Of a DNA stretch of 64,000 nucleotides, positions 1-64,000 are shown piece after piece (position 1 is the first letter of the stretch; every line of letters begins with the position of its first letter). Location: NCBI RefSeq assembly GCF_000420825.1, contig NZ_ATVR01000016.1, positions 1 through 64,000 of the forward strand. The letters are read 5' to 3'. The notes beneath the pieces were generated by a model, which saw only the letters and a list, made by a program, of their open reading frames with translations, was not told the origin of the DNA and did no database searches. This DNA is from Butyrivibrio sp. AE2015. GTDB taxonomy: Bacteria; Bacillota; Clostridia; Lachnospirales; Lachnospiraceae. The position numbers and the translations under genes were made by a program.

Positions 1-30
1 ACATGTTGTTAGTGATTTTGACTCAGATAC

Positions 31-162
31 CATGTCTTTGCTTAGTAATTCGACATGCTGTGTCAGATTTTTCTCATAATTTCATGCCTTGAATAGAATC
101 GTTTGGCATGAAATCTAGAATTTATTCTATTATTCATGTCTTGTACATCTTTTTCGACATGA
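31..162. repeat. Three stacked inverted repeats in leader DNA
   Basis: Three dyads lie in AT-rich DNA. CATGTC at 31-36 pairs with GACATG at 52-57. ATTTCATGCC at 79-88 pairs with GGCATGAAAT at 105-114 (10 bp perfect). TCATGTC at 134-140 pairs with GACATGA at 156-162. The first and third share the CATGTC/GACATG core and have the same 15-nt spacer. They could be RNA hairpins or a multi-site operator. No reading frame covers them. Confidence 0.6.
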
Positions 163-239
163 CGCGAGCATCTTTTTTCTGTACACATGCTTTCTTTTTA
201 TAAAACAATCATTGATGTTTAGATGAAAAGGATGATTTG

Positions 240-360
240 GGCATATAGCGCTAAAAAACTTCCGGCCACCTCTACTGTTCCTATCATCCTCACCGTCGGC
301 TCGCAGGACAAGGAGTTTTCCTCAGGTTCAGTCAATTGTGGCCTACGTAGCCGCAATCTA
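240..360. ncRNA. Candidate structured RNA, GC-rich island
   Basis: This 120-bp block is clearly richer in G and C than the DNA on either side and carries no credible reading frame. It holds an 8-bp hairpin (ATTGTGGC 335-342 with GCCGCAAT 350-357, one G-U pair). An alternative long-range helix (GGCCAC 264-269 with GTGGCC 338-343) would exclude that hairpin. A GC island in AT-rich non-coding DNA is typical of a structured RNA gene or riboswitch. I could not match it to tmRNA, RNase P or a known aptamer by eye, and the strand is not settled. Confidence 0.35.
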
Positions 361-417
361 AAATTTTTAGAGAGTTAAAGAAGTCACTTACGCATATACA
401 AAGAAAGAATATTCTAC

Positions 418-455
418 AGCGATTATTAATTATCGCTCGTTTATATTTTTATTTT
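418..455 (+). terminator. Weak hairpin followed by T-rich tract
   Basis: AGCGAT at 418-423 pairs with ATCGCT at 432-437, followed by a T-rich stretch to about 455. If the GC-rich block at 240-360 is transcribed on the plus strand, this would be its end. The stem is short, so the call is weak. About 100 bp of further AT-rich DNA separates it from the next gene, with a possible promoter TTAGAC (479-484), 16-bp spacer, TATAGT (501-506). Confidence 0.3.
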
Positions 456-556
456 GGCGTAGCATTTTTATAAAAAAGTTAGACTTATAGCGTTAATTAT
501 TATAGTGAAACGTACGATAAACAGATAAGTAATAGTCTTTTTATTAAGGGTGATTA

Positions 557-3500
557 ATGTTCATGACTATTAAATCAGTACTTAATAAAAGAATAGTTGC
601 AATATCTATGTCATTTGTGTTGGCAGCATCTGTCATCAATTTGACATCTTTTGCCAAGCCCGAAAAAGATGATGCTAAGGTCATCAGCAGTTTTTTAGAA
701 CTTCCTGAGGGTATCGTTACCCAGCGTCTGTCTGTGGGGGATCCTTTTGAAAAGATAATATTCCCGGATAATCTAATAGCATATGTGGTAAGTGAATGTG
801 GAGAAGCTTCGTCACTTTTATCTTCCGATGAGTCTGCAGTTTCACTTAGCGCTTCAAGTGGAGATTCAGCGGATGCTGCAGCAAGCAGTAGCAGTTCGCT
901 GGATGAGGCCGATGCTGCTGCAAGCGCATCAACTGAAGAAGAGCCTTCCGATGCAGCAACAGCAGGAAGTATGGTCGATGGCAAAACTGATAGCAGTGAA
1001 AGTGGATCTTCCCAAAATGAAAATGCCACTGAATCAGATACATCAGCTAAAGACAATACTATAGACGGATCAGGTAGTGAGGAAGAAAAGGAAAGCGAAA
1101 CCGGAACAGGTAATGCGGGAAATAACAGCGATGGAAATGAAGAAGCAGAGGCTGCCAGTGAAGGGGCAAAAGAAACAGAGCCTGGCACAACGTCAGAAGA
1201 TACTCCTGGTGGTAATCATGATGGTGAAGACACAAATTCTGGAAATGATCAGGATGAAGAAGATAGTACCGCAGGCAGTGACCAGGTGGATGCAAATACT
1301 GACTCCGGAAACGGAGATGAGGAAGACGATGGTAATTCCGGAAATGGTGCTGAAAATTCCGATAACGATCAGGATGACAGCTCAAATAGTGATGGAAACG
1401 ATAATTCAGGCGATGCTTCAGGTGACAGTGCAAAATTGACGTTCTGGGAGAGACTTTTTGGCAGAATGACAGTTTATGCTGCAGAAGAAGATGATGATGA
1501 TAAGACATCATCTTACATGGCACCCGGAGATTACAACGAAGACGATACTGAAGACGATATTGATAAAGAGGATGATGAGAGAACTCTTGAAGAAATCTCG
1601 ATTTCAGGAATAGAGTGGAAGCTTGATGACGCCAAGAGTACTTCTGATGAATTTAGCACGAAGGAACCAGGGGCAGTATTTGTATACTTCCCTGTTATTT
1701 CTGATGAATACAGGATTGAGAGTGATTTTCCAACTATAACTGTGTATGTGGATGAGAAAAAAGAAGATGAAGAAGCAGTTTCTTTTGAACAGACCAGTAT
1801 TATAAATGGCGTTTCAATAACTGTGAAGGCAGCCGAAGGAGTATTTCCGAAAGGTGCCCGCCTTATAGTAAATGCTGTTTCCAAGAATGAAGAAGAGCAG
1901 ATTTCAGATGCTGTTGAAAAGGGAAGAAGCAGTGAAGTAAAGGTTGCTGTTTCCTATGCCTTTGACATAAAAGTTGTTGATGAGGACGGCGTTGAAATAC
2001 AGCCGGATACATCAAAGGGAGAAGTCAAGGTTAGTTTTGCCATTGAGGAAGTGACAAATCAAAATCTTGATGCAGAAGTTTACCATGTATCAGAAGAGAG
2101 CGGAGATCTTAATGCATCACAGCTTAATGCAGAGACTATAGGAAATGAAGTTACTGTAGAAACTGACGGTTTTTCTTTTTACACTGTAGAGTTCACCTAT
2201 GGAAAGATTGAATATTCAATTGAAGGCGGTGGAAGAGTATTCCTTTCCGAAATCCTTGAAGCTGTGGGACTTAAAGGAACTGCTACGGATGCAAGATCAA
2301 GCAATGAGGACCTGGTAAGTGTAAAAAGAACTGACGAAGGTGAGATATATCTTGTTTCAGAGGCAGAGTTCCATACAGATGAAAAACTAGAGGTTGACAT
2401 TGATGGTATTACCTATGAGATCCTTATGACTGATGCAATCATAACTGCGGTCGGGGGAACTTTAGAATATGATAATAACTATAATAAATCAGCCAGTGAT
2501 CTGGTAAAAGAGATTCTTGGCGGCGGAATAGCTGCGACTAACGAGTCAAGAACGGGAACAGTATATACGTTTTCGAATGGACTTGCAGATGTAGGGATAG
2601 ATGCAGGAATTATTCTTGATACAAGCGGGTATGTTGGTGGTGGAAATGATCCACAGCTTGATTCAATTAAGGACTCTGCTTATAGATATGGCGGACATAC
2701 GTCCACCTTGGAGTTTTCACTGGTTGCAAATGGGCCTCTTTTGACATTTAATTATGCTTTCGCTTCAGGAGAGTTTAATCAGCAACCAATATATAATGAT
2801 ATATTTGGTCTCTTTGTAAGTGTAAATGGCGGAGCATATGAAAATATTGCACTCATAACAAGAACAGATGGAAACCAGGTTCCTGTCACTATCAATAGCT
2901 TAAGAGCAGGTATTGACGGTAACGAGATGAATGGCGGACAAAATACTTCTTTAGGAGGACTTCACAGTCTTTTTACAGAAAAGCAAATTCATATTAATGG
3001 CGGTAATATTAACGGAGTCTCTAATGTTTTTACAGCTCAGAAACAGGTTAATGTTGGAGATACAGTAAAAATCAAGCTTGCAATCTGTGATATAACAGAT
3101 ACTTCTGTTAATTCGTATATTTTTATCGAGGCAGGATCTCTTTCTTTCCATGCCCCTGAGTCGGAAATTGGATATATAGATGAAGAACTTAATAACCTTG
3201 ATCCATCGTCACTTTTTGAAATAACAACTGATGATGGAACAGTTCTTAGTATTACTTCATCAGGAAGCGGAACAATACCACTTATAGGTACTGATGACAA
3301 CGGAACACCTTATAACATTATTGATACTGCTGTAGCTATAGTAAAAAAAGGTACCGGTGGATACGGAGATTCACCTCCACAGCTGCTGGCTATTCCTCCA
3401 AGGCCAATAGCTGAAGATATAGATCCAACTGGTGGAGGAATATCTGCTGATCCTGAGACGGTTTCTGTCATTGTTCCGTCTCCTAATCCTGCAAAGCCTC

Positions 3501-5680
3501 CACAGAAATATCGGCTTTATGATAAAGATGGCAATGAGATCCCGGGAAGAGACTGGGTTGATGCGCCAACGGATGGGACTCCTTTGACCTTTAGAGGGCT
3601 TGATGAAGACACTGATTATATTATAAAGACCTGGATTCCGGCTACAGACAGTAATTTTAAATCCGAAATTTCTGAAGGCACGACTGTGCATACAAGGCTT
3701 AATCCTGTGGATCTGCTGAGGATCACTGTCACTGAACCTGATAAAAAGACGATAGTCGCAGATGGTGAGTATCATTCATTTGTTTGCACTTCTGACCCGG
3801 CTGATGCAATCCTCAGATATTCAATTGGTGATGATAAGCATTACGGGTACTCTACGCCTATTTTTAAGGACGTTGGTCAGTATACAGTTTACTATCAGGC
3901 TGCAAAGGTTGGTTATGTGACTGAGTATGGAAGCATGATAATCACTATATTGCCTCCGGAAAAAGAAACTATTGTAGATCTGGAAAATGACGATGTGGAG
4001 AGTTCCATAACATCTGTCACAGCGAGTAAGCTTACTGACTACACGGATGAGCAGTCAGGAGATAAGGTCAGAGTAAGACTTCTTGTAACCCCTAAGAAAC
4101 CTGAAGATATTGATAGTGGCATTGTAAATAGCGTCACTTCCAAGATAGAAAGCCTTTATGACAGCTCAAATCTTGATAATGTGAAAAAAGAGTTTTTGGA
4201 TATTGGAGTTACAAGGCGAATCAATGATGAAGATCCTGAGAATATCCATGACCTTGACAGGACAATAGAGATTGAAGTTGGCTTTGATATGACTGATAAA
4301 GAGGACTTTAAACTTGTCAGAGAACACGATGGAGAAGTCCTTGCCTTTGCTTCACTTTCAGACAGGCCAACAGATGACTATGTTGATGGCACTGTATATT
4401 TTGGTGAAGATGTGATCTGCATCTATTCAAGGTACTTTTCTACATATGTTCTTTCATATGTAGTTCCTGTGGAAGTAGTTCCGGAGCCGGAACCAGAGCC
4501 TGAACCAGAACCACAGCCTGAGCCAACGCCAACTCCTACACCGGAGCCACAGCCAGAGCCTAAGCCAGAGCCGAAGCCAGAGCCTAAACCGGAACCAAAG
4601 CCTGCACCAGTGCCAACTCCGGAGCCTACACCTGATCCGGAAGTAAAACATGAGGAAGTGGTTTATACTCCGGCCCCAGTGGAAGTGCCAGCGCCTCCTG
4701 TGATCATAACTCCGGGAAGAGCCCCTAAGACCAGTGGATTCTATGTTGGAAAGTTTACCGGTGTGTGGATTCTTATCCTTGAGGCAATTATTACAGTTTT
4801 ACTGGCAGGTATATATATTTACATAGGTGAAAAGAAAAAGGATAAGCTGTGGTACAAGGATGGATGGAAGTCCATATGCCGCGTAGGACTTTTGATAATG
4901 GCTGTTTCTTTTATCCTTATATACAGGCTTAACCAGGACTATATAAAGTCTAAGGCTATGTACGATGAAGTAAAGAATGAATATGTCACTACTTCATCAG
5001 GAAACGCCGGTAAGATGACAGTTACAAGCGCGGCTGTAAGTAAGACTGTAGCAGAGTCTTTTGGTTATGCGGATGAGCATGTGCTTGTGACGAGTGCGCC
5101 AAATGACTGGTGGAATCTTGCTCAGGTCAACGTAAAAGAAATGAGCAAAGACTATGTGGATGTCGTTGGATGGATAATGTTTGAAAACGAGGATATAAGC
5201 TATCCTATAGTTTATAGCGGCGATAATACGACTTATCTTGAGACTGCATACAATGGAGAGTGGGCCAATGCCGGAGCGATATTTGTAGATGGTCTTTCAA
5301 CACCTGATTTTAACGATCCTAATACTCTGATCTATGGCCATAATATGGGTAATCTTACCATGTTTGGTAAACTAAAATTCTATGAGAATGACAAAGAGTA
5401 TTATGATGAGCACAAATTCTTCCAGATATTTACGAAGGATAAGGTTTACCGCTACCAGATATTTGCCTGCAAACTGATCTCTGACGATCACGAGATCTAT
5501 TATGCATATGGACAGGATCCAAGGCATTACTGGAGTGCACTCAGTGATATCATCAAGAATGCAGACGTTGAATCAAGTGTTGCACCTCAGAGCCTTGACC
5601 ATATAGTTACGCTCTCTACCTGTACTTACGATGACTCTATGAGACTGGTAATATGTGCGGCAAGAGTTGATGAGCACTAA
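557..5680 (+). CDS. Giant secreted surface protein ending in a class B sortase domain
   Basis: 1707 residues. Order seen: signal peptide (about 1-33); acidic Ser/Asp/Asn/Gly-rich low-complexity stretch (about 85-330); beta-rich segments; a region resembling choice-of-anchor L domains (about 640-870); a fibronectin-like stretch; a Pro-Glu-Pro linker (about 1308-1370); APKTSG (1389-1394) resembling a class B sorting motif; membrane segments at about 1402-1424 and 1441-1458; then a class B sortase domain (about 1525-1707). The sortase triad is intact: H1595 in YGHNM, C1689 in TLSTC, R1696. Sortases transfer proteins to peptidoglycan or pilin; most are short separate enzymes. Here enzyme and a candidate sorting motif share one chain, so self-anchoring or presentation of the surface domain is an inference. 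RBS AAGGG lies at 546-550. The stop overlaps the rsgI stop by 4 bp. Confidence 0.85.
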
Positions 5681-6819
5681 TTTGTTGGAGGCGGAGCATC
5701 TTGCGGAGCCGACGGCATTTCTGAAATGCCTTTAGAACCGGTATCTTGTGGTACCGGTTCTTTTATTGCATTATTATTGGTTTCAGCTGGGGCACCTTCT
5801 GTAGTTGGCCTGTTATCTGCAGGAGGAGCATTTTCTGAAGCAACGCTATTTTCTTTGGAAGCTTCATTTAACTGAGATGCATTTTTACTATCAGGTGCTA
5901 TTTGCAAATCAGGATTGTTGTTGTCTTCGGATGGGATGTCGGGATTTTGCAGGCTCTCGGGATCATCAATTGGGATTTGCTTATCAGTTGTGTTTTCCTC
6001 CGGAATCTCGCCTGGAATTTCAGAAGGACCATTTCCGTTACCTTCAGCACCAGAGTACTCTGAGAGTATCTCTTTTACGGGGAGTGACTTATAAACATCT
6101 TTAAGTGTTGATAAGTCCTGGCTGTTATCACCGGTAAAAGAATCAGCTTCATTTAGAGGAGTGTTATCAGCTATCTGCTTCATGGCTTCGAGTCTGCCTG
6201 TACTCATACCGGAGTTAATGGCTTCCTGCCTTGAAGCTATATCAGATTCAAGGAGGCAAAGACTGATATTGCTATCATCAAAAGCTTCGGATATATCACC
6301 AGAAAGATCACTGTAAGAGCGTTCACTTCCGGGGACGACATCAATTAGTATTGAGGCATCGTCACCGAGGAGATAATTGTTTTTCTGCAAAACAGCAACT
6401 GTTTCTGATAGTGCATCGGAAAGACTTTTGTTTTTCAGACTATCACTAAGGGCATCAACAACCTCGGCAGCATCGTCATTGAGGGCGGTTACGTTTATTA
6501 CCCTGTTCAGTCTGTTTAAGGTGTATTCTATGGATGGATTTACATCGACTGTAACATAGGAATAAGCAAGAGCTGTCTCGTACATATAGGAGAGGCCTGC
6601 AGCAATGATGATAAGGGCAGCAGCCGCATATGGCAGAAATAAGCTGTACATGCTTTGATGCCTGTTTTTTTTGCCTCTTATATGACAGGTTGTTGGCGAG
6701 TCTGCAATGACTGATATTTCCTGACCGACGTCAAAGTTACCGGCTATTTTTCTAAAGCATCCGTCATCGCAAAGAACGGCACATATTCTTTTCTTTTTTT
6801 CCATTACAATTGCGTGCAT
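5677..6819 (-). CDS. rsgI: RsgI-type membrane anti-sigma factor
   Basis: 380 residues. The N-terminal ~55 residues match the cytoplasmic RsgI_N sigma-binding domain, followed by one membrane segment (about 60-82) and the conserved post-membrane region [17 protein letters not shown]. The N94-P95 bond there is at the place reported for RsgI autoproteolysis in related clostridia. The outer part from about 220 is a disordered tail rich in Pro, Asn, Glu and Ser; no carbohydrate-binding module is visible, unlike cellulosomal RsgI proteins. RBS AAAGGGA precedes ATG at 6819. It starts 11 bp after the sigI stop, so the pair is co-transcribed. The family holds SigI inactive until an outside signal releases it. 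Confidence 0.85.
5735..5765 (+). terminator. Terminator lying inside rsgI coding DNA
   Basis: GAACCGGTA (5735-5743) pairs perfectly with TACCGGTTC (5752-5760), followed by TTTTATT. It would end transcripts of the plus-strand sortase-surface gene, but it lies antisense within the 3' coding part of rsgI because the two genes converge without a gap. Confidence 0.65.
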
Positions 6820-6830
6820 GATCTGTCCCT

Positions 6831-7583
6831 TTACAAATTTGATGGAGAGTTAGTTATAAACCACATATATTCTGAAAGCTGTGGATAATCACCATTTATT
6901 ATCAGTGTTGCAGTGATTATGTAGCGTCTGTATCTATCCAGCATTTTTCTTGATATCCGGCTTTTTTCCTCGAGTTCTTTCATTGGAAGAGTTTTTGAAC
7001 GTTTCATTTTCTGCAACAGTTCTTCTGAAGTTAACATCACCTTTACAGCCTTAGCGCATGCTCTCTTAGTCTTTTCCGTGCAGGGGGAGCATTTTGTCAG
7101 ATCCATAAAGCTAAAACCATAGTCAGTAAGCTTGCTGCTGATCTCTGCTATCTCATCCTTTACAGTTACCTGATGGTCTATGGAATTTTGCTTTGCGTAA
7201 GAAATATCCGCCGATTTTTCCTTAAGTTCAAATGAAATAGGAGACTCCTTGTCCTCATCTATTTCTCCTTCAAAAAGGTAGGGTTCTACGCTAAGCTCGC
7301 ATTCATGGTGCTTTGCCTTTCTCATATGATCAAGAATCCTTCTCTTTATGACCAGATTTGCAAAACTTGAGAAAGCTCCTTTGGAAATATCGTAAGAATC
7401 GATAGCTTCAAGGAAAGCGCTAAGTGCAATGGAGTACTCATCATCACTTTCTGTTATGAATCTTCCCGCACATTTATATGCACAGTATTTTATGTATCCT
7501 GTGTTTTTTTCAATAAAAGAATTCAGCTGAGACGGAGAATTTTTTACCTCTATGACTTCTTCGCTAAATGCATTCTTTTCCAT
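6831..7583 (-). CDS. sigI: SigI-family RNA polymerase sigma factor
   Basis: 250 residues from ATG at 7583, which has RBS GGGAG 6 nt upstream. A longer TTG start at 7628 is possible but lacks such a site. The sigma-70 region 2-like stretch runs from the N-terminus (YIKYCAYKCAGRF, EYSIALSAFLEAIDSYD, FSSFANLVIKRRILDHMRK), and the C-terminal helix-turn-helix-like part contains RISRKMLDRYRRYI. Both are typical of SigI rather than ECF sigma factors. SigI proteins direct heat or extracellular-polysaccharide responses in Bacillus and Clostridium. Its immediate partner is rsgI. A SigI-like promoter lies just upstream, suggesting autoregulation. Confidence 0.85.
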   Translation of the reverse strand: MEKNAFSEEVIEVKNSPSQLNSFIEKNTGYIKYCAYKCAGRFITESDDEYSIALSAFLEAIDSYDISKGAFSSFANLVIKRRILDHMRKAKHHECELSVEPYLFEGEIDEDKESPISFELKEKSADISYAKQNSIDHQVTVKDEIAEISSKLTDYGFSFMDLTKCSPCTEKTKRACAKAVKVMLTSEELLQKMKRSKTLPMKELEEKSRISRKMLDRYRRYIITATLIINGDYPQLSEYMWFITNSPSNL

Positions 7584-7609
7584 AATTAACTCCCGAGTAT
7601 ATTGAATTA

Positions 7610-7638
7610 TTCGAATATGGATGGACAAAGAATGGGGT
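7610..7638 (-). promoter_or_regulatory. SigI-like promoter ahead of sigI
   Basis: Read on the minus strand: ACCCCA (7638-7633), a 19-nt spacer, then CGAA (7613-7610). SigI promoters are described with a C-rich -35 (ACCCCC) and CGAA at -10. It lies 27 bp upstream of the chosen sigI start and would make sigI autoregulated. Confidence 0.5.
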
Positions 7639-7676
7639 AGCCCGCCAAAAAAGATTTTTTGAATTTTTTTAATGTG

Positions 7677-7705
7677 ACCCCACTATATTTGTTTGCTTGC
7701 AAGAA
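7677..7705 (+). promoter_or_regulatory. Divergent SigI-like promoter candidate
   Basis: ACCCCA (7677-7682), 19-nt spacer, AGAA (7702-7705). It mirrors the sigI-facing element with identical spacing but one mismatch in the -10 (AGAA for CGAA). It would drive the small secreted protein at 7751. Confidence 0.35.
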
Positions 7706-7750
7706 ATATTACTGTGAGGAACTAAAAATAAATTAAAAATGGAGGAATCT

Positions 7751-8506
7751 ATGATGAAAAGAATAATAGGAACAATGACAGCAATAGCTTCGGCGATTAT
7801 AATGCTTGCGACCGTGCAGGTTACAGCCATGGCAGCACCTCAGGCAAAAGATGCGCAGCCACCTGCTCAGGGAGCGGCACCTGCCCAGGGCGAAGCGCCA
7901 AAGGGCGGACAGGCGCCAAAGGATGGTGAGCAGCCACCGGAAATGCCTGATGCATCAGGAACTGCAAGCACCGGTGAAGCCCCTGAAAAACCAGAGGGTG
8001 AGGCACCAAAAGAGGGTGAAGCTCCTAAAGAAGAGCCTAAGGATGGCGAAAAGCCTTTAGCAGACGCAGATATGACAACTTTGCTTGAAAATCTTCTTGA
8101 GTCGATCGAAGCTCTGGATGATGAAGATGTAAAAGAAAACATTACAGAATTATATGATGCATTTGTAGATGCTCTTGATGCAGAGCAGGCAGCAATAGAT
8201 GCAGAATCTGATGAAGATACATTAGCTGAAGTTAAGCAGGCTGTTGAAGATGCGAGAGCAGCGCTGCAGAGCGCTTTGGAAGAAGCTGGAATCGATTTTG
8301 ACCTAGAGCCAAAGACAGGTGATGAAGCGTCAAAGGCTATAGAGGATGGTGAAGAGTTATCAGAAGAAATTGCACCGAAGGATGCAGAGCCTGCCGTAAA
8401 TGAAGATGGAAGTGCTGATGAATCTGTTGAGAAGACAAGCCCTATCAAGAAGATTGGAAACGCAATAAAGAGCTTTTTTAACAAATTATTCAAGAAGAGC
8501 GAATAA
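7751..8506 (+). CDS. Small secreted acidic protein with basic C-terminal helix
   Basis: 251 residues from ATG at 7751; RBS GGAGG at 7741-7745 decides this start over the in-frame ATG at 7739. Signal peptide to about residue 28 (MAA-PQ). Then a low-complexity stretch of Pro, Ala, Gly, Gln and Glu (about 30-95) with repeated GEAP/KEGEAP units, a predicted helical acidic segment (about 100-225), and a basic amphipathic end, IKKIGNAIKSFFNKLFKK. I recognise no family. Placed divergently from sigI behind a matching promoter-like element, it may be a SigI target; that is inference. No sorting motif is visible, so it is probably released. Confidence 0.7.
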   Translation: MMKRIIGTMTAIASAIIMLATVQVTAMAAPQAKDAQPPAQGAAPAQGEAPKGGQAPKDGEQPPEMPDASGTASTGEAPEKPEGEAPKEGEAPKEEPKDGEKPLADADMTTLLENLLESIEALDDEDVKENITELYDAFVDALDAEQAAIDAESDEDTLAEVKQAVEDARAALQSALEEAGIDFDLEPKTGDEASKAIEDGEELSEEIAPKDAEPAVNEDGSADESVEKTSPIKKIGNAIKSFFNKLFKKSE

Positions 8507-8535
8507 TTAAGAGTTTATTAAATTGTGCGAAAGAC

Positions 8536-8609
8536 TTTCAAAAAACAGTATTTAGCCGTATAATATAGTGTGGTTGTGTATAGTTTTTTAGCTGTGCAGA
8601 CCACACTAT
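8536..8609 (+). promoter_or_regulatory. clpP promoter with overlapping 10-bp dyad
   Basis: TTTCAA (8536-8541), 17-bp spacer, TATAAT (8559-8564). A perfect inverted repeat starts right after the -10: ATAGTGTGGT (8565-8574) with ACCACACTAT (8600-8609). The left arm covers the expected transcription start. The dyad is either a 5' UTR hairpin or a protein-binding site. It matches neither the CtsR direct repeat nor CIRCE, the usual clp heat-shock operators. Confidence 0.5.
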
Positions 8610-8663
8610 TTAGGTTTAGTGGTAAATAATGCTTTTTGATAAGGCAAGGTTGGAGGACAGATA

Positions 8664-9266
8664 ATGAGTTTAATACCTTATGTCATTGAACAAACAAGCC
8701 GTGGAGAGAGATCTTACGATATTTACTCCAGACTTTTAAAAGAAAGAATCGTATTCCTTGGTGAGGAAGTTAATGCTACATCAGCAAGTATTGTGGTTGC
8801 GCAGCTTCTTTTCCTTGAGGCAGAGGATCCTAACAAGGATATCCACATGTACATTAACAGTCCTGGAGGAGAGATCACTTCCGGAATGGCTATCTACGAT
8901 ACAATGCACTACATCAAGTGTGATGTAAGCACAATCTGTATCGGTATGGCTGCCAGCATGGGTGCGTTCCTTCTTGCAGGTGGTGCAAAGGGTAAGAGAA
9001 TGGCACTTCCTAATGCTGAAGTAATGATCCATCAGCCACTTGGCGGAACACAGGGCCAGGCAACAGAAATCGAGATCGCTGCAAAGCACATCCTCAGAAC
9101 AAAAGAGAAGATGAACAGAATGCTTGCAGAAAATACAGGAAAGACATATGAGCAGGTTTGCGCAGATACAGAGCGTGACAACTGGCTTTCAGCTCAGGAA
9201 GCTCTTGACTACGGTCTTATCGATTCAATCATTGAGAATCGTCCTGTAGAAAAGGAATCTAAGTAA
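8664..9266 (+). CDS. clpP: ATP-dependent Clp protease proteolytic subunit
   Basis: 200 residues, the usual ClpP length. The serine-protease triad is S98 (GMAASMG), H123 (MIHQP) and D172 (ERDNW). ClpP forms a tetradecameric chamber that degrades proteins unfolded by ClpX or ClpC-type ATPases in the cytoplasm. RBS TTGGAGG lies upstream. clpX follows after 14 bp, so the two are one transcription unit, a common arrangement. Confidence 0.97.
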
Positions 9267-9280
9267 TCAAAGGAGATGTT

Positions 9281-10549
9281 ATGGCAGGAAAAAATTCCGG
9301 AGAGATCAGGTGCTCTTTTTGTAACAAGACACAGGATCAGGTAAAAAAGTTAATAGCAGGACCTGCAGGAGTATATATTTGTGATGAGTGCGTTGAGATA
9401 TGCGCAGATATCATAGAGGAAGAGTTCGAGGACGAGCCTGTTGCAGCCAGTGAGAAGAACATCAATCTTCTCAAACCGGTTGAGATCAGAAACTTTCTTG
9501 ATGAGTATGTAATCGGACAGGATGAAGCTAAAAAGGTTTTAGCAGTTTCTGTTTATAACCATTACAAGAGAGTTCTTGCTCCTAAGAGCGAGGACAAAAA
9601 CGATGTTGAGCTTCAAAAGAGTAACATCATCATGATCGGACCTACAGGTTCAGGTAAGACATATCTTGCACAGACACTTGCCAAGATCATAAATGTTCCT
9701 TTTGCTATTGCTGATGCAACTACCCTTACTGAGGCAGGATATGTTGGTGAAGACGTTGAGAATATTCTTCTTAAACTTATCCAGAATGCTGACTACGATA
9801 TTGAGAGAGCTCAGTACGGAATTGTTTATATCGATGAGATTGATAAGATCACCAAAAAGAGTGAGAATGTATCTATAACAAGAGATGTTTCAGGTGAAGG
9901 TGTACAGCAGGCACTTCTTAAGATCGTAGAAGGTACTGTTGCAAGTGTTCCACCTCAGGGCGGAAGAAAACATCCTCATCAGGAGCTTATCCAGATTGAT
10001 ACAAGCAATATCCTCTTCATCTGCGGCGGTGCATTTGATGGCCTTGATAAGATCGTTGAGGCAAGACTTGACAGAAATTCAATCGGATTTAATGCAGAGA
10101 TTGCTGATAAGTCAGAAAGAGAGATCGGAGAGGTTCTTAAAGAGGTAACACCTCAGGATCTTGTTAAATTTGGTCTCATTCCTGAGTTTGTAGGACGTGT
10201 ACCGATTACAGTTACTTTGGAAGGTCTTTCCAAGGAAGCTTTGGTCAAGATTCTTACAAAGCCAAGGAATGCCCTTGTTAAGCAGTATCAGAAACTCTTC
10301 GACTTCGATGATGTTAAGCTTACATTCGAGGACGAAGCAGTTCAAAGAATTGCAGAGATGGCTTACGAGAGAGAAACAGGAGCCCGTGGTCTTCGTTCTA
10401 TTATGGAGAAGACTATGATGGATGTTATGTATCAGATTCCTTCTGATGACACCATCAGCGAGTGCGTTATCACAGATGCTTCTGTAGATGGCACAAGCCA
10501 GCCACTCATTGTCCACAAGGACAGCAAGAAATTAAAGCAGGCTAAATAA
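9281..10549 (+). CDS. clpX: ClpX ATPase, specificity subunit of ClpXP
   Basis: 422 residues. The N-terminal zinc domain has CSFC (11-14) and CDEC (34-37). The AAA+ core has Walker A GPTGSGKT (120-127), pore loop GYVG (153-156), Walker B IVYIDE (181-186), and the IGF loop (268-270) that docks on ClpP. It unfolds tagged substrates and feeds them to ClpP. RBS AAAGGAG. A strong bidirectional terminator follows. Confidence 0.97.
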
Positions 10550-10556
10550 AAAATAA

Positions 10557-10599
10557 AAGCTGTGAGAAATGAGAGATCATTTTTCACAGCTTCTTTTTT
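10557..10599. terminator. Bidirectional terminator between clpX and engB
   Basis: A 16-bp stem (10557-10572 with 10577-10592, one G-U pair) closes a GAGA tetraloop, with T6 on the plus side and an A-rich tract on the other. It serves both converging genes; the engB stop overlaps its T-run. Confidence 0.9.
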
Positions 10600-11206
10600 A
10601 GGCTTCGGTTGAAGGAGATGCTTCCGCGAGCAGTTCATCCATAAAATCATAGATTTCCTGTCTGCCTTCTTTGGAGAGGGCTGAGTAAGGGAAAATCTTT
10701 ATCTCATCAGGAAGACCAAGGCCGTTTCTTAACATATTCAGGTGCTTTTCACGATGAGAAGGTTTGATCTTGTCAGCTTTGGTAGCGATGATGACCGGCT
10801 GGAAGCCCTGATGAACGATCCATTTGTACATCTGAACGTCATTGGCCGAAGGTTCATGGCGGATATCGATAAGAAGGAAAACTCTAAGGAGCTGCTTGGA
10901 TGTGTGGAGGTAGTTTTCAATCATTTTTCCCCACTGCTCCTTAACCTTTTCGGGGACACGAGCAAATCCATATCCCGGGAGGTCTACAAGGTAGAACTCA
11001 TTGTTTATATTGTAGTAGTTGATTGTCTGAGTTTTTCCGGGTTCCTGTGAAGTTCTGGCATAGTTTTTTCGATTCATTATGCCGTTAATGAGTGAGCTTT
11101 TTCCTACATTACTTTTTCCTGCGAAGGCAAATTCTGGGAATGGGTTGTCCGGAAGTGTGCTTGTGATTCCACAAACTGTTTCAAGATTTACATTTTTAAT
11201 AACCAT
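10598..11206 (-). CDS. engB: Ribosome biogenesis GTPase YsxC/EngB
   Basis: 202 residues. GTPase motifs in order: G1 GKSNVGKSS (about 30-38), G3 DLPGYG, G4 TKAD, G5 SALS. EngB acts late in 50S ribosomal subunit assembly. It often follows clp or lon genes in Firmicutes; here it converges with clpX. Confidence 0.95.
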   Translation of the reverse strand: MVIKNVNLETVCGITSTLPDNPFPEFAFAGKSNVGKSSLINGIMNRKNYARTSQEPGKTQTINYYNINNEFYLVDLPGYGFARVPEKVKEQWGKMIENYLHTSKQLLRVFLLIDIRHEPSANDVQMYKWIVHQGFQPVIIATKADKIKPSHREKHLNMLRNGLGLPDEIKIFPYSALSKEGRQEIYDFMDELLAEASPSTEA

Positions 11207-11309
11207 ACTATTCTCTCTATTCTTTGTAATTGATGCTTAACAATAATCATTGATTAAGTTAAAATTTAAGGTGAATGTTAATACATTATAGCATATTCGG
11301 AGGCAGAGT

Positions 11310-11909
11310 ATGGAAACACTTAAAAAAATGAAGTTAAATTACGTGATTGAAGCCATCGTGATGATTGCTATAGGTGCTGTTCTTATATTTTGGACAGAAG
11401 CAAGCCTTCTCATCATGGCGAGAGCGTTGGCAATTCTGCTGGTAATAGCAGGTGTAATATTTGTATTTAGTTATTTTTTACATAAAGAACGCAGCATAGT
11501 AATGTCAGGTGGTTTTGCAATGGGAGTCATTATTGCAGCCGTTGGTGTTTGGATTTTCCTTAAACCTGACGCATTTACAGATTTTATCCCAAAGCTCTTT
11601 GGCGTATTTATACTTCTTAGTGGTCTTATGAATCTGGGGCAGACAATCTCCCTTGTAAGCTACAGATATTCACTTTGGTGGATCTCATTGATCCTGGCTG
11701 TAGGAACTATCGGTATGGGAGCATTTCTTTTGTTTAATCCTAAGGATGCAAAAGAAATTGCGGTGACTATCATTGGAATATTCCTGGTTTATGATGGAAT
11801 CACCAATCTTTGGACAATATCAAGAGTCTCCAAGTATGCAAAAAGAGTTAAGCAGGAGATGAATGCTGTTGATGTTGAAGCAGTTGTTGAAGATGTAGAT
11901 AAAAAGTAA
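11310..11909 (+). CDS. HdeD/DUF308-like membrane protein
   Basis: 199 residues with about six hydrophobic segments spanning residues 9-170 and a charged C-terminal tail. The repeated two-helix pattern and motifs such as IAIGAVLIF and GIFLVYDGITNL fit the DUF308 (HdeD-like) family, whose role outside enterobacterial acid stress is unknown. RBS GGAGG. The next gene starts 22 bp downstream and may be co-transcribed. Confidence 0.75.
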   Translation: METLKKMKLNYVIEAIVMIAIGAVLIFWTEASLLIMARALAILLVIAGVIFVFSYFLHKERSIVMSGGFAMGVIIAAVGVWIFLKPDAFTDFIPKLFGVFILLSGLMNLGQTISLVSYRYSLWWISLILAVGTIGMGAFLLFNPKDAKEIAVTIIGIFLVYDGITNLWTISRVSKYAKRVKQEMNAVDVEAVVEDVDKK

Positions 11910-11931
11910 TGCCGGAAATTGAGGAATAATA

Positions 11932-13122
11932 ATGACATTTGAACCAATAGAGGTATCGCTTGATGAGGGCTGCATTGATGCTTTCATCAGGCGATATCAT
12001 TTTAATGACAATGAAAAAGCAGAAATAATAAGAATTTACAGGAAGCTTGCTCCAAGAGTTCACGCTATTTTTCACCATATCATCGAAGAGGATGTAGAGG
12101 GAAAAAAGTCTGCACTTGTAGTAGCAAGTCTTGGAAGAGCAATTGATGAGTTTCAGAATAATCTTTTGGAAAAAGGAAATATTCAGGAAGCCTACATAGT
12201 TGATTGTCTCGGACTTGATTTTTTATCACTTGCTTATGAAAAAATAGATGAAAAGCTCCATGAGTCTACAGGTCTTTATGCCGGAGGATATCAGTTTGCT
12301 GGAAGTGATAGCTTTCCGCTTGAAAGTATCCCTGAAGCCATGAAAAAGCTTGGACAAAAGAAAGTAAGGTATAATGATGCTTTTGTCCTTGTTCCCAAAA
12401 AGAGTGTTGTCTTTATGACGCCATTATTTGAAACGAAGCAGGAAAAGCACTCTAAGTGTAGCAGTTGTAGTGCTGAAAAATGTGTATACAGGACAAGTAG
12501 CTATTTGGGTGCAATAACTGTGTCAAAAGATGTTGATAGTTCTAAAAAAGATTTGTTGAAAGATATGAGAGAGAATATGGTAATTGATGATAATGAGACT
12601 GAAGGCCTGATCCATCTTTACACCGGCGATGGCAAGGGCAAGACTACAGCATCTATCGGACTTGCCGTAAGGGCAGCAGGCTCAGGTAAAAAAGTTGTAT
12701 TCTCTCAGTTCATGAAAGGAAGAAAAACATCAGAGCTAAACTCTTTTGCTCAGCTACCTAATATCAAAGTCATAAGAAGTGATAAGAACCTCGGCTGGTT
12801 CAAAAAGGACTCAGAGGACTCCATAGCTGCATTTACCGGCGAACACAACAGAATACTTACAGAAATAGAAAACCTCGTAAGTAGTGGAGAGTGTGACGTC
12901 CTTGTCATGGATGAATCCACCTATCCCTACAACTACGGCATCATCGACAAAGCAAGATTTGAAGCACTTATCACTAATAAACCCGTTTCAATGGAAATAG
13001 TTCTCACTGGCAGAAATGCCCCTGACTTCTTCGTTGAACACGCCAATTACATTACAGAGATGAAAAAAATAAGGCACCCTTATGATAGCGGCATTGAAGC
13101 ACGCAAGGGAATAGAATACTAA
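11932..13122 (+). CDS. MetH-activation-like domain fused to corrinoid adenosyltransferase (CobA/CobO type)
   Basis: 396 residues. The C-terminal half (about 225-396) is a P-loop corrinoid adenosyltransferase: YTGDGKGKTTASIGLAVRAA (Walker A near 232-239), VLVMDE, and the C-terminal TGRNAPDFFVEHANYITEM signature. It adenosylates cob(I)alamin or cobyrinate. The N-terminal half (about 1-190) resembles the stand-alone methionine synthase activation-like proteins of clostridia and ends in a Cys cluster, KCSSCSAEKCVYR (about 173-187). Fusion of a B12-enzyme reactivation-like module with a B12-modifying enzyme suggests local corrinoid handling; that link is inferred. An alternative is a corrinoid sensor domain. 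Confidence 0.8.
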   Translation: MTFEPIEVSLDEGCIDAFIRRYHFNDNEKAEIIRIYRKLAPRVHAIFHHIIEEDVEGKKSALVVASLGRAIDEFQNNLLEKGNIQEAYIVDCLGLDFLSLAYEKIDEKLHESTGLYAGGYQFAGSDSFPLESIPEAMKKLGQKKVRYNDAFVLVPKKSVVFMTPLFETKQEKHSKCSSCSAEKCVYRTSSYLGAITVSKDVDSSKKDLLKDMRENMVIDDNETEGLIHLYTGDGKGKTTASIGLAVRAAGSGKKVVFSQFMKGRKTSELNSFAQLPNIKVIRSDKNLGWFKKDSEDSIAAFTGEHNRILTEIENLVSSGECDVLVMDESTYPYNYGIIDKARFEALITNKPVSMEIVLTGRNAPDFFVEHANYITEMKKIRHPYDSGIEARKGIEY

Positions 13123-13125
13123 CAA

Positions 13126-13170
13126 AAAGAGCCCCATCTGGCTTATACAGCTGCGATGAGGCTCTTTATT
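13126..13170. terminator. Terminator between adenosyltransferase and mcp genes
   Basis: AAAGAGCC (13126-13133) plus CATC pairs with GATG plus GGCTCTTT (13160-13167), each arm carrying one unpaired base. T-rich on one side and A-rich on the other, so it can serve both converging genes. Confidence 0.8.
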
Positions 13171-13186
13171 TGTGCTATCTTTGTGA

Positions 13187-14920
13187 TTATGAATTTGCTT
13201 CACTTAATGTGAAGAAGGACATTTTTTCGTTGAGGGTTTCTGCCATGTCACGGAGATCGTTGGCAGCATTGCTTATAAGGGAGAATGTTGCGTTAAGTTC
13301 TTCCATGGAAGCATTTGTTTCCTCTGTTGATGCTGCGTTCTGCTGTGATATTGCAGAGAGCTCTGTGATGATGTCTGAGAATCCAGCCTTAAGCTCGTTG
13401 AGTAAGTGGATCTTTTTGGAGATGAGTTTTGTTGAGCTGTCTACGTTGTTTACGTTTTCAACTACTACATCCATGTCATCTTTTGTTGTGTTGAGCTGAG
13501 TGTTCTGTTCCTGCATGCTCTTGCCAAGGAGTTCTATTGTCTCAACGTTTTTCTGTGATTCAGCTACTAGTGATTCAACAATCTGCTTGATTGAAACAGC
13601 TGCCTCTTTTGACTGCTGTGAGAGATTACCAATCTCTGTAGCAACTACTGAGAATCCTTTGCCGTACTCACCGGCCCTTGCAGCCTCGATAGAAGCATTG
13701 AGAGACAGAAGATGAGTCTGCTCAGCAATTGCAGTGATCATATTTGAAGCTTCTGCAATGTTCTTAACTGAATCATTTGTTGTGCGGATCTGGTTGTGGA
13801 TGTCCTGCATAGAAGACATAACGCCCTGGTTTTTGTCCATAAGGTCGTTAAGTGTTTCAACAGTTCTTTGTGCACCAGACATCATCTCGTTTGCTGCATT
13901 TGAAAGATCTTCAATTCTTCCTGTAATCTCATCAATGCTGTCACCCATCTGGTTAGTGTTTGCTACCGAACTTTCCATGCTCTCAGCCTGGGAAGCAGCG
14001 CCACGGCTGATATCTTCAACAGCAGCTGTGATCTGCTCAGCAACGTTAGATGCTGATTCAGCAGAAGTAGCAAGCTTTACACCTGAATTTGTAACATCTT
14101 CTGAGAGTTTTTTTGTTGCACTGATAACATCTTGCAACTTATCACGAACCATAGCGGAACTTTCTGCAATTACACCAAGCTCGTCCTTACGGTTGAATGT
14201 ACGATCATTGATGTAGAAAGAAAGTTCACCATCTTCCAGATTCTTAAGTCCAGAAACGATGTCACGTATTGATCTTGTTGATGTGCTTATCAAATAGCGG
14301 GCAACACCAAAATTAAATAAAAAGAAACATACAAAAGTTATAACAATAGAACGAAGCGCTGCGTTCATATTTGCTTTTACGATAGTAGTATCACGTCCTG
14401 CAAAAACCATACCAACAACAGAACCATCAGAGTTCTTAAGTGGAAGATAGTATGCGTACCAATCCTGACCTGCAATCTCAAAATTTGAAGCAAGATATTC
14501 GTTACCGCTATTAAGTACTTCGCTAATTACAGCTTCAGAAGCTTTTGTTCCTTCCATGCGCTGACCTGTAGTTGCGTCTGTAAGAGATGTAACGAAGCGT
14601 GTATCGCCATAGAATAATGTATAGTGCATACCGGTTTTCTCATGAAGGGCATCGAGCTGTGCCTGATAAATGTCGTGAACAGCTACGTCACCTTTCATAA
14701 GCTGACCGTCTTCTGAAAGTGCCCAATCACCCTGAAACTGATTTGAAACCTCATCATCAAGAAGAACTGCAGCGGCATGTAATCCTTCTGAAAAAGATGT
14801 GAGATAAGCTTTCTGGATGTTCCTGAATCCAATTATGCCTACACATGCAGCCATAAGCAGTGCAAGCACTGATGCAATAAGTATTATGGTCCGAACCATA
14901 TTCCTGTTCTTTGTTTTCAT
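13187..14920 (-). CDS. Methyl-accepting chemotaxis protein with extracellular sensor
   Basis: 577 residues. TM1 (about 9-31), an extracellular single-Cache-like sensor (about 32-188; conserved stretches [11 protein letters not shown] and [13 protein letters not shown]), TM2 (about 190-212), HAMP (about 213-265), then the MCP signalling coiled coil with hairpin tip [20 protein letters not shown]. It senses a small ligand outside and controls CheA/CheW inside. RBS GAGGAAAGGG. It sits behind a c-di-GMP-I riboswitch, so production responds to the motile/sessile second messenger. No che or flagellar gene is nearby; it is an orphan receptor. Confidence 0.95.
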
Positions 14921-14968
14921 TTTTTTCCCTTTCCTCTAACAGCTGCTAAAAAGCAGTAAAATAAGCGC

Positions 14969-14996
14969 TATATCAAAACTCTTTCCTTTTGATATA
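14969..14996 (-). promoter_or_regulatory. Second leader hairpin before mcp
   Basis: TATATCAAAA (14969-14978) pairs perfectly with TTTTGATATA (14987-14996). On the transcript the loop reads GGAAAGAG, a Shine-Dalgarno-like string. It abuts the T-run of the riboswitch terminator, so formation of the two structures may be linked. Confidence 0.5.
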
Positions 14997-15026
14997 AAAA
15001 AGCATGGGACGAAAATGTCCCATGCT
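14996..15026 (-). terminator. Riboswitch expression-platform terminator
   Basis: AGCATGGGAC (15001-15010) and GTCCCATGCT (15017-15026) form a perfect 10-bp stem. On the minus strand it is followed by five to six Ts. It lies between the c-di-GMP aptamer and mcp, the expected place for a conditional terminator. Whether ligand turns expression on or off cannot be read with confidence. Confidence 0.75.
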
Positions 15027-15054
15027 CCTATTAGTTAAGTAATAACCTACTTAA

Positions 15055-15125
15055 AGGTACAACTGGCTGACATTTTAAAGTCCCTATAGCTTTGCGCCGC
15101 AGGCTTTCGCCTGCTTTGCCAAATG
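15055..15125 (-). ncRNA. c-di-GMP-I (GEMM-I) riboswitch aptamer
   Basis: On the minus strand the aptamer has the family hallmarks in order: GGCAAA, a hairpin GCAGGC-GAAA-GCCTGC with the GNRA loop that docks in the receptor, GGCGCAAAGC, a CTATAGGG segment, a second stem (GAC...GTC), then AGCCAGTTG. This matches the clostridial GEMM-I consensus. A promoter lies immediately upstream and a terminator hairpin downstream, leading to the chemoreceptor gene. GEMM-I riboswitches bind cyclic di-GMP and often control motility and chemotaxis genes. Confidence 0.87.
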
Positions 15126-15145
15126 TTAAATTAAAACTAGTGAGG

Positions 15146-15174
15146 ATTATAATGTACCAGCTTACTTAATGCAA
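15146..15174 (-). promoter_or_regulatory. Promoter of the riboswitch-mcp transcript
   Basis: Minus strand TTGCAT (15174-15169), 17-bp spacer, TATAAT (15151-15146). Transcription would start near 15139, about 15 nt before the aptamer. The remaining DNA up to the clpB stop (15175-15314) is AT-rich. It holds a dyad at 15284-15304 around AGTGCACT, without a T-run, so no sure clpB terminator is seen. Confidence 0.8.
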
Positions 15175-15314
15175 TATTTATTTTTTGTTTATAAAAAATT
15201 TATATACTGTTTTGGACAAATAAAATAATTTACCACTTTAATTTGGCAATATTGCACAAGCGTTAAATTGTACACGCAATTTAGCTTTTAGTGCACTGAA
15301 AAGCAAAAAAATGA

Positions 15315-17909
15315 TCATATATTTTGGGCATTTGCAACAAGTTCGCCATTTTCTATGTCAAAAGTGATAGTATCGTGTGGTTTTACTTTATCTTCAAGAA
15401 TAATCTTGGCAGAGAGTGTTTCAACATATTTTTGTATGTAACGCTTAAGAGGTCTTGCACCATATATAGGATCGTAGGCGTTATCAATTACATAGCTTTT
15501 GGCAGCATCTGTGAGCTTTATGCTGATCTCTCTGTCGGACAGTCGTTTATTGAGGTCATCTATTACAAGATCAACGATTCCTCCGATGTTATCCTTGGTG
15601 AGAGGCTTAAACATTATTATCTCATCAAGCCTGTTCAGGAACTCTGGTCTAAAGTGAGAGCGGAGGTCTTCCATTGTGGCCTTCTCAGCATCTTCGCTTA
15701 TTGAACCGTCATCTCTGATACCATCTAGCAGATACTGAGCTCCGATATTTGAAGTCATTATCAGGATAGTATTCTTGAAATCTACAGTTCTTCCCTGTGA
15801 ATCAGTAATTCTTCCGTCATCAAGCACCTGAAGAAGGATATTGAATACATCAGGGTGAGCTTTTTCTATTTCATCAAAAAGAACTACAGCATAAGGCTTT
15901 CTGCGAACTGCCTCTGTAAGCTGACCGCCTTCCTCATAACCAACATATCCTGGAGGCGCTCCTATAAGCCTGGACACGCTGTATTTTTCCATGTATTCGC
16001 TCATGTCAATTCTGACCATGTTGTTCTCATCGTCAAACAGTGACTGGGCAAGACTTTTGGCAAGTTCTGTCTTACCAACACCAGTAGGACCAAGGAAGAG
16101 GAATGAACCAATTGGCTTACTTGGGTCCTTGATACCGGCCTTAGATCTCATTATGGCCTCGGATACCTTTACTACGGCGTCGTCCTGACCAATTACTCTT
16201 TGATGAAGCTCATCAGGGAGGTGAAGGGTCTTGTTTCTCTCACTCTCTGTAAGTTTATTTACAGGTATTCCTGTCCATCTGCTGATGATCCCGGCAATCT
16301 CGTCCTCTGAAACTTTTTCGTGTACAAGTGCACCATCGGCCTCTTTTTCCTTGGCTTTTTCCTCAGCCTCTTCTAGCTGTTTTTTAAGAGCAGGAAGCTT
16401 TCCATACTGGAGCTCACCGGCTTTTTCGTAGTCGCCATCTCGCTGGGCAATGGCAATCTCTGAATTGATGGTATCAATCTGTTCACGCATTGCTGCAAGT
16501 TTATCGACAGCTTCTTTTTCATTAGACCACTGAGCTTTTCTGGTATCAAAGTCTTCTTTAAGTTCAGCAAGCTCTTTTTGCAGATTTGTAAGTCTCTCTT
16601 TGCTGAGGGAATCATCTTCCTTTTTAAGGGCAGCCTCTTCAATCTGCATCTGCATGATCTTACGGTTTAGTTCATCGAGCTCAGCGGGCATTGAATCCAT
16701 CTCAGTCTTGATGAGAGCACAGGCTTCATCTACAAGGTCTATTGCCTTATCCGGTAGAAATCTGTCTGAAATGTACCTATTAGAAAGAACAGCAGCACTA
16801 ACAAGGGCACTGTCCATGATCTTAACTCCGTGAAAGACTTCATATCTCTCTTTTAATCCACGAAGGATACTGATGGTGTCTTCAACTGTAGGCTCTTCAA
16901 CCATGACAGGCTGGAAACGTCTCTCAAGAGCGGCATCCTTCTCAATATACTGTCTGTATTCGTTGAGGGTAGTAGCGCCAATGCAGTGGAGCTCGCCTCT
17001 TGCAAGCATTGGCTTAAGCATATTACCGGCATCCATGGCACCGTCTGTTTTACCTGCACCTACAATAAGATGAAGTTCATCTATGAAAAGAATTATCTCT
17101 CCATCGGAGGCCTTGACGTCCTCAAGGACTGCCTTTAACCTCTCCTCGAATTCTCCTCGATACTTGGCACCGGCTACCAGTGCACCCATATCAAGGGAAA
17201 AGATCTTTTTATCCTTAAGAGCAGTTGGCACATCGCCACTTGCAATTCTCTGGGCAAGGGCCTCGACGACTGCAGTCTTGCCGACACCAGGCTCACCGAT
17301 AAGAACAGGATTGTTCTTGCTCTTTCTGGACAGGATCCTGATCACATTTCGGATTTCTGTGTCTCTTCCTATTACAGGGTCAAGCTTTTGCTTTTTGGCT
17401 TTTTCAACAAGCTCTGTCCCGTATTTACTTAAGGTGTCATAGGTTGCCTCAGGGTTGTCAGTTGTGACATTTCTGTTGCCTCGTACCTCTGAAAGCACCT
17501 GAAGAAAGCTGTTTCTGTCAATTCCAAATTCTCTGAAGATCTCTTTTACTTCTCTGTTGGGTTTCTTAATAAGAGACATAAACAGGTGCTCGACTGATAC
17601 GTACTGATCTCCAAGAGCTCTGGCTTCATCCTCAGCAGACAAAAGAGCTTTGTTAAGGTCAGCACCGATGTAGGGCTGTCCGCCGGAAACTTTGGTTCTC
17701 TTTTCAATGGCGGAGATTATCCTGTTTAGGAAGGCTTCCTTATCTATGCCCATTTTCTCTATGAGCTTAGAAATAAGGCTGTCCTCAATAGTCATGAGAG
17801 AGTACAGAAGGTGTTCCTGTTCAATCTCCTGATTGCCATATTCAATAGCCACTTTTTCGCAGCCATTGACAGCTTCGATAGATTTTTGTGTGAATTTCTG
17901 TATATTCAT
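15315..17909 (-). CDS. clpB: ClpB disaggregase chaperone
   Basis: 864 residues, full family length. N-domain with two Clp repeats (about 1-145), AAA1 with Walker A GEPGVGKT (205-212), a coiled-coil middle domain (about 405-525), AAA2 with Walker A GPTGVGKT (about 606-613). The middle domain distinguishes ClpB from ClpC. The hexamer threads aggregated proteins with DnaK help. RBS GAGGAGGGAAC. The promoter lies at 17967-17994; no CIRCE or CtsR site is obvious there. Confidence 0.96.
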
Positions 17910-17966
17910 AAAGTTCCCTCCTCATAAAAAAGGATCAATATACATTGTTATTATTGTTCTATTACA

Positions 17967-17994
17967 ACTATAACACAGAAAATGATAATGTCAA
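17967..17994 (-). promoter_or_regulatory. clpB promoter
   Basis: Minus strand TTGACA (17994-17989), 16-bp spacer, TATAGT (17972-17967), about 60 bp before the start codon. It is a good vegetative-type promoter. Confidence 0.65.
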
Positions 17995-18047
17995 ATCCTA
18001 TTTTTATGAATTACCTGGACTGGGGCAGAAATTCTTTAAAAGGCAAT

Positions 18048-18080
18048 AAAAAACAGGGACTGCGATGAGTACAGTCCCTG
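18048..18080 (-). terminator. Terminator of the Asn/Glu-rich surface protein gene
   Basis: CAGGGACTG (18054-18062) pairs with CAGTCCCTG (18072-18080), 9 bp perfect, followed on the minus strand by T6. It is 50 bp past the stop of the gene at 18130. Confidence 0.85.
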
Positions 18081-18129
18081 CTTTTAAGGTGAAGCTATAT
18101 GAAAGTTAAAAAAGGGTTTCAATTAAGTA

Positions 18130-20031
18130 TTATCTGAGAACAGCGTTCTTTGCTGTTTTTCTTATAACTGTGATTGATGTGAATGCTGCAAGGAGGAGAA
18201 TCATGATTCTTGCAGAAGTATTTGTTGTGTCTTCGGTTGATGCTCTTCTTGCGCCGAGTACTGCAGCTTCGTTATTTGTATCTCTTGTTGCTCCAAGGAC
18301 TGCTCCTTCTTCAGTAGCTGCTGCCATTGGTACAGGAGTTTCAGCAATTGTTATAGCTGCTGGAGCAAATGGAGTAACTTCGTCTCCAGTAGTTGTATCA
18401 GTATCATCATCAGTTGTGTCTTCGTTTGCAGGTGCCGGAGCTGTTGGAACTACTGGATCAGGTATTATTGGTGTAATTATAGGATCTATTTCAGGAACTG
18501 GAGTAACTTCCGGTATAATCACAGGCTCAGGATCAACTACTGGTTCTGGATCAGGAGTAGGAATAATTTCCGGTTCTGCAAGAAGATCCATAAGGCTAAT
18601 GTGGCTTAAATATGATCTTTTGCTAGGTGCTGCAAGCTTTTCAAGGATGTTTGGCGTATATTCTACAAGGTTTAAAGTTGGCTCTACAGGAACGTTGTAG
18701 GTCTTTGCAGTTTTGAGCGGATTCCACTTGTAATAGTAAGTCATGTAAGTATCTGTTGAGTCTGATGGGTACAGCTTTCCATCTTTATAGGTTGAAGTGT
18801 GAGTGTCACCGCAATTCCAGCCGTCAGATTTATTATTAGCAGTGTTTTCGAAGTCACTCCATGCTTGGGACCAGTATCCTATACTGTGACTTTCATCAGA
18901 ATTCATATAAAATGCGCACCAACCCGGCGCTGTGGGTTTAAGCTGTACTCCTGCAGCATAGAATGTTATGATATCATTTTCATCAATTTCAAAATCATAT
19001 GAATAACTGAATTGCTCTTCATAGGAATAACTGTAATCTTCCTCAAGAGTTGCATGTAAGAAGACATGCTTTAAATAGACTTTAACACTATTGCCGGATG
19101 CTGTTTCAGCCTGCTGTACATCATATGATTCGGTTATTTCAAAAATATTCTCTTCTTTTGCATTTTCTTCGACAGAAGTTTTAGCCGGAATGTTATATGC
19201 ATTATTAATTCTTTCGTTGTACTGCTCTACGGAATCATATCCGGCTGCCTTGATTCTTTCTTCCATTGCAAGGTCTTTTTCATACTGTACAAGAGCTTCT
19301 TCGTACTGTGCCTGAAGTCTTTCGTTTTCTTGCTGAATTTCCTTGGCCTTTTCAAGTTCTGCCTGGTTATTAGCTTCTATTTCTTCGTTTCTTTTCTCAG
19401 TATCTATAAGCGCCTGCTCATATTCATCATCTACAGCCTTGTTATACTCATCAACCTGCTGATTGTAATTCTCGGCTTCCTGGTTGTACTGGCGGATCTT
19501 GTCGTTATCAAGTTCGCCTTCAATCTCAGGCTTTGTAGGTTCTACAGGGGCAAAAGCTGCGCTTTCTGGTGTTCCATTGTTTTCTTCACTCTGTGCATTT
19601 TCATTATTTTCTGTCTCATCGCCTAAATTATTGTCATCATTGTTTGATGAGTTATTATCTGTTTCATCGGAATTGCCTGCTTCATCAGACTCGTTTTCTT
19701 CGCCTGCGTCATTGTCATTGGTATCGGATTCATTATCGTCTGCTTCATCATTTGAAGCATTTTCTTCGGCGTTCTCGTTATTTTCATTATTATTGTTGTT
19801 TTCAGCAGCTTCGTTGTTTTCACCGGCTTCATTATTTTCTCCTGCATCGTTGCTTTCACCGGCATCACCGTTCTCACTGCTGTCGTTTGTTTCTTCTTCA
19901 TTTTCCTGCTGTTCATCTGCAGCGTAGGAATTAAGACTCATTCCAGCAGCTGATGAAAAAGATACAGCGGCTGAAAGGAAAATGATCATCATGTTCTTTA
20001 ATTTGTGGTTCCAAAAATTTTTTCTCATCAT
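18130..20031 (-). CDS. Cell-surface protein with AgI/II-like coiled coil and VLGAxR sorting tail
   Basis: 633 residues from ATG at 20031, chosen for RBS GGTGAGGG. Signal peptide (to about 38, SYA-AD), an Asn/Glu/Asp-rich repeat (about 40-155), a charged coiled coil of YNQ/YE repeats (about 175-275) like antigen I/II alanine-rich repeats, a compact Tyr/Trp-rich domain (about 300-440), a Pro-rich linker, then two copies of VLGAxR (VLGATR, VLGARR), STEDTT, a hydrophobic helix and a basic tail. VLGAxR followed by a T-containing motif and helix is common at the C-terminus of Lachnospiraceae surface proteins and looks like a sortase sorting signal without LPXTG. Function is unknown; adhesion is a guess. 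Confidence 0.8.
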   Translation of the reverse strand: MMRKNFWNHKLKNMMIIFLSAAVSFSSAAGMSLNSYAADEQQENEEETNDSSENGDAGESNDAGENNEAGENNEAAENNNNNENNENAEENASNDEADDNESDTNDNDAGEENESDEAGNSDETDNNSSNNDDNNLGDETENNENAQSEENNGTPESAAFAPVEPTKPEIEGELDNDKIRQYNQEAENYNQQVDEYNKAVDDEYEQALIDTEKRNEEIEANNQAELEKAKEIQQENERLQAQYEEALVQYEKDLAMEERIKAAGYDSVEQYNERINNAYNIPAKTSVEENAKEENIFEITESYDVQQAETASGNSVKVYLKHVFLHATLEEDYSYSYEEQFSYSYDFEIDENDIITFYAAGVQLKPTAPGWCAFYMNSDESHSIGYWSQAWSDFENTANNKSDGWNCGDTHTSTYKDGKLYPSDSTDTYMTYYYKWNPLKTAKTYNVPVEPTLNLVEYTPNILEKLAAPSKRSYLSHISLMDLLAEPEIIPTPDPEPVVDPEPVIIPEVTPVPEIDPIITPIIPDPVVPTAPAPANEDTTDDDTDTTTGDEVTPFAPAAITIAETPVPMAAATEEGAVLGATRDTNNEAAVLGARRASTEDTTNTSARIMILLLAAFTSITVIRKTAKNAVLR

Positions 20032-20077
20032 AACATTCACCCTCACCTTTCGTTTATATGTGCGTTTCACCATTTTG

Positions 20078-20119
20078 TTAGGGCCATAATAACAAGAGCG
20101 CAATCATGAAGATAATCAT
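20078..20119 (-). CDS. Possible 13-residue hydrophobic leader peptide
   Basis: On the minus strand GGAG is followed after 7 nt by ATG at 20119 and the frame MIIFMIALLLLWP before TAA at 20080-20078. It lies 46 bp ahead of the surface-protein start. The coding DNA partly overlaps a 9-bp dyad (20096-20104 with 20121-20129, one G-U). Size and lack of comparison make this uncertain: it could be a small membrane peptide, a leader peptide or chance. Confidence 0.3.
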   Translation of the reverse strand: MIIFMIALLLLWP

Positions 20120-20211
20120 AATTGCACTCCAAAATGTTTCTTAATCTAATGTTTATGATGGGTTTATTTTCTTTATTCTTTGATTATATTTTGTATTGAA
20201 TTTTTAGAAAA

Positions 20212-20394
20212 TTATGAAAATTTATTATTGACTTTATCATATATATAGCCGATATTTTTTAGTTTGGATACAATATCTTGTAATTCATCATTTGAAATAT
20301 CGAGGCCTTCCTGAAGAGCTTCAAGGCTTCCATATTCATCTCGAAGTTTCATATTTATAAAACTAAGCAGCATTACAGGGTCTTTTGGGATCAT
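20212..20394 (-). CDS. DUF4250 family small protein
   Basis: 60 residues. Starts IPKDPVMLLSFINMKLRDEY and ends with NIGYIYDKVNNKF, the pattern of the DUF4250 family found in Firmicutes. RBS AAAGGAG 7 nt before ATG. No known function; probably cytoplasmic and helical. It lies upstream of the surface-protein gene on the same strand, but 180 bp of AT-rich DNA lies between them. Confidence 0.85.
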   Translation of the reverse strand: MIPKDPVMLLSFINMKLRDEYGSLEALQEGLDISNDELQDIVSKLKNIGYIYDKVNNKFS

Positions 20395-20544
20395 TATTAT
20401 TCTCCTTTAACTTATTTGTTCTGTGTTTATTGGAACCTTTTTTACATCATTCAACAGTTTATCATCATGATTTTTTATCATCAAGAATGTGCAATTTACT
20501 CAACCCAATATATTGGTAAAAATTTTATAAATTACCCCATTATG

Positions 20545-20574
20545 TTGAAACGCCCGAAAATAAAGGTGTATAAT
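20545..20574 (+). promoter_or_regulatory. Promoter of the exopolysaccharide-type operon
   Basis: TTGAAA (20545-20550), 18-bp spacer, TATAAT (20569-20574), about 88 bp before the first operon gene. No second promoter was evident within the operon, whose gaps are 4-88 bp. Confidence 0.65.
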
Positions 20575-20662
20575 TATTTTGATATATCATATATTTTTGT
20601 GCGGTCATTCGGAAGTACATGATTTTTTTAGTAAATAAAAAGCTAAAAAGGATAGATGTTAA

Positions 20663-21388
20663 ATGCAGACTTGTATTGATATTCATTGTCATGTAATGCC
20701 TGGAGTTGATGATGGTTCGCCGGATATGGACACGAGCCTGAAAATGCTGCAGATAGCTGAAAAGGACGGCATTGTGGCCATGATCCTGACACCGCATCAT
20801 AAGCCTATGCATCATAATGTAAGCCCTGCGCACAACGCATCTTACAAAGATTCTCTTAAAAGCAAAGCCAAAGATCTTGGATTAAAAATAAAGCTTTATT
20901 CCGGAAACGAAATATATTACAGCGAAAAGGTTCTTGAAGAACTCGAAGAGGGGAAGATATGTACTCTGGCTGGATCTGATTATGTTCTTGTTGAGTTTCA
21001 TCCAACCAATCCCTATAAAGCGATTCATAATGCGGTCTATCAGTTATTGGGAGCAGGATATATTCCTATTATTGCCCATGTTGAAAGATACAGCGACATA
21101 GTATCGCACCCATCTTATATAGAAGAACTTATAAGTATGGGGTGCTATATCCAGGTAAATGCTTCAAGTGTAATGGGAAAATATGGCTTTGGTATAGCTC
21201 ATTTTACTAAGAAGATATTAAAAAAGCGTCTGGTTCATTTTGTAGCCACAGATGCCCATGACACCAAAAAAAGAGCCCCCCATTTACAGGATTGCAGAAA
21301 TTATGTGGATAAGAAAATAGGCGCCGATTATGGTCAAAAGATTTTTTGCGATAATCCATTAAGCGTTTTAAAAAATGAAGTGATATAA
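20663..21388 (+). CDS. PHP-type tyrosine-protein phosphatase (CpsB/YwqE-like)
   Basis: 241 residues. PHP metal-binding motifs: DIHCHVMPGVDDG near the N-terminus, TPHH (about 43-46), and ATDAHD late in the chain. Such phosphatases dephosphorylate the tyrosine tail of the BY-kinase in Gram-positive capsule systems; the matching kinase is two genes downstream. It is the first gene of an eight-gene operon. Confidence 0.92.
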   Translation: MQTCIDIHCHVMPGVDDGSPDMDTSLKMLQIAEKDGIVAMILTPHHKPMHHNVSPAHNASYKDSLKSKAKDLGLKIKLYSGNEIYYSEKVLEELEEGKICTLAGSDYVLVEFHPTNPYKAIHNAVYQLLGAGYIPIIAHVERYSDIVSHPSYIEELISMGCYIQVNASSVMGKYGFGIAHFTKKILKKRLVHFVATDAHDTKKRAPHLQDCRNYVDKKIGADYGQKIFCDNPLSVLKNEVI

Positions 21389-21426
21389 ACTGTGCAGCTG
21401 ATAACAAGTATCAGGGGAGATTTAGT

Positions 21427-22155
21427 GTGAACAAGAGAGATGACATCATCGAAATTAATCTTGGGGAATTGTTTGCAATCCTTTTGGGGAGAGCTTTTGT
21501 GATCATAACCGCCGGAATCTTTTTTGCCCTGGCGGGACTGTTCGTCAGCAAATTTGTGCTTCACCCTGTATATGAATCAACCACCAAGATTTATATCCTG
21601 AACAAAGAAGAAAATCAGACGGTTACATATTCTGATGTGCAGATATCCACACAGCTCACACAGGACTATGCTGAACTTATAAAGAGCAGATATGTATTGG
21701 AAGAGGTTATCCAGAGGCTGAATCTGATAGAGATGGATTATAAAGATCTCTCAGATGTATTAAAGGTTGACACACCATCTGACACCAGAATTGTTGCAAT
21801 TACAGTAAAAGACGAAGATCCTCTGATGGCAATGAAGATTGCAAACTGCATACGCGAAGTTGCGAGTGAACATATCACAAACGTTATGGATATTGATGCA
21901 ATCAATGTGGCAGAGACAGCTAATGTTCCCACAGAAAAGGCAAGTCCCAGCGTAGGCAGATGGACAGTTTTTTCGGGATTTATCGGAGCGGTTATAGTAG
22001 CGTTTTTTGTAATACTCGGTTATCTTCTTGATGACACAATAAAGAGCAATGACGATGTGGAGAGATATCTTGGACTTAGTACACTGGCGCTTGTTCCACT
22101 GACTTTAGAGGAACAGGATAAAAAGAAAAATAAGAAAAAAGCAAAGAAGAAGTAA
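21427..22155 (+). CDS. Polysaccharide co-polymerase / chain-length regulator (CpsC/YveK-like)
   Basis: 242 residues, GTG start after GGGGAG. Wzz architecture: TM1 (about 24-46), extracellular helical region (about 50-175), Pro-rich motif before TM2 (about 179-203), short lysine-rich cytoplasmic tail. In Gram-positives this subunit activates the separate BY-kinase encoded next and sets polymer length. Confidence 0.9.
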   Translation: MNKRDDIIEINLGELFAILLGRAFVIITAGIFFALAGLFVSKFVLHPVYESTTKIYILNKEENQTVTYSDVQISTQLTQDYAELIKSRYVLEEVIQRLNLIEMDYKDLSDVLKVDTPSDTRIVAITVKDEDPLMAMKIANCIREVASEHITNVMDIDAINVAETANVPTEKASPSVGRWTVFSGFIGAVIVAFFVILGYLLDDTIKSNDDVERYLGLSTLALVPLTLEEQDKKKNKKKAKKK

Positions 22156-22166
22156 ATGGGGGATTT

Positions 22167-22991
22167 ATGCAGAACGCGAAACTTCATTTTAGCCAGGCAG
22201 AAAACAATTATCAGATAAAAGAAGCCTATAAGACTTTGCGAAGCAATATAGAGTTTAGTGGTCAGAATGTGAGGATCATCTCAGTTACAAGCTGTACTCC
22301 CGGTGAAGGGAAGACAACGGTGGCCATGGCTCTTGCAAGAGCCTTTGCTGAGGCAGGTAAAAAGACTATTCTTGTGGACGCAGATATGAGAAAGTCAGTT
22401 CTTGTCGGAAGATACAGGACAGGTTCGGTAAGGCTTGGACTTACTCATTGTCTCGTTGGAAGAGAAAGGCTTTCAAGTGTTATCTGTGAGACAGATACGC
22501 CCAATCTTTATGTTGTATTTAGTGGACCTGTTCCACCGAACCCCAGTGAGCTTTTGGGCGGAAGAATCTTTGAAAAGGTCCTTGAGAATATGAAGCAGGT
22601 CTTTGACTATGTAATCATAGACACGCCGCCTCTTGGAAGCGTTATTGATGCGGCGGTTGTCTCAAAACAATGCGATGGCACTGTGATGGTGATCGAGAGC
22701 AATTCCATAAGTTATAGGTTTGCCCAGAGGGTAAAAGACCAGCTGGATAAAGCAGGGGCAAAGATTCTTGGAGTTGTGCTCAACAAAGTTGATATCTCAG
22801 GAAAAGGTTATTATGGCCACTATGGCAATTACTACGGCAAATATTACGGCAAGTATTATGGCAAATACTATGGAAACGGAGAGGATACAGCTGACAAGCA
22901 GGTTCGACCAAAGAAAGCAGAACCGATACCTCCGGATGATGATGATCTTGATGAACTGAACTATCTTGCCGGAGTTACCAGAAAAGACTGA
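22167..22991 (+). CDS. BY-family tyrosine kinase (CpsD/YwqD-like)
   Basis: 274 residues. Walker A TPGEGKTT (44-51), Walker A' ILVDAD (68-73), Walker B VIIDTP (149-154). The autophosphorylation tail is a tandem of YYGK units (about 215-236), giving about eleven tyrosines in 22 residues. The acidic end after it is longer than usual. It pairs with the co-polymerase upstream and the PHP phosphatase to cycle phosphorylation during polymer synthesis. Confidence 0.93.
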   Translation: MQNAKLHFSQAENNYQIKEAYKTLRSNIEFSGQNVRIISVTSCTPGEGKTTVAMALARAFAEAGKKTILVDADMRKSVLVGRYRTGSVRLGLTHCLVGRERLSSVICETDTPNLYVVFSGPVPPNPSELLGGRIFEKVLENMKQVFDYVIIDTPPLGSVIDAAVVSKQCDGTVMVIESNSISYRFAQRVKDQLDKAGAKILGVVLNKVDISGKGYYGHYGNYYGKYYGKYYGKYYGNGEDTADKQVRPKKAEPIPPDDDDLDELNYLAGVTRKD

Positions 22992-23009
22992 TTTTATGGG
23001 GAGAAGCAT

Positions 23010-23483
23010 GTGAAAGGAAACATTTTAGGTATTTTTTTTACCATACTAAGCGGGGTATTGATTGCACTTATAGTGCTTGCTTATGGAAGAAGTGACAGGA
23101 TAGCTCCGGAGTTCAGATTCTCAGCTCTTAATTTGACTTACAATTCCGAGACTACAGACAACGATCTGCTTGAGGGCATAAATGCGTATGATTCCAGAGA
23201 TGGAGATCTTACGCAGAGAATTGTAGTTGAAAAGGTAGTGCTCAACAGGGATGCCGGAACTGCGGTCGTGTACTATGCTGTTGCGGACTACAGCGGGAAT
23301 GTGACAAAACAGTCCAGAGTATTTCCGGCAGATATAAAAGATATTGATAACAACGGAGATGCTGTGGATGTTATGGAGGATGGTCTTTTCCCTGATATGT
23401 TATCAGGTGGTGAGATAGAAGCTGGCGAAGAAAGTAGTGAGGGGGATTCAGCAACGGGTGCATCAACAGAAAATGAAAACTAG
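23010..23483 (+). CDS. Membrane-anchored Ig-like (DUF5011-type) protein
   Basis: 157 residues, GTG start after GGGGAG. One N-terminal membrane helix (about 5-26), then a beta-sandwich-like domain (about 35-110) with ...AYDSRDGDLTQRIVV, the hallmark of DUF5011/bacterial Ig-like domains, and a Glu/Ser-rich tail. Outer-face location is expected. Its role in the operon is unknown; it could bind polymer or organise the secretion site. Confidence 0.7.
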   Translation: MKGNILGIFFTILSGVLIALIVLAYGRSDRIAPEFRFSALNLTYNSETTDNDLLEGINAYDSRDGDLTQRIVVEKVVLNRDAGTAVVYYAVADYSGNVTKQSRVFPADIKDIDNNGDAVDVMEDGLFPDMLSGGEIEAGEESSEGDSATGASTENEN

Positions 23484-23495
23484 GAGCGATTATAA

Positions 23496-24554
23496 ATGCG
23501 AGGAGCAGGAAAAGTTTTTCTCATAATCTGGGCAGTGCTTATGACAGTGACGACCCTTGGTCTTGCCGGATTTGAAGTTATGAGAATACTTGGAAAATCG
23601 AATCTTGACTCTAAATCTGCGACATCAACACCAATGATGGCGCAGACGGATATGTCTGTCTCTGAAAGTACAGATGCTTACTGGGAAGAAGACTGGGTGC
23701 CATACAATGGAAATGTCTACGATTACAACGATGACATAATAACTTTTTTGATAATGGGAATCGACAAGGACGACGAAACTGTGGTCAAGGTTGCGGAAGG
23801 AACTGATGGAGGCCAGGCGGATGCACTGTTTCTTTTGGTATTAAATCCACGTGACCAGTCCATAAAAGTAATTGGTATTAACAGAAACAGCATGACCGAT
23901 ATAGATGTTTACGATGAATATGGAAGGTATATGACCACTGTTATAGCTCAGATCGCGACCCAGCATGGCTTTGGAGACGGCATGGAAGAGAGCTGTAACT
24001 ATCAGGTCAAAGCTGTTTCAAACATGTTTTATCAGCTTCCGATACATGGTTATGCGGCGATAAACATGAGTGCAATTCCTACTATAAATGATCAGGTCGG
24101 AGGGGTAGATGTAACTGTTTTGGAGGACCTTACCAAATGGGACAAATCACTGAAGAAGGGGGCACAGGTTCATTTGGAAGGCGACAGTGCCTTTTACTAT
24201 GTCAAAGCAAGAGATGTACATGTCTTTGGATCCAATGAAAACAGACTTGAGAGGCAGAGACAGTACCTTGAAGGCTTTATAGATGCTGTAAGAGAAACCA
24301 CAAAAGAGAATAATAATGCGGCAGTGGAACTTTTTACAGCAATAAACGACAAAATGGTGACTAATATAACTGCAGATGAGATAAGCTATCTGGCACCATA
24401 TATTTCTTCCTTTAGTTTTAGCTCTGATGACATTATTAGCATAAAGGGCGAAAATGTGAAAAATGGTAAATTTGAAGAGTTTTATGTGGATGATGATGAT
24501 CTCTACAAAACAATAATAGATGTTTTTTATGAGAAAATTGATGTTGTGGGCTAA
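23496..24554 (+). CDS. LytR-CpsA-Psr (LCP) family ligase
   Basis: 352 residues. N-terminal membrane helix (about 5-30) and an extracytoplasmic LCP domain: FLIMGID, DALFLLVLNP, GINRNSMTDI, and late NRLERQRQYLEGFID carrying the arginines that bind the lipid pyrophosphate. LCP enzymes transfer undecaprenyl-linked polymers to peptidoglycan. Within this operon it is the probable final attachment enzyme. Confidence 0.9.
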   Translation: MRGAGKVFLIIWAVLMTVTTLGLAGFEVMRILGKSNLDSKSATSTPMMAQTDMSVSESTDAYWEEDWVPYNGNVYDYNDDIITFLIMGIDKDDETVVKVAEGTDGGQADALFLLVLNPRDQSIKVIGINRNSMTDIDVYDEYGRYMTTVIAQIATQHGFGDGMEESCNYQVKAVSNMFYQLPIHGYAAINMSAIPTINDQVGGVDVTVLEDLTKWDKSLKKGAQVHLEGDSAFYYVKARDVHVFGSNENRLERQRQYLEGFIDAVRETTKENNNAAVELFTAINDKMVTNITADEISYLAPYISSFSFSSDDIISIKGENVKNGKFEEFYVDDDDLYKTIIDVFYEKIDVVG

Positions 24555-24558
24555 ATAA

Positions 24559-25320
24559 ATGAATAAAACTAGACGATATATAGATAGGAAAGCTCTTATA
24601 AGTCTTTTTTGGATAATCTTTTTTTGGCTACTGCTTGCAGGATGTGGCAAAAAAGAGGAAATTGTCAGTACTTCAGAAGAAGGCGGACCGATCATTGATT
24701 TCGAAAAATTAAAAAAAGAGAACGGAGATATATTTGCATGGATATATGTTCCGGGAACACAGATCAATGGGCCGATCCTTCAAAGCGCAGATGGCGATGA
24801 CAGCTTTTATGCAAACCATAATGTGGCAAAGGAACCGGATGCAAAAGGGTGCTTTTACATAGAAGCCGCTAATATGGCGGATATGTGTGATTTTAATGAA
24901 GTTGTCCACGGGGTACCGACGGAGGAACTTAGCAGATTCCTTGACAGAAGCTATTTTGAAGGGCAGCAGTACATACATGTGTATATGGAAGGAAATGCCC
25001 TAATTTATTACATTATGGCTGCCTATACAAGAGAGAATACAAGACTTTTGGAACAATATGATTTTTCCTATGCGTCAGGCTGCCAGCAGTTTATCGATGA
25101 GATTTATTCCGGCAGGACCATGAGTAAGAATATAAGGTCAGGATGGGAAACAGGCCTTGAGCCAAGCCATTTTCTTTTGACGCTTACATCGGATGACAGT
25201 GACAGACAGATTGTGGTAATCGGGTGTCTTGTTGGAGATGCAGCAGGGAAGATTGACAGAGAAATCGACTGGGGAGATCCGGAAGAGGACTTTTCCATAA
25301 TGGGTTGGAGTAAGCCTTAA
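24559..25320 (+). CDS. Lipoprotein with degenerate class B sortase fold
   Basis: 253 residues. Lipobox LLAGC with C29, then a sortase-B-like domain: NGDIFAWIYVPGTQINGPIL (class B start), DDSFYANHN, and LLTLTSDDSDRQIVVIG at the end. By comparison with the intact sortase domain encoded at 557-5680, the YGHNM segment is VHGVP (H117 next to G118, shifted by one) and the catalytic Cys position is S211; R216 is kept. It is probably not a transpeptidase but a binding or scaffold protein. It starts 4 bp after the LCP gene. I cannot exclude a non-canonical active site. Confidence 0.75.
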   Translation: MNKTRRYIDRKALISLFWIIFFWLLLAGCGKKEEIVSTSEEGGPIIDFEKLKKENGDIFAWIYVPGTQINGPILQSADGDDSFYANHNVAKEPDAKGCFYIEAANMADMCDFNEVVHGVPTEELSRFLDRSYFEGQQYIHVYMEGNALIYYIMAAYTRENTRLLEQYDFSYASGCQQFIDEIYSGRTMSKNIRSGWETGLEPSHFLLTLTSDDSDRQIVVIGCLVGDAAGKIDREIDWGDPEEDFSIMGWSKP

Positions 25321-25408
25321 AATGGCCAGAGAGCCACAGCTGGAGGAATCCAGATCAGATATAGATGGCTAAGTTGTGTTTTATGAAAGCGTATGGAGGC
25401 AAATTATT

Positions 25409-26386
25409 ATGAAGAAAATTCTTGCTCTCACAGTTGCAGGTGTTTTGCTTGCATGTTCATCCTTAAGTGTATGTGCGGCAGACGGTACCACCAATACGGG
25501 ATCAAATAGCGTGACTACAGATGATCTGATGAAGCAGATTGAAGAGTTGCAGGCAGATCTTGAGAAGGCAATAAAGGACAGTGAAGATAGCTCAAAAGAG
25601 CAGATCACGACTCTTCGCGAAAGCGTTGCCACATTGCGAGAAAATGTAGTAACCATGCAGGAAAAGATCCAGAGTCTCAAAGAAGAGATTGCGACACTTG
25701 AAGAAAGTGAGAGCGCTAATACAGAAAAAATACAAGAACTGAACGACAAGATGGATGAGTATGAAAAAGCTCTTACAGAATATGAAGAAGAGCTTTTTGT
25801 TAATACTGCTCAGCTTGCAAAGCTCACAACTGAGGTTCAGAATCTTGCCAATGCTATCAACGCTGGCGGCGGTTCCGGGTCAGGTTCATCAGGTTCATCG
25901 GGTTCATCAGGTAAATCCAAGTCTTCAGGAAGCTATGGAAGCGGCGGTGGCGGAGGTGGAGGAAGTTCTTCATCTGCAAATGATTTCTATAAGAGAAATA
26001 ATATAATTGGCTATGGCTCTACTATCGTTGGACAGGGCGGACATGTTGAGATCAATGGAGGAAAGAGCAATGTGACATTTGTTCTTACTCCTGCTACAGG
26101 CGGACAGCTTACATCAGCTACAGGCTTTTCAGCTGGCCTTGGTGGAGCACTTCTTAATGTAGTAAATACAAGCTCACCTGGAGCTTCATTCAAAACAGCG
26201 AAGGTTAACTTCTATGTTAGCGGAGTTAATGTCGGAGATAACATTGCAGTGTACCAGATTCAGGGAAGTAAGTGGGTACAGCTTCCTGTAGTTGAGATTA
26301 GAAAAGACCATGTCATTGTTAATATGACCAGACACGGCACAATAGCATTTATAAGAGTTCCTGTTCTTGCATATGTTACTAACTGA
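25409..26386 (+). CDS. Secreted coiled-coil protein with Gly/Ser linker and beta C-domain
   Basis: 325 residues from ATG at 25409 (RBS GGAGG). Signal peptide (to about 24, CAA-DG), a long parallel-type coiled coil (about 38-150), a Gly/Ser-rich linker (about 152-190), then a beta-rich domain (about 195-325) with NNIIGYGSTIVGQGGHVEI and a conserved-looking VHIN/TRHGTIAF end. No sorting motif or membrane helix after the signal. The C-domain family is unknown to me. As an operon member it may be a periplasmic-side or matrix partner of the polymer; inference. Confidence 0.7.
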   Translation: MKKILALTVAGVLLACSSLSVCAADGTTNTGSNSVTTDDLMKQIEELQADLEKAIKDSEDSSKEQITTLRESVATLRENVVTMQEKIQSLKEEIATLEESESANTEKIQELNDKMDEYEKALTEYEEELFVNTAQLAKLTTEVQNLANAINAGGGSGSGSSGSSGSSGKSKSSGSYGSGGGGGGGSSSSANDFYKRNNIIGYGSTIVGQGGHVEINGGKSNVTFVLTPATGGQLTSATGFSAGLGGALLNVVNTSSPGASFKTAKVNFYVSGVNVGDNIAVYQIQGSKWVQLPVVEIRKDHVIVNMTRHGTIAFIRVPVLAYVTN

Positions 26387-26429
26387 TAAGAAATAAGCTG
26401 TCATTTTTGACCTATGAGGGGGCTAATAT

Positions 26430-27131
26430 ATGGCAAAAGCTTCTACAGTGCCGGTAAGGGTTGAACGGGTCCTGGCCGGAAAAAAGATAATTGAGCTTAA
26501 TTATCAGGAAATCTATGATCATAAGCCCAATATTTACAAGTGGATAAAAAGGGTGTTTGATATTGTCACATCAAGTATTGCGATCATTATCCTCTCGCCT
26601 ATATTTATACTGACAGCAATTGCCATATTACTTGAGGATGGCGGACCTGTCTTCTTTACGCAGCTGAGATCAGGCAAGGACATGAAGAGCTTCAAGATTT
26701 ATAAGTTCAGAAGCATGTATAAGAATGCTGAATCCATGTTCGAGAGGATGCAGTCACAAAATGAGCAGACCGGACATGCGTTCAAGATAAAAAATGATCC
26801 CAGAGTTACCCATGTGGGGAAGTTCATAAGACGATATTCAATAGATGAGCTGCCACAGCTCTTTAACATCATCAAAGGTGATATGAGTATTGTTGGACCA
26901 AGACCTATCCTTACATCTCAGATGGAGGCATGTAACGCTTACGAGAAGCAGCGCACTATCGTAAAACCCGGGCTTACCTGTTACTGGCAGGTATGCGGAA
27001 GAGCAAAGATAAAGTGGGATAAATGGGTCGAACTTGATCTTAAGTACATTGAAGATATGAGTATTGCCAAAGATATAGAACTTATCTTCCGTACCTTCCC
27101 AGCCATCTTCGGCCAGGACGGAGCGTACTGA
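26430..27131 (+). CDS. Initiating undecaprenyl-phosphate sugar phosphotransferase
   Basis: 233 residues. One membrane-inserted helix (about 45-66) and the catalytic domain with KFRSM, RRYSIDELPQLFNII and GDMSIVGPRP, diagnostic for the short monotopic bacterial sugar transferases. It puts the first sugar-phosphate on undecaprenyl phosphate. It is the last operon gene, followed by a strong terminator. No other glycosyltransferase, flippase or polymerase is in the operon. Confidence 0.93.
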   Translation: MAKASTVPVRVERVLAGKKIIELNYQEIYDHKPNIYKWIKRVFDIVTSSIAIIILSPIFILTAIAILLEDGGPVFFTQLRSGKDMKSFKIYKFRSMYKNAESMFERMQSQNEQTGHAFKIKNDPRVTHVGKFIRRYSIDELPQLFNIIKGDMSIVGPRPILTSQMEACNAYEKQRTIVKPGLTCYWQVCGRAKIKWDKWVELDLKYIEDMSIAKDIELIFRTFPAIFGQDGAY

Positions 27132-27144
27132 TTGAATAAGATGC

Positions 27145-27179
27145 GCCTGCACAGATAGATTTCTGTGCAGGCTTTTTTT
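27145..27179 (+). terminator. Terminator of the exopolysaccharide-type operon
   Basis: GCCTGCACAGA (27145-27155) pairs with TCTGTGCAGGC (27162-27172), 11 bp perfect, followed by T7. Confidence 0.93.
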
Positions 27180-27291
27180 CAATCTTCATAATCAACAAAA
27201 TTCATCTATTATTCTTATCAAATTTACACTATAGACTAACGCAATATCGCATGAGTACAATTAATTCATTGATATTCTTGGGGAGGTCTAT

Positions 27292-28095
27292 ATGTTTTGT
27301 ACATGTCACTATTTTAGCCACGTTTTAAATCACAATACGGAGATTAATGTTGTAATTCCGACTCCTGAAGGAAATGAGCAGATTACTGCTACAGGGAAAG
27401 ATATGCGTTATGACTATGAGAATGGTCTTCCTGTAGTTTATTTGTTGCATGGAGCTTTTGGGGACAACAGCTCATGGTCAAGGTTTTCAAGCATAGAAAG
27501 ATACGCTCAGGCACATAACTGCATTGCGGTAATGGCGGGCGTTGAGAATAGTTTTTATCAGGATATGGCGCGCGGAGGCCAGTACTTTACTTATATGACA
27601 AAAGAACTGCCGGAGTACATTACACGTATATTCCCAGCGTCAAAGAAAAGAGAAGACACATATGTTGCAGGTCTTTCGATGGGAGGATACGGCGCCTGGT
27701 TTTTGGCCCTTTCAAGGCCAGATATGTATTCAAAGGCTGCATCAATGTCAGGAGCTCTTGATATCGTGCGTCTTCATGATGAAGCAGTGGCCGGTAAAGT
27801 GGATAACCCATTCCCTTGGGAGGATGCTTTTGGTGAAACAGCTGACCACCTTGAAGGGAGCGACAGAGACCTGTTCGCACTTTTAAAAAGAGATATGGAA
27901 AATGGACAGGTTCCGGAGTTGTATCAGTCATGCGGCACAGAAGATTTCTTATACAAACTCAATCAGGGCGTTCATGAAAAACTTGAAAAAATGGGAGTAA
28001 AGAGCATTTACAAAGAAGTTCCTGACCATATGCACAATTGGGAATTCTGGGATCTGGAGATCAGGAGCATCCTTGACTGGATGTTTCCGGCATAA
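27292..28095 (+). CDS. Alpha/beta-hydrolase esterase (EstA / tributyrin-esterase type)
   Basis: 267 residues, no signal peptide. Oxyanion region LLHGAFGD (51-58), nucleophile S129 in GLSMGGYG, D218 in CGTEDFLY, H248 in DHMHNWEFW. This layout fits the COG0627/tributyrin esterase family, which includes enzymes that remove acetyl or feruloyl groups from glycans. Position before GH31 supports de-esterification of plant oligosaccharides in the cytoplasm, but the substrate is inferred. Confidence 0.85.
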   Translation: MFCTCHYFSHVLNHNTEINVVIPTPEGNEQITATGKDMRYDYENGLPVVYLLHGAFGDNSSWSRFSSIERYAQAHNCIAVMAGVENSFYQDMARGGQYFTYMTKELPEYITRIFPASKKREDTYVAGLSMGGYGAWFLALSRPDMYSKAASMSGALDIVRLHDEAVAGKVDNPFPWEDAFGETADHLEGSDRDLFALLKRDMENGQVPELYQSCGTEDFLYKLNQGVHEKLEKMGVKSIYKEVPDHMHNWEFWDLEIRSILDWMFPA

Positions 28096-28185
28096 TTGAA
28101 GCAGATTCTAAAAATGCACATTATTATGAAAATGAACTGATGAGCAAAGTGAATTATGAATATTTAAAAGTATTAGGAGCATCCC

Positions 28186-30705
28186 ATGAAAATTTGTAAA
28201 AAGTTAAACAGCATAAAAAAGACTGATTACGGATATCTGGCTGAACTTGACAAAGCATACATGAAGATATGTTTTTTAACTGACAGCATTGTCAGAATTA
28301 AAGTTTCCTTTGGAGATATTTCAGATGCTGATAAGCCAGAAGGATCATATGTACTTCAGATGACAGGTTGGAATGACAGACTTGACTTTCTTTTCAATGA
28401 CAGAAAACATGTAACTCCACTTAATGCATCTTTGGAGGAAAAAGAAAATGAGATATGTCTGAAGACTGATTCATTATCTCTTTTGTTGGAAAAGGATCCT
28501 CTTGCCATAAAGCTTGTGGATAAAGACGGAGATGCCATTTATGAAGGTGTAAAGGGAAGCCCATTTATAAAAGATGCCAATAACAGAGTGACAGGATACA
28601 CCAGAATGAATGAAGACGACTGCTTCTATGGTTTTGGTGAAAAGACTGGTCCTATAAATAAAAATAAGGATTTTATCAGAGAAAGAGCCACCGATTGCTG
28701 GAGTTACGATCCTGAAAAGTGCGACACCATGTATAAGCACATTCCTTTTTATCTAAGGCTCGACAGACAGACACGGAAGGCGGCGGGACTTTTTTATAAC
28801 AACTTCCATGAATCAGTATTTAACATGGGAAAAGAAAAGAGCAATTACTGGCCAAGATACACATACTTCCAGGCTGACGGCGGAAATCTTGATCTTTTCA
28901 TATTCACCGGTCCGTCCATAAAAAATGTGCTTGATGACTATACATCTCTGACGGGAAGACCGGCTCTTTTACCAAAAAGAGCTCTTGGCTATCAGGGGTC
29001 ATCAATGTACTATTCGGAGCTTGAAAAAGACTCTGACAAGGCGCTTATTGAATTTGTTGAGACTGTCAGAAGAAAGGGATTCCCAATCGATGGATTCCAT
29101 CTCTCATCCGGATATACATCATATGAAAATAAGAGGTGTGTATTTACCTGGAATAAAGAAAGGTTCCCTGATCCTAAGGGGTATTTTGCAAAGATGAACG
29201 AACTTGGGGCTCAGAATGTTCCTAATGTTAAGCCGGGAATTCTTTTAATGCATCCAAAGTTTGATGAGTTCAAAAAGGAAGGCGTTTTTGTCAGAGACAG
29301 TGAAAATGATAAAGAACCGGCTGTAGGTTCCTGGTGGGGAGGACCCGGTGCGTTTTGGGACTATACGAGTCCTAAGGGAAGAGAACTCTGGAAAAAATAT
29401 CTGACAGAAACTGTTATTGATATTGGAACCAATTCTATTTGGGATGATAACTGCGAATATGACAGCCTTTTGGATCACGACAGCAAGTGTGATTATGACG
29501 GAGAAGGTGGCAGGATTGGCGAGTTCAAGCCTGTTATGTGTACCATCATGAGCAAGCTTGCCTGTGAAGCGGTAAAAGAGCATGACAAGAGCAAAAGACC
29601 TTATGTGGTTTGCCGAAGCGGTAGCAGTGGAATTCAGAAATACGCTCAGAACTGGGTTGGTGATAACTGCACTTCCTGGAGAACAATAAAGCACAATATA
29701 CCTACACTTTTAGGAGTGGGATTATCAGGCCAGCCTAATACAGGCTGTGATATTGGCGGTTTTGCGGGACCGGCACCTGAAGAAGAGCTCTTTGTCAGAT
29801 GGGTGCAGCATGGCATATTCCAGCCAAGATTCTCAATTCATTCAGCAAGTAGTGACAATACTGTTACAGAACCGTGGATGTACTCGAGACAGACTGACAG
29901 GATAAGAAATGCGATCCTGCTTAGATATCGCATGCTTCCGCATTTCTATTCACTGGAGTATGAAGCACATGTGACCGGTGCGCCAATAATGAGGCCTCTT
30001 GTCTATGAGTTCCAGAATGATGAGAATGTCTATGAAGAAAACTTTGAGTTCATGCTTGGAAGAGACCTGCTTGTGGCAAATGTCCTTGATAAGGGGCAGA
30101 TAGTAAAAGACATTTATCTTCCTGAAGGATGTAAATGGTTTGATCTTGAGAATAACTTTAAATGTTACGAAGGCGGACAGGTGATATCTATACCAGTAAA
30201 TATAAACTCTATCCCGAGATTTTTGAGAGAGGGTGCAATCCTGCCAGCGGCTCTCAATCAGCCTATGAATGCGGAAAAAGACCCGGTGACGGATTTAAGC
30301 CTCACCTTCGTTCCGTATACAGATGGAAAAGAGCATGTCTCAGAGTATGTATATTACGATGATGACGGATGCAGCAATGATTTCGAGGACGGAGTATACA
30401 GAAAGACCACTATTACCATGAGTGGCAGCGGTGTCATCGATATTTCATTCAAGGGTGAGGGCACTTATAAGGACACTGTAGAAACAGTGGCAGCTACAGT
30501 TGTGTACAAAGAAAAAGCGCCTTTGTGGATATCCTTTGAAGGAAATACGCTGACTCACATTCTGGATAGGGAAAAGTTTGAAGCATCCGACAACTGCTGG
30601 TATTACAGCGAGACCTTGAGAGCCGCCATCGTCAAGTTCAGGAACCCAAAGCACGATGCTACGCTTAAGGTTTCATTTGAAGAGTTTGATCTTATTGGGA
30701 TGTGA
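28186..30705 (+). CDS. Glycoside hydrolase family 31 enzyme
   Basis: 839 residues, no signal peptide. N-terminal beta domain (about 1-240), TIM barrel (about 255-600) and C-terminal beta domains. Probable nucleophile D421 (WDDNCE, corresponding to the family WxDMNE) and acid/base D493 (WVGDNCTSW). GH31 covers alpha-glucosidase, alpha-xylosidase and related activities; specificity is not clear from motifs. Its stop codon lies inside the outer arm of the nested palindrome that follows. Confidence 0.92.
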   Translation: MKICKKLNSIKKTDYGYLAELDKAYMKICFLTDSIVRIKVSFGDISDADKPEGSYVLQMTGWNDRLDFLFNDRKHVTPLNASLEEKENEICLKTDSLSLLLEKDPLAIKLVDKDGDAIYEGVKGSPFIKDANNRVTGYTRMNEDDCFYGFGEKTGPINKNKDFIRERATDCWSYDPEKCDTMYKHIPFYLRLDRQTRKAAGLFYNNFHESVFNMGKEKSNYWPRYTYFQADGGNLDLFIFTGPSIKNVLDDYTSLTGRPALLPKRALGYQGSSMYYSELEKDSDKALIEFVETVRRKGFPIDGFHLSSGYTSYENKRCVFTWNKERFPDPKGYFAKMNELGAQNVPNVKPGILLMHPKFDEFKKEGVFVRDSENDKEPAVGSWWGGPGAFWDYTSPKGRELWKKYLTETVIDIGTNSIWDDNCEYDSLLDHDSKCDYDGEGGRIGEFKPVMCTIMSKLACEAVKEHDKSKRPYVVCRSGSSGIQKYAQNWVGDNCTSWRTIKHNIPTLLGVGLSGQPNTGCDIGGFAGPAPEEELFVRWVQHGIFQPRFSIHSASSDNTVTEPWMYSRQTDRIRNAILLRYRMLPHFYSLEYEAHVTGAPIMRPLVYEFQNDENVYEENFEFMLGRDLLVANVLDKGQIVKDIYLPEGCKWFDLENNFKCYEGGQVISIPVNINSIPRFLREGAILPAALNQPMNAEKDPVTDLSLTFVPYTDGKEHVSEYVYYDDDGCSNDFEDGVYRKTTITMSGSGVIDISFKGEGTYKDTVETVAATVVYKEKAPLWISFEGNTLTHILDREKFEASDNCWYYSETLRAAIVKFRNPKHDATLKVSFEEFDLIGM

Positions 30706-30859
30706 GCGATATAAGGATTCAAGTAGATACAAAGCTGTGCTTGCACAAAGCTTTGTATCTATTTGAAGACTGAACGTACATGAGGAAGTAGCACGATAGT
30801 GCGGATTCCTCATGTACGTAGGATTGCGGGAACGAAGTGTAGCAATCCGTATATCGCTC
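30704..30859. repeat. 156-bp nested palindrome enclosing three hairpins
   Basis: Outer arms GAGCGATATA (30704-30713) and TATATCGCTC (30850-30859) enclose three stems. Hairpin A has 19-bp arms (30718-30736 with 30749-30767, one G-U). Hairpin B has 14-bp perfect arms (30774-30787 with 30806-30819). Hairpin C has 7-bp arms (30821-30827 with 30842-30848). A and B each carry an inner GTGC/GCAC mini-stem. A 5-bp extension of the outer stem (GGATT/AATCC) competes with C. No T-run follows, so it is not a plain terminator. It separates GH31 from the transporter operon. Confidence 0.85.
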
Positions 30860-30924
30860 TGTATATATATGGTTGTGCAACATGCACATATTATTAGTAT
30901 GATATCAATATTTTGTGTCTAATA

Positions 30925-30953
30925 TTTACAGAGGTACAAAATAACGATATAAT
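30925..30953 (+). promoter_or_regulatory. Promoter of the ABC sugar-transporter operon
   Basis: TTTACA (30925-30930), 17-bp spacer, TATAAT (30948-30953), 54 bp before the start codon. No clear operator dyad lies beside it. Confidence 0.8.
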
Positions 30954-31006
30954 AGGGTATGGTATATTTATACAAAAGCCTGCAATTAAACTTAGGAGGG
31001 AAAGAA

Positions 31007-32449
31007 ATGAAAAAGAAAGTTATTTCAATGGTATTGTCAGGAATGATGATCATGTCCCTGGCAGCATGCGGAGAAACAGCCGCAGACACTACTGCACCTG
31101 CAGCAGAGGAAACACCAAAGGCTGAGACTCAGACGGCAGAGACTACAGCTACTGAGACAACGGCAACTGAGACTGCTGATGCTTCAGCTGCAGCATATGA
31201 TCCTGCAACAGCAGGTGATGTAACTGTTGGATTTGGATGGTGGGGCAACCAGGTTCGTGATGAAGTTACAAAGGCTGCATGTGACCACTTCACAGAGCTT
31301 TATCCAAATGTTACTTTTAACCTTAATTCTCAGGCATGGAATGACTACTGGGCACAGATGACAAGCTTCTCATCAAGTGATACACTGCCAGATCTTATGC
31401 AGCAGGATTACGCATACTTTGAGCAGTGGGTTGAGGCAGGAGACCTTCTTGACTTAACACCTTATGTTGAGAGCGGTGCACTTGATCTTTCAAAGATTCC
31501 TGAGAGTATCGTAGACACAGGTAAGAGCGCAAGCGACGGACACATCTACGCTATCTGCGCAGGTATGAACGCTCCGGCTCTTTCATACAACAAGACACTT
31601 ACAGATGAACTTGGAATCACAGTTCCTGATAACATGACATGGGATCAGTTCGCAGAGATTTCAAAACAGATTTATGACGCAAAGGGAATCGGTGTTGTAT
31701 GGCACAATTTCAACTCTGAGAACCCAATTGCATACTTTGCTCGTGGCAAGGGCCACAACGCACTCTTTGAAGCAGATGGCGTTACAGTTACAGAAGAAGA
31801 GATGACTGAGTTCTATACACGTCTTCAGAACGCTGTAGCTGAAGGATGGCTCTTCGATACAGATAAGTTCGCATCTGTTGACACAGCTACAATTCCTCAG
31901 AGCCCACTTGTATATGGTTCAGATCCTAGCGTAAGAAGCTGGTGCTCATTCAACTTCTCAAACCAGTACATGGCATTCTGCGATGCAGCTAAGGCTGATG
32001 GAATCGAGCTTGGTATCACAACATGGCCAGAGGACAATGGAGCACAGGCTAACTACCTTAAGCCTTCTCAGTTCTTCTCAATCACAACCGATACTCAGAA
32101 TCCTGATCTTGCAGTAGCAATCCTTAACTATCTCATCAACGATGTTGATGCCAACACTCTTCTTAGAGCAGAGCGTGGCGTTCCGGCTAACAGTGAAGTA
32201 GCTGCAGCTATTGCTGATACAGTATCACAGACAGACTACACATATCCTATCATTGTTTCTTACCTTGATATGGTATCAAAGAATTCAACATCAATCTTCC
32301 CTCCACTTCCTGGATATGCAGGAACAGTTAACACAGACGTTATCGAGGGAATCACAAGCAGAGCACTTTCAAAGAATCCTTCAGATACACCTGCAGACCT
32401 TGCAAAGGCATTTGTAGAGGGCGCAAATAAGGTAGCAGCTGATTATTGA
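31007..32449 (+). CDS. ABC transporter sugar-binding lipoprotein
   Basis: 480 residues from ATG at 31007 (RBS GGAGGG). Lipobox SLAAC (Cys at about 21), a Thr/Ala/Glu-rich spacer to about 65, then a family 1 extracellular solute-binding fold (DVTVGFGWWGNQVRDEV, FTELYPNVTFNL, LPDLMQQDYAYFEQWVEAGD). It captures oligosaccharide outside the cell for the two permeases downstream. Preferred codons suggest high expression. A terminator hairpin right after it lowers permease synthesis relative to this protein, as is common. Confidence 0.93.
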   Translation: MKKKVISMVLSGMMIMSLAACGETAADTTAPAAEETPKAETQTAETTATETTATETADASAAAYDPATAGDVTVGFGWWGNQVRDEVTKAACDHFTELYPNVTFNLNSQAWNDYWAQMTSFSSSDTLPDLMQQDYAYFEQWVEAGDLLDLTPYVESGALDLSKIPESIVDTGKSASDGHIYAICAGMNAPALSYNKTLTDELGITVPDNMTWDQFAEISKQIYDAKGIGVVWHNFNSENPIAYFARGKGHNALFEADGVTVTEEEMTEFYTRLQNAVAEGWLFDTDKFASVDTATIPQSPLVYGSDPSVRSWCSFNFSNQYMAFCDAAKADGIELGITTWPEDNGAQANYLKPSQFFSITTDTQNPDLAVAILNYLINDVDANTLLRAERGVPANSEVAAAIADTVSQTDYTYPIIVSYLDMVSKNSTSIFPPLPGYAGTVNTDVIEGITSRALSKNPSDTPADLAKAFVEGANKVAADY

Positions 32450-32486
32450 TCTGGGGAATAACAGTTTTACTTTAAGTAATTGAACC

Positions 32487-32537
32487 AAAGAGAGGCGTTA
32501 TTTTTATAACTTATAAACTGGCGCCTCTCTTTTTTTA
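32487..32537 (+). terminator. Attenuating terminator between binding protein and permeases
   Basis: AAAGAGAGGCG (32487-32497) pairs with CGCCTCTCTTT (32522-32532), 11 bp, followed by more Ts (run of about eight). Partial read-through would supply the permease genes. Confidence 0.85.
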
Positions 32538-32576
32538 CAAACATTACTGGACATCAGGAAGAAAGGGGAGAGTTCT

Positions 32577-33485
32577 ATGGATAAAAAGAAAACCTTCCGC
32601 CAATGGATTGGGCAGGAGAAAGTGGCAGGCTATGTGTTCAGTTTGCCGTTTATCATTGGTTTTTTGATGTTCATGCTTATACCGATGATACTATCGCTGT
32701 ATTTTTCATTTTGTAAGTACGACATTCAAAATCCTGCAAAATTTATTGGCCTTAGGAACTATATCAACATTTTTACCGATGACACATCATTTTGGAAAGC
32801 CTTAAGGGTTACCTGTTATTATGCACTTATAGGCACACCGTTAAAGGTTGTTTTCGCTCTTATCATCGCTCTTATTTTGGCAAAAGATACAAAGCTTACA
32901 GGTTTTTATCGTGCAGCATACTATCTTCCTTCAATCATTGGCGGATCAGTTGCTGTAGCAATTCTTTGGAGAAGAATGTTCGAACCCACAGGTACTATCA
33001 ATGCCATTCTTTCAGTTGTGTATCCCGGAATATCCAATTTTAACTGGTTTGGAGAGGGAAGCGCGATCTGGGTTCTCATTATCTTAACTGTCTGGCAGTT
33101 TGGATCATCGATGCTTATTTTCCTTTCATCACTTAAGCAGATCAATCGCGAATTGTACGAGGCTGCGGAAGTTGATGGAGCTAACAAGTGGAGACAGTTC
33201 TGGAGGATAACACTTCCTCTTTTGACTCCTACTATTTTCTTTAATCTGGTACAGCAGACGATCAACTCGTTCCTTGCTTTCACACAGAGTAAACTTATTA
33301 CTGATGGTCAGCCAAACGACAGCACATTGTTCTATACACTGTATGTGTACAAAAAAGCATTCCCTAACATGGGAAAGAGCCAGATGGGTTATGCATCAGC
33401 TCTTGCATGGATAATGCTCATCATTATTTCCGCTGTAACTGCTCTGTTGTTCTGGAGCCGTAGCAAGTGGGTATATGAAGATTAA
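32577..33485 (+). CDS. ABC sugar permease (MalF/UgpA/LplB type)
   Basis: 302 residues with about six membrane helices and the ATPase-contact EAA loop EAAEVDGANKWRQFWRITLP (about 199-218). RBS AAAGGGGAG. It works with the next permease. No ATP-binding subunit is encoded here, so an MsmK-like shared ATPase elsewhere is expected. Confidence 0.92.
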   Translation: MDKKKTFRQWIGQEKVAGYVFSLPFIIGFLMFMLIPMILSLYFSFCKYDIQNPAKFIGLRNYINIFTDDTSFWKALRVTCYYALIGTPLKVVFALIIALILAKDTKLTGFYRAAYYLPSIIGGSVAVAILWRRMFEPTGTINAILSVVYPGISNFNWFGEGSAIWVLIILTVWQFGSSMLIFLSSLKQINRELYEAAEVDGANKWRQFWRITLPLLTPTIFFNLVQQTINSFLAFTQSKLITDGQPNDSTLFYTLYVYKKAFPNMGKSQMGYASALAWIMLIIISAVTALLFWSRSKWVYED

Positions 33486-33499
33486 GGGAGGCGCTTATT

Positions 33500-34345
33500 A
33501 TGAATACGAAAAGAAAGATCTTGGATTTGATCTATCATATACTGGTTCTTTTTGGAGCCTTTGTTATGATCTATCCGCTTTTGTGGATGATCTTCAGCTC
33601 TTTTAAACCGACAACTTATGTCCTGCCAACTGCAAAACAGCTTATTCCGTCAGTATGGACACTGGACAACTACAAGACAGGATGGAAGGGATTTATGGGT
33701 TACACCTTCGCAACCTTCTTTAAGAATTCCTTCTTTATTTCCATCACATCAACCTTTGGAACTCTGATTTCATCATCACTTGTGGCTTATGCACTTCAGA
33801 GACTTGACTTTAAGCTTAAAAAGCCTTTGTTTATTCTGGTGTTGTCCACAATGATGCTTCCACCACAGATTCTGATGATTCCTCAGTACATGTGGTTTAG
33901 AAGACTTGGCTGGGTTGGTACTTACTTCCCAATGATCCTGCCATACTTTTTTGCTATTCAGGGATTCTTTGTATACCTTATCATGAATTTTATTCAGGGT
34001 GTGCCAAAAGAGCTGGATGAGGCTGCCAAGATCGATGGCTGCTCATTTTACGGAATATACTTCAGAATCATCCTGCCACTTATCGTACCGGCCATGATCA
34101 CAAGTGCCATCTTCTCATTTATCTGGAGATGGGATGATTACCTTTCAGCTTTGCTGTATGTTACAAAGCCTGAAATGAGACCAATATCACTGGCCTTGAA
34201 GCTCTTTAATGACCCATCAGCCGGTTCAGATATCGGTGCGACACTTGCTATGTCAACACTTTCAATCGTTCCTGCAACAATTCTTTTCCTTATATTCCAG
34301 AAGTCACTGGTTGAGGGAATTGCAAGCTCAGGTATTAAGGGATGA
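33500..34345 (+). CDS. ABC sugar permease (MalG/UgpE/LplC type)
   Basis: 281 residues, about six membrane helices, EAA loop DEAAKIDGCSFYGIYFRIIL (about 173-192). Second permease of the importer; starts 14 bp after the first, translationally close. Confidence 0.92.
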   Translation: MNTKRKILDLIYHILVLFGAFVMIYPLLWMIFSSFKPTTYVLPTAKQLIPSVWTLDNYKTGWKGFMGYTFATFFKNSFFISITSTFGTLISSSLVAYALQRLDFKLKKPLFILVLSTMMLPPQILMIPQYMWFRRLGWVGTYFPMILPYFFAIQGFFVYLIMNFIQGVPKELDEAAKIDGCSFYGIYFRIILPLIVPAMITSAIFSFIWRWDDYLSALLYVTKPEMRPISLALKLFNDPSAGSDIGATLAMSTLSIVPATILFLIFQKSLVEGIASSGIKG

Positions 34346-34389
34346 TATCAATAAAAATACGTAAAATAGTGAAATGAATAATAAGAATG

Positions 34390-34426
34390 ATCTCTCGCAT
34401 AGTGAAATAATGAATATGCGAGAGAT
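34390..34426 (+). promoter_or_regulatory. Hairpin between permease and GH4 gene
   Basis: ATCTCTCGCATA (34390-34401) pairs perfectly with TATGCGAGAGAT (34415-34426). It is followed by TATTAGTTTTCG, only a weak T-tract, so it may be a leaky terminator or an mRNA processing/stability element. Confidence 0.55.
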
Positions 34427-34462
34427 TATTAGTTTTCGCTCATAAGGGAAGGGGTAAAAAAT

Positions 34463-35860
34463 ATGAGGTATGAAGCAGGAAAAATGAAGGATGTGAACAT
34501 TGCCTATATTGGTGGCGGTTCACGTGGCTGGGCATGGACCTTTATGACAGACCTTGCTCTGGATGATGAAATTTCAGGAACCATAAGGCTCTATGACCTT
34601 GATGAGAAGGCAGCTGAGAATAACGCTGTAATTGGAAATGCTCTTATGGCGCGAAGCGATGCGAAAGGTGACTGGAAGTTTGAAGTAAGGACATCACTTG
34701 AAAATGCTCTCACAGGAGCTGACTTTGTGGTTATCTCAATCTTGCCGGGAACCTTTGATGAGATGGAGTCGGATGTGCATCTTCCTGAGAGACTTGGGGT
34801 ATATCAGTCAGTTGGCGATACAGCAGGCTGCGGCGGAATGATCCGTGCTCTAAGGACTATCCCAATGTTCACTGAGATCGCACAGGCTATAAAGAAATAT
34901 TCACCGGATGCATGGGTAATTAATTATACTAACCCCATGTCACTTTGCGTGAAGGCTCTTTATGAGGCATATCCTCAGATCAAGGCCTTTGGTTGCTGCC
35001 ACGAAGTATTTGGTACCCAGAAGGTTTTAAAGACAATTTATGAAAAAGAGACAGGTGAAAAGATCGATGACTGGCATGACGTTTTTGTAAACGTAGTCGG
35101 GATCAACCATTTCACATGGTTTACAGAGAGTTCATATAAGGGAATAGATCTTTTCCCTATCTACAGAAGTTATATTGATAAGCATTTTGACACCGGTGTC
35201 ACATTGGAGAGTGAGAACTGGTTAAATGCAAATTTTGTCTGCAAGCACAGGGTCAAGATGGATCTTTTTAACAGATATGGTCTGATCGCGGCGGCAGGTG
35301 ACAGACATCTTGCAGAGTTTATGCCGGGCAATGAATATCTAAAAGACCCTGAGACAGTAACCAAGTGGAATTACGCTCTGACAAGCGTTGAATGGAGAAA
35401 AAAAGACTTAGAGGACAGGCTTGAAAGAAGTAGGCGCCTTGCAAGTGGCGAGGAAAAAATGGAGCTTAAAGAAACAGGAGAAGAAGGAATCCTTCTCATT
35501 AAGGCATTGTGCGGACTTAGCAGGTTTGTAAGTAACGTAAACATTCCAAATTATGCGCTTCAGATTCCTAATCTTCCGGCAAATGCGATTGTCGAGACCA
35601 ATGCTGTTTTCTCAAGAGATTCCATTAGACCGATCTTTGCCGGTTCCATAAAAGAGGATGTGAAAAAACTCATTGAGCCTCATGTAAAGAATCACGAGAG
35701 AATCTACAAGGCTGCTACAACATGCGACAGAGCTCTTGTCTATGAGGCTTTTGAGAATGATCCACAGTTCATCGGCAAGAACTGCTCTGTAGAAGATATT
35801 CATAAGCTTGTGGATGATATGATTGAAAATACTAAAGCTTACCTTCCAAAAGAATGGTAA
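34463..35860 (+). CDS. Glycoside hydrolase family 4 enzyme (NAD- and metal-dependent)
   Basis: 465 residues. Rossmann start IAYIGGGSRGWAW, NYTNPMSLCVKAL, metal-binding GCCHEVFG (Cys and His ligands) and GINHFTWF, all GH4 hallmarks. GH4 enzymes use NAD+ and Mn2+ in a redox-elimination mechanism. CHE-type motifs occur in alpha-glycosidases of the family (alpha-glucosidase, alpha-galacturonidase) rather than the phospho-beta-glucosidases. The order binding protein-permease-permease-GH4 is like lplABCD of Bacillus subtilis, where LplD is an alpha-galacturonidase; that function is a reasonable guess only. Confidence 0.88.
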   Translation: MRYEAGKMKDVNIAYIGGGSRGWAWTFMTDLALDDEISGTIRLYDLDEKAAENNAVIGNALMARSDAKGDWKFEVRTSLENALTGADFVVISILPGTFDEMESDVHLPERLGVYQSVGDTAGCGGMIRALRTIPMFTEIAQAIKKYSPDAWVINYTNPMSLCVKALYEAYPQIKAFGCCHEVFGTQKVLKTIYEKETGEKIDDWHDVFVNVVGINHFTWFTESSYKGIDLFPIYRSYIDKHFDTGVTLESENWLNANFVCKHRVKMDLFNRYGLIAAAGDRHLAEFMPGNEYLKDPETVTKWNYALTSVEWRKKDLEDRLERSRRLASGEEKMELKETGEEGILLIKALCGLSRFVSNVNIPNYALQIPNLPANAIVETNAVFSRDSIRPIFAGSIKEDVKKLIEPHVKNHERIYKAATTCDRALVYEAFENDPQFIGKNCSVEDIHKLVDDMIENTKAYLPKEW

Positions 35861-35892
35861 GTAAAAATATATTCTTTTATTAGACATGATCT

Positions 35893-35929
35893 CCCCTTAG
35901 GTAGACGAAAGTTTCCTAAGGGGATTTTT
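35893..35929 (+). terminator. Terminator after the GH4 gene
   Basis: CCCCTTAGG (35893-35901) pairs with CCTAAGGGG (35915-35923), followed by ATTTTTA. Confidence 0.8.
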
Positions 35930-36016
35930 ACTATTTTATTGTAATAGTTATGATTGATATAATGTATATATAAGTGTTTTATACTATCAATTCTGTACAT
36001 TATATGAGGTGGATCA

Positions 36017-37234
36017 ATGGCGGGAAAAGGCGATAATATTTCAGTATTATGGAAACTCATGCAGGCACTGGATGAGGAACAGGTAGAAAACGGCATTTCA
36101 GAGGCAATGGAGACGCTGCTTAAAAGTATAGAAGCTGAGTCTGCAGCTGTCTGGATAAAAAATCCAGAAAATAAGCACATATACTGTATCGTGTCAGTTG
36201 GAGAGGACAATCTGACAGGGTTTTCTATAGAGTATGGTCAGGGCCTTGTGGGAGAAGCTTGTGACAGCACGGAGATGATAAGTGTTTCTGATGCGGCAAA
36301 TGACGAGAGATTCCCTGCAGGTAAAGATGAGATCAGCGGTATTGAAATGAAAAATGTCGTTTTCGTGCCAATGACATTAAGGAAAGAGACAGTTGGCTGC
36401 ATCGAGATAATAAACAGGACCAAGAGCGGGGAGTTTAGCGACGAAGACAAATATATCATGCATTCTCTTGCAGGACTCATTCCCATGGTGATAGAGGAGA
36501 AGGGATATAACTACGCAGCGCAAACAGAAAAGAAGGTAATAATGTCCCTTAGAGGTGTCAAAAAGGACTATCCCTCAGGAATGGATGTTGTTCATATCCT
36601 TAAGGGCGTCGATCTTGATGTATACGAAAATGAGCTCTTGGTAATCTTAGGCGAGAGCGGCTGCGGAAAATCTACACTTCTTAACATAATCGGCGGCATG
36701 GACAGTCTCACTGAAGGCAGTATAACCGTTGATGGAAATGATTTTTCACACCCCACGGAAAAAGAACTGGTGGATTTCAGAAGAGATTCCATAGGCTTCA
36801 TTTTTCAGGCCTATAACCTGATGCCTAATCTGACAGCTCTTGAAAATGTAAGGTTTATAGCGGAGATTTGTAAGAATCCGGGAGATCCGGAAGAAGCAAT
36901 TGCTAAGGTAGGGCTTACAGACAGGGCTGGTAATTACCCTTCTATGATGAGTGGAGGACAACAACAGAGAGTGTCCATCGCAAGGGCTATAGTCAAGAAC
37001 CCAAGGATAATCCTTGCAGATGAACCTACTGCAGCCCTTGATTTTACAACAGGTCAGGAGGTTTTGGTCCTTATTGAAGATCTCATAGCAAGCAGTAAGA
37101 CCTCGGTAGTAATGGTCACACATAACGCGGAGATAGCCAAGATGGCAAACAGGGTTGTCAGGGTGAGAAATGGAAAGATCTCAAGTATACGCATCAATTC
37201 GTGGCCTATGAAAGCGGCAGACATTGTCTGGTGA
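36017..37234 (+). CDS. GAF domain fused to LolD/MacB-type ABC ATPase
   Basis: 405 residues. GAF-like sensor (about 20-160; IEAESAAVWIKN, SIEYGQGLVGEA, FVPMTLRKETVGCIEIIN). Then a full ATPase domain (about 175-400): Walker A GESGCGKS (212-219), Q-loop FIFQAYNLMPNLTALENV, signature MSGGQQQR (about 311-318), Walker B IILADEP. The ATPase type fits FtsX/MacB permeases, and such a permease starts 9 bp downstream. GAF domains bind small ligands or form redox sensors; fusion to this ATPase class is unusual and suggests ligand-gated transport or signalling. Confidence 0.9.
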   Translation: MAGKGDNISVLWKLMQALDEEQVENGISEAMETLLKSIEAESAAVWIKNPENKHIYCIVSVGEDNLTGFSIEYGQGLVGEACDSTEMISVSDAANDERFPAGKDEISGIEMKNVVFVPMTLRKETVGCIEIINRTKSGEFSDEDKYIMHSLAGLIPMVIEEKGYNYAAQTEKKVIMSLRGVKKDYPSGMDVVHILKGVDLDVYENELLVILGESGCGKSTLLNIIGGMDSLTEGSITVDGNDFSHPTEKELVDFRRDSIGFIFQAYNLMPNLTALENVRFIAEICKNPGDPEEAIAKVGLTDRAGNYPSMMSGGQQQRVSIARAIVKNPRIILADEPTAALDFTTGQEVLVLIEDLIASSKTSVVMVTHNAEIAKMANRVVRVRNGKISSIRINSWPMKAADIVW

Positions 37235-37243
37235 TGGTGATTT

Positions 37244-40200
37244 ATGAAAAAGACATTTTTGACAGATGCCCTAAGGAATATCCAAAAAAGAATAGTCTCA
37301 TGGCTGTCAATAGTCGCAATAGTGCTTATCGGTACCAGCGTCATATTGGGGCTTAGGTTTACTTTTACGTCTCTTTCTTCTGTGGGAGAGAGGTATATTA
37401 CCGAGCATAACTATAAAGACCTGAATATAGCCTGCAGCATGGGGGTCACTGAAAAAGAAGTGGAAGATATACGTTCTATTGAGGGAGTGGCGGATGCTGA
37501 AGGAGTAGTTGTTTTTACGGGCCAACTTGGATTTTCAGGGAAAAACATTGGTGCGCTGATCATCTCAGTAACTGAGAGAATCAGTGTGCCTTACGCTGTA
37601 GAAGGCAATTTACCCAAAGAAAATGGTCAGTGCGCCATAAATCCCGAACTTGCGGATAAGCTGGGCGTAAGCATCGGAGATACCATAACTATCGTGGTTT
37701 CTGCAGCCCGTATTGACAATGTACTTACGGAAAAGAAGTTTACTGTTACAGGAATAGCCGGACATCCGGATTACATGGAGTCTGGAAGAATGGATTATTG
37801 CCTTCTTCCAATCAGCTCTTTTGACACATCAGGGAGTGCTTTTGATTACACAGCTGTTTATGCCAAGGCGGAGACCCCAAAGGGAGCCATATTCTCAGAC
37901 AAAAGATATAATGACGCCGTGAAAGCGGTCTATGACAACATCCAGGCAAGAATTGAAGGAATGACAATAGAAAAGAAAAATACTCTTGCCAATGATCTTG
38001 ATAGTGAATATAAAAAAGCTGAGGACAAGGCAAATACAGAGCTTTCAAAAGCAAAAAAGCAGATCGATGATGCCCAGAAGGAATTTGATGAGAAAATAGG
38101 GGAAGCATCCCAAAAACTTGAGGATGGAAAAAAAGAGTATGAAGATGGCGAGGCAAAAGCTGAAAGGGAGCTTAGCGCAGCTGCCAAGCAGATAAAGGAT
38201 GGTGAGGAGGAATACAACACTAAGATAGCCGATGGGCAAAGGCAGCTTGAAGAAGCAGAAAAGAAAATGGAGGATGAGCTGTCTTACAATAAATGGAGGT
38301 TGTTTGACGGATTCCTGCAGCTTGATGAGGCGGAAAAAACACTCAAAGAAAAGGAAGAGGAGTATAACGCGGGAAGAGAAAAACTCATCAGAGGCAAGGA
38401 AGAGCTTGACAAGGGCTGGGAAGAGTATAACAGCGGTATCAGCAGGATTGATGAGGTCCTCGATAGTGAGACAATAGATATTATAATAGAAGGCTGTGAG
38501 GGTTATTATGAAGATTCTGAGATAACCGATGAAGATAAAGAGCAGATCAGGGATATTATTGTTCCGGATCTTATAGCTTCAAAGAGTAAAGATGCTCTGG
38601 CCAAAGGCTATGCTGTCATGGAGGTATATGATTTTGCTATGGCTGAGGTTGATCCAAAGGTCTTGGAGGTATTTGATAAGATAACTGGTATAAGCGATTT
38701 CAGGGCTGGACTTGATAAACTTTCGGAAGGTAAGAAAAAACTGGATGATGGCCAGAGGAAGTATGAAAATGGCCTGGAAGAGCTTGAAGAGGCGAGAAAG
38801 CTTCTTGATCAGGGGTGGTACTCTTTGGAGCAGGGAAGAAGAGAGCTGGCTGATGGTCAGGCGGAGCTTGCCAAAAGAGAGCCTGAGGCAAGAAAACAGC
38901 TTGCTGATGCCAAGGCAGATTTTGAAGTTCAAAAAGCTGATGGTGCAAAACAGCTTGAGGATGCAAAAAAAACCTATGCCGCCAGGAAAAAAGAAGCTGA
39001 GGACCAGCTTGCAGCGGCGAAAGAAGAACTGGATGAAGGTATAAGACAGTTTAACGAACAAAAGGAGAAGGGTGAAAAAGAACTTGCCGAGGCAAGGGAA
39101 AAATATGATAAAGCACGTAAAGAGGCGATGGACACTCTTGCCGACGTGAAAAAGCAGATAGATGAGGCCAAAAACAGGGATTGCCAGTGGTTTGTCCAGA
39201 CAAGGGATGCCAATGTTTATTTTGTGGAATTTAAGTCTAACTGCGTTGTGTTAAAAAAAGTAGGCAGTGTATTCACGCCTATATATGCCGGAATTGTTAT
39301 TATTGTATGCTTTTTTACCATGGCTATAATCGTGGAGGAGCAGTCCAAGCAGATCGGAACCTGTAAGGCACTTGGAATGTACAAGACAGAGATAAGAAAA
39401 AAGTATCTTCTGTTTGGCGTTACAGCAGCGGTTCTTGGCGCTTTAACAGGAATCGGCGGAGGACTTGCTTTTGAAAAAATGATCTGCAATTCATTGAACA
39501 CTACCTTTGTGTTTAATGTAGAGCATGTATTCAGGATTATGCCTATTATCATAATGCCGGTGGGTGCAGCTATTGTCACAGCTTTTGCGGTGGTGTGGTC
39601 GTCGGAAAAAATATTGTCCTGCTCCGCTGTAGGACTTGTAAGCGGCAATGAGCCGGCAAAGAGAGGACGCAGTAAGGCTTGGAAAAACAGTAGAGGAAGC
39701 GTTTACTTCAGACTGATCATGAATAATTTCATGATGGATATCGGTCGAGAGACTGTTTCAATCGTCATAATCCTTGTGTGTGTATTTGTTATCGGACTTG
39801 GAGGCAGTATAAAATTCGGTCACTACAGTGCTCTTAAGAATCAGGTTGAGAATATAAACAGATATGATCTTACAGTTACACTTTCTGATAATGTCACCGA
39901 TGAAGAAAGGGCGAAGATTGAAGAAAAAATTCAGGATTTCGACTACATGGAAGTTCGTAAGATAGGAGGAGTTCTTCAGACCGGAAAAGGACAGACTCTT
40001 TCAGAAATATATGTGATCTATGATACAGAAAGATTTAAAGAATTCTATAAACTTGAAAACGGGAAAGGCAAAGAAATTGAAGTCTTTGATGATGGTCTTA
40101 TGGTCACGTTGGAAATGATGGAAAAGAATGGCCTGAAGGACAAAGAGAATGTGACACTAATAACAGATTCTCTTGATATAGCGAAACTTACCATAAATGG

Positions 40201-40810
40201 CCACTACCTTCTTCATGTGGGAAAAGGTGGTGTAATGACAGCGAAATACTATAAAACTGCCTTTGGTAAAGATCCTGCATTAAATACTTACATGATAAAG
40301 GTCAAAGATCAGGATCCGAAAAGCGTAGCTGATATGTTGTCAGAATATGAAGGAATCTCGGCAATACATCTTTCTGATGAGGTGCTTGACCAGAAGGCGG
40401 GAATGTCAAGGCTTTATACTATTGTGGTATTTGTTGTGATCGGTTTCTCGGTCATTCTGTCGTTTATGATTCTTTTGAATCTGAGCAATATTCTGGTAGC
40501 CCACAGAATGAAAGAGTTACTTACCATGAAAGTAAATGGCTTTTCAAACGCGGAGGTCATAGGATATCTTGTAAGAGAAGTGCTTGTGACAACAGGACTT
40601 GGAATAATATTGGGATTATTGGTGGGAATTCCATCCACATATTTTATCCTTCAGGGAGTTGAATCCGAGGGGTTCATGTTCCTTAGAAAGACCTATGTGG
40701 CTGCATGGGCGCTGGCAGTTTCCTGTGAAGTAATATTTGCACTGTTAATCTATTCTATATCTTTTAGCAAAATAAAGAAGATTCCGATAACAGATATAAC
40801 AAAGTACTAA
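37244..40810 (+). CDS. FtsX/MacB-type permease with large extracellular coiled coil
   Basis: 1188 residues. TM1 (about 18-42), MacB-like periplasmic domain (about 50-235), a long charged heptad-rich coiled coil in two blocks (about 250-410 and 480-645), three FtsX helices (about 680-790), a second TM/extracellular unit (TM about 836-858), and a final FtsX domain (about 1055-1185). Partner of the GAF-ABC ATPase, with which it likely forms a mechanotransmission or export complex acting on envelope substrates. The coiled coil could reach into the cell wall. Confidence 0.9.
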   Translation: MKKTFLTDALRNIQKRIVSWLSIVAIVLIGTSVILGLRFTFTSLSSVGERYITEHNYKDLNIACSMGVTEKEVEDIRSIEGVADAEGVVVFTGQLGFSGKNIGALIISVTERISVPYAVEGNLPKENGQCAINPELADKLGVSIGDTITIVVSAARIDNVLTEKKFTVTGIAGHPDYMESGRMDYCLLPISSFDTSGSAFDYTAVYAKAETPKGAIFSDKRYNDAVKAVYDNIQARIEGMTIEKKNTLANDLDSEYKKAEDKANTELSKAKKQIDDAQKEFDEKIGEASQKLEDGKKEYEDGEAKAERELSAAAKQIKDGEEEYNTKIADGQRQLEEAEKKMEDELSYNKWRLFDGFLQLDEAEKTLKEKEEEYNAGREKLIRGKEELDKGWEEYNSGISRIDEVLDSETIDIIIEGCEGYYEDSEITDEDKEQIRDIIVPDLIASKSKDALAKGYAVMEVYDFAMAEVDPKVLEVFDKITGISDFRAGLDKLSEGKKKLDDGQRKYENGLEELEEARKLLDQGWYSLEQGRRELADGQAELAKREPEARKQLADAKADFEVQKADGAKQLEDAKKTYAARKKEAEDQLAAAKEELDEGIRQFNEQKEKGEKELAEAREKYDKARKEAMDTLADVKKQIDEAKNRDCQWFVQTRDANVYFVEFKSNCVVLKKVGSVFTPIYAGIVIIVCFFTMAIIVEEQSKQIGTCKALGMYKTEIRKKYLLFGVTAAVLGALTGIGGGLAFEKMICNSLNTTFVFNVEHVFRIMPIIIMPVGAAIVTAFAVVWSSEKILSCSAVGLVSGNEPAKRGRSKAWKNSRGSVYFRLIMNNFMMDIGRETVSIVIILVCVFVIGLGGSIKFGHYSALKNQVENINRYDLTVTLSDNVTDEERAKIEEKIQDFDYMEVRKIGGVLQTGKGQTLSEIYVIYDTERFKEFYKLENGKGKEIEVFDDGLMVTLEMMEKNGLKDKENVTLITDSLDIAKLTINGHYLLHVGKGGVMTAKYYKTAFGKDPALNTYMIKVKDQDPKSVADMLSEYEGISAIHLSDEVLDQKAGMSRLYTIVVFVVIGFSVILSFMILLNLSNILVAHRMKELLTMKVNGFSNAEVIGYLVREVLVTTGLGIILGLLVGIPSTYFILQGVESEGFMFLRKTYVAAWALAVSCEVIFALLIYSISFSKIKKIPITDITKY

Positions 40811-40885
40811 AGAATCGTAGCAGAATTAAAAATCAGGCGGATAAAATGTTTGAGTTTTTTGCTGCAGCTTCTGAGGAGAGGCTTC

Positions 40886-42040
40886 ATGAGTAAAGCAGAT
40901 GATTTCACCTTTTATGACAGATTCTACAAAACAGTAAGAGCTACGATCGCAAGGATCATCGCGCGAAGGTTTAATTTTTCAGGCGAAACTCTGCCCCAAG
41001 GTCTGGGACCGAGATTTATTCTGTGCAATCACAATACTGATGCCGATTTTCTTTTTCTGGTTTCTGTGTCCGAAGAACCTATGGATTTTGTCGCTACCGA
41101 GGCCATGATGAGAATAGGTCCCCTGGCAAGATGGGCGGCCAAGACCTTTAAACCTATCCTTCATGATAAGGGGAGTAAGGGAGTTTCCACATTAAAGAGT
41201 ATTACAGAAAGAATAAGGGCCGGAAGAAGTGTCATGCTTTTTCCTGAAGGAAACAGGTCTTTTGATGGAAAAACATGTGATATTTCCGATGCCATTGGCA
41301 AGATTGCCAGGATGACGGGTGCAACTCTGGTAGTATACAGGCTGACAGGAGGGTATCTTACAACTCCAAGGTGGGGCCGGGGCATAAGAAAAGGAAAAAT
41401 CAGGGGACAAATTGCAAGGATACTGTCTGCTGATGAGCTAAAGACAATGACTGCTTCCGACATTCTAAAAGTTATCAGAGAAGGAATATATACTGATGCC
41501 TACAAAGAGCAGGAAACGGAAAGAGTAAGATTTGAGTATTCAGACAGAGCTATGTATCTGGAGACACTTTTATTCTGCTGTCCCTGCTGTAAGAAAATAG
41601 GAACTATGCATTCATGGAAAGATAAGCTTATTTGCAGCTGCGGCTATGAACTTACCTTGGATGAGTATGGATATTTAAGTGATGAGAAAAATGAGCCATT
41701 TTCTATTACAGATGCCTGCAACCGGCAAAAAAAGCTGCTGGAAGAGCTTTTAGAAGATAAAGAAAAAGAGATATTATGGCAGGATGAGGTTACGGTTTCA
41801 AAAGTGACATATGACCACAAAACCCTTGACAGTAAAAAAAGCACTCTTTTAGCCTGTCATGATCATCTCATGATAGGAGAAGAGTGCCTTGAAAAAACTG
41901 CAATAAGCAGTGTGGATATAGTTCAGAGAAACAGACTCAGTATCCATGAAAAAAGCAGATCTGAGCACTATGAGATAACCGGGCCTGGTACATTTAATGC
42001 GGTCAAGTATCTGCTTTGGTACCAAAAATCTTACTCCTGA
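40886..42040 (+). CDS. PlsC-like acyltransferase with C-terminal zinc ribbon
   Basis: 384 residues from ATG at 40886 (RBS GAGGAGAGG), preferred to an upstream TTG. Acyltransferase motifs: HX4D H49-D54 in CNHNTDADF, FPEGNRS (119-125), and VVYRLTGGY. It resembles 1-acylglycerol-3-phosphate acyltransferases. After the catalytic domain come CCPCC and CSCGYEL (about 215-242), a probable zinc ribbon, then a C-terminal domain not seen in standard PlsC. Membrane-peripheral location is expected. Its 3' end overlaps the converging transporter gene by 38 bp. Confidence 0.82.
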   Translation: MSKADDFTFYDRFYKTVRATIARIIARRFNFSGETLPQGLGPRFILCNHNTDADFLFLVSVSEEPMDFVATEAMMRIGPLARWAAKTFKPILHDKGSKGVSTLKSITERIRAGRSVMLFPEGNRSFDGKTCDISDAIGKIARMTGATLVVYRLTGGYLTTPRWGRGIRKGKIRGQIARILSADELKTMTASDILKVIREGIYTDAYKEQETERVRFEYSDRAMYLETLLFCCPCCKKIGTMHSWKDKLICSCGYELTLDEYGYLSDEKNEPFSITDACNRQKKLLEELLEDKEKEILWQDEVTVSKVTYDHKTLDSKKSTLLACHDHLMIGEECLEKTAISSVDIVQRNRLSIHEKSRSEHYEITGPGTFNAVKYLLWYQKSYS

Positions 42041-43388
42041 AAAGAATCAGGTTTAAAACAATGAATAATCCGGCAAATATCGCCAGGCACATGTATGGTT
42101 TAACCGGAGCTACAGTAGCAAGCAGCATTATCGGAAAACCAAAAACAATGGCAGGGAAGTTCTGGTAAACCATGTTGTCTGCAGCCGGAGTCTGAAATTC
42201 GTGGTCCACTTCTCTGAGTAATATAGTGCCTGTTCCGGCAGTTCCTGTGAGCATTCCAAACATCATAAGGAACTGCTCTTTTTTGTATTCAGGAAAGAGC
42301 TTTTTGGCTACATAGTGGTTGTATATGAAGGTTACAACAAAACCTGCAATTCCAAGAACCAGCAGAACAAACCAGCTGTCTAAGAGGACATTTATCCTTA
42401 TTGCGGCGATTCCGGAAACCACCATCAGGTCAAAGAAAAAGTTGCTGATCCTGGTCATAAGGAAATCATTTATATATTCTCTGTGTATTATGTGCCTGTC
42501 TGTAAGATTTCTTATTATGGCCTTCATAAGTGAAGCAATGATAACACCGAGAAGAAAGTTAAAACCGAAGATTACGGATCGCATTCCCGGTATAAGCATG
42601 CTCAGATATTTCATTGCCAAGAAGGTAATAAGATAAGCAGTTGTTGTAAAGGAAAGCTGAATCGTGATCTTATCCATGCTCTCCTGCATAGGGATCTCGT
42701 TGCTTCCTTGAATGTCTGAAGCTGAGAGCATATCTGTCTTTGCTGCCAATTCTTCAAGCTGGCCTTTTTTCTTTAGGATGTTCAGATAGATAACTCCTCC
42801 GATGCTGGCGCTCAAAAATCCCATGGCTGCAATGGAAAGGCCAAAGCTCTTCCCTCCTGCAAATCCAAATTCAGTTTCATAGATATTGCCGTAATTAAGA
42901 GCCTGCCCAGTTCCCTGGCCATAACCAAAAGGAAGAAGAACCCCCGCAGCCTTAAAGAAATTCGGGACAAGCATCGCTGCAGCTATTGAGATACTAAGAC
43001 CTACAACTCCCTGGAGAAGGTAGGTGGATACAGTGGTGATGCCTGTATTAAATATTTCAGTAAGACGTTTTTTGGAAGTGGCAGCCTTTTGCGATTTAAA
43101 GGTTGTGGCGATAAAACCAAGAGCAAGAGAGTGATAGGTTATTATTTCGAGGTTTGACCAGCCATTGGTCCCAAAAAAGTAAGTCTCCAGCATTTCCTGA
43201 CCAAATATCAGCTTATACAAAACTGATATTAAAAGAAGTATAAGTCCGCCAAGAACAGAAGCCGGAATAAGTGAGTTGTGAAGTGGCTTTATCATGCGCT
43301 TTAAGGTATTGGCTGTTATAACTGCTAAAAGCAAAACTGAAACAAGAAGAAAGCCACCCCAAACATTGTAATCAGCAAAATTTTCCAT
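42003..43388 (-). CDS. GltS-family sodium/glutamate symporter-like protein
   Basis: 461 residues, about 11-12 membrane helices in two inverted halves. GYGQGTGQALNYG in the first half and GMLTGTAGTGTILLREVD in the second are the re-entrant glycine-rich loops of the GltS fold. Somewhat longer than E. coli GltS. RBS AAGGTGG. It lies 37 bp after the GH43 stop on the same strand, so co-transcription is likely although the roles seem unrelated; the transported solute may not be glutamate. Confidence 0.75.
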   Translation of the reverse strand: MENFADYNVWGGFLLVSVLLLAVITANTLKRMIKPLHNSLIPASVLGGLILLLISVLYKLIFGQEMLETYFFGTNGWSNLEIITYHSLALGFIATTFKSQKAATSKKRLTEIFNTGITTVSTYLLQGVVGLSISIAAAMLVPNFFKAAGVLLPFGYGQGTGQALNYGNIYETEFGFAGGKSFGLSIAAMGFLSASIGGVIYLNILKKKGQLEELAAKTDMLSASDIQGSNEIPMQESMDKITIQLSFTTTAYLITFLAMKYLSMLIPGMRSVIFGFNFLLGVIIASLMKAIIRNLTDRHIIHREYINDFLMTRISNFFFDLMVVSGIAAIRINVLLDSWFVLLVLGIAGFVVTFIYNHYVAKKLFPEYKKEQFLMMFGMLTGTAGTGTILLREVDHEFQTPAADNMVYQNFPAIVFGFPIMLLATVAPVKPYMCLAIFAGLFIVLNLILFRSKIFGTKADT

Positions 43389-43425
43389 AGTTTTCCACCT
43401 TAGATTTTGAGAGCTTTAGATTGTG

Positions 43426-44292
43426 TTATATTGCCAGTGACTCTTCATTAACCGGTATGAATACAGGGTGCTCCTTTGGTGTTTCGTTTGGCTGGTGGAG
43501 AACCATCATAAGTTTTCCGTCAAAGGTTTTAAAGAGCATGCCGTGGCCGCCATCTTTATCAAAGAGAGGTTTCTCATCTATGGTCCAGTTACCATCGATG
43601 TTTCCGTTATCGGAGCGGGCAATAGCTTCTGCGTAGCCGCCTTCTGAGATGCTTGCCCAGAGCATGATCAACTCTCCGTTTTCAAGGCGGTGCATGAAGG
43701 GACCATCTGTAACATAGCAAATCTCATTGCGAAGTCTGTGCTGCATTCCTTTAACCCATGGCTTTGCCTGGGAAGCTTTGAACAGTGTGACTGGTTCTGA
43801 TACAGGGTGTGTCAGATCATCAGAGAGTTCAACAGAGCAAATCTCCCCATCTGCGAGGTCTACCCACTCATGGCTGAATACCATATATGGCTTTCCTTCA
43901 GGGGACAGATAGAAGGTTCCATCAAGGCTGTTCCATTCATCAGGAGTAATTTTCCCGTCGCTGTGAACCTTAAATGGTCCAAGAGGGCTTTCTGATGACA
44001 GGATCATGGTGCCTTTTTTATCGAGAGCTTCAGAATTAAATGTCGCAAACATGTAAAAAGTGTTATTGTAAATATGTACTTCAGGAGCCCAGTAGTTTTT
44101 GTCAGCCCAGAAATTTTCAGGCTTGTGGAATACTTCAAAAGGGCCGTCCCAATTTACCAGGTCCTTACTGGTATAGCAGTCAAAGCCATCGGCGAGTCCC
44201 CAACAGGTCTTGGCTCTTGTTCCGTACATGTAATATGTGTCTTTAAAAGGTAATACAAAGGGATCACGAATGTTGATTTCTTCAAGTGTCAT
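43426..44292 (-). CDS. Glycoside hydrolase family 43 enzyme
   Basis: 288 residues from ATG at 44292 (RBS GAGG); the longer frame upstream is mostly promoter-region DNA. Five-bladed propeller family features: base D10 in IRDPFV, WAPEV (69-72), pKa modulator D124 in NSLDGTFY. At the usual general-acid position EGP the sequence is TDGPFM, i.e. D196 for Glu. GH43 enzymes are beta-xylosidases and alpha-L-arabinofuranosidases. No signal peptide, so it acts on imported oligosaccharides. The Asp may change activity or represent a subfamily variant. Confidence 0.85.
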   Translation of the reverse strand: MTLEEINIRDPFVLPFKDTYYMYGTRAKTCWGLADGFDCYTSKDLVNWDGPFEVFHKPENFWADKNYWAPEVHIYNNTFYMFATFNSEALDKKGTMILSSESPLGPFKVHSDGKITPDEWNSLDGTFYLSPEGKPYMVFSHEWVDLADGEICSVELSDDLTHPVSEPVTLFKASQAKPWVKGMQHRLRNEICYVTDGPFMHRLENGELIMLWASISEGGYAEAIARSDNGNIDGNWTIDEKPLFDKDGGHGMLFKTFDGKLMMVLHQPNETPKEHPVFIPVNEESLAI

Positions 44293-44386
44293 AGTAAAAA
44301 CCTCGTTTTTGTTTTTCATTTTATCACATGGAAGTTGTAATAGAATTACTATTCTTGACATAAAAACAGAAAAAAATGGAGGAAGG

Positions 44387-44520
44387 ATGTACATAGAAGT
44401 ATATAAAGGGGAATATGACGGAGTAGCCGTGGGGCGGGTTGCAAGGAATCAGAACTTTACAACAAGCATTTCCTACTATCACAATGAGTACCAGATTCAG
44501 TATATCTTTGACGGGGAACC
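44387..44520 (+). pseudogene. N-terminal remnant of an AraC-type regulator
   Basis: From ATG at 44387 (RBS GGAGGAAGG) the frame reads about 44 residues ending ISYYHNEYQIQYIFDGE, which looks like the start of the cupin sensor of AraC-type sugar regulators. Then homology stops and the frame runs into DNA that codes for a glycosidase in another frame. No helix-turn-helix domain remains. Its divergent position from GH43 fits a former local regulator. Confidence 0.6.
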
Positions 44521-45222
44521 AAAATGGCCCTGTGGGACGGGGTTAGTGGTGCATTTTTTGACAGAGATAAGAATCACAATAAGTTGCCAACACTTATCCA
44601 CAACAATCTGAGGATGATGTACTGGAACAGTATGACCAGAGAAGAAGCTGACAGGTTTGTCAGTATGCATTTACTTAATGAAAAAGAGTTTTGGACCAAT
44701 ATGCCACTTCCGTCAGTTTCAGTGTCAGATCCTTTATACAGGAATGATACAGAGAATAACTGGAGTGGTCAGCCCCAGGCTCTTACCTTCCAGAGAGCGA
44801 TCGATGCGATGGAAAACTACGGCTATTATAGTCTGATCCCCAAGCTTGGCCGAAAGCTCTTTGAGGCAATAGGTGACGATTGCATTTTTGTTCAACAGTA
44901 CGACCCATTTACCATGAAGCCATCTATACACAGCGTTTCCGGAGGCCAGGATGCTTACGGACCTGCCATGCTTTCGGTTTTGGAATATGTGAGCAGGATG
45001 TACGGAGTTGTAGTTAAAAGAGATAAACTCATCTGGAGCAGCATAAAAGAAGATGAGGGCTTTTATGAACAGCATATAAATGGACATATTTATAGGATTG
45101 AACAGGGACAGAATAAGGCTTATGCTTTTATTGACGGGAAAGAGGCTTTTTCTTTTGACAGAGGAAAACGCATCGAAACGGATATGGAAGGAAAGGAGCA
45201 TTTAAAAGAAAATGACCTATAA
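44521..45222 (+). pseudogene. C-terminal remnant of an (alpha/alpha)6-barrel glycosidase
   Basis: About 232 residues from 44524. FDRDKNHNKLPTLIHNNLRM, EEFWTNMPLPSVSVSDPL-type text, NNWSGQPQALTFQRAIDAME and YGPAMLSVLEYVSRMYG fit the C-terminal half of MGH1/GH63-like glycosidases. The N-terminal half of the barrel is absent. A regulator fragment in a different frame directly precedes it. The stop overlaps the GH28 start (ATGACCTATAA), so the old operon coupling is kept. It may still be translated but is unlikely to be a complete enzyme. Confidence 0.65.
44533..44554 (+). repeat. Copy 1 of GGGACGGGGTTARTGG repeat, at deletion scar
   Basis: TGGGACGGGGTTAGTGGT (44533-44550) is identical over 18 nt to 51171-51188. 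It also closely matches the arms of the inverted repeat at 48810-48906. It lies within 15 bp of the regulator/glycosidase junction and is read as WDGVSG. Confidence 0.7.
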
Positions 45223-46513
45223 TATTCTTGATTATGGAGCAGTAGCCGACGGAAAAACAAAATGTACATCAGCTATTCAGGCGGCAATCGATGCCTGCAC
45301 CGAAAAAGGCGGAAGAGTTGTGGTACCTGCAGGAACGTTTTTATCAGGCACACTTCGACTCAGGTCCAATGTGGATCTGCATTTGGAGCATGGAGCAGTT
45401 CTTTTGTCCAGTCTTGATGAAGCGGATGTTATCGATTATTTCAAGGATGGCGACGAGGACAATGAGGTTGACGGCTGGGAAGGCGGTTGCTTTTTATTTG
45501 CGCTTCATGAAAAGAATATTGCGATAACCGGAACGGGAACAATTGATGGTCAGGGAAGGAATGCTTTTTTTGACGATGAAGATCCTGAAACGGCAAAAAA
45601 TGGGAGCCCTTTAAATGTCAGAGGCTTCAGACCCAGAATGAGCTATCTTGAGGATGTGGAAAACCTCACTGTTACTGATGTTACTTTTTTTGACTCCGCA
45701 TTCTGGACTCTTCACATGGCGGGTTGCAGGAATGTCAGAATAGAGAACATTGTCATTGACAATGACAAAAGAGGTCCCAATAATGACGGAATAGATCCAG
45801 ATTGCTGCCAGAACGTTATCATAAAAGGCTGCAGGATAAAAACTGGTGATGACAGCATTGTACTTAAATCCACATCTCCAATGTATAAAAAGTATGGGGA
45901 TTGCAAGGATATTGTGGTTAACGGATGTCTTTTGTCATCAAATTGTTCGGGAATCAAGATCGGAACAGAGACCTTTGGAGATATTCACGACATAATCATC
46001 TCTGATTGTATAGTTCGTGACTGCATCAGGGGAATAGGCATCTGGTCAAGAGATGGCGGCGAAATCTACAACATCGATATCCACCATGTTCGCGGAACAA
46101 CCAGAAATTTTGTGGATTGCAAGGACAGAAGGACCGGAGTCTGGAACTGGTGGGGTGAAGGTGAACCTCTGGCTATTACTGCGACCAAGAGGGACGGCGT
46201 GGACAGGCTCCCGGGAAAAGTCAGGGATATAAACATCGATCACGTTTTTATTACTTGTGAGTCACCGATAATAATGGCCGGAGAAGACTATTCTCCTATC
46301 GAAAATATCAGCGTCACTGAGTCAAAATTTGTTTTCAAGAATCAAAGTGGCAAGACAGATCTTATTCTTGATGAGCGTCCATCTGACAGAGGCCGCTATT
46401 CTATGAAGATGGGATATACTTTTTTTAGAAATGCAAAAGATATTACGATGGATGCTGAATTTGTCATTGATAAGAGTATGGAAAAGTTTATAGATCAGGA
46501 TAACGAGACATAA
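45212..46513 (+). CDS. Glycoside hydrolase family 28 (polygalacturonase-like)
   Basis: 433 residues, no signal peptide. Right-handed beta-helix start ILDYGAVADGKTKCTSAIQAA, then GH28 acids in GPNNDGIDPD (D192) and TGDDSI (D213, D214). The usual GHG motif is replaced by SSNCSGIKIG, so the conserved His is missing, as in some exo-acting or rhamnogalacturonan-directed members. A cytoplasmic exo-enzyme on imported pectin oligosaccharides fits. The start overlaps the preceding remnant by 11 bp. Ends with a clear terminator. Confidence 0.88.
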   Translation: MTYNILDYGAVADGKTKCTSAIQAAIDACTEKGGRVVVPAGTFLSGTLRLRSNVDLHLEHGAVLLSSLDEADVIDYFKDGDEDNEVDGWEGGCFLFALHEKNIAITGTGTIDGQGRNAFFDDEDPETAKNGSPLNVRGFRPRMSYLEDVENLTVTDVTFFDSAFWTLHMAGCRNVRIENIVIDNDKRGPNNDGIDPDCCQNVIIKGCRIKTGDDSIVLKSTSPMYKKYGDCKDIVVNGCLLSSNCSGIKIGTETFGDIHDIIISDCIVRDCIRGIGIWSRDGGEIYNIDIHHVRGTTRNFVDCKDRRTGVWNWWGEGEPLAITATKRDGVDRLPGKVRDINIDHVFITCESPIIMAGEDYSPIENISVTESKFVFKNQSGKTDLILDERPSDRGRYSMKMGYTFFRNAKDITMDAEFVIDKSMEKFIDQDNET

Positions 46514-46551
46514 ATGCACATTTTTGTGATAAAATAATTTTCAGTCAATAC

Positions 46552-46591
46552 AGCCAGTGGAGGCGTGGGGCTTCCACTGGCTTTTTCTTTT
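46552..46591 (+). terminator. Terminator after GH28
   Basis: AGCCAGTGGA (46552-46561) pairs with TCCACTGGCT (46573-46582), 10 bp perfect, then TTTTCTTTT. Confidence 0.9.
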
Positions 46592-46669
46592 AGGAAGCAG
46601 GTGAGTACGCTTGCATAATTGTATTATATATGCGATAAAAGAAATAGTATTGATTGATATTTCAAGATT

Positions 46670-48802
46670 TTGGCAGCTCTTTTGACAGGATGCTTGTTAC
46701 TTGCCGGGTGCGGAACTGCAGCTGATAGTGCGGTAACTGAAACTCCTGCCGAGGAGGAAAGTAAGGAAGAGGTTGCGGCAGAGGCATCAACAGATGCTGC
46801 AAGTGTTGAGGCTTCCGAAGAAACAGCTCAGGCTGAAGACACATCATACGTCATTGATGGGGGGAATCCGTGGATAAACTCCAATATTAAAGAGAATGTT
46901 GTTAATTCAGAAAAACCATCAGAAAAAGACGATCTGAACATGGCGGTAAATTATGACTGGGTCAGAAACACCGAGATCCCTGCAGGATACACCTCTACCG
47001 GTACCTTTGTTGAGGTTGGACAGATAATTGACGACAAGGCGTTGGCAACTTTAGAGGATGAAAGCATAGAGGGGCATGATGCTGAACTTGTAAGAGCATT
47101 TTACAATGCTTTTCTTGATTGGGATGATCGAAATGCAAAGGGGGTTTCTCCGATTGAACCTTATGTGAAAGACATCGAATCTCTTTCGAGTATAGATGAT
47201 GTCACAGCATTTGTTACTGATGTTGACAGGTCATTCTTTACACCTGCTTTGGTGGGCGTTGGCAATATTGGAGATCTCACAGATTCAACCAGATATGTGA
47301 CAGATTTTGACCATACAGGTCTGCTTCTTGGAGATTCTGCAGAGTATAAAGAGTTTAGTACTGTTGGTAAGCTAAAATATGATGCTTATAAAAAACTCTT
47401 TTCTAGTATCATGACAAGAATGGGATATACACAGGATGATGCTGATAAGTACTTTGAAGCCTGCATGGCCTATGAGACAGCTCTTGCTGAAAAGGTATAT
47501 ACTTCACTCGAAAATAACGATCCTGCAATTTATGAGAAGATACTAAACTACTACGCTCCCGAGGAAATGGCAGAGCTTGCGCCTAATTTCCCGGTAGATG
47601 AGTTTATTAAGTCAAATGGTTTTGATAATGCAGAGCTTTTCCTTGTAACAGAGCCTGAAGCTCTTGCCAAGGTATCTGAACTTTATACAGATGAGAATCT
47701 TGAGAACATAAAAGGATACTTCATGGTTCAAACAGTTTTAGGATGTACAGCTTATCTTGACAAGGAGACTTTTGAAGCAAGACTTGATGCCCAGCGTTCA
47801 ATTTATGGTGCGTCAGGAGCTCTTTCTGATGAAAAATATGCATATGTCTATTTAAATAATGCTTTGCCGGAATCAATGGAAAAGGCATACATGGCTAAGT
47901 ATGATGTTACAGAGACAAAAAAGACTATAACAAAACTTTGTGAAGATGTGGCCAGTGTCTACAGGGAAATGCTTGAAGGCGAGGAATGGCTCTCTGATGA
48001 GACAAAAGAATATGCTATTAGCAAGCTTGATTCTCTGAAGATCAATGTAATTGAGCCAAATGAATATGAGGACTATAGCGGTCTTGATCTGAATGGCCTT
48101 TCATATTTTGAAGTACAGAAGGCACTTGCGAATTATAGGTGGGAACTTGATAAGAAGAGGACAAACGGAAAAGTAAATAAGAATATTTGGGAAGGCATAT
48201 CTACTCTTGAAACAAATGCCTACTACGACCCAACTGTAAATTCGATCAACATACTTCTGGGAATTCTTGATGGAGATTTCTACAGTGATGATATGGCAAA
48301 AGAGCAGCTTTATGCAGGAATAGGTTCTATTATCGGACATGAGATAAGCCATGCTTTTGATACAAATGGAGCTCAGTTTGATAAGGATGGTAACTACAGT
48401 AGCTGGTGGACAGATGAGGATTATGCCGCATTCCAGGAAAGAGCTCAGAAGCTGATCGATTACTATGATGGAATAACAGTCTATGGTGATGAAAAAGCTA
48501 TTGGTTCTCTTGTCCAGACCGAAGCTATTGCAGATATAGCAGGTGTTAAAGCTATGATGACTCTTGCAGCCAAGGAAGAAAACTTTGATTATAAGCTTTT
48601 CTTTGAGAGCTACGCTAACATATGGAAAGATATGCAAACATATGAAGCAAGCTATTCACAGCTTACTCAGGATCCACATCCGCTTAGCTATCTCAGAGTA
48701 AATGTAACATCGCAGCAGTACGATGAATTCTATAAGGCTTTCGATGTAAAAGAGGGCGATGGAATGTATCTTGCTCCGGAAAACAGAATTTTGATCTGGT
48801 AA
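46670..48802 (+). CDS. M13-family zinc metallopeptidase lipoprotein, 5' end unclear
   Basis: About 710 residues from a TTG at 46670. Lipobox LLLAGC is present, then an acidic spacer and a PepO/neprilysin-like peptidase. Zinc motif HEISH (H557, H561), third ligand E618 with D622 (TEAIADIAG), substrate-binding NAYY, and a terminal Trp as in the family. It would be an extracellular lipid-anchored oligopeptidase. The start is odd: the open frame begins after a stop at 46655-46657, contains no ATG, and no Shine-Dalgarno site precedes the TTG; the usual Lys-rich N-region is reduced to YFKI. The start may have been lost by mutation. The catalytic part is complete. Confidence 0.85.
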   Translation: MAALLTGCLLLAGCGTAADSAVTETPAEEESKEEVAAEASTDAASVEASEETAQAEDTSYVIDGGNPWINSNIKENVVNSEKPSEKDDLNMAVNYDWVRNTEIPAGYTSTGTFVEVGQIIDDKALATLEDESIEGHDAELVRAFYNAFLDWDDRNAKGVSPIEPYVKDIESLSSIDDVTAFVTDVDRSFFTPALVGVGNIGDLTDSTRYVTDFDHTGLLLGDSAEYKEFSTVGKLKYDAYKKLFSSIMTRMGYTQDDADKYFEACMAYETALAEKVYTSLENNDPAIYEKILNYYAPEEMAELAPNFPVDEFIKSNGFDNAELFLVTEPEALAKVSELYTDENLENIKGYFMVQTVLGCTAYLDKETFEARLDAQRSIYGASGALSDEKYAYVYLNNALPESMEKAYMAKYDVTETKKTITKLCEDVASVYREMLEGEEWLSDETKEYAISKLDSLKINVIEPNEYEDYSGLDLNGLSYFEVQKALANYRWELDKKRTNGKVNKNIWEGISTLETNAYYDPTVNSINILLGILDGDFYSDDMAKEQLYAGIGSIIGHEISHAFDTNGAQFDKDGNYSSWWTDEDYAAFQERAQKLIDYYDGITVYGDEKAIGSLVQTEAIADIAGVKAMMTLAAKEENFDYKLFFESYANIWKDMQTYEASYSQLTQDPHPLSYLRVNVTSQQYDEFYKAFDVKEGDGMYLAPENRILIW

Positions 48803-48809
48803 AAAAGAC

Positions 48810-48906
48810 CCTCGGGGACGGGGTTAATGGGCCATTAATTGCAATGACCTATTTCCGTTCCCGAGGGTTTGTTTTTAAAATGGACCATTAACCCCGTCCC
48901 CGAGGG
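48810..48906. repeat. Long inverted repeat and bidirectional terminator with three related arms
   Basis: Arms at 48810-48837 and 48879-48906 (28 nt, one mismatch) share CCCTCGGGGACGGGGTTAAT. Between them a third, inverted partial copy (48855-48867, CCGTTCCCGAGGG) can pair with the left arm and is followed by TTTGTTTTT, giving a plus-strand terminator for the peptidase gene. The right arm lies inside the last codons of dapL. These are two copies of the repeat family seen at 44533 and 51171. Confidence 0.85.
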
Positions 48907-50125
48907 CCTTTATGCGGTCGATGGCTTCTACTGTGTTTTCGTAGCTTCCAAAAGCAGTGAGTCTGAAGTAGTGTTCACCACTTGGACCGAAGCCAGAACC
49001 GGGGGTTCCAACTACATTGGCTTTTTCGAGAAGGTAGTCAAAAAATTCCCAGCTTGTCATGTTGTCTGGAGTCTTAAGCCAGATATATGGCGAGTTTTTG
49101 CCACCATACACTGTGTATCCGGCTTCTTTAAGACCATCATAGATGTATTTTGCATTCTTCATGTAGGACGCGATCATTTCTTTTACCTGAGCCTTGCCTT
49201 CAGGGCTGTAGATGGCTTCGCCTGCTCTCTGAACGATGTATGGAGCGCCGTTGTACTTGGTTCCATGTCTTCTTGCCCAGAGGCTGTGCATCTGGACCTC
49301 TTTACCCTGGAAGGAAACCTTAAGGTCGTGAGGAATGATCGTTGCACCGAGTCTTAAACCGGTGAATCCTGCATTCTTGGAAAAAGATCTAAGCTCAATA
49401 GCACATGTTCTTGCACCATCGCACTCATAGATAGAATGAGGAATGTTATCCTCTGAAATATAAGCCTCATAAGCAGCGTCAAAGATAATGACAGCGCCTG
49501 CTTTGTTTGCGTAATCAACCCATTTCTGGAGCTGGTCTTTTGTGATGGCTTCACCAGTTGGATTATTTGGGAAGCACAGATAAATAAGGTCTGGTGTTTC
49601 TGATGGAAGTTCAGGTGCAAAGCCGTTTTCAGCTGTACAAGGCATGTAGATAACATTGCTCCACATTCCTGTATTCTCATCATAATCCCCGCATCTTCCA
49701 GCCATAACATTTGAATCAACATATACTGGGTAAACGGGATCGCAGACTGCTATTTTTGCATCTTTTGAAAAGATTTCCTGTATAGCTCCGGAATCACTTT
49801 TGGCTCCGTCAGAAATAAAGACTTCATCGTCTGCGATATCGCATCCTCTTGCTCTAAAGTCGTTTTCAGCAACTGCGTGACGAAGAAACTCGTATCCAAG
49901 GTCAGGGGCATATCCTCTGAAAGTTTCTGCATCTGCCTGCTCATCAACAGCCTTGTGAAGAGCCTCTATAACTGCTTTTGGCAGTGGCTTTGTGACATCA
50001 CCGATTCCGAGACGGATGATCTTTTTATCTGGGTTTGCCTTCTGGAAAGCTGCAACTTTTTTGGCAATCGTACTAAAAAGGTAGCTTCCGGGTAGTTTTA
50101 AATAATCTTCATTTGGCTTAAACAT
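48875..50125 (-). CDS. dapL: LL-diaminopimelate aminotransferase
   Basis: 416 residues. Class I/II aminotransferase with PLP lysine K250 in RSFSKNAGFTGLRLG, plus IRLGIGDVTKPLP, CFPNNPTGEAITKDQL and PGSGFGPSGEHYFRLTAFGS, diagnostic for DapL. It converts tetrahydrodipicolinate directly to LL-diaminopimelate, bypassing succinylase/acetylase steps. The last residues GDGVNGPF are encoded by the repeat arm. RBS AGGAG. dapF is divergent, 250 bp away. Confidence 0.96.
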   Translation of the reverse strand: MFKPNEDYLKLPGSYLFSTIAKKVAAFQKANPDKKIIRLGIGDVTKPLPKAVIEALHKAVDEQADAETFRGYAPDLGYEFLRHAVAENDFRARGCDIADDEVFISDGAKSDSGAIQEIFSKDAKIAVCDPVYPVYVDSNVMAGRCGDYDENTGMWSNVIYMPCTAENGFAPELPSETPDLIYLCFPNNPTGEAITKDQLQKWVDYANKAGAVIIFDAAYEAYISEDNIPHSIYECDGARTCAIELRSFSKNAGFTGLRLGATIIPHDLKVSFQGKEVQMHSLWARRHGTKYNGAPYIVQRAGEAIYSPEGKAQVKEMIASYMKNAKYIYDGLKEAGYTVYGGKNSPYIWLKTPDNMTSWEFFDYLLEKANVVGTPGSGFGPSGEHYFRLTAFGSYENTVEAIDRIKALGDGVNGPF

Positions 50126-50375
50126 AGTGTGTTCTCCTGTTATTACTGTGTTATACTTTTCTCGTATCTGTCGTGCACAATTTAATTTGTTTTTTATCCT
50201 ACACTATTTTTGTATAATTGTATACATTTTTCTTGCGCTTTTTTTTGCAGATGTTTAATATGAAAAATAATAAGTGGCAACTGTGATGAATTGTTGTGGC
50301 TTTTGAGTGCTATAAAATAAATATGTATAGAAAGGACACTTTCGCAGATTGTTGGAAGTGGTCAGGGTTTAAGAT

Positions 50376-51248
50376 ATGAAATTTACAAAAATGCATGGCT
50401 GTGGAAACGATTATGTTTATGTAGATGGAAAAAGTGAGAAGATTTCTCAGGAAAAGAAATCTGAGCTTGCTATTAAAGTTTCTGACAGACATTTCGGAAT
50501 TGGTTCTGATGGCCTTATTTTTATAAATCCTGTGGATGATGATAGCATCGACTTTGAAATGGAGATGTATAACGCGGACGGTTCCCGTTCAGAAATGTGT
50601 GGAAACGGCATTAGATGCGTTGCAAAGTACGTATATGACAAGGGACTTACTACTAAAAAGAACCTTGTTATCGTAAGTGCAGGAAAGAAAAAATACATAG
50701 ATCTTACTATTGGTGATGATGGAATGGTCTCATCAGTGAAGGTTGATATGGGGGCGCCTATATTAAAACCGGAGGATGTGCCGGTCTGTATCAATGATGG
50801 CGAAAAAACAGATATGGTCGTGGATGCACCAATTGTCGTTGATGGCAAAGAGTGGCACATGACCTGTGTTTCAATGGGTAACCCTCATGCGGTAGTTTTT
50901 TTACCTGAAGATATGAGTCTTGAGAATTTTGATATAGAGAAGATCGGGCCAAAGTTTGAAAATCATGAGTTCTTTCCAAGACGCGTAAATACAGAATTTG
51001 TAAAGATTGATGATAAAAACAATGTTCACATGCGCGTGTGGGAGAGAGGAACAGGTGAGACTCTTGCCTGTGGTACCGGATGCTGCGCAACAGGAGTTGC
51101 CTGCGTCTTGAACGGACTTACAGATAATGATGTGACAGTTCATGTCCTTGGCGGAGAAGTAATGGTCTCCTGGGACGGGGTTAGTGGTTCATCTGTTATT
51201 ATGGAAGGACCTGCAACAACAGTATTTGAGGGCGAGATTGAGGTGTGA
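50376..51248 (+). CDS. dapF: Diaminopimelate epimerase
   Basis: 290 residues. Catalytic cysteines C75 (EMCGNGIRC) and C232 (LACGTGCCATG). Converts LL- to meso-diaminopimelate for lysine and peptidoglycan; it takes the product of DapL, encoded divergently. Residues 266-271 (WDGVSG) are encoded by a copy of the dispersed repeat, in the loop where other DapF proteins vary. The 250-bp gap to dapL shows no lysine riboswitch that I could recognise. Confidence 0.96.
   Translation: MKFTKMHGCGNDYVYVDGKSEKISQEKKSELAIKVSDRHFGIGSDGLIFINPVDDDSIDFEMEMYNADGSRSEMCGNGIRCVAKYVYDKGLTTKKNLVIVSAGKKKYIDLTIGDDGMVSSVKVDMGAPILKPEDVPVCINDGEKTDMVVDAPIVVDGKEWHMTCVSMGNPHAVVFLPEDMSLENFDIEKIGPKFENHEFFPRRVNTEFVKIDDKNNVHMRVWERGTGETLACGTGCCATGVACVLNGLTDNDVTVHVLGGEVMVSWDGVSGSSVIMEGPATTVFEGEIEV
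51171..51192 (+). repeat. Copy 4 of the repeat, inside dapF
   Basis: TGGGACGGGGTTAGTGGT (51171-51188) followed by TCAT. Identical to 44533-44550 over 18 nt and read in the same frame (WDGVSG) in both places. Confidence 0.65.
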
Positions 51249-51396
51249 TGATATCACATTGGATGTGATGATAATAGGGTAACGTAGGATTAGAAGTAAA
51301 TTTGACATACAGGGATAAAAGAGATTGCCAGTTTAAAAATGATATGTTAGACTATGCTTTATCATGGTAGAGCAATAAAGTAATGGAGGATTTAAC

Positions 51397-52446
51397 ATGT
51401 CTTGGGAAGAAAATGTCAGAAAAGTTGTTCCATATACTCCTGGAGAACAGCCTAAAATAAGCAATATTATAAAATTAAATACAAACGAATGCCCTTATCC
51501 ACCGGCGCCATCTGTAAAGAAGGCCCTGGATAGTTTTTGTTATGAATCCTTGAGATTATATCCGGATCCGGGTTCAGGCGTATTGATAAATGCTTTGTCA
51601 GACTATTACAATGTGCCTTCAGATCAGATATTCGTCGGAGTTGGATCTGATGATGTGCTTTCTATGGCATTTTTGACATTTTTTAACTCGGGTAAGCCCA
51701 TTCTTTTCCCTGACATCACATATTCTTTTTATGATGTATGGGCTGACCTATACAGGATTCCGTACAAACAGCTTCCGCTTGATGAGGAATTCAGAATAAA
51801 GAAGGAAGATTACTATGTTGAAAACGGTGGGGTTATCTTCCCTAATCCCAATGCCCCTACGGGCCTTGTTGAAGATCTGGACATGATAGAAGATATACTT
51901 AAGAATAACAGGGATGTGGTTGTGATCGTTGATGAAGCCTATATTGATTTTGGTGGAAAGAGTGCACTACCCCTTATTGATAAGTATGAGAACCTGCTTG
52001 TTGTTCAGACCTTTTCAAAGTCAAGGGCAATGGCAGGAATGAGGATTGGCTTTGCTTTTGGCTCTAAGAAGCTTATAGGTTACTTAAATGATGCCAAGTT
52101 TTCTTTTAACTCATACACAATGAACAGGACATCTCTTGAGCTTGGAGCAGCGGCACTGGCCGACAAAGAGTATTTTAAGGAAACTTGCAGCAAGATAATC
52201 GCAACCAGGGAGAGAGTTAAGCCACTTTTGTCAGAGCTTGGATTTGTCTTTCCTGATTCTTCAAGTAACTTTATTTTTGCAAAGCACAAAAATGTTTCCG
52301 GGAAAAAGATATTTGAGGAGCTGCGCAAGCGCGGAATAATCGTAAGAAGATGGGATCTGCCACGTATAAGTGAATATCTAAGGATCACTGTAGGCACCGA
52401 TGAGCAGATGGATACGCTGATAGGGAGCCTACGGGAAATTGTTTAA
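51397..52446 (+). CDS. hisC: Histidinol-phosphate aminotransferase
   Basis: 349 residues. LNTNECPYPPAPSV, FPNPNAPTG, VDEAYIDF, and PLP lysine K208 in TFSKSRAMAGMRIG identify HisC. Seventh-step enzyme of histidine synthesis; some members also act on aromatic keto acids. No other his gene is nearby. Confidence 0.9.
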   Translation: MSWEENVRKVVPYTPGEQPKISNIIKLNTNECPYPPAPSVKKALDSFCYESLRLYPDPGSGVLINALSDYYNVPSDQIFVGVGSDDVLSMAFLTFFNSGKPILFPDITYSFYDVWADLYRIPYKQLPLDEEFRIKKEDYYVENGGVIFPNPNAPTGLVEDLDMIEDILKNNRDVVVIVDEAYIDFGGKSALPLIDKYENLLVVQTFSKSRAMAGMRIGFAFGSKKLIGYLNDAKFSFNSYTMNRTSLELGAAALADKEYFKETCSKIIATRERVKPLLSELGFVFPDSSSNFIFAKHKNVSGKKIFEELRKRGIIVRRWDLPRISEYLRITVGTDEQMDTLIGSLREIV

Positions 52447-52542
52447 ACGAAGAATCTATAATACATGATTGCGATTAATACAGTTTAATGATAAAATTTC
52501 TGAGTTGCTGACTGAACGCACATATGATTAGGAGATTTATTC

Positions 52543-53016
52543 ATGTTAAAAAAGTATATCATAGTATTTTTGATCTCGATGGTTCCGCTTGTTGAGCTCA
52601 GAGGAGCAGTACCTTATGCAATTGCTATGGGGCTTCCGGTACTTCCAAGCTACATTATTGCTATTATCGGTAATATGATCCCAATGCCTTTTATTTTCTT
52701 TTTTGCCAGAAAGGTCCTTGAGTGGGGAAAAGATAAGCCTGTGATAGGTGGTTTCTTTACTTTCTGTCTTGAGAAGGGACATAAGGGCGGAGAAAAATTA
52801 AAAGAGAAAGCCGGAAAAGGTTTATACTGGGCACTTTTCCTGTTTGTTGGAATTCCACTTCCAGGAACAGGTGCATGGACAGGTACACTTGCTGCCTCAA
52901 TCCTTGATATGGATTTCAAAAAGAGCGTCAAAGCAGTCGTTTGCGGTGTAGTACTTGCCGGTATTATAATGGGACTTGGAACAAAGGTAGTACTTCTTAT
53001 AGGAAGCCTTTTCTGA
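52543..53016 (+). CDS. COG2426 small membrane protein
   Basis: 157 residues, about four membrane segments. SMVPLVELRGAVPYAI and FVGIPLPGTGAWTGTLAA are hallmarks of the family named putative small multidrug export protein, for which transport evidence is thin. A short AT hairpin (53017-53035) follows. Confidence 0.88.
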   Translation: MLKKYIIVFLISMVPLVELRGAVPYAIAMGLPVLPSYIIAIIGNMIPMPFIFFFARKVLEWGKDKPVIGGFFTFCLEKGHKGGEKLKEKAGKGLYWALFLFVGIPLPGTGAWTGTLAASILDMDFKKSVKAVVCGVVLAGIIMGLGTKVVLLIGSLF

Positions 53017-53084
53017 TCAAAAAATTATTTTTTGAAGTGTATTGGACTGTTTGATCATCATTCAGTTTTAAAAAAGGAATAAAC

Positions 53085-53912
53085 ATGGAAGCTTATACAG
53101 ATTTTGCAAGTGTATATGATACATTCATGGATGAAACCCCATACGAAGTATGGGGTAATTTTATTGCAGAATTAATTGAAAAATATGGTGTCAGCAGGCC
53201 GATTAATGCAGAAAAAAGAGCTGACGTGGCCAAAGAGGATAGCGAAGAAGCTCTTGACCAGGAAAAAAACCTTGTGGTTGAGCTTGGCTGTGGCACGGGT
53301 AGTTTCACCATTGAAATGGCAAAAAAAGGCTATGACATAATGGGAATTGACTTATCTCCCGATATGCTTGATATTGCCAGAAATAAAGCGGCAAATAAGG
53401 GGATTGATCTTATGTTCCTTGAACAGGATATGAGAGAGCTTGACCTGTACTGTACTGCGGGAACAATTGTCAGTGTATGTGACAGCATAAACTACCTGCT
53501 TGATGATGCCGACGTTATAGAAACATTCAGACTTGTTAACAATTTCCTGTTTCCAAAGGGAATATTTATTTTTGATTTTAATACCCTTCACAAGTACAGA
53601 GATGTGATCGGCGATGTGACAATTGCAGAAAACCGCGAGGATTGCAGCTTTATCTGGGATAATTACTATCATGAAGATGAGCATATCAATGAATATGATC
53701 TGACAATCTATGCTATCTGCGATAAGGAAAAAGAGCTGTTCAGAAGGTCAGTAGAGACTCATTACCAGCGAGGCTATACGCTTGAAGAAATGACTTCATT
53801 TGTAAAAGAAGCCGGTCTTGAATTCATCACGGCAATTGATGCAGATACGCATGAAGCGGTAACGGATGGCAGTGAGAGAATCTATATAGTTGCCAGGGAA
53901 AATGGAAAGTAA
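53085..53912 (+). CDS. SAM-dependent methyltransferase, class I
   Basis: 275 residues. SAM motif VVELGCGTGSFTIEMAKKGY (about 64-83), MGIDLSPDML, FIFDFNT. Between the N-terminal helix and the SAM motif there is a charged insert of about 20 residues (about 42-62; PINAEKRADVAKEDSEEA), longer than relatives usually have. Cytoplasmic; substrate unknown. Confidence 0.85.
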   Translation: MEAYTDFASVYDTFMDETPYEVWGNFIAELIEKYGVSRPINAEKRADVAKEDSEEALDQEKNLVVELGCGTGSFTIEMAKKGYDIMGIDLSPDMLDIARNKAANKGIDLMFLEQDMRELDLYCTAGTIVSVCDSINYLLDDADVIETFRLVNNFLFPKGIFIFDFNTLHKYRDVIGDVTIAENREDCSFIWDNYYHEDEHINEYDLTIYAICDKEKELFRRSVETHYQRGYTLEEMTSFVKEAGLEFITAIDADTHEAVTDGSERIYIVARENGK

Positions 53913-54044
53913 ATGATTAATGATTTCTGCCATCATATTTACACTAACTTTGGTTTACATATCCAGGCAAATATATTAAAATAACGTGTATGCTTTGAAC
54001 AAAAGTAAAAATTTATAATAAAAAAGAAATAGGAGTATTTGGTT

Positions 54045-54551
54045 ATGGCATTACTTAAAAAATGGCGTGATATGGCTTATTCTGAGACTGCAGATAAGGG
54101 AAGTCTTCAGAAGCTGTGGACAGAATATTTTCAGAAAGAACGTGACATCTATGCAACTCTTTTGAAGAACCCTGATGAAGTTGTAAAGGGAACTGTAAAA
54201 GAACTTGCTGAGAAATACGGCGTTGATCTTATGACAATGGTTGGATTCCTCGATGGTATCAATGACTCTCTTAAAGAGCAGAACCCTATCGACGATATGG
54301 AAGAGGACACAGAGGTTAACCTTGGCTTTGACAAGGAACTTCTTTATAAGAATATGGTAAATGCCGGTGCTGACTGGCTTTACAACCTTACAGAGTGGGA
54401 AGCAATCTTTGATGAGGACAAGAGAAAGGCTCTCTACAAAGAGGAGAAGGCTTCACATACTATCAGAAAAGAGGACAAGGTATATCCTAACGATCCATGT
54501 CCATGCGGAAGTGGTAAAAAGTACAAGAAGTGCCACGGCAAAAACGCTTAA
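54045..54551 (+). CDS. SEC-C zinc-binding protein
   Basis: 168 residues from ATG at 54045 (AGGAG at 54031-54035). A helical body (about 1-140), then the SEC-C motif [15 protein letters not shown] at the end, the zinc-binding tail also found in SecA. Stand-alone SEC-C proteins of this length are common in Lachnospiraceae; function unknown, perhaps ribosome- or translocase-associated. A 155-bp structured gap to thrS follows. Confidence 0.85.
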
Positions 54552-54573
54552 TTTGAGATATTGATCTGACAGG

Positions 54574-54690
54574 TAGAAATATTGAATTTATGTGTGAAGG
54601 GCTTGCTCATTCATATGTAAATGTCGGTATTTCTATTTGTTGATTAATACAATATAAATAATGTAAGAGGCTGCTCCCGGTAGGGGTAGC
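54574..54690 (+). promoter_or_regulatory. Structured thrS leader
   Basis: Outer dyad TAGAAATA (54574-54581) with TATTTCTA (54628-54635) encloses an inner imperfect stem. A separate GC-rich hairpin GCTGCTCC (54670-54677) with GGGGTAGC (54683-54690), loop CGGTA, ends just 3 nt before the AAAGGA ribosome binding site. It is not a T-box: no specifier arm or TGGNACC-type antiterminator is visible. Translation control by the hairpin is possible. Confidence 0.5.
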
Positions 54691-54706
54691 ACGAAAGGAT
54701 GAAAAA

Positions 54707-56584
54707 ATGAATAAAGAAGAGTATTTACAAGTTTACCGCCACTCACTTGCGCACATTCTTGCCAAGGCAGTTATCGAGCTTTACGGTGAGGAAGTTCAGT
54801 ATGCTATCGGACCTCAGATCGAGGATGGATGCTACTATGATTTCGTTCTTCCAAAGGCTGTAACACAGGATGACTTCAAGACGATCGAAGACAAGATGCG
54901 TGAGATCATCAAGAGAAGAGAGGATTGGACACGTAAAGAGGTCTCAAAGTCGGAGGCACTTGAAATGTTCAAGAATCAGAAGTTCAAGACTGAACTTATC
55001 AATGACCTTCCAGAGGATGAGGTAATCACTGTTTACTATACAGGTGAGGATTATGTGGATCTTTGCCGCGGACCTCACGTAGAAAACTCTCAGGAGCTCT
55101 TTAATGCATCTTATCAGATCAAGTCTGTTTCAGGTGCATACTGGAGAGGCGATGAGCATAGAGATCAGCTTTCAAGAATCTATCTTTATGCTTTCCCAAG
55201 CAAGGATGAGCTTAAACAGCACATCAAGATGATCCAGGAAGCTATGGAGAGAGACCACAAGAAGATCGGGGCTGCACTTGATCTTTTCATGTTTGATGAA
55301 ACAGCTCCCGGTATGCCTTACTGGCTTCCAAGAGGATGGAAGATGTATCAGGCACTTCTTAAGTATTCAAGAGAAGTACAGGAAAGACACGGCTATACAG
55401 AAATAGCTGCCCCTCTTGTAAACAACAAAAAGCTCTGGCTTATCAGTGGTCACTGGGCTCATTACGTAAACAACATGTTCATGGTTCCCGGTGTTTCAGG
55501 ATGGCTTAAGGCAGACGCTGAGATCCCTGGTGTACTTGAGAACATCAACGAGCCTGCAGAAGAGCCAAAGAACATCAAGATCCAGGCTGGTTCAGTTATC
55601 TACAATCGTGAGCAGGATGACACAATGGCAGCTAAGCCAATGAACTGTCCTAATGCCATGATGACATATAAGAGAACAAATCACTCTTACAAAGAGCTTC
55701 CTATCCGTTACAGCGAGTATGATGTTCTTCACCGTAAAGAGAAGTCAGGACAGATGAATGGTCTTTTCCGTGTTCAGGAGTTCCGTCAGGATGATGACCA
55801 TACATTCGTAATGGAATCTCAGATAAAAGAGGAGATTGCAGACGTTATCTCTATCGCAGATGAGATCTACAAGACATTCGGCGTAACATACAGAGCTGAG
55901 CTCTCAACAAGACCTGAAGATTTCATGGGTGATATTGAAGTTTGGAACAGAGCTGAGGCTGCTCTTAAGGAAATTCTTGATGAAAAGTACGGCGAGGGTG
56001 GATACGAAGTAAATGAAGGCGATGGTGCTTTCTACGGACCTAAGATCGACCTTCAGATCAAGGATGCTCTTGGAAGAGAATGGCAGTGTGGGACTGTACA
56101 GCTTGACTTCCAGCTTCCTCATAACTTTGGCCTTACATACCAGGCTCAGGATGGAACAATGCAGATGCCTGTAGTTATCCACAGAGCTATCTATGGATCA
56201 CTTGAGAGATTTATCGGTATCATCATCGAGAACTTCAAGGGTGTATTCCCATTCTGGCTCAGCCCATATCAGGTTGGTATCGTTCCGATCAGAGTTGAGC
56301 ACAACGAATACGCTGAGAAGGTAGAGAAAGCTCTTATGGCAGCAGGCGTTCGTGTTGAAGCTGATTACTCAGACAACAACATGAAAGAGAAGATCAAAAA
56401 GTTCAAGAATTACAAAGATCCATACATCCTTGTAATTGGAGACAAAGAAGCTGCTGAGGGTACAGTATCTATCAATGTACGCGGTTCAAACAAGCAGGTT
56501 CAGAATGTTCCTTTAGAGACATTTGTTGAAATGTGCAAGAAGCTTAACACAGAGCATTCACTTGAACTTATAGAATCACTTTAA
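54707..56584 (+). CDS. thrS: Threonyl-tRNA synthetase lacking the TGS domain
   Basis: 625 residues. The protein begins directly at the editing domain (HSLAH, H12/H16; DLCRGPHV), without the ~60-residue TGS domain. Class II core with zinc ligands C314 (MNCP), H365 (DDDHTF) and the later His in VVIHRAIYGSLERF; anticodon domain at the C-terminus. An insertion of roughly 45 residues (about 258-305) precedes the MNCP motif, and MNCPNAMM replaces the common MNCPGH. Codon use indicates high expression. Charges tRNA-Thr. Leader hairpin and terminator flank it. Confidence 0.95.
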   Translation: MNKEEYLQVYRHSLAHILAKAVIELYGEEVQYAIGPQIEDGCYYDFVLPKAVTQDDFKTIEDKMREIIKRREDWTRKEVSKSEALEMFKNQKFKTELINDLPEDEVITVYYTGEDYVDLCRGPHVENSQELFNASYQIKSVSGAYWRGDEHRDQLSRIYLYAFPSKDELKQHIKMIQEAMERDHKKIGAALDLFMFDETAPGMPYWLPRGWKMYQALLKYSREVQERHGYTEIAAPLVNNKKLWLISGHWAHYVNNMFMVPGVSGWLKADAEIPGVLENINEPAEEPKNIKIQAGSVIYNREQDDTMAAKPMNCPNAMMTYKRTNHSYKELPIRYSEYDVLHRKEKSGQMNGLFRVQEFRQDDDHTFVMESQIKEEIADVISIADEIYKTFGVTYRAELSTRPEDFMGDIEVWNRAEAALKEILDEKYGEGGYEVNEGDGAFYGPKIDLQIKDALGREWQCGTVQLDFQLPHNFGLTYQAQDGTMQMPVVIHRAIYGSLERFIGIIIENFKGVFPFWLSPYQVGIVPIRVEHNEYAEKVEKALMAAGVRVEADYSDNNMKEKIKKFKNYKDPYILVIGDKEAAEGTVSINVRGSNKQVQNVPLETFVEMCKKLNTEHSLELIESL

Positions 56585-56590
56585 TCAATC

Positions 56591-56621
56591 ATAGGCACAG
56601 CTATTTATTGGCTGTGCCTAT
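56591..56621 (+). terminator. Hairpin after thrS
   Basis: ATAGGCACAGC (56591-56601) pairs with GCTGTGCCTAT (56611-56621). Only ATTT follows, so termination may be partial and the next gene may be read through. Confidence 0.65.
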
Positions 56622-56636
56622 ATTTAAGAGGATGGA

Positions 56637-58262
56637 ATGTCTGAAAAAAGAATTAAAGTCACAAAAGACTGTATTGGAATAGGTTTTATTGTTGCGGCTA
56701 TATATTGTCTGGTCAGAGCATTTCTTCTGACCTTTTCTACAGATATTTGGTACGACGAGCTTTTTTCCATGGAGTTTGCCAAAAGACCTTTTGAGGAACT
56801 TATCAGTCTTACCTCAAAGGATGTGCACCCGCCGCTCTATTATATGATCGTGAGGGTGTTTTTGCTCCTTGGAAGCAGTTTTGGTCTGCCAATTGAAACA
56901 AGTGGCAAGATTGCATCAATCCTGCCGTTTTTACTGCTTTTTGTTTATGCAGTCACTGTCATCAGGAAAAATCATGGGATGCTTGCAAGCGGGCTTTTTT
57001 GCTTTGCGTCAGTTACTATGCCGGGACTTCCTGAATACACAACTGAAATCAGAATGTACAGCTGGGCACTTTTCTTTGTGACAGCTTCACTTATACATGC
57101 CTTCAATCTGATGAAAAACTATCTGAGCGAAGACAGAAAATGGGATCTTCCAAACGTAATCGCACTGTTTTTGTTTGGAACAGCAGCTTTTTATACCCAT
57201 TACTATGCTGCACTTTCAGTAGCAATCATTTATTTCTATGTTTTACTTTGGATGATAATAAAGTACGTTGCTGTTATGGGCGGTAAAGGTAGCAAAAAGC
57301 ATCTGAACTTCAAGGCAATCGCAGCTGTTATCATCAGCGCTAACCTGACTGCTGTTTGCTATGTTCCATGGCTTGCAGTTCTCCTTGGACAGGCACATAC
57401 TGTGAGCGGAAGCTACTGGATACAGCCTGTGGGACTTAGGACCTTTGGAAGCTGTATCAAATATCTCTTTAGCGGATATTTCTCAAATAGTATTATTACC
57501 ACTTCCCTGGCGGTTATATTGTTCATACTTGTTGTCTTTATTGTGGTTAACAATGTGATCAGACTGATAAAATGTGGATATCAGGATGAAAATGAAAAGA
57601 TAAAAGACCTTCAGAGTCTTATGGCAGTTATGGTGCTTCCTTTGCTGGTCATTGTAGGAATTGTGGCATCGATGCTGATCCGCCCTGTGTTTGTTAGCAG
57701 GTATATGATCCCTGCAATGGGGGCTTTCTATCTTGCCCTAAGCATTAGTATAGGGAATGTATTTAATAGGACTGGAACCAAAAAAATCACACAGATAGCC
57801 TATTGTATATTGGGGATACTTATTGCTATAGTTGGATGTGTGGATTTTAAAGGCTTTATCGGTAACGAAGAGTACCGACAGGTCAACATGGAAAAGACAT
57901 TAGAGCTCTTTTCAGAAATAGATTCAGATACACTTATTATCAGTAACTTTGATCATGTTCAGGCTCTTTTGGCTTATTATCTAAATGAAGATATGACAGA
58001 TGATGAGCATAAAATATATCTCTACTATGGACAGCCTGAAGCACTTGTGGATGAAATGCTCACAGGACTCTATACTATTGAGGATTCTGTGGATGTTAAG
58101 AATTATCTTTTGTCAGGAAAAAGAGTTCTCTTTCTCGGAAGCTTTAACAGCAGAGAAGTTATACTTGATGAGTGGAATAAAGAATATGGCATAACCTATG
58201 AGAATCTTGGAAGCTATCTCATGGAGAGATACTGGTTTGACGTATTTGAACTAAGCCTTTAA
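56637..58262 (+). CDS. GT-C fold membrane glycosyltransferase (PMT/ArnT-like)
   Basis: 541 residues, about 11-12 membrane helices then a soluble C-terminal domain (about 415-541). First loop WYDELFSMEFA carries the catalytic-type acidic pair; SKDVHPPLYYMIVRVF is the second family motif. Such enzymes move sugars from polyprenyl phosphate to proteins or envelope glycans on the outer face. Acceptor unknown. Confidence 0.85.
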   Translation: MSEKRIKVTKDCIGIGFIVAAIYCLVRAFLLTFSTDIWYDELFSMEFAKRPFEELISLTSKDVHPPLYYMIVRVFLLLGSSFGLPIETSGKIASILPFLLLFVYAVTVIRKNHGMLASGLFCFASVTMPGLPEYTTEIRMYSWALFFVTASLIHAFNLMKNYLSEDRKWDLPNVIALFLFGTAAFYTHYYAALSVAIIYFYVLLWMIIKYVAVMGGKGSKKHLNFKAIAAVIISANLTAVCYVPWLAVLLGQAHTVSGSYWIQPVGLRTFGSCIKYLFSGYFSNSIITTSLAVILFILVVFIVVNNVIRLIKCGYQDENEKIKDLQSLMAVMVLPLLVIVGIVASMLIRPVFVSRYMIPAMGAFYLALSISIGNVFNRTGTKKITQIAYCILGILIAIVGCVDFKGFIGNEEYRQVNMEKTLELFSEIDSDTLIISNFDHVQALLAYYLNEDMTDDEHKIYLYYGQPEALVDEMLTGLYTIEDSVDVKNYLLSGKRVLFLGSFNSREVILDEWNKEYGITYENLGSYLMERYWFDVFELSL

Positions 58263-58274
58263 TTTGGAGGAAAT

Positions 58275-58877
58275 ATGAAAAAGATACGAGCCGTTTATCT
58301 GCTTTTATTGGCTGCTGTCATAGCCATTATAAGTAGTGTTGGATTTTTAGATGGCATAACGATTTATGCCAAAGATGAATTAAAAGAGGCCAGACAGTGT
58401 ACGTTTGTTGTACCTTCTGACTTTACACTTCAGGCTGAAACGGGCACCTTTGTCAACAAGAACGAACCTATGGAGTCTTCATCAATCAGCTACAACATAT
58501 ATGATAATGGTAAAAATATCACCCTTACTAACAGGGAGAAGAAAAGAAATCCCGCATCCATAGAGAAGGCAGTTATAGACAATACCGCTAATCTCACTAA
58601 GAGTGAGTATGAAAAACTTTTGTCAGAATCATATAATGAAGCCTTTGGCAGCGATGTTGACTTCACGGTGGAGAGCTTTGAGAACATTACTATCGATGGA
58701 TATCCCGGGTATCATATTGAGTCAAGCTTTATGGTGCCTGATCAGCAGAAGGCTTACCAGACAGTCTACATGATATTGTCTAAGTACAAGACCTTTACGA
58801 TCACCTATCAGAGAGCGGAAGATGATAATTGTCAGGAGTTGTTTGAGCAGAGTGCTGCTACAATTCATGTGAATTAA
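58275..58877 (+). CDS. Exported protein of unknown function
   Basis: 200 residues. N-terminal signal or anchor (about 5-27), then a mixed alpha/beta domain with FVVPSDFTLQAE, ITIDGYPGYHIESSF and YMILSKYKTFTITYQRAED, reminiscent of PsbP/DcrB-like small exported domains. RBS TTTGGAGG, 12 bp after the glycosyltransferase, so co-transcribed. No clear family call. Confidence 0.65.
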   Translation: MKKIRAVYLLLLAAVIAIISSVGFLDGITIYAKDELKEARQCTFVVPSDFTLQAETGTFVNKNEPMESSSISYNIYDNGKNITLTNREKKRNPASIEKAVIDNTANLTKSEYEKLLSESYNEAFGSDVDFTVESFENITIDGYPGYHIESSFMVPDQQKAYQTVYMILSKYKTFTITYQRAEDDNCQELFEQSAATIHVN

Positions 58878-58881
58878 ATGG

Positions 58882-58924
58882 GCTAAGTATTGTCATTTTG
58901 TGGGCAATACTTAGCTTATTCTTT
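58882..58924 (+). terminator. Terminator after the exported protein
   Basis: GCTAAGTATTG (58882-58892) pairs with CAATACTTAGC (58905-58915), followed by TTATTCTTT. Confidence 0.75.
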
Positions 58925-58995
58925 GGAATAGCCGATATATTAATAGCTATTTGTGGTAGAATATATAAGGATTTTTATGTCTTTGGAGGATTATT

Positions 58996-60357
58996 ATGCG
59001 AATTATTATCGTGGGCTGTGGAAATGTTGGTCAGACTCTTACTCAGCAGCTCAGTAAAGAAGGACATTATATAACCGTTATAGAGGAAAAAAGTAGTGTT
59101 GTACAAAACGTTGTAAACAGCTATGACGTTATGGGGATTGTGGGTAACGGTGCAAGTTACTCTATCATGAAGGACGCCGGAATTGAAAAGGCAGACCTTA
59201 TGGTGGCTGTAACTGATTCTGATGAGCTTAATCTTTTGTGCTGTCTTATTGCTAAAAAGGCAGGTAATTGCCATACTATCGCGCGAGTACGTAACCCTGT
59301 CTATAAGAAAGAGATTAATTTTATTAAAGAAGAACTGGGCTTATCAATGGTCATCAATCCTGAAGAGGCAGCAGCCAATGAAGCTGCAAGGCTGTTAAAG
59401 CTTCCTTCAGCGACAAAGATCGAGACCTTTGCAAGAGGCCGAGCAGAGCTTATCAAGATGATCATCAGTGAAGATTCAAGGCTCTGCGATAAGGCACTTA
59501 AGGATATCCCTGCAGATCTTAAAAAGCAGGTTATCATCGCAGTTGTTTCAAGAGGAAAAGATGTCTTTATCCCTGATGGAAACTTTATATTAAGGGCGGG
59601 TGATGAGATTACTATCATCGGATCCAGCAGAAATACACTTAACTTCTTTAAAAAGATGGGACTTCCTACAGCGAAGGTACACTCAACAATTATTGTAGGA
59701 GGCGGAGAGACCGGATACTATCTTGCCGGACAGCTCATATCCTACGGTATTAAGGTGACTATTTTTGATAAAGATGCAGAGCGCTGCAAAGAGCTTTCTG
59801 AGCTCCTTCCGCAGGCACTTGTCATCAACGGTGACGGAACTGATAAGGATATGCTCTTGGAAGAGGGAATTACCAGAGTTGAGTCTTTTGCTTCCCTTAC
59901 CAATCTCGATGAAGAGAACATAATGCTCTCAATGTATGTCAAAAACATCAATCCAAAGGCTAAACTCATAACAAAGGTCCACAGAGTTAACTATGGTGAG
60001 ATAATTGGATCACTTGATATTGGAAGCATTATTTATCCAAAGAATATTACTGCTGAGAGGATCGTGCAGTTTGTGCGAGGAATGTCAGCATCAAAAGACA
60101 GCAACATAGAGGCGCTTTATAAGCTCAATGATGAAAGAGCTGAGGCCCTTGAATTTATAGTAAGAAGTGGAAGCCCTGTTATTGGCGTTCCTTTGGCTCA
60201 GCTTAATCTTAAGAAGGGCATTCTTATAGCCTGCATAAATCATTACGGAGAGATCATAACTCCTAGTGGAGAGAGCGTTATAAGAGACAGAGATTCGGTA
60301 ATTGTAGTAACAACACTTGCCGGATTAAATGATATTAACGACATACTGGAGAAGTAA
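58996..60357 (+). CDS. trkA: TrkA potassium-uptake regulatory subunit
   Basis: 453 residues; two RCK units, each Rossmann (GCGNVGQTL at 8-16; IVGGGETGYYLA near 235) plus C-terminal domain. Peripheral NAD(H)/ATP-sensing gate for TrkH, encoded next after a 1-bp gap. RBS GGAGG. Confidence 0.95.
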   Translation: MRIIIVGCGNVGQTLTQQLSKEGHYITVIEEKSSVVQNVVNSYDVMGIVGNGASYSIMKDAGIEKADLMVAVTDSDELNLLCCLIAKKAGNCHTIARVRNPVYKKEINFIKEELGLSMVINPEEAAANEAARLLKLPSATKIETFARGRAELIKMIISEDSRLCDKALKDIPADLKKQVIIAVVSRGKDVFIPDGNFILRAGDEITIIGSSRNTLNFFKKMGLPTAKVHSTIIVGGGETGYYLAGQLISYGIKVTIFDKDAERCKELSELLPQALVINGDGTDKDMLLEEGITRVESFASLTNLDEENIMLSMYVKNINPKAKLITKVHRVNYGEIIGSLDIGSIIYPKNITAERIVQFVRGMSASKDSNIEALYKLNDERAEALEFIVRSGSPVIGVPLAQLNLKKGILIACINHYGEIITPSGESVIRDRDSVIVVTTLAGLNDINDILEK

Positions 60358-60358
60358 A

Positions 60359-61804
60359 ATGAACTATTCAATGATCAGATATATCCTGTTCAGACTTTTC
60401 AGGATAATGGGATTTCTTTTGATGTTGCCATTTTTTGTGGCAATTATCCACAAGGAATATGACAGTGCGGAGTCTTTCTTTTTACTGATTGTTATTACGC
60501 TTGTTGTGGGTATATTAGGCTCCATAAAAAAACCAAAGAGTACCGTTATTTATGCTAAAGAAGGCTTTGCCATAACAGCTCTTGCCTGGATATTTATGAG
60601 TATGCTTGGGGCTGTGCCCTTCGTTATGACAGGAACTATCCCCAATTACATTGATGCCCTTTTTGAGACTATATCGGGCTTTACGACCACAGGAGGAAGT
60701 ATCCTTACCTCTGTGGATGGCATTGAATACAGCGTTCAGTTCTGGCGTACATTTACCCACTGGATTGGTGGAATGGGAGTTTTGGTGTTCCTCATAGCTG
60801 TTATTCCAATGGTTGATGGTTATAGCATGCACCTCATGAGGGCAGAGAGCCCGGGACCGGTTGTTGGTAAGATTGTTCCCAAGGTAAAAGATACAGCTAA
60901 GATCCTTTACCAGATATATATAGCTATCACTCTTTTGGAAATCATCTGCCTTATTATCACAGGAATGCCTATATACGATGCGGTTACTATTACTTTTTCC
61001 ACTGTAGGAACCGGTGGATTTGCTGTTAATAATGCAGGTATCGGTGGATATTCGATCGCAAGCCAGGCGGTTATCATTGTATTCATGGCACTTTGCGGTG
61101 TTAACTTTACCGTTTATTATTTCCTGATCAATAGAAAGCCAAAAGAGGCTTTTGCTGTAGATGAGGTTAAGTACTATTTTGCGACTATGCTCATAGCTGC
61201 GTGCCTTATCTCAATAAATGTATACAGAGCAGGAATCATTACCGACGGAAGACTTTCCTTCCATCACTCTCTGTTTGCAGTTACATCAGTTATGACAACT
61301 ACAGGTTTTGGAACAATGGATTTCGATAAGTGGCCCATGTTTTCCAAAATGATCCTTTGTCTGTTATCTCTTGTAGGAGCCTGCGCGGGTTCAACAGGTG
61401 GCGGATTTAAGTTTTCAAGAGCGATTATCGTAATAAGAAATGCCAGGAATGAACTTAACTACCTGGTTCATCCCAAAGCTGTAAAAAGAGTATATATGGA
61501 TGGCCATACTGTGGAGGGTACAACTGTAAAATCAGTTTCAGCTTATTTAGGTCTTTATGTAGTTACTTTTATGATTTCCTGTATATTGGTAGCTCTTGAT
61601 AATTTTGATTTCCAGACCACAGTTACATCAGTGGCAGCAACCATGAATAACATTGGTCCCGGGCTTGGAATGGTTGGTCCTATGGGCAATTATTCAGAGT
61701 TTTCACCTCTTGCCAAAATTGTATTGATGTTTGACATGCTTGCAGGAAGACTTGAGCTACTTCCTATACTTATATTCATAAAGCCCAAAACTTGGAAAAG
61801 ATAA
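60359..61804 (+). CDS. trkH: TrkH potassium transporter
   Basis: 481 residues from ATG at 60359, 1 bp after trkA. Four selectivity-loop regions including ISGFTTTGGS, STVGTGGFA, TSVMTTTGFGT and NNIGPGLG; also GACAGSTGGGFKFSR. K+ uptake channel-like subunit in the membrane, gated by TrkA. No good terminator follows. Confidence 0.95.
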   Translation: MNYSMIRYILFRLFRIMGFLLMLPFFVAIIHKEYDSAESFFLLIVITLVVGILGSIKKPKSTVIYAKEGFAITALAWIFMSMLGAVPFVMTGTIPNYIDALFETISGFTTTGGSILTSVDGIEYSVQFWRTFTHWIGGMGVLVFLIAVIPMVDGYSMHLMRAESPGPVVGKIVPKVKDTAKILYQIYIAITLLEIICLIITGMPIYDAVTITFSTVGTGGFAVNNAGIGGYSIASQAVIIVFMALCGVNFTVYYFLINRKPKEAFAVDEVKYYFATMLIAACLISINVYRAGIITDGRLSFHHSLFAVTSVMTTTGFGTMDFDKWPMFSKMILCLLSLVGACAGSTGGGFKFSRAIIVIRNARNELNYLVHPKAVKRVYMDGHTVEGTTVKSVSAYLGLYVVTFMISCILVALDNFDFQTTVTSVAATMNNIGPGLGMVGPMGNYSEFSPLAKIVLMFDMLAGRLELLPILIFIKPKTWKR

Positions 61805-61908
61805 ATTATTTATTAAATTTCTATAAACAAGCTCTTGAAAATTGTGTCCAAAATGTGATAGACTCTAGTAGTATTTGTGAATAGATATGAAATAATAGGT
61901 GGGTTGAA

Positions 61909-62430
61909 ATGACAAAAACAAGAAGAACAATGCTTATTGTTCTTGGCGCATTTCTCTTGGGTATATCGGTACTTGCCGGTGCCATAGTGTTGTTTGGTAC
62001 TGCAAGCGAAGCCAATATGGATATTAGTCGTAGTATTTATGAGGGTTCTCATGAAACATCGAGTAAGAGCGAACATATTAGGCTCTCACAGAGAGTGACA
62101 GTTAAGACTGACGAGGGAACACTTCCATTTAGTGGAACAATAACCAAGTCACAGGATGCTTTTTATCCGGGAACATACAAGATAGTTTTTAGTAACAATG
62201 CTATTTTGACTGACACAGCAACTATTGAGGTCAAGTTCCAGGTAAAAGAGGGAGAGACTGTATATATTCTTACAGGCAATAAGGACGGCGGATATTCACA
62301 GTACGCTGAGGTTGTAGCTAAAGAGCCTGGTTGTGTTGAGTTCCAGACCAACATATTACAGAATTATACACTTTCAACTACAAATATATGTGGTGCTCAG
62401 GAGGCTATGGCTAGTCTTGTAGGCAACTGA
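61909..62430 (+). CDS. Small exported protein of unknown function
   Basis: 173 residues. N-terminal membrane segment (about 8-31), then a mostly beta extracellular domain (RLSQRVTVKTDEGTLPFSGT, YKIVFSNNAILTD, VYILTGNKDGGYSQYAE). RBS GGTGGG. No family recognised. Its stop TGA abuts the stop of the opposite gene within TGATCA. Confidence 0.65.
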   Translation: MTKTRRTMLIVLGAFLLGISVLAGAIVLFGTASEANMDISRSIYEGSHETSSKSEHIRLSQRVTVKTDEGTLPFSGTITKSQDAFYPGTYKIVFSNNAILTDTATIEVKFQVKEGETVYILTGNKDGGYSQYAEVVAKEPGCVEFQTNILQNYTLSTTNICGAQEAMASLVGN

Positions 62431-63207
62431 TCATATTTTGTAAATTGCATAGCGGATCGCATACAACAGTAGTAAATGTGCGGGGTAGAAGAGATAGAAG
62501 AGATACTTAAGCTTTCCTAGATCTTTGCCCCGCTTTTTGTTATAGAAAAACAGGAGGATAAAGCCTGGAAAAGCTTTGAATTCATTGGAAATTCCGCAGA
62601 GTACGATATAGGAAGCAAGAAGGCTTATCGCTTCATAGAAATGGAAGAAATAAAATATAAGGATCACACATATTCCAAATTCGCGATAGTCGCAGTTAAT
62701 AACATGTGCAGTATAGGCGCCAATTGCTATAACAAGTGCGCTAGCAGGATAGAATGCTATGCGGGATATCTTTTTATCTGACATAGATAATTCTTTTCTA
62801 AAGAAGTCTGCAGCCCATATGACGAGAAGGCCAATAAATAGTGAAAATAAAACGTTGGCGCTGTACATAAAGTCGTTGTCAGCCTTATTGAATGCAAGAT
62901 CATAGGGATATTCAGAAATAATAGCAAAAATAAACAGACTAAGAGCGTATCTTAGTCTGTTTTTTGTGTGGTAAAAACCCTCAACCAGTAGAAAAGCAAA
63001 TACCGGAAAGGCACTGCGACCAACAAATCGCAAAATTTTGTAAAACATGTTCAACTTTTCAAAATCAAAGATATCTTTCTGAACTCCGGCCTGAAATACA
63101 GGAAGAATGATAGCTGCGCCGATATGGTCTATAAGCATACATATGCATGCTATTACTTTTAGTGTATTGCCATTAAGTTTGCGGTATTTGTCTATATCGA
63201 AAGTCAT
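62431..63207 (-). CDS. TraX-family membrane protein
   Basis: 258 residues, about seven to eight membrane helices. LKVIACICMLIDHIGAAI, VGRSAFPVFAFLLVEGFYHT and ISEYPYDLAF match the chromosomal TraX-like family of Firmicutes, related to the F-pilin acetyltransferase but with unknown acceptor here; not evidence of a plasmid. It starts 6 bp after the DUF3048 gene on the same strand. Confidence 0.85.
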   Translation of the reverse strand: MTFDIDKYRKLNGNTLKVIACICMLIDHIGAAIILPVFQAGVQKDIFDFEKLNMFYKILRFVGRSAFPVFAFLLVEGFYHTKNRLRYALSLFIFAIISEYPYDLAFNKADNDFMYSANVLFSLFIGLLVIWAADFFRKELSMSDKKISRIAFYPASALVIAIGAYTAHVINCDYREFGICVILIFYFFHFYEAISLLASYIVLCGISNEFKAFPGFILLFFYNKKRGKDLGKLKYLFYLFYPAHLLLLYAIRYAIYKI

Positions 63208-63213
63208 ATTGTT

Positions 63214-64000
63214 TTATTCAAAGATAATTTTTTCCCAGGTGTCATCAGGAACAAGTGCAATGTAAGTTTTACCGTTGTTGATCTCAAGCTCATCGCCGTT
63301 TTCGTCATAGAACTTTGTTACATCAGTGTATCCTGATTTAACCCATGTAACGTCTTTTGCAACTCCGTTTGTGAGATACCATGCGTATTCACCAGCGCCG
63401 ACACAGTTATAGATCAGATATCCTTCATCATCTAACTGTGTGAAGCTGCATTTCTGAAGAATAACATTCTTGAATGAAAGAACTTCACCGCTGTCGGCAT
63501 CTTCATGAGGCTCGCCGTATTCAGAATACTCATAAAGTCCTGTTTCAGGGTTATAAGTAAGTGTTGAGCTGTTGTGAGGGAAAGGAAGAGATACCTTGTT
63601 GGCAGTGTATGATCTGTCATATTTCTCATCAAGTTTTATCTCTGTGCCATAGTCTGTAAAATTAAAGTGGCTTCCTTCATTAGCAAATTCGTTATAGGTT
63701 TCTGAAATGTTTGCTTTAGGTATTTCTCTTTCAAGATCGCCAGAAACAATGTATTCAGTGAATTCTTTGTCCTTACCATTGTTGATTCTTGAGAACAATC
63801 CTGAAATATGGTCTTTAGCCCAATCCATGGCAAAATAAGCATCGTTATGGACAGGACCACCATCATGACAGAGAATAGCATTCCACTCTGAAGCCAGAAT
63901 GATGTTTGTAGGTCTGGTGCTACGAATACTTCCAAACTGCTCAAGTGATTTCCAGTCTTTTACAACACACATAAGACGTGTGATACGGTCATTGGCAGTG
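63214..64000 (-). CDS. DUF3048 (YerB-like) protein, 5' end beyond window
   Basis: The frame stays open to the window edge and reads ANDRITRLMCVVKDW before the first internal Met, so the true start lies outside. DRITRLMCVV, FGSIRSTRPTNIILASEW and LCHDGGPVHNDAYF are DUF3048 signatures; the C-terminal domain (YSYNCVGAGEYAWYLTNGVA-like, VTWVKSGYTDVTKFYDENG) is the second family domain. These are usually lipoproteins of unknown role in Firmicutes. Co-transcribed with the TraX-like gene. Confidence 0.85.
   Translation of the reverse strand, partial: TANDRITRLMCVVKDWKSLEQFGSIRSTRPTNIILASEWNAILCHDGGPVHNDAYFAMDWAKDHISGLFSRINNGKDKEFTEYIVSGDLEREIPKANISETYNEFANEGSHFNFTDYGTEIKLDEKYDRSYTANKVSLPFPHNSSTLTYNPETGLYEYSEYGEPHEDADSGEVLSFKNVILQKCSFTQLDDEGYLIYNCVGAGEYAWYLTNGVAKDVTWVKSGYTDVTKFYDENGDELEINNGKTYIALVPDDTWEKIIFE

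Follow-up and report, generated by a model that had tools for sequence, protein, structure and literature searches.

The gene described here probably represents the merger of a surface protein with a class B sortase dedicated to it, giving one self-anchoring chain for which cleavage is predicted. It lies at 557..5680 on the + strand, as do all features given below, of the window (the whole stretch of 64,000 nucleotides that was analysed) from a rumen bacterium, Butyrivibrio, and encodes 1707 residues in one stop-free frame starting with ATG. The chain begins with a signal peptide (residues 1-34, 557..658), its end being approximate, which contains the hydrophobic segment 12-33. An acidic, low-complexity stalk rich in S, D, E, A, G and N (residues 81-310, 797..1486) is recognizable from its composition, as is a linker of 40% Pro (residues 1301-1386, 4457..4714); between them is a choice-of-anchor L domain (residues 648-862, 2498..3142; NCBIfam NF038133, E 3.4e-26, 92.1 bits vs a cut-off of 27). 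NF038133 was absent at E 0.01 from the relatives scanned (G010, G014, G019, G065, G070 and G079). The sorting motif APKTSG (residues 1389-1394, 4721..4738) is assigned by position and by its alignment with RAPKTGD, RAPQTGD and similar motifs in relatives. It is followed by membrane helix 1 (residues 1396-1425, 4742..4831), ending in a Lys-rich KKKDK, and by membrane helix 2 (residues 1436-1459, 4862..4933), the membrane anchor of the sortase; both helices are seen in the hydrophobicity scan and in the AlphaFold model. A Kyte-Doolittle scan of the entire protein gives hydrophobic segments only at 12-33, 1396-1425 and 1436-1459. Helix 1 with its Lys-rich end has the form of a sorting-signal tail, and the protein has two features of a sortase substrate, namely a signal peptide and a hydrophobic stretch with a basic tail after the motif. 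The signal is internal, not C-terminal, with 313 residues beyond APKTSG, and a like signal stands at the protein end in G070, G019 and G065. The first-pass annotation had proposed this architecture, from the signal peptide through to a sortase with H1595, C1689 and R1696; the hydrophobicity scan, profiles and composition confirm it, and the open reading frame (557-5680), the motif (1389-1394) and the three catalytic residues were all correctly located.

The class B sortase domain spans residues 1526-1704 (5132..5668), as defined by profile matches, alignment and the AlphaFold model with its PDB matches. The class B profile TIGR03064 matches residues 1524-1698 (E 1.5e-35) at 122.6 bits, below its curated cut-off of 153.75, and Pfam Sortase matches 1547-1704 with 41.7 bits vs a cut-off of 26.6. 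The catalytic residues His1595 (5339..5341) and Cys1689 (5621..5623) occupy invariant alignment columns and Arg1696 (5642..5644) a nearly invariant one; H, C and R are present in 20/20 fused, frame-split and contig-cut proteins checked. The enzyme part is under strong purifying selection, with dN/dS of 0.016-0.059 (9 pairs) vs 0.127-0.193 outside the sortase (3 pairs). The AlphaFold model, which covers residues 1381-1707 (mean pLDDT 67), features two long helices and one domain. From residue 1521 on, 10-residue blocks have pLDDT values of 69-90, with two exceptions near 61, while the motif is ill-defined (pLDDT <50 for residues 1381-1402). Class B sortases make up the top 19 PDB matches to the modelled domain. 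Known sortases are separate enzymes that serve their substrates in trans. Here the class B sortase is the carboxy-terminal part of a 1707-residue chain, unlike the stand-alone enzyme of ~200-300 residues.

Relatives were sought in 79 Butyrivibrio genomes. The order of stalk, RAPxTxD-like signal, helix, helix and sortase recurs across these genomes, indicating that the layout of the 1707-residue protein is not due to chance. The 16 close relatives, from 15/79 genomes, form one clade (support 99/98). Thirteen, from 12 genomes, are single open frames, of which one is truncated at its 5' contig end; contig ends interrupt a fourteenth, and the last two have the stalk and the sortase in different frames. 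The structural modelling and the proteome search that had been suggested with the first-pass annotation returned a class B sortase fold and the same architecture, respectively. The outgroup G070 has two genes, a 704-residue surface protein ending VPKTGDELPLELMLLVLVAGVSFIAMGLKFRTEVRKNDDQ (PKTGD type) and a sortase gene 72 bases downstream. At the gene examined in G008, just outside the clade, there is no sorting-signal neighbour, and the pair arrangement is therefore not universal there. A comparable pair occurs on pCY360 of Butyrivibrio proteoclasticus B316, in which a SpaA-type pilin-related surface protein ending in AKAPKTGD, a hydrophobic stretch and TRKKIS is encoded next to a class B sortase gene. 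The signal (APKTGD, hydrophobic stretch, basic tail) and the adjoining enzyme are alike, but the pCY360 pair consists of two genes with a different ectodomain, in contrast with the single gene of the Butyrivibrio fusion. Taken together, the relatives suggest a merger of two neighbouring genes. A second fusion, of VPQTGD and sortase B, was found in five genomes of five genera (G350, G364, G398, G433 and G487), with the same layout as the Butyrivibrio fusion.

Across the 16 signals in this family, R and A are present in 16/16, P in 15/16, T in 13/16 and the final D in 14/16 (replaced by G in the target protein and G098); this conservation of R, A, P and D contrasts with the variable linker alongside. 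PxTG is kept in all 3 non-fused or frame-split relatives (G070, G019, G065), while only 4/14 fused motifs retain it (RAPKTGD three times, and RAPHTGD). The other 10/14, including the target protein, depart from it, with T changed to Met in 3/14 and P to Ala in 1/14 (RAARTND), and the motif in the fused proteins may therefore be decaying. It could be argued from these departures, and from the two membrane helices, which would anchor the protein without cleavage, that the fused protein stays whole, the motif being a relic, the helices holding a membrane-anchored adhesin and the sortase working on other proteins. We consider this unlikely, given the retention of R, A, P and D beside a variable linker and the presence of VPQTGDD in 5/5 second-fusion proteins. 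Moreover, class B sortases have been described as tolerating substitutions at P as well as following T (PMC4974636, PMC3208642). In the target motif S occupies the position of G in PxTG; LPKTS is cleaved between T and S by another class B sortase, tolerant at the S position (PMC4974636), which makes APKTSG a plausible cleavage site, presumably at T1392|S1393.

The search for possible clients also speaks against the proposal that the sortase works on other proteins. At E 0.01, a profile of the sorting signal found, besides the 16 family members and the G070 protein, nothing but 4 weak matches, which begin at or past the motif end; the family-trained profile, which may miss diverged clients, reveals no further client carrying the signal in the 79 genomes. 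The DNA pattern P[K/Q]T[G/S/R]D, which does not fit the target's own PKTSG (without D), has a sole match in the target's genome, at 8309-8323, inside the neighbouring 255-residue gene. It was rejected as a sorting signal because it lies ~60 residues short of the end of the gene and no hydrophobic helix can be seen by eye downstream of it.

It is less likely still that a different sortase cuts the motif in trans, leaving the fused enzyme to act on some other client. A Sortase family search does find seven loci in the genome, the fused one included, and the fused sortase region also has matches to three of the other six. However, the sortase adjoins the PKTGD protein in both the G070 pair and pCY360, and an accessory sortase beside its own substrate is a usual arrangement (PMC4974636). 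With a general LPXTG model (E up to 1), LPSTG, LPETG and LAKTG proteins of the target's genome are seen to adjoin other sortases, and there are weaker matches too. Finally, a frame or assembly artefact joining two genes is hardly credible, even though two relatives do carry the halves in different frames, since there are 13 open fusions from 12 genomes and a second fusion family in five more, and relatives with always separate genes, named earlier as the mark of a frame fusion error, are not what was found. The comparison of relatives supports a pairing of the sortase with just this sorting signal, through the two-gene outgroup, the frame-split pair with its likely slippage site, and the second fusion; the self-anchoring system proposed in the first-pass annotation is thereby partly supported.

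In the frame-split sister pair G019/G065, the surface frame ends FKRGDFKKKR-stop and the sortase frame continues from the same A10 run; in both, the frame changes at an identical stretch of ten A, above the minimum of 9 taken for slippage-expressed genes. This has the signature of slippage, for which the run is a likely site. Coding constraint starts right after the run: over the 34 codons that follow, 19/29 differences between G019 and G065 are at third codon positions. The A-rich codons for KKKR alone are weak evidence of slippage (neutral chance ~0.05 from codon use), and the genome rarity of C-A10-G is stronger, with counts of 1 in G019, 2 in G065, 1 in G014, 2 in G004 and 0 in the target's genome. 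The RNA after the run gave z-scores for structure of 0.38 and -1.04, which gives no hint of a structured site for ribosomal frameshifting, and transcriptional slippage appears to be the favoured mechanism. Alternatively, the sortase gene may restart independently after the run, as both genomes have an ATG at codon 41 with GGAG a few bases before, and there is a further ATG at codon 35 in G019 and a GTG at codon 14 in G065. Against such a restart, the coding constraint already begins directly after the run, and G019 lacks ATG, GTG or TTG in the first 34 codons. Both assemblies may also have the homopolymer length wrong. Read in the -1 frame, the target gene has a stop just beyond the Lys run, probably by chance.

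The best reading is that the sortase is joined to its own substrate and that the protein therefore anchors itself. The ectodomain of ~1390 residues would be secreted, and helix 1 with its Lys-rich end would hold it at the membrane like an ordinary sorting signal. Helix 2 would return the chain outward, so that the sortase, tethered by ~66 residues, ends up on the motif's side of the membrane. C1689 would then cut T1392|S1393 of its own chain or of a neighbour's, and an amine of a peptidoglycan stem peptide would receive the ectodomain, while a membrane sortase with two helices would remain. Topology, cleavage, acceptor and the choice of cis or trans are all inferred.

More tentatively, and with rather less confidence than in self-anchoring as such, each sortase might mainly serve its own ectodomain in cis, close to single use, in a natural self-anchoring protein that evolved stepwise and whose motif is drifting. 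The genomes suggest possible steps, from a two-gene pair (G070) through A10-linked frames (G019, G065) to complete fusion in 14 proteins; another fusion, separate from this one, is present elsewhere in the class. At the intermediate step, the slippage site would set the ratio of plain substrate to substrate-enzyme, and the motif, freed from competition for a shared enzyme, would be allowed to drift. The frame-split relatives would then offer an unusual glimpse of two genes fusing, or of a fusion coming apart.

Enzyme and motif have been combined artificially, the original engineered sortase-LPETG fusion reportedly being that of Mao 2004. Engineered sortase-LPETG-target fusions likewise carry enzyme and motif in one self-cutting chain (PMC2901362), a precedent for self-cleavage, but these are artificial and use sortase A, placed first, whereas the protein presented here is natural, has membrane helices, and ends with a class B enzyme. 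In the open-licence literature searched, no natural sortase-substrate fusion was found among the matches listed, which, judging from titles and the opening lines of abstracts, are engineered, unrelated or otherwise not on a natural fusion. The abpA-srtB locus of S. parasanguinis has the same enzyme class, a PKT-type motif and cleavage after T, with AbpA cleaved at the same T|S bond as is predicted for APKTSG, although enzyme and substrate are separate proteins from one locus (PMC4974636) where here there is one chain. C. difficile SrtB (PMC4155245) shares class B, the PKT-type motif and cleavage after T, and is separate from its substrate, unlike here. The arrangement in G019/G065 resembles Citrobacter rodentium tssM1, in which an A run before a stop precedes a downstream domain in another frame and poly-A transcriptional slippage gives two length variants (PMC4256274); unlike in tssM1, slippage in G019/G065 is putative, and it is absent from the target gene.

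A natural one-chain enzyme-substrate pair with at least two origins would mean that some surface proteins bring their own stapler, with anchoring tied one to one to export. The cis/trans question in sortase work would become directly testable, and natural self-processing display parts would be at hand, of a kind so far built by engineering (PMC2901362).

The second fusion was typed in G350, where the ectodomain is a thioester and SpaA adhesin, unlike that of the Butyrivibrio fusion, and the sortase scores 178.7 bits on TIGR03064 (curated cut-off 153.75). Its surroundings were examined in G350, G487 and G433. For the G433 copy, no conjugative setting shows up across the surrounding 14 kb, and the preceding gene is a regulator-like open reading frame by eye. 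The G350 fusion adjoins conjugation-type genes, as typed, and the setting in G487 is similar by eye.

The fused gene (557-5680, + strand) is a single open frame of 1707 codons. A hydrophobic signal peptide (residues 12-33) is followed by an acidic low-complexity stalk (about 81-310), a choice-of-anchor-L domain (648-862; 92.1 bits, cut-off 27) and a Pro-rich linker (1301-1386; 40% Pro). The sorting motif, GRAPKTSG, lies between this linker and the first helix (1396-1425), which runs into a Lys-rich KKKDK; a second helix (1436-1459) and a tether of about 66 residues then lead to the sortase domain (1526-1704), with H1595, C1689 and R1696. RAPKTSG, helix and Lys-rich end together have the shape of a complete sorting signal, placed 313 residues upstream of the protein C-terminus. 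The sortase is assigned to class B because it matches TIGR03064 (E 1.5e-35, yet below the curated cut-off), because its best PDB sequence matches are C. difficile and other SrtB chains, and because the fold of a predicted model (mean pLDDT 67) also supports the assignment.

The nearest relative found by the related-loci scan is Butyrivibrio sp. Su6 (99%, locus L110). Of 79 Butyrivibrio genomes, 38 matched at E 1e-25 or below, and 16 proteins from 15 genomes (the window's own counted) form a distinct group with 52-100% identity to the window's sortase. Thirteen are single frames of 1094-1816 residues, one of which (G002) extends past the 5' end of its contig. The G077 copy is cut by contigs: a sortase piece of 290 residues is at one contig end, and RAPKTGD is in a frame of 1524 residues at another, the two ends overlapping. 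In genomes G019 and G065, sortase and surface parts are in separate frames. A tree of 80 sortase sequences places the 16 in one clade (support 99/98), with the other 14 (100/96) as the sister group of the G019/G065 pair (100/98). What is established is one chain, recurring in relatives, with a live-looking enzyme.

A second fusion family was found outside this clade. In an order-wide sample (295 genomes, of which 138 matched at E 1e-16), the only frames above 1000 residues among the matches listed were those of the window, Su6 and G350. The G350 protein (1640 residues), the one member of its family typed for domains, has a thioester domain and nine SpaA stretches, then KAVPQTGDDNF, a helix, KKGKYSR, a second helix and a class B sortase at 178.7 bits. 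Further fusions of this kind are present in G364, G398 and G433, among the matches listed for 391 genomes, 202 of which matched at E 1e-25, and in G487 (5 of 391 genomes matching at E 1e-45). The family thus spans at least five genomes, in five genera and at least two families, with VPQTGDD in all five proteins. A TraG-like ATPase and an M23 + NlpC/P60 hydrolase are among the products of the genes upstream in G350; by eye, the order is the same in G487 and is absent from G433, whose copy may be rearranged. At the G433 locus (L186; G433:C1:205000-219000) the fusion starts differently and a regulator-like gene, not conjugation-type genes, lies upstream. The sortases of G350, G364, G398 and G433 form their own clade (100/100; tree without G487), apart from that of Butyrivibrio. 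The junction of a sorting signal with a sortase B thus arose at least twice, and the ectodomains in front of it differ in their domains.

The nearest sequences outside the Butyrivibrio clade are those of G070, G310 and the pair G008/G084, which meet the clade in an unresolved fork (86/87). In G070 surface protein and sortase are encoded separately, the former as a protein of 704 residues with an InlB-type repeat and a C-terminal VPKTGD, hydrophobic stretch and basic tail, the latter by a gene 72 bases downstream. The repeat also lies upstream of the signal in the fused relatives G014 and G079, and by BLASTP this part of the G070 protein matches eleven fused proteins. In G310 a 160-residue protein, with a C-terminal hydrophobic stretch preceded by SKTDD, is encoded before the sortase; the latter (L143; G310:C34:36000-46000) has a second hydrophobic segment at its own C-terminus. 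No sorting signal was found at the end of the large gene upstream of the G008 sortase. A named unfused pair is carried by plasmid pCY360 of B. proteoclasticus B316, where a SpaA-like protein ending in AKAPKTGD...TRKKIS is followed by a gene annotated as class B sortase. The fused gene is most simply derived from such a substrate-sortase gene pair.

The surface frame of G019 and G065 ends in FKRGDFKKKR-stop, shaped like the end of a sorting signal, on a run of ten A (A10) that is identical in both despite 68% DNA identity of the loci. From this run the other frame leads into a segment aligning with the window from helix 2 onward (G019: query 54-326). Of the 29 differences over the 34 codons after A10, 19 are at third positions of codons in the sortase frame, an excess not reached in 20,000 permutations; these codons hold no ATG, GTG or TTG in G019 and one GTG in G065. 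The 4.4-Mb G019 genome has a single C-A10-G, the one at this locus, and G065 has two, one of them here. Among 499,933 bases (the window and 32 loci), the two runs at the frame change in G019 and G065 are the only A or T runs of at least ten. Slippage-prone A or T runs of about nine are reported to be avoided in many genomes (PMC1088944), and for tssM1 an A11 run ahead of a stop is described as giving two length variants through transcriptional slippage (PMC4256274). We infer that the G019 and G065 species would make two products, one the surface protein alone and the other the fusion. The split could be a step towards fusion or a later change, as the tree, with the pair as sister group of the fused proteins, is compatible with both. 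In the window (4826-4846), and at the same place in the Su6 locus L088, a TAA stop in the -1 frame directly follows a Lys run (KKKG-stop, and KKKR-stop on A6 in Su6), resembling the G019/G065 surface-frame end; this is probably chance, possibly the trace of a former gene end.

The weak point of a self-anchoring reading is the motif, which drifts after fusion. RAPKTSG is found in the window and G098, RAPKMGD in G002, G004a and G071, and RAPKTGD in G004b, G010 and G077; the other fused Butyrivibrio proteins have RAPHTGD, RAPGTND, RAPGTRD, RAPKTSD, RAPKTHD or RAARTND. Of the 14 fused proteins, four retain PxTG, 11 the T and 13 the P; G070, G019 and G065, where the parts are unfused or frame-split, all have PxTG. 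For a class B sortase of S. parasanguinis, cleavage between T and S, with a tolerant S position, is described (PMC4974636). Reported SrtB substrates of L. monocytogenes carry NAKTN and NPKSS (PMC3208642). C. difficile SrtB is described as cutting (S/P)PXTG after T, with diaminopimelic acid the likely acceptor (PMC4155245); NPQTN is reportedly unrecognised by it (PMC5118464), so motif tolerance varies from enzyme to enzyme. High local concentration within one chain could relax the motif. Met for Thr in three proteins is hardest to reconcile with cleavage, because T to A or T to S is reported to abolish anchoring of AbpA, a class B sortase substrate of S. parasanguinis (PMC4974636).

Such relaxation would be indistinguishable from motif decay following loss of function. 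Selection seems to maintain the fused sortase itself, and the client that suggests itself is its own chain, because H, C and R are kept in 20 of 20 proteins checked (16 of the Butyrivibrio clade, four of the second kind), dN/dS is low (0.016-0.059 for the sortase in nine pairs versus 0.127-0.193 for the rest in three, several dS values being near saturation), and in view of the hits of a sorting-signal profile. This profile has one stray row and is family-trained, so that diverged clients may escape it. At E 0.01 in the 79 genomes its hits are all 16 proteins of the family, the protein of G070 (E 7e-4) and four weak matches that begin at the end of the motif or beyond it.

We moderately favour a self-anchoring protein, in which the fused sortase would cut the motif of its own chain, in cis or between neighbouring chains, and then hand the ectodomain to the wall. 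The fuller reading, a near single-use cis enzyme with a slippage intermediate, is held tentatively, at slightly less than an even chance. Engineered sortase-LPETG fusions are reported to be self-cutting (PMC2901362); the open-licence papers searched, judged at title and abstract level, yielded no description of a natural sortase-substrate fusion.

Tail to tail with the fused gene, and sharing four bases with its end, lie genes for an RsgI-like anti-sigma factor (380 aa) and a SigI-like sigma factor (5677-7628, - strand), in the same order in Su6 (L088); SigI might control this neighbourhood. A secreted-looking protein of 255 aa (7739-8506, + strand) contains EPKTGDE at residues 190-196, the one place in the 3.7-Mb genome that fits the degenerate pattern P[K/Q]T[G/S/R]D at DNA level; it lies about 60 residues from the C-terminus, with no hydrophobic helix downstream by eye. 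Elsewhere in the genome (L103, L001; G000:C15, about 62475-63186), a sortase of 211 residues and of another kind adjoins a surface protein (open frame 1651) with LAKTGG, a hydrophobic stretch and KKNEKK at its end; the two make up a second, unfused pair. A pilin-like cluster (L057; G000:C40:1-14000) has LPSTG and LPETG proteins and two more sortases. Locus L120, filed as Alistipes senegalensis (Bacteroidota), has a sortase near-identical to Ruminococcus ones; its contig looks mis-binned.
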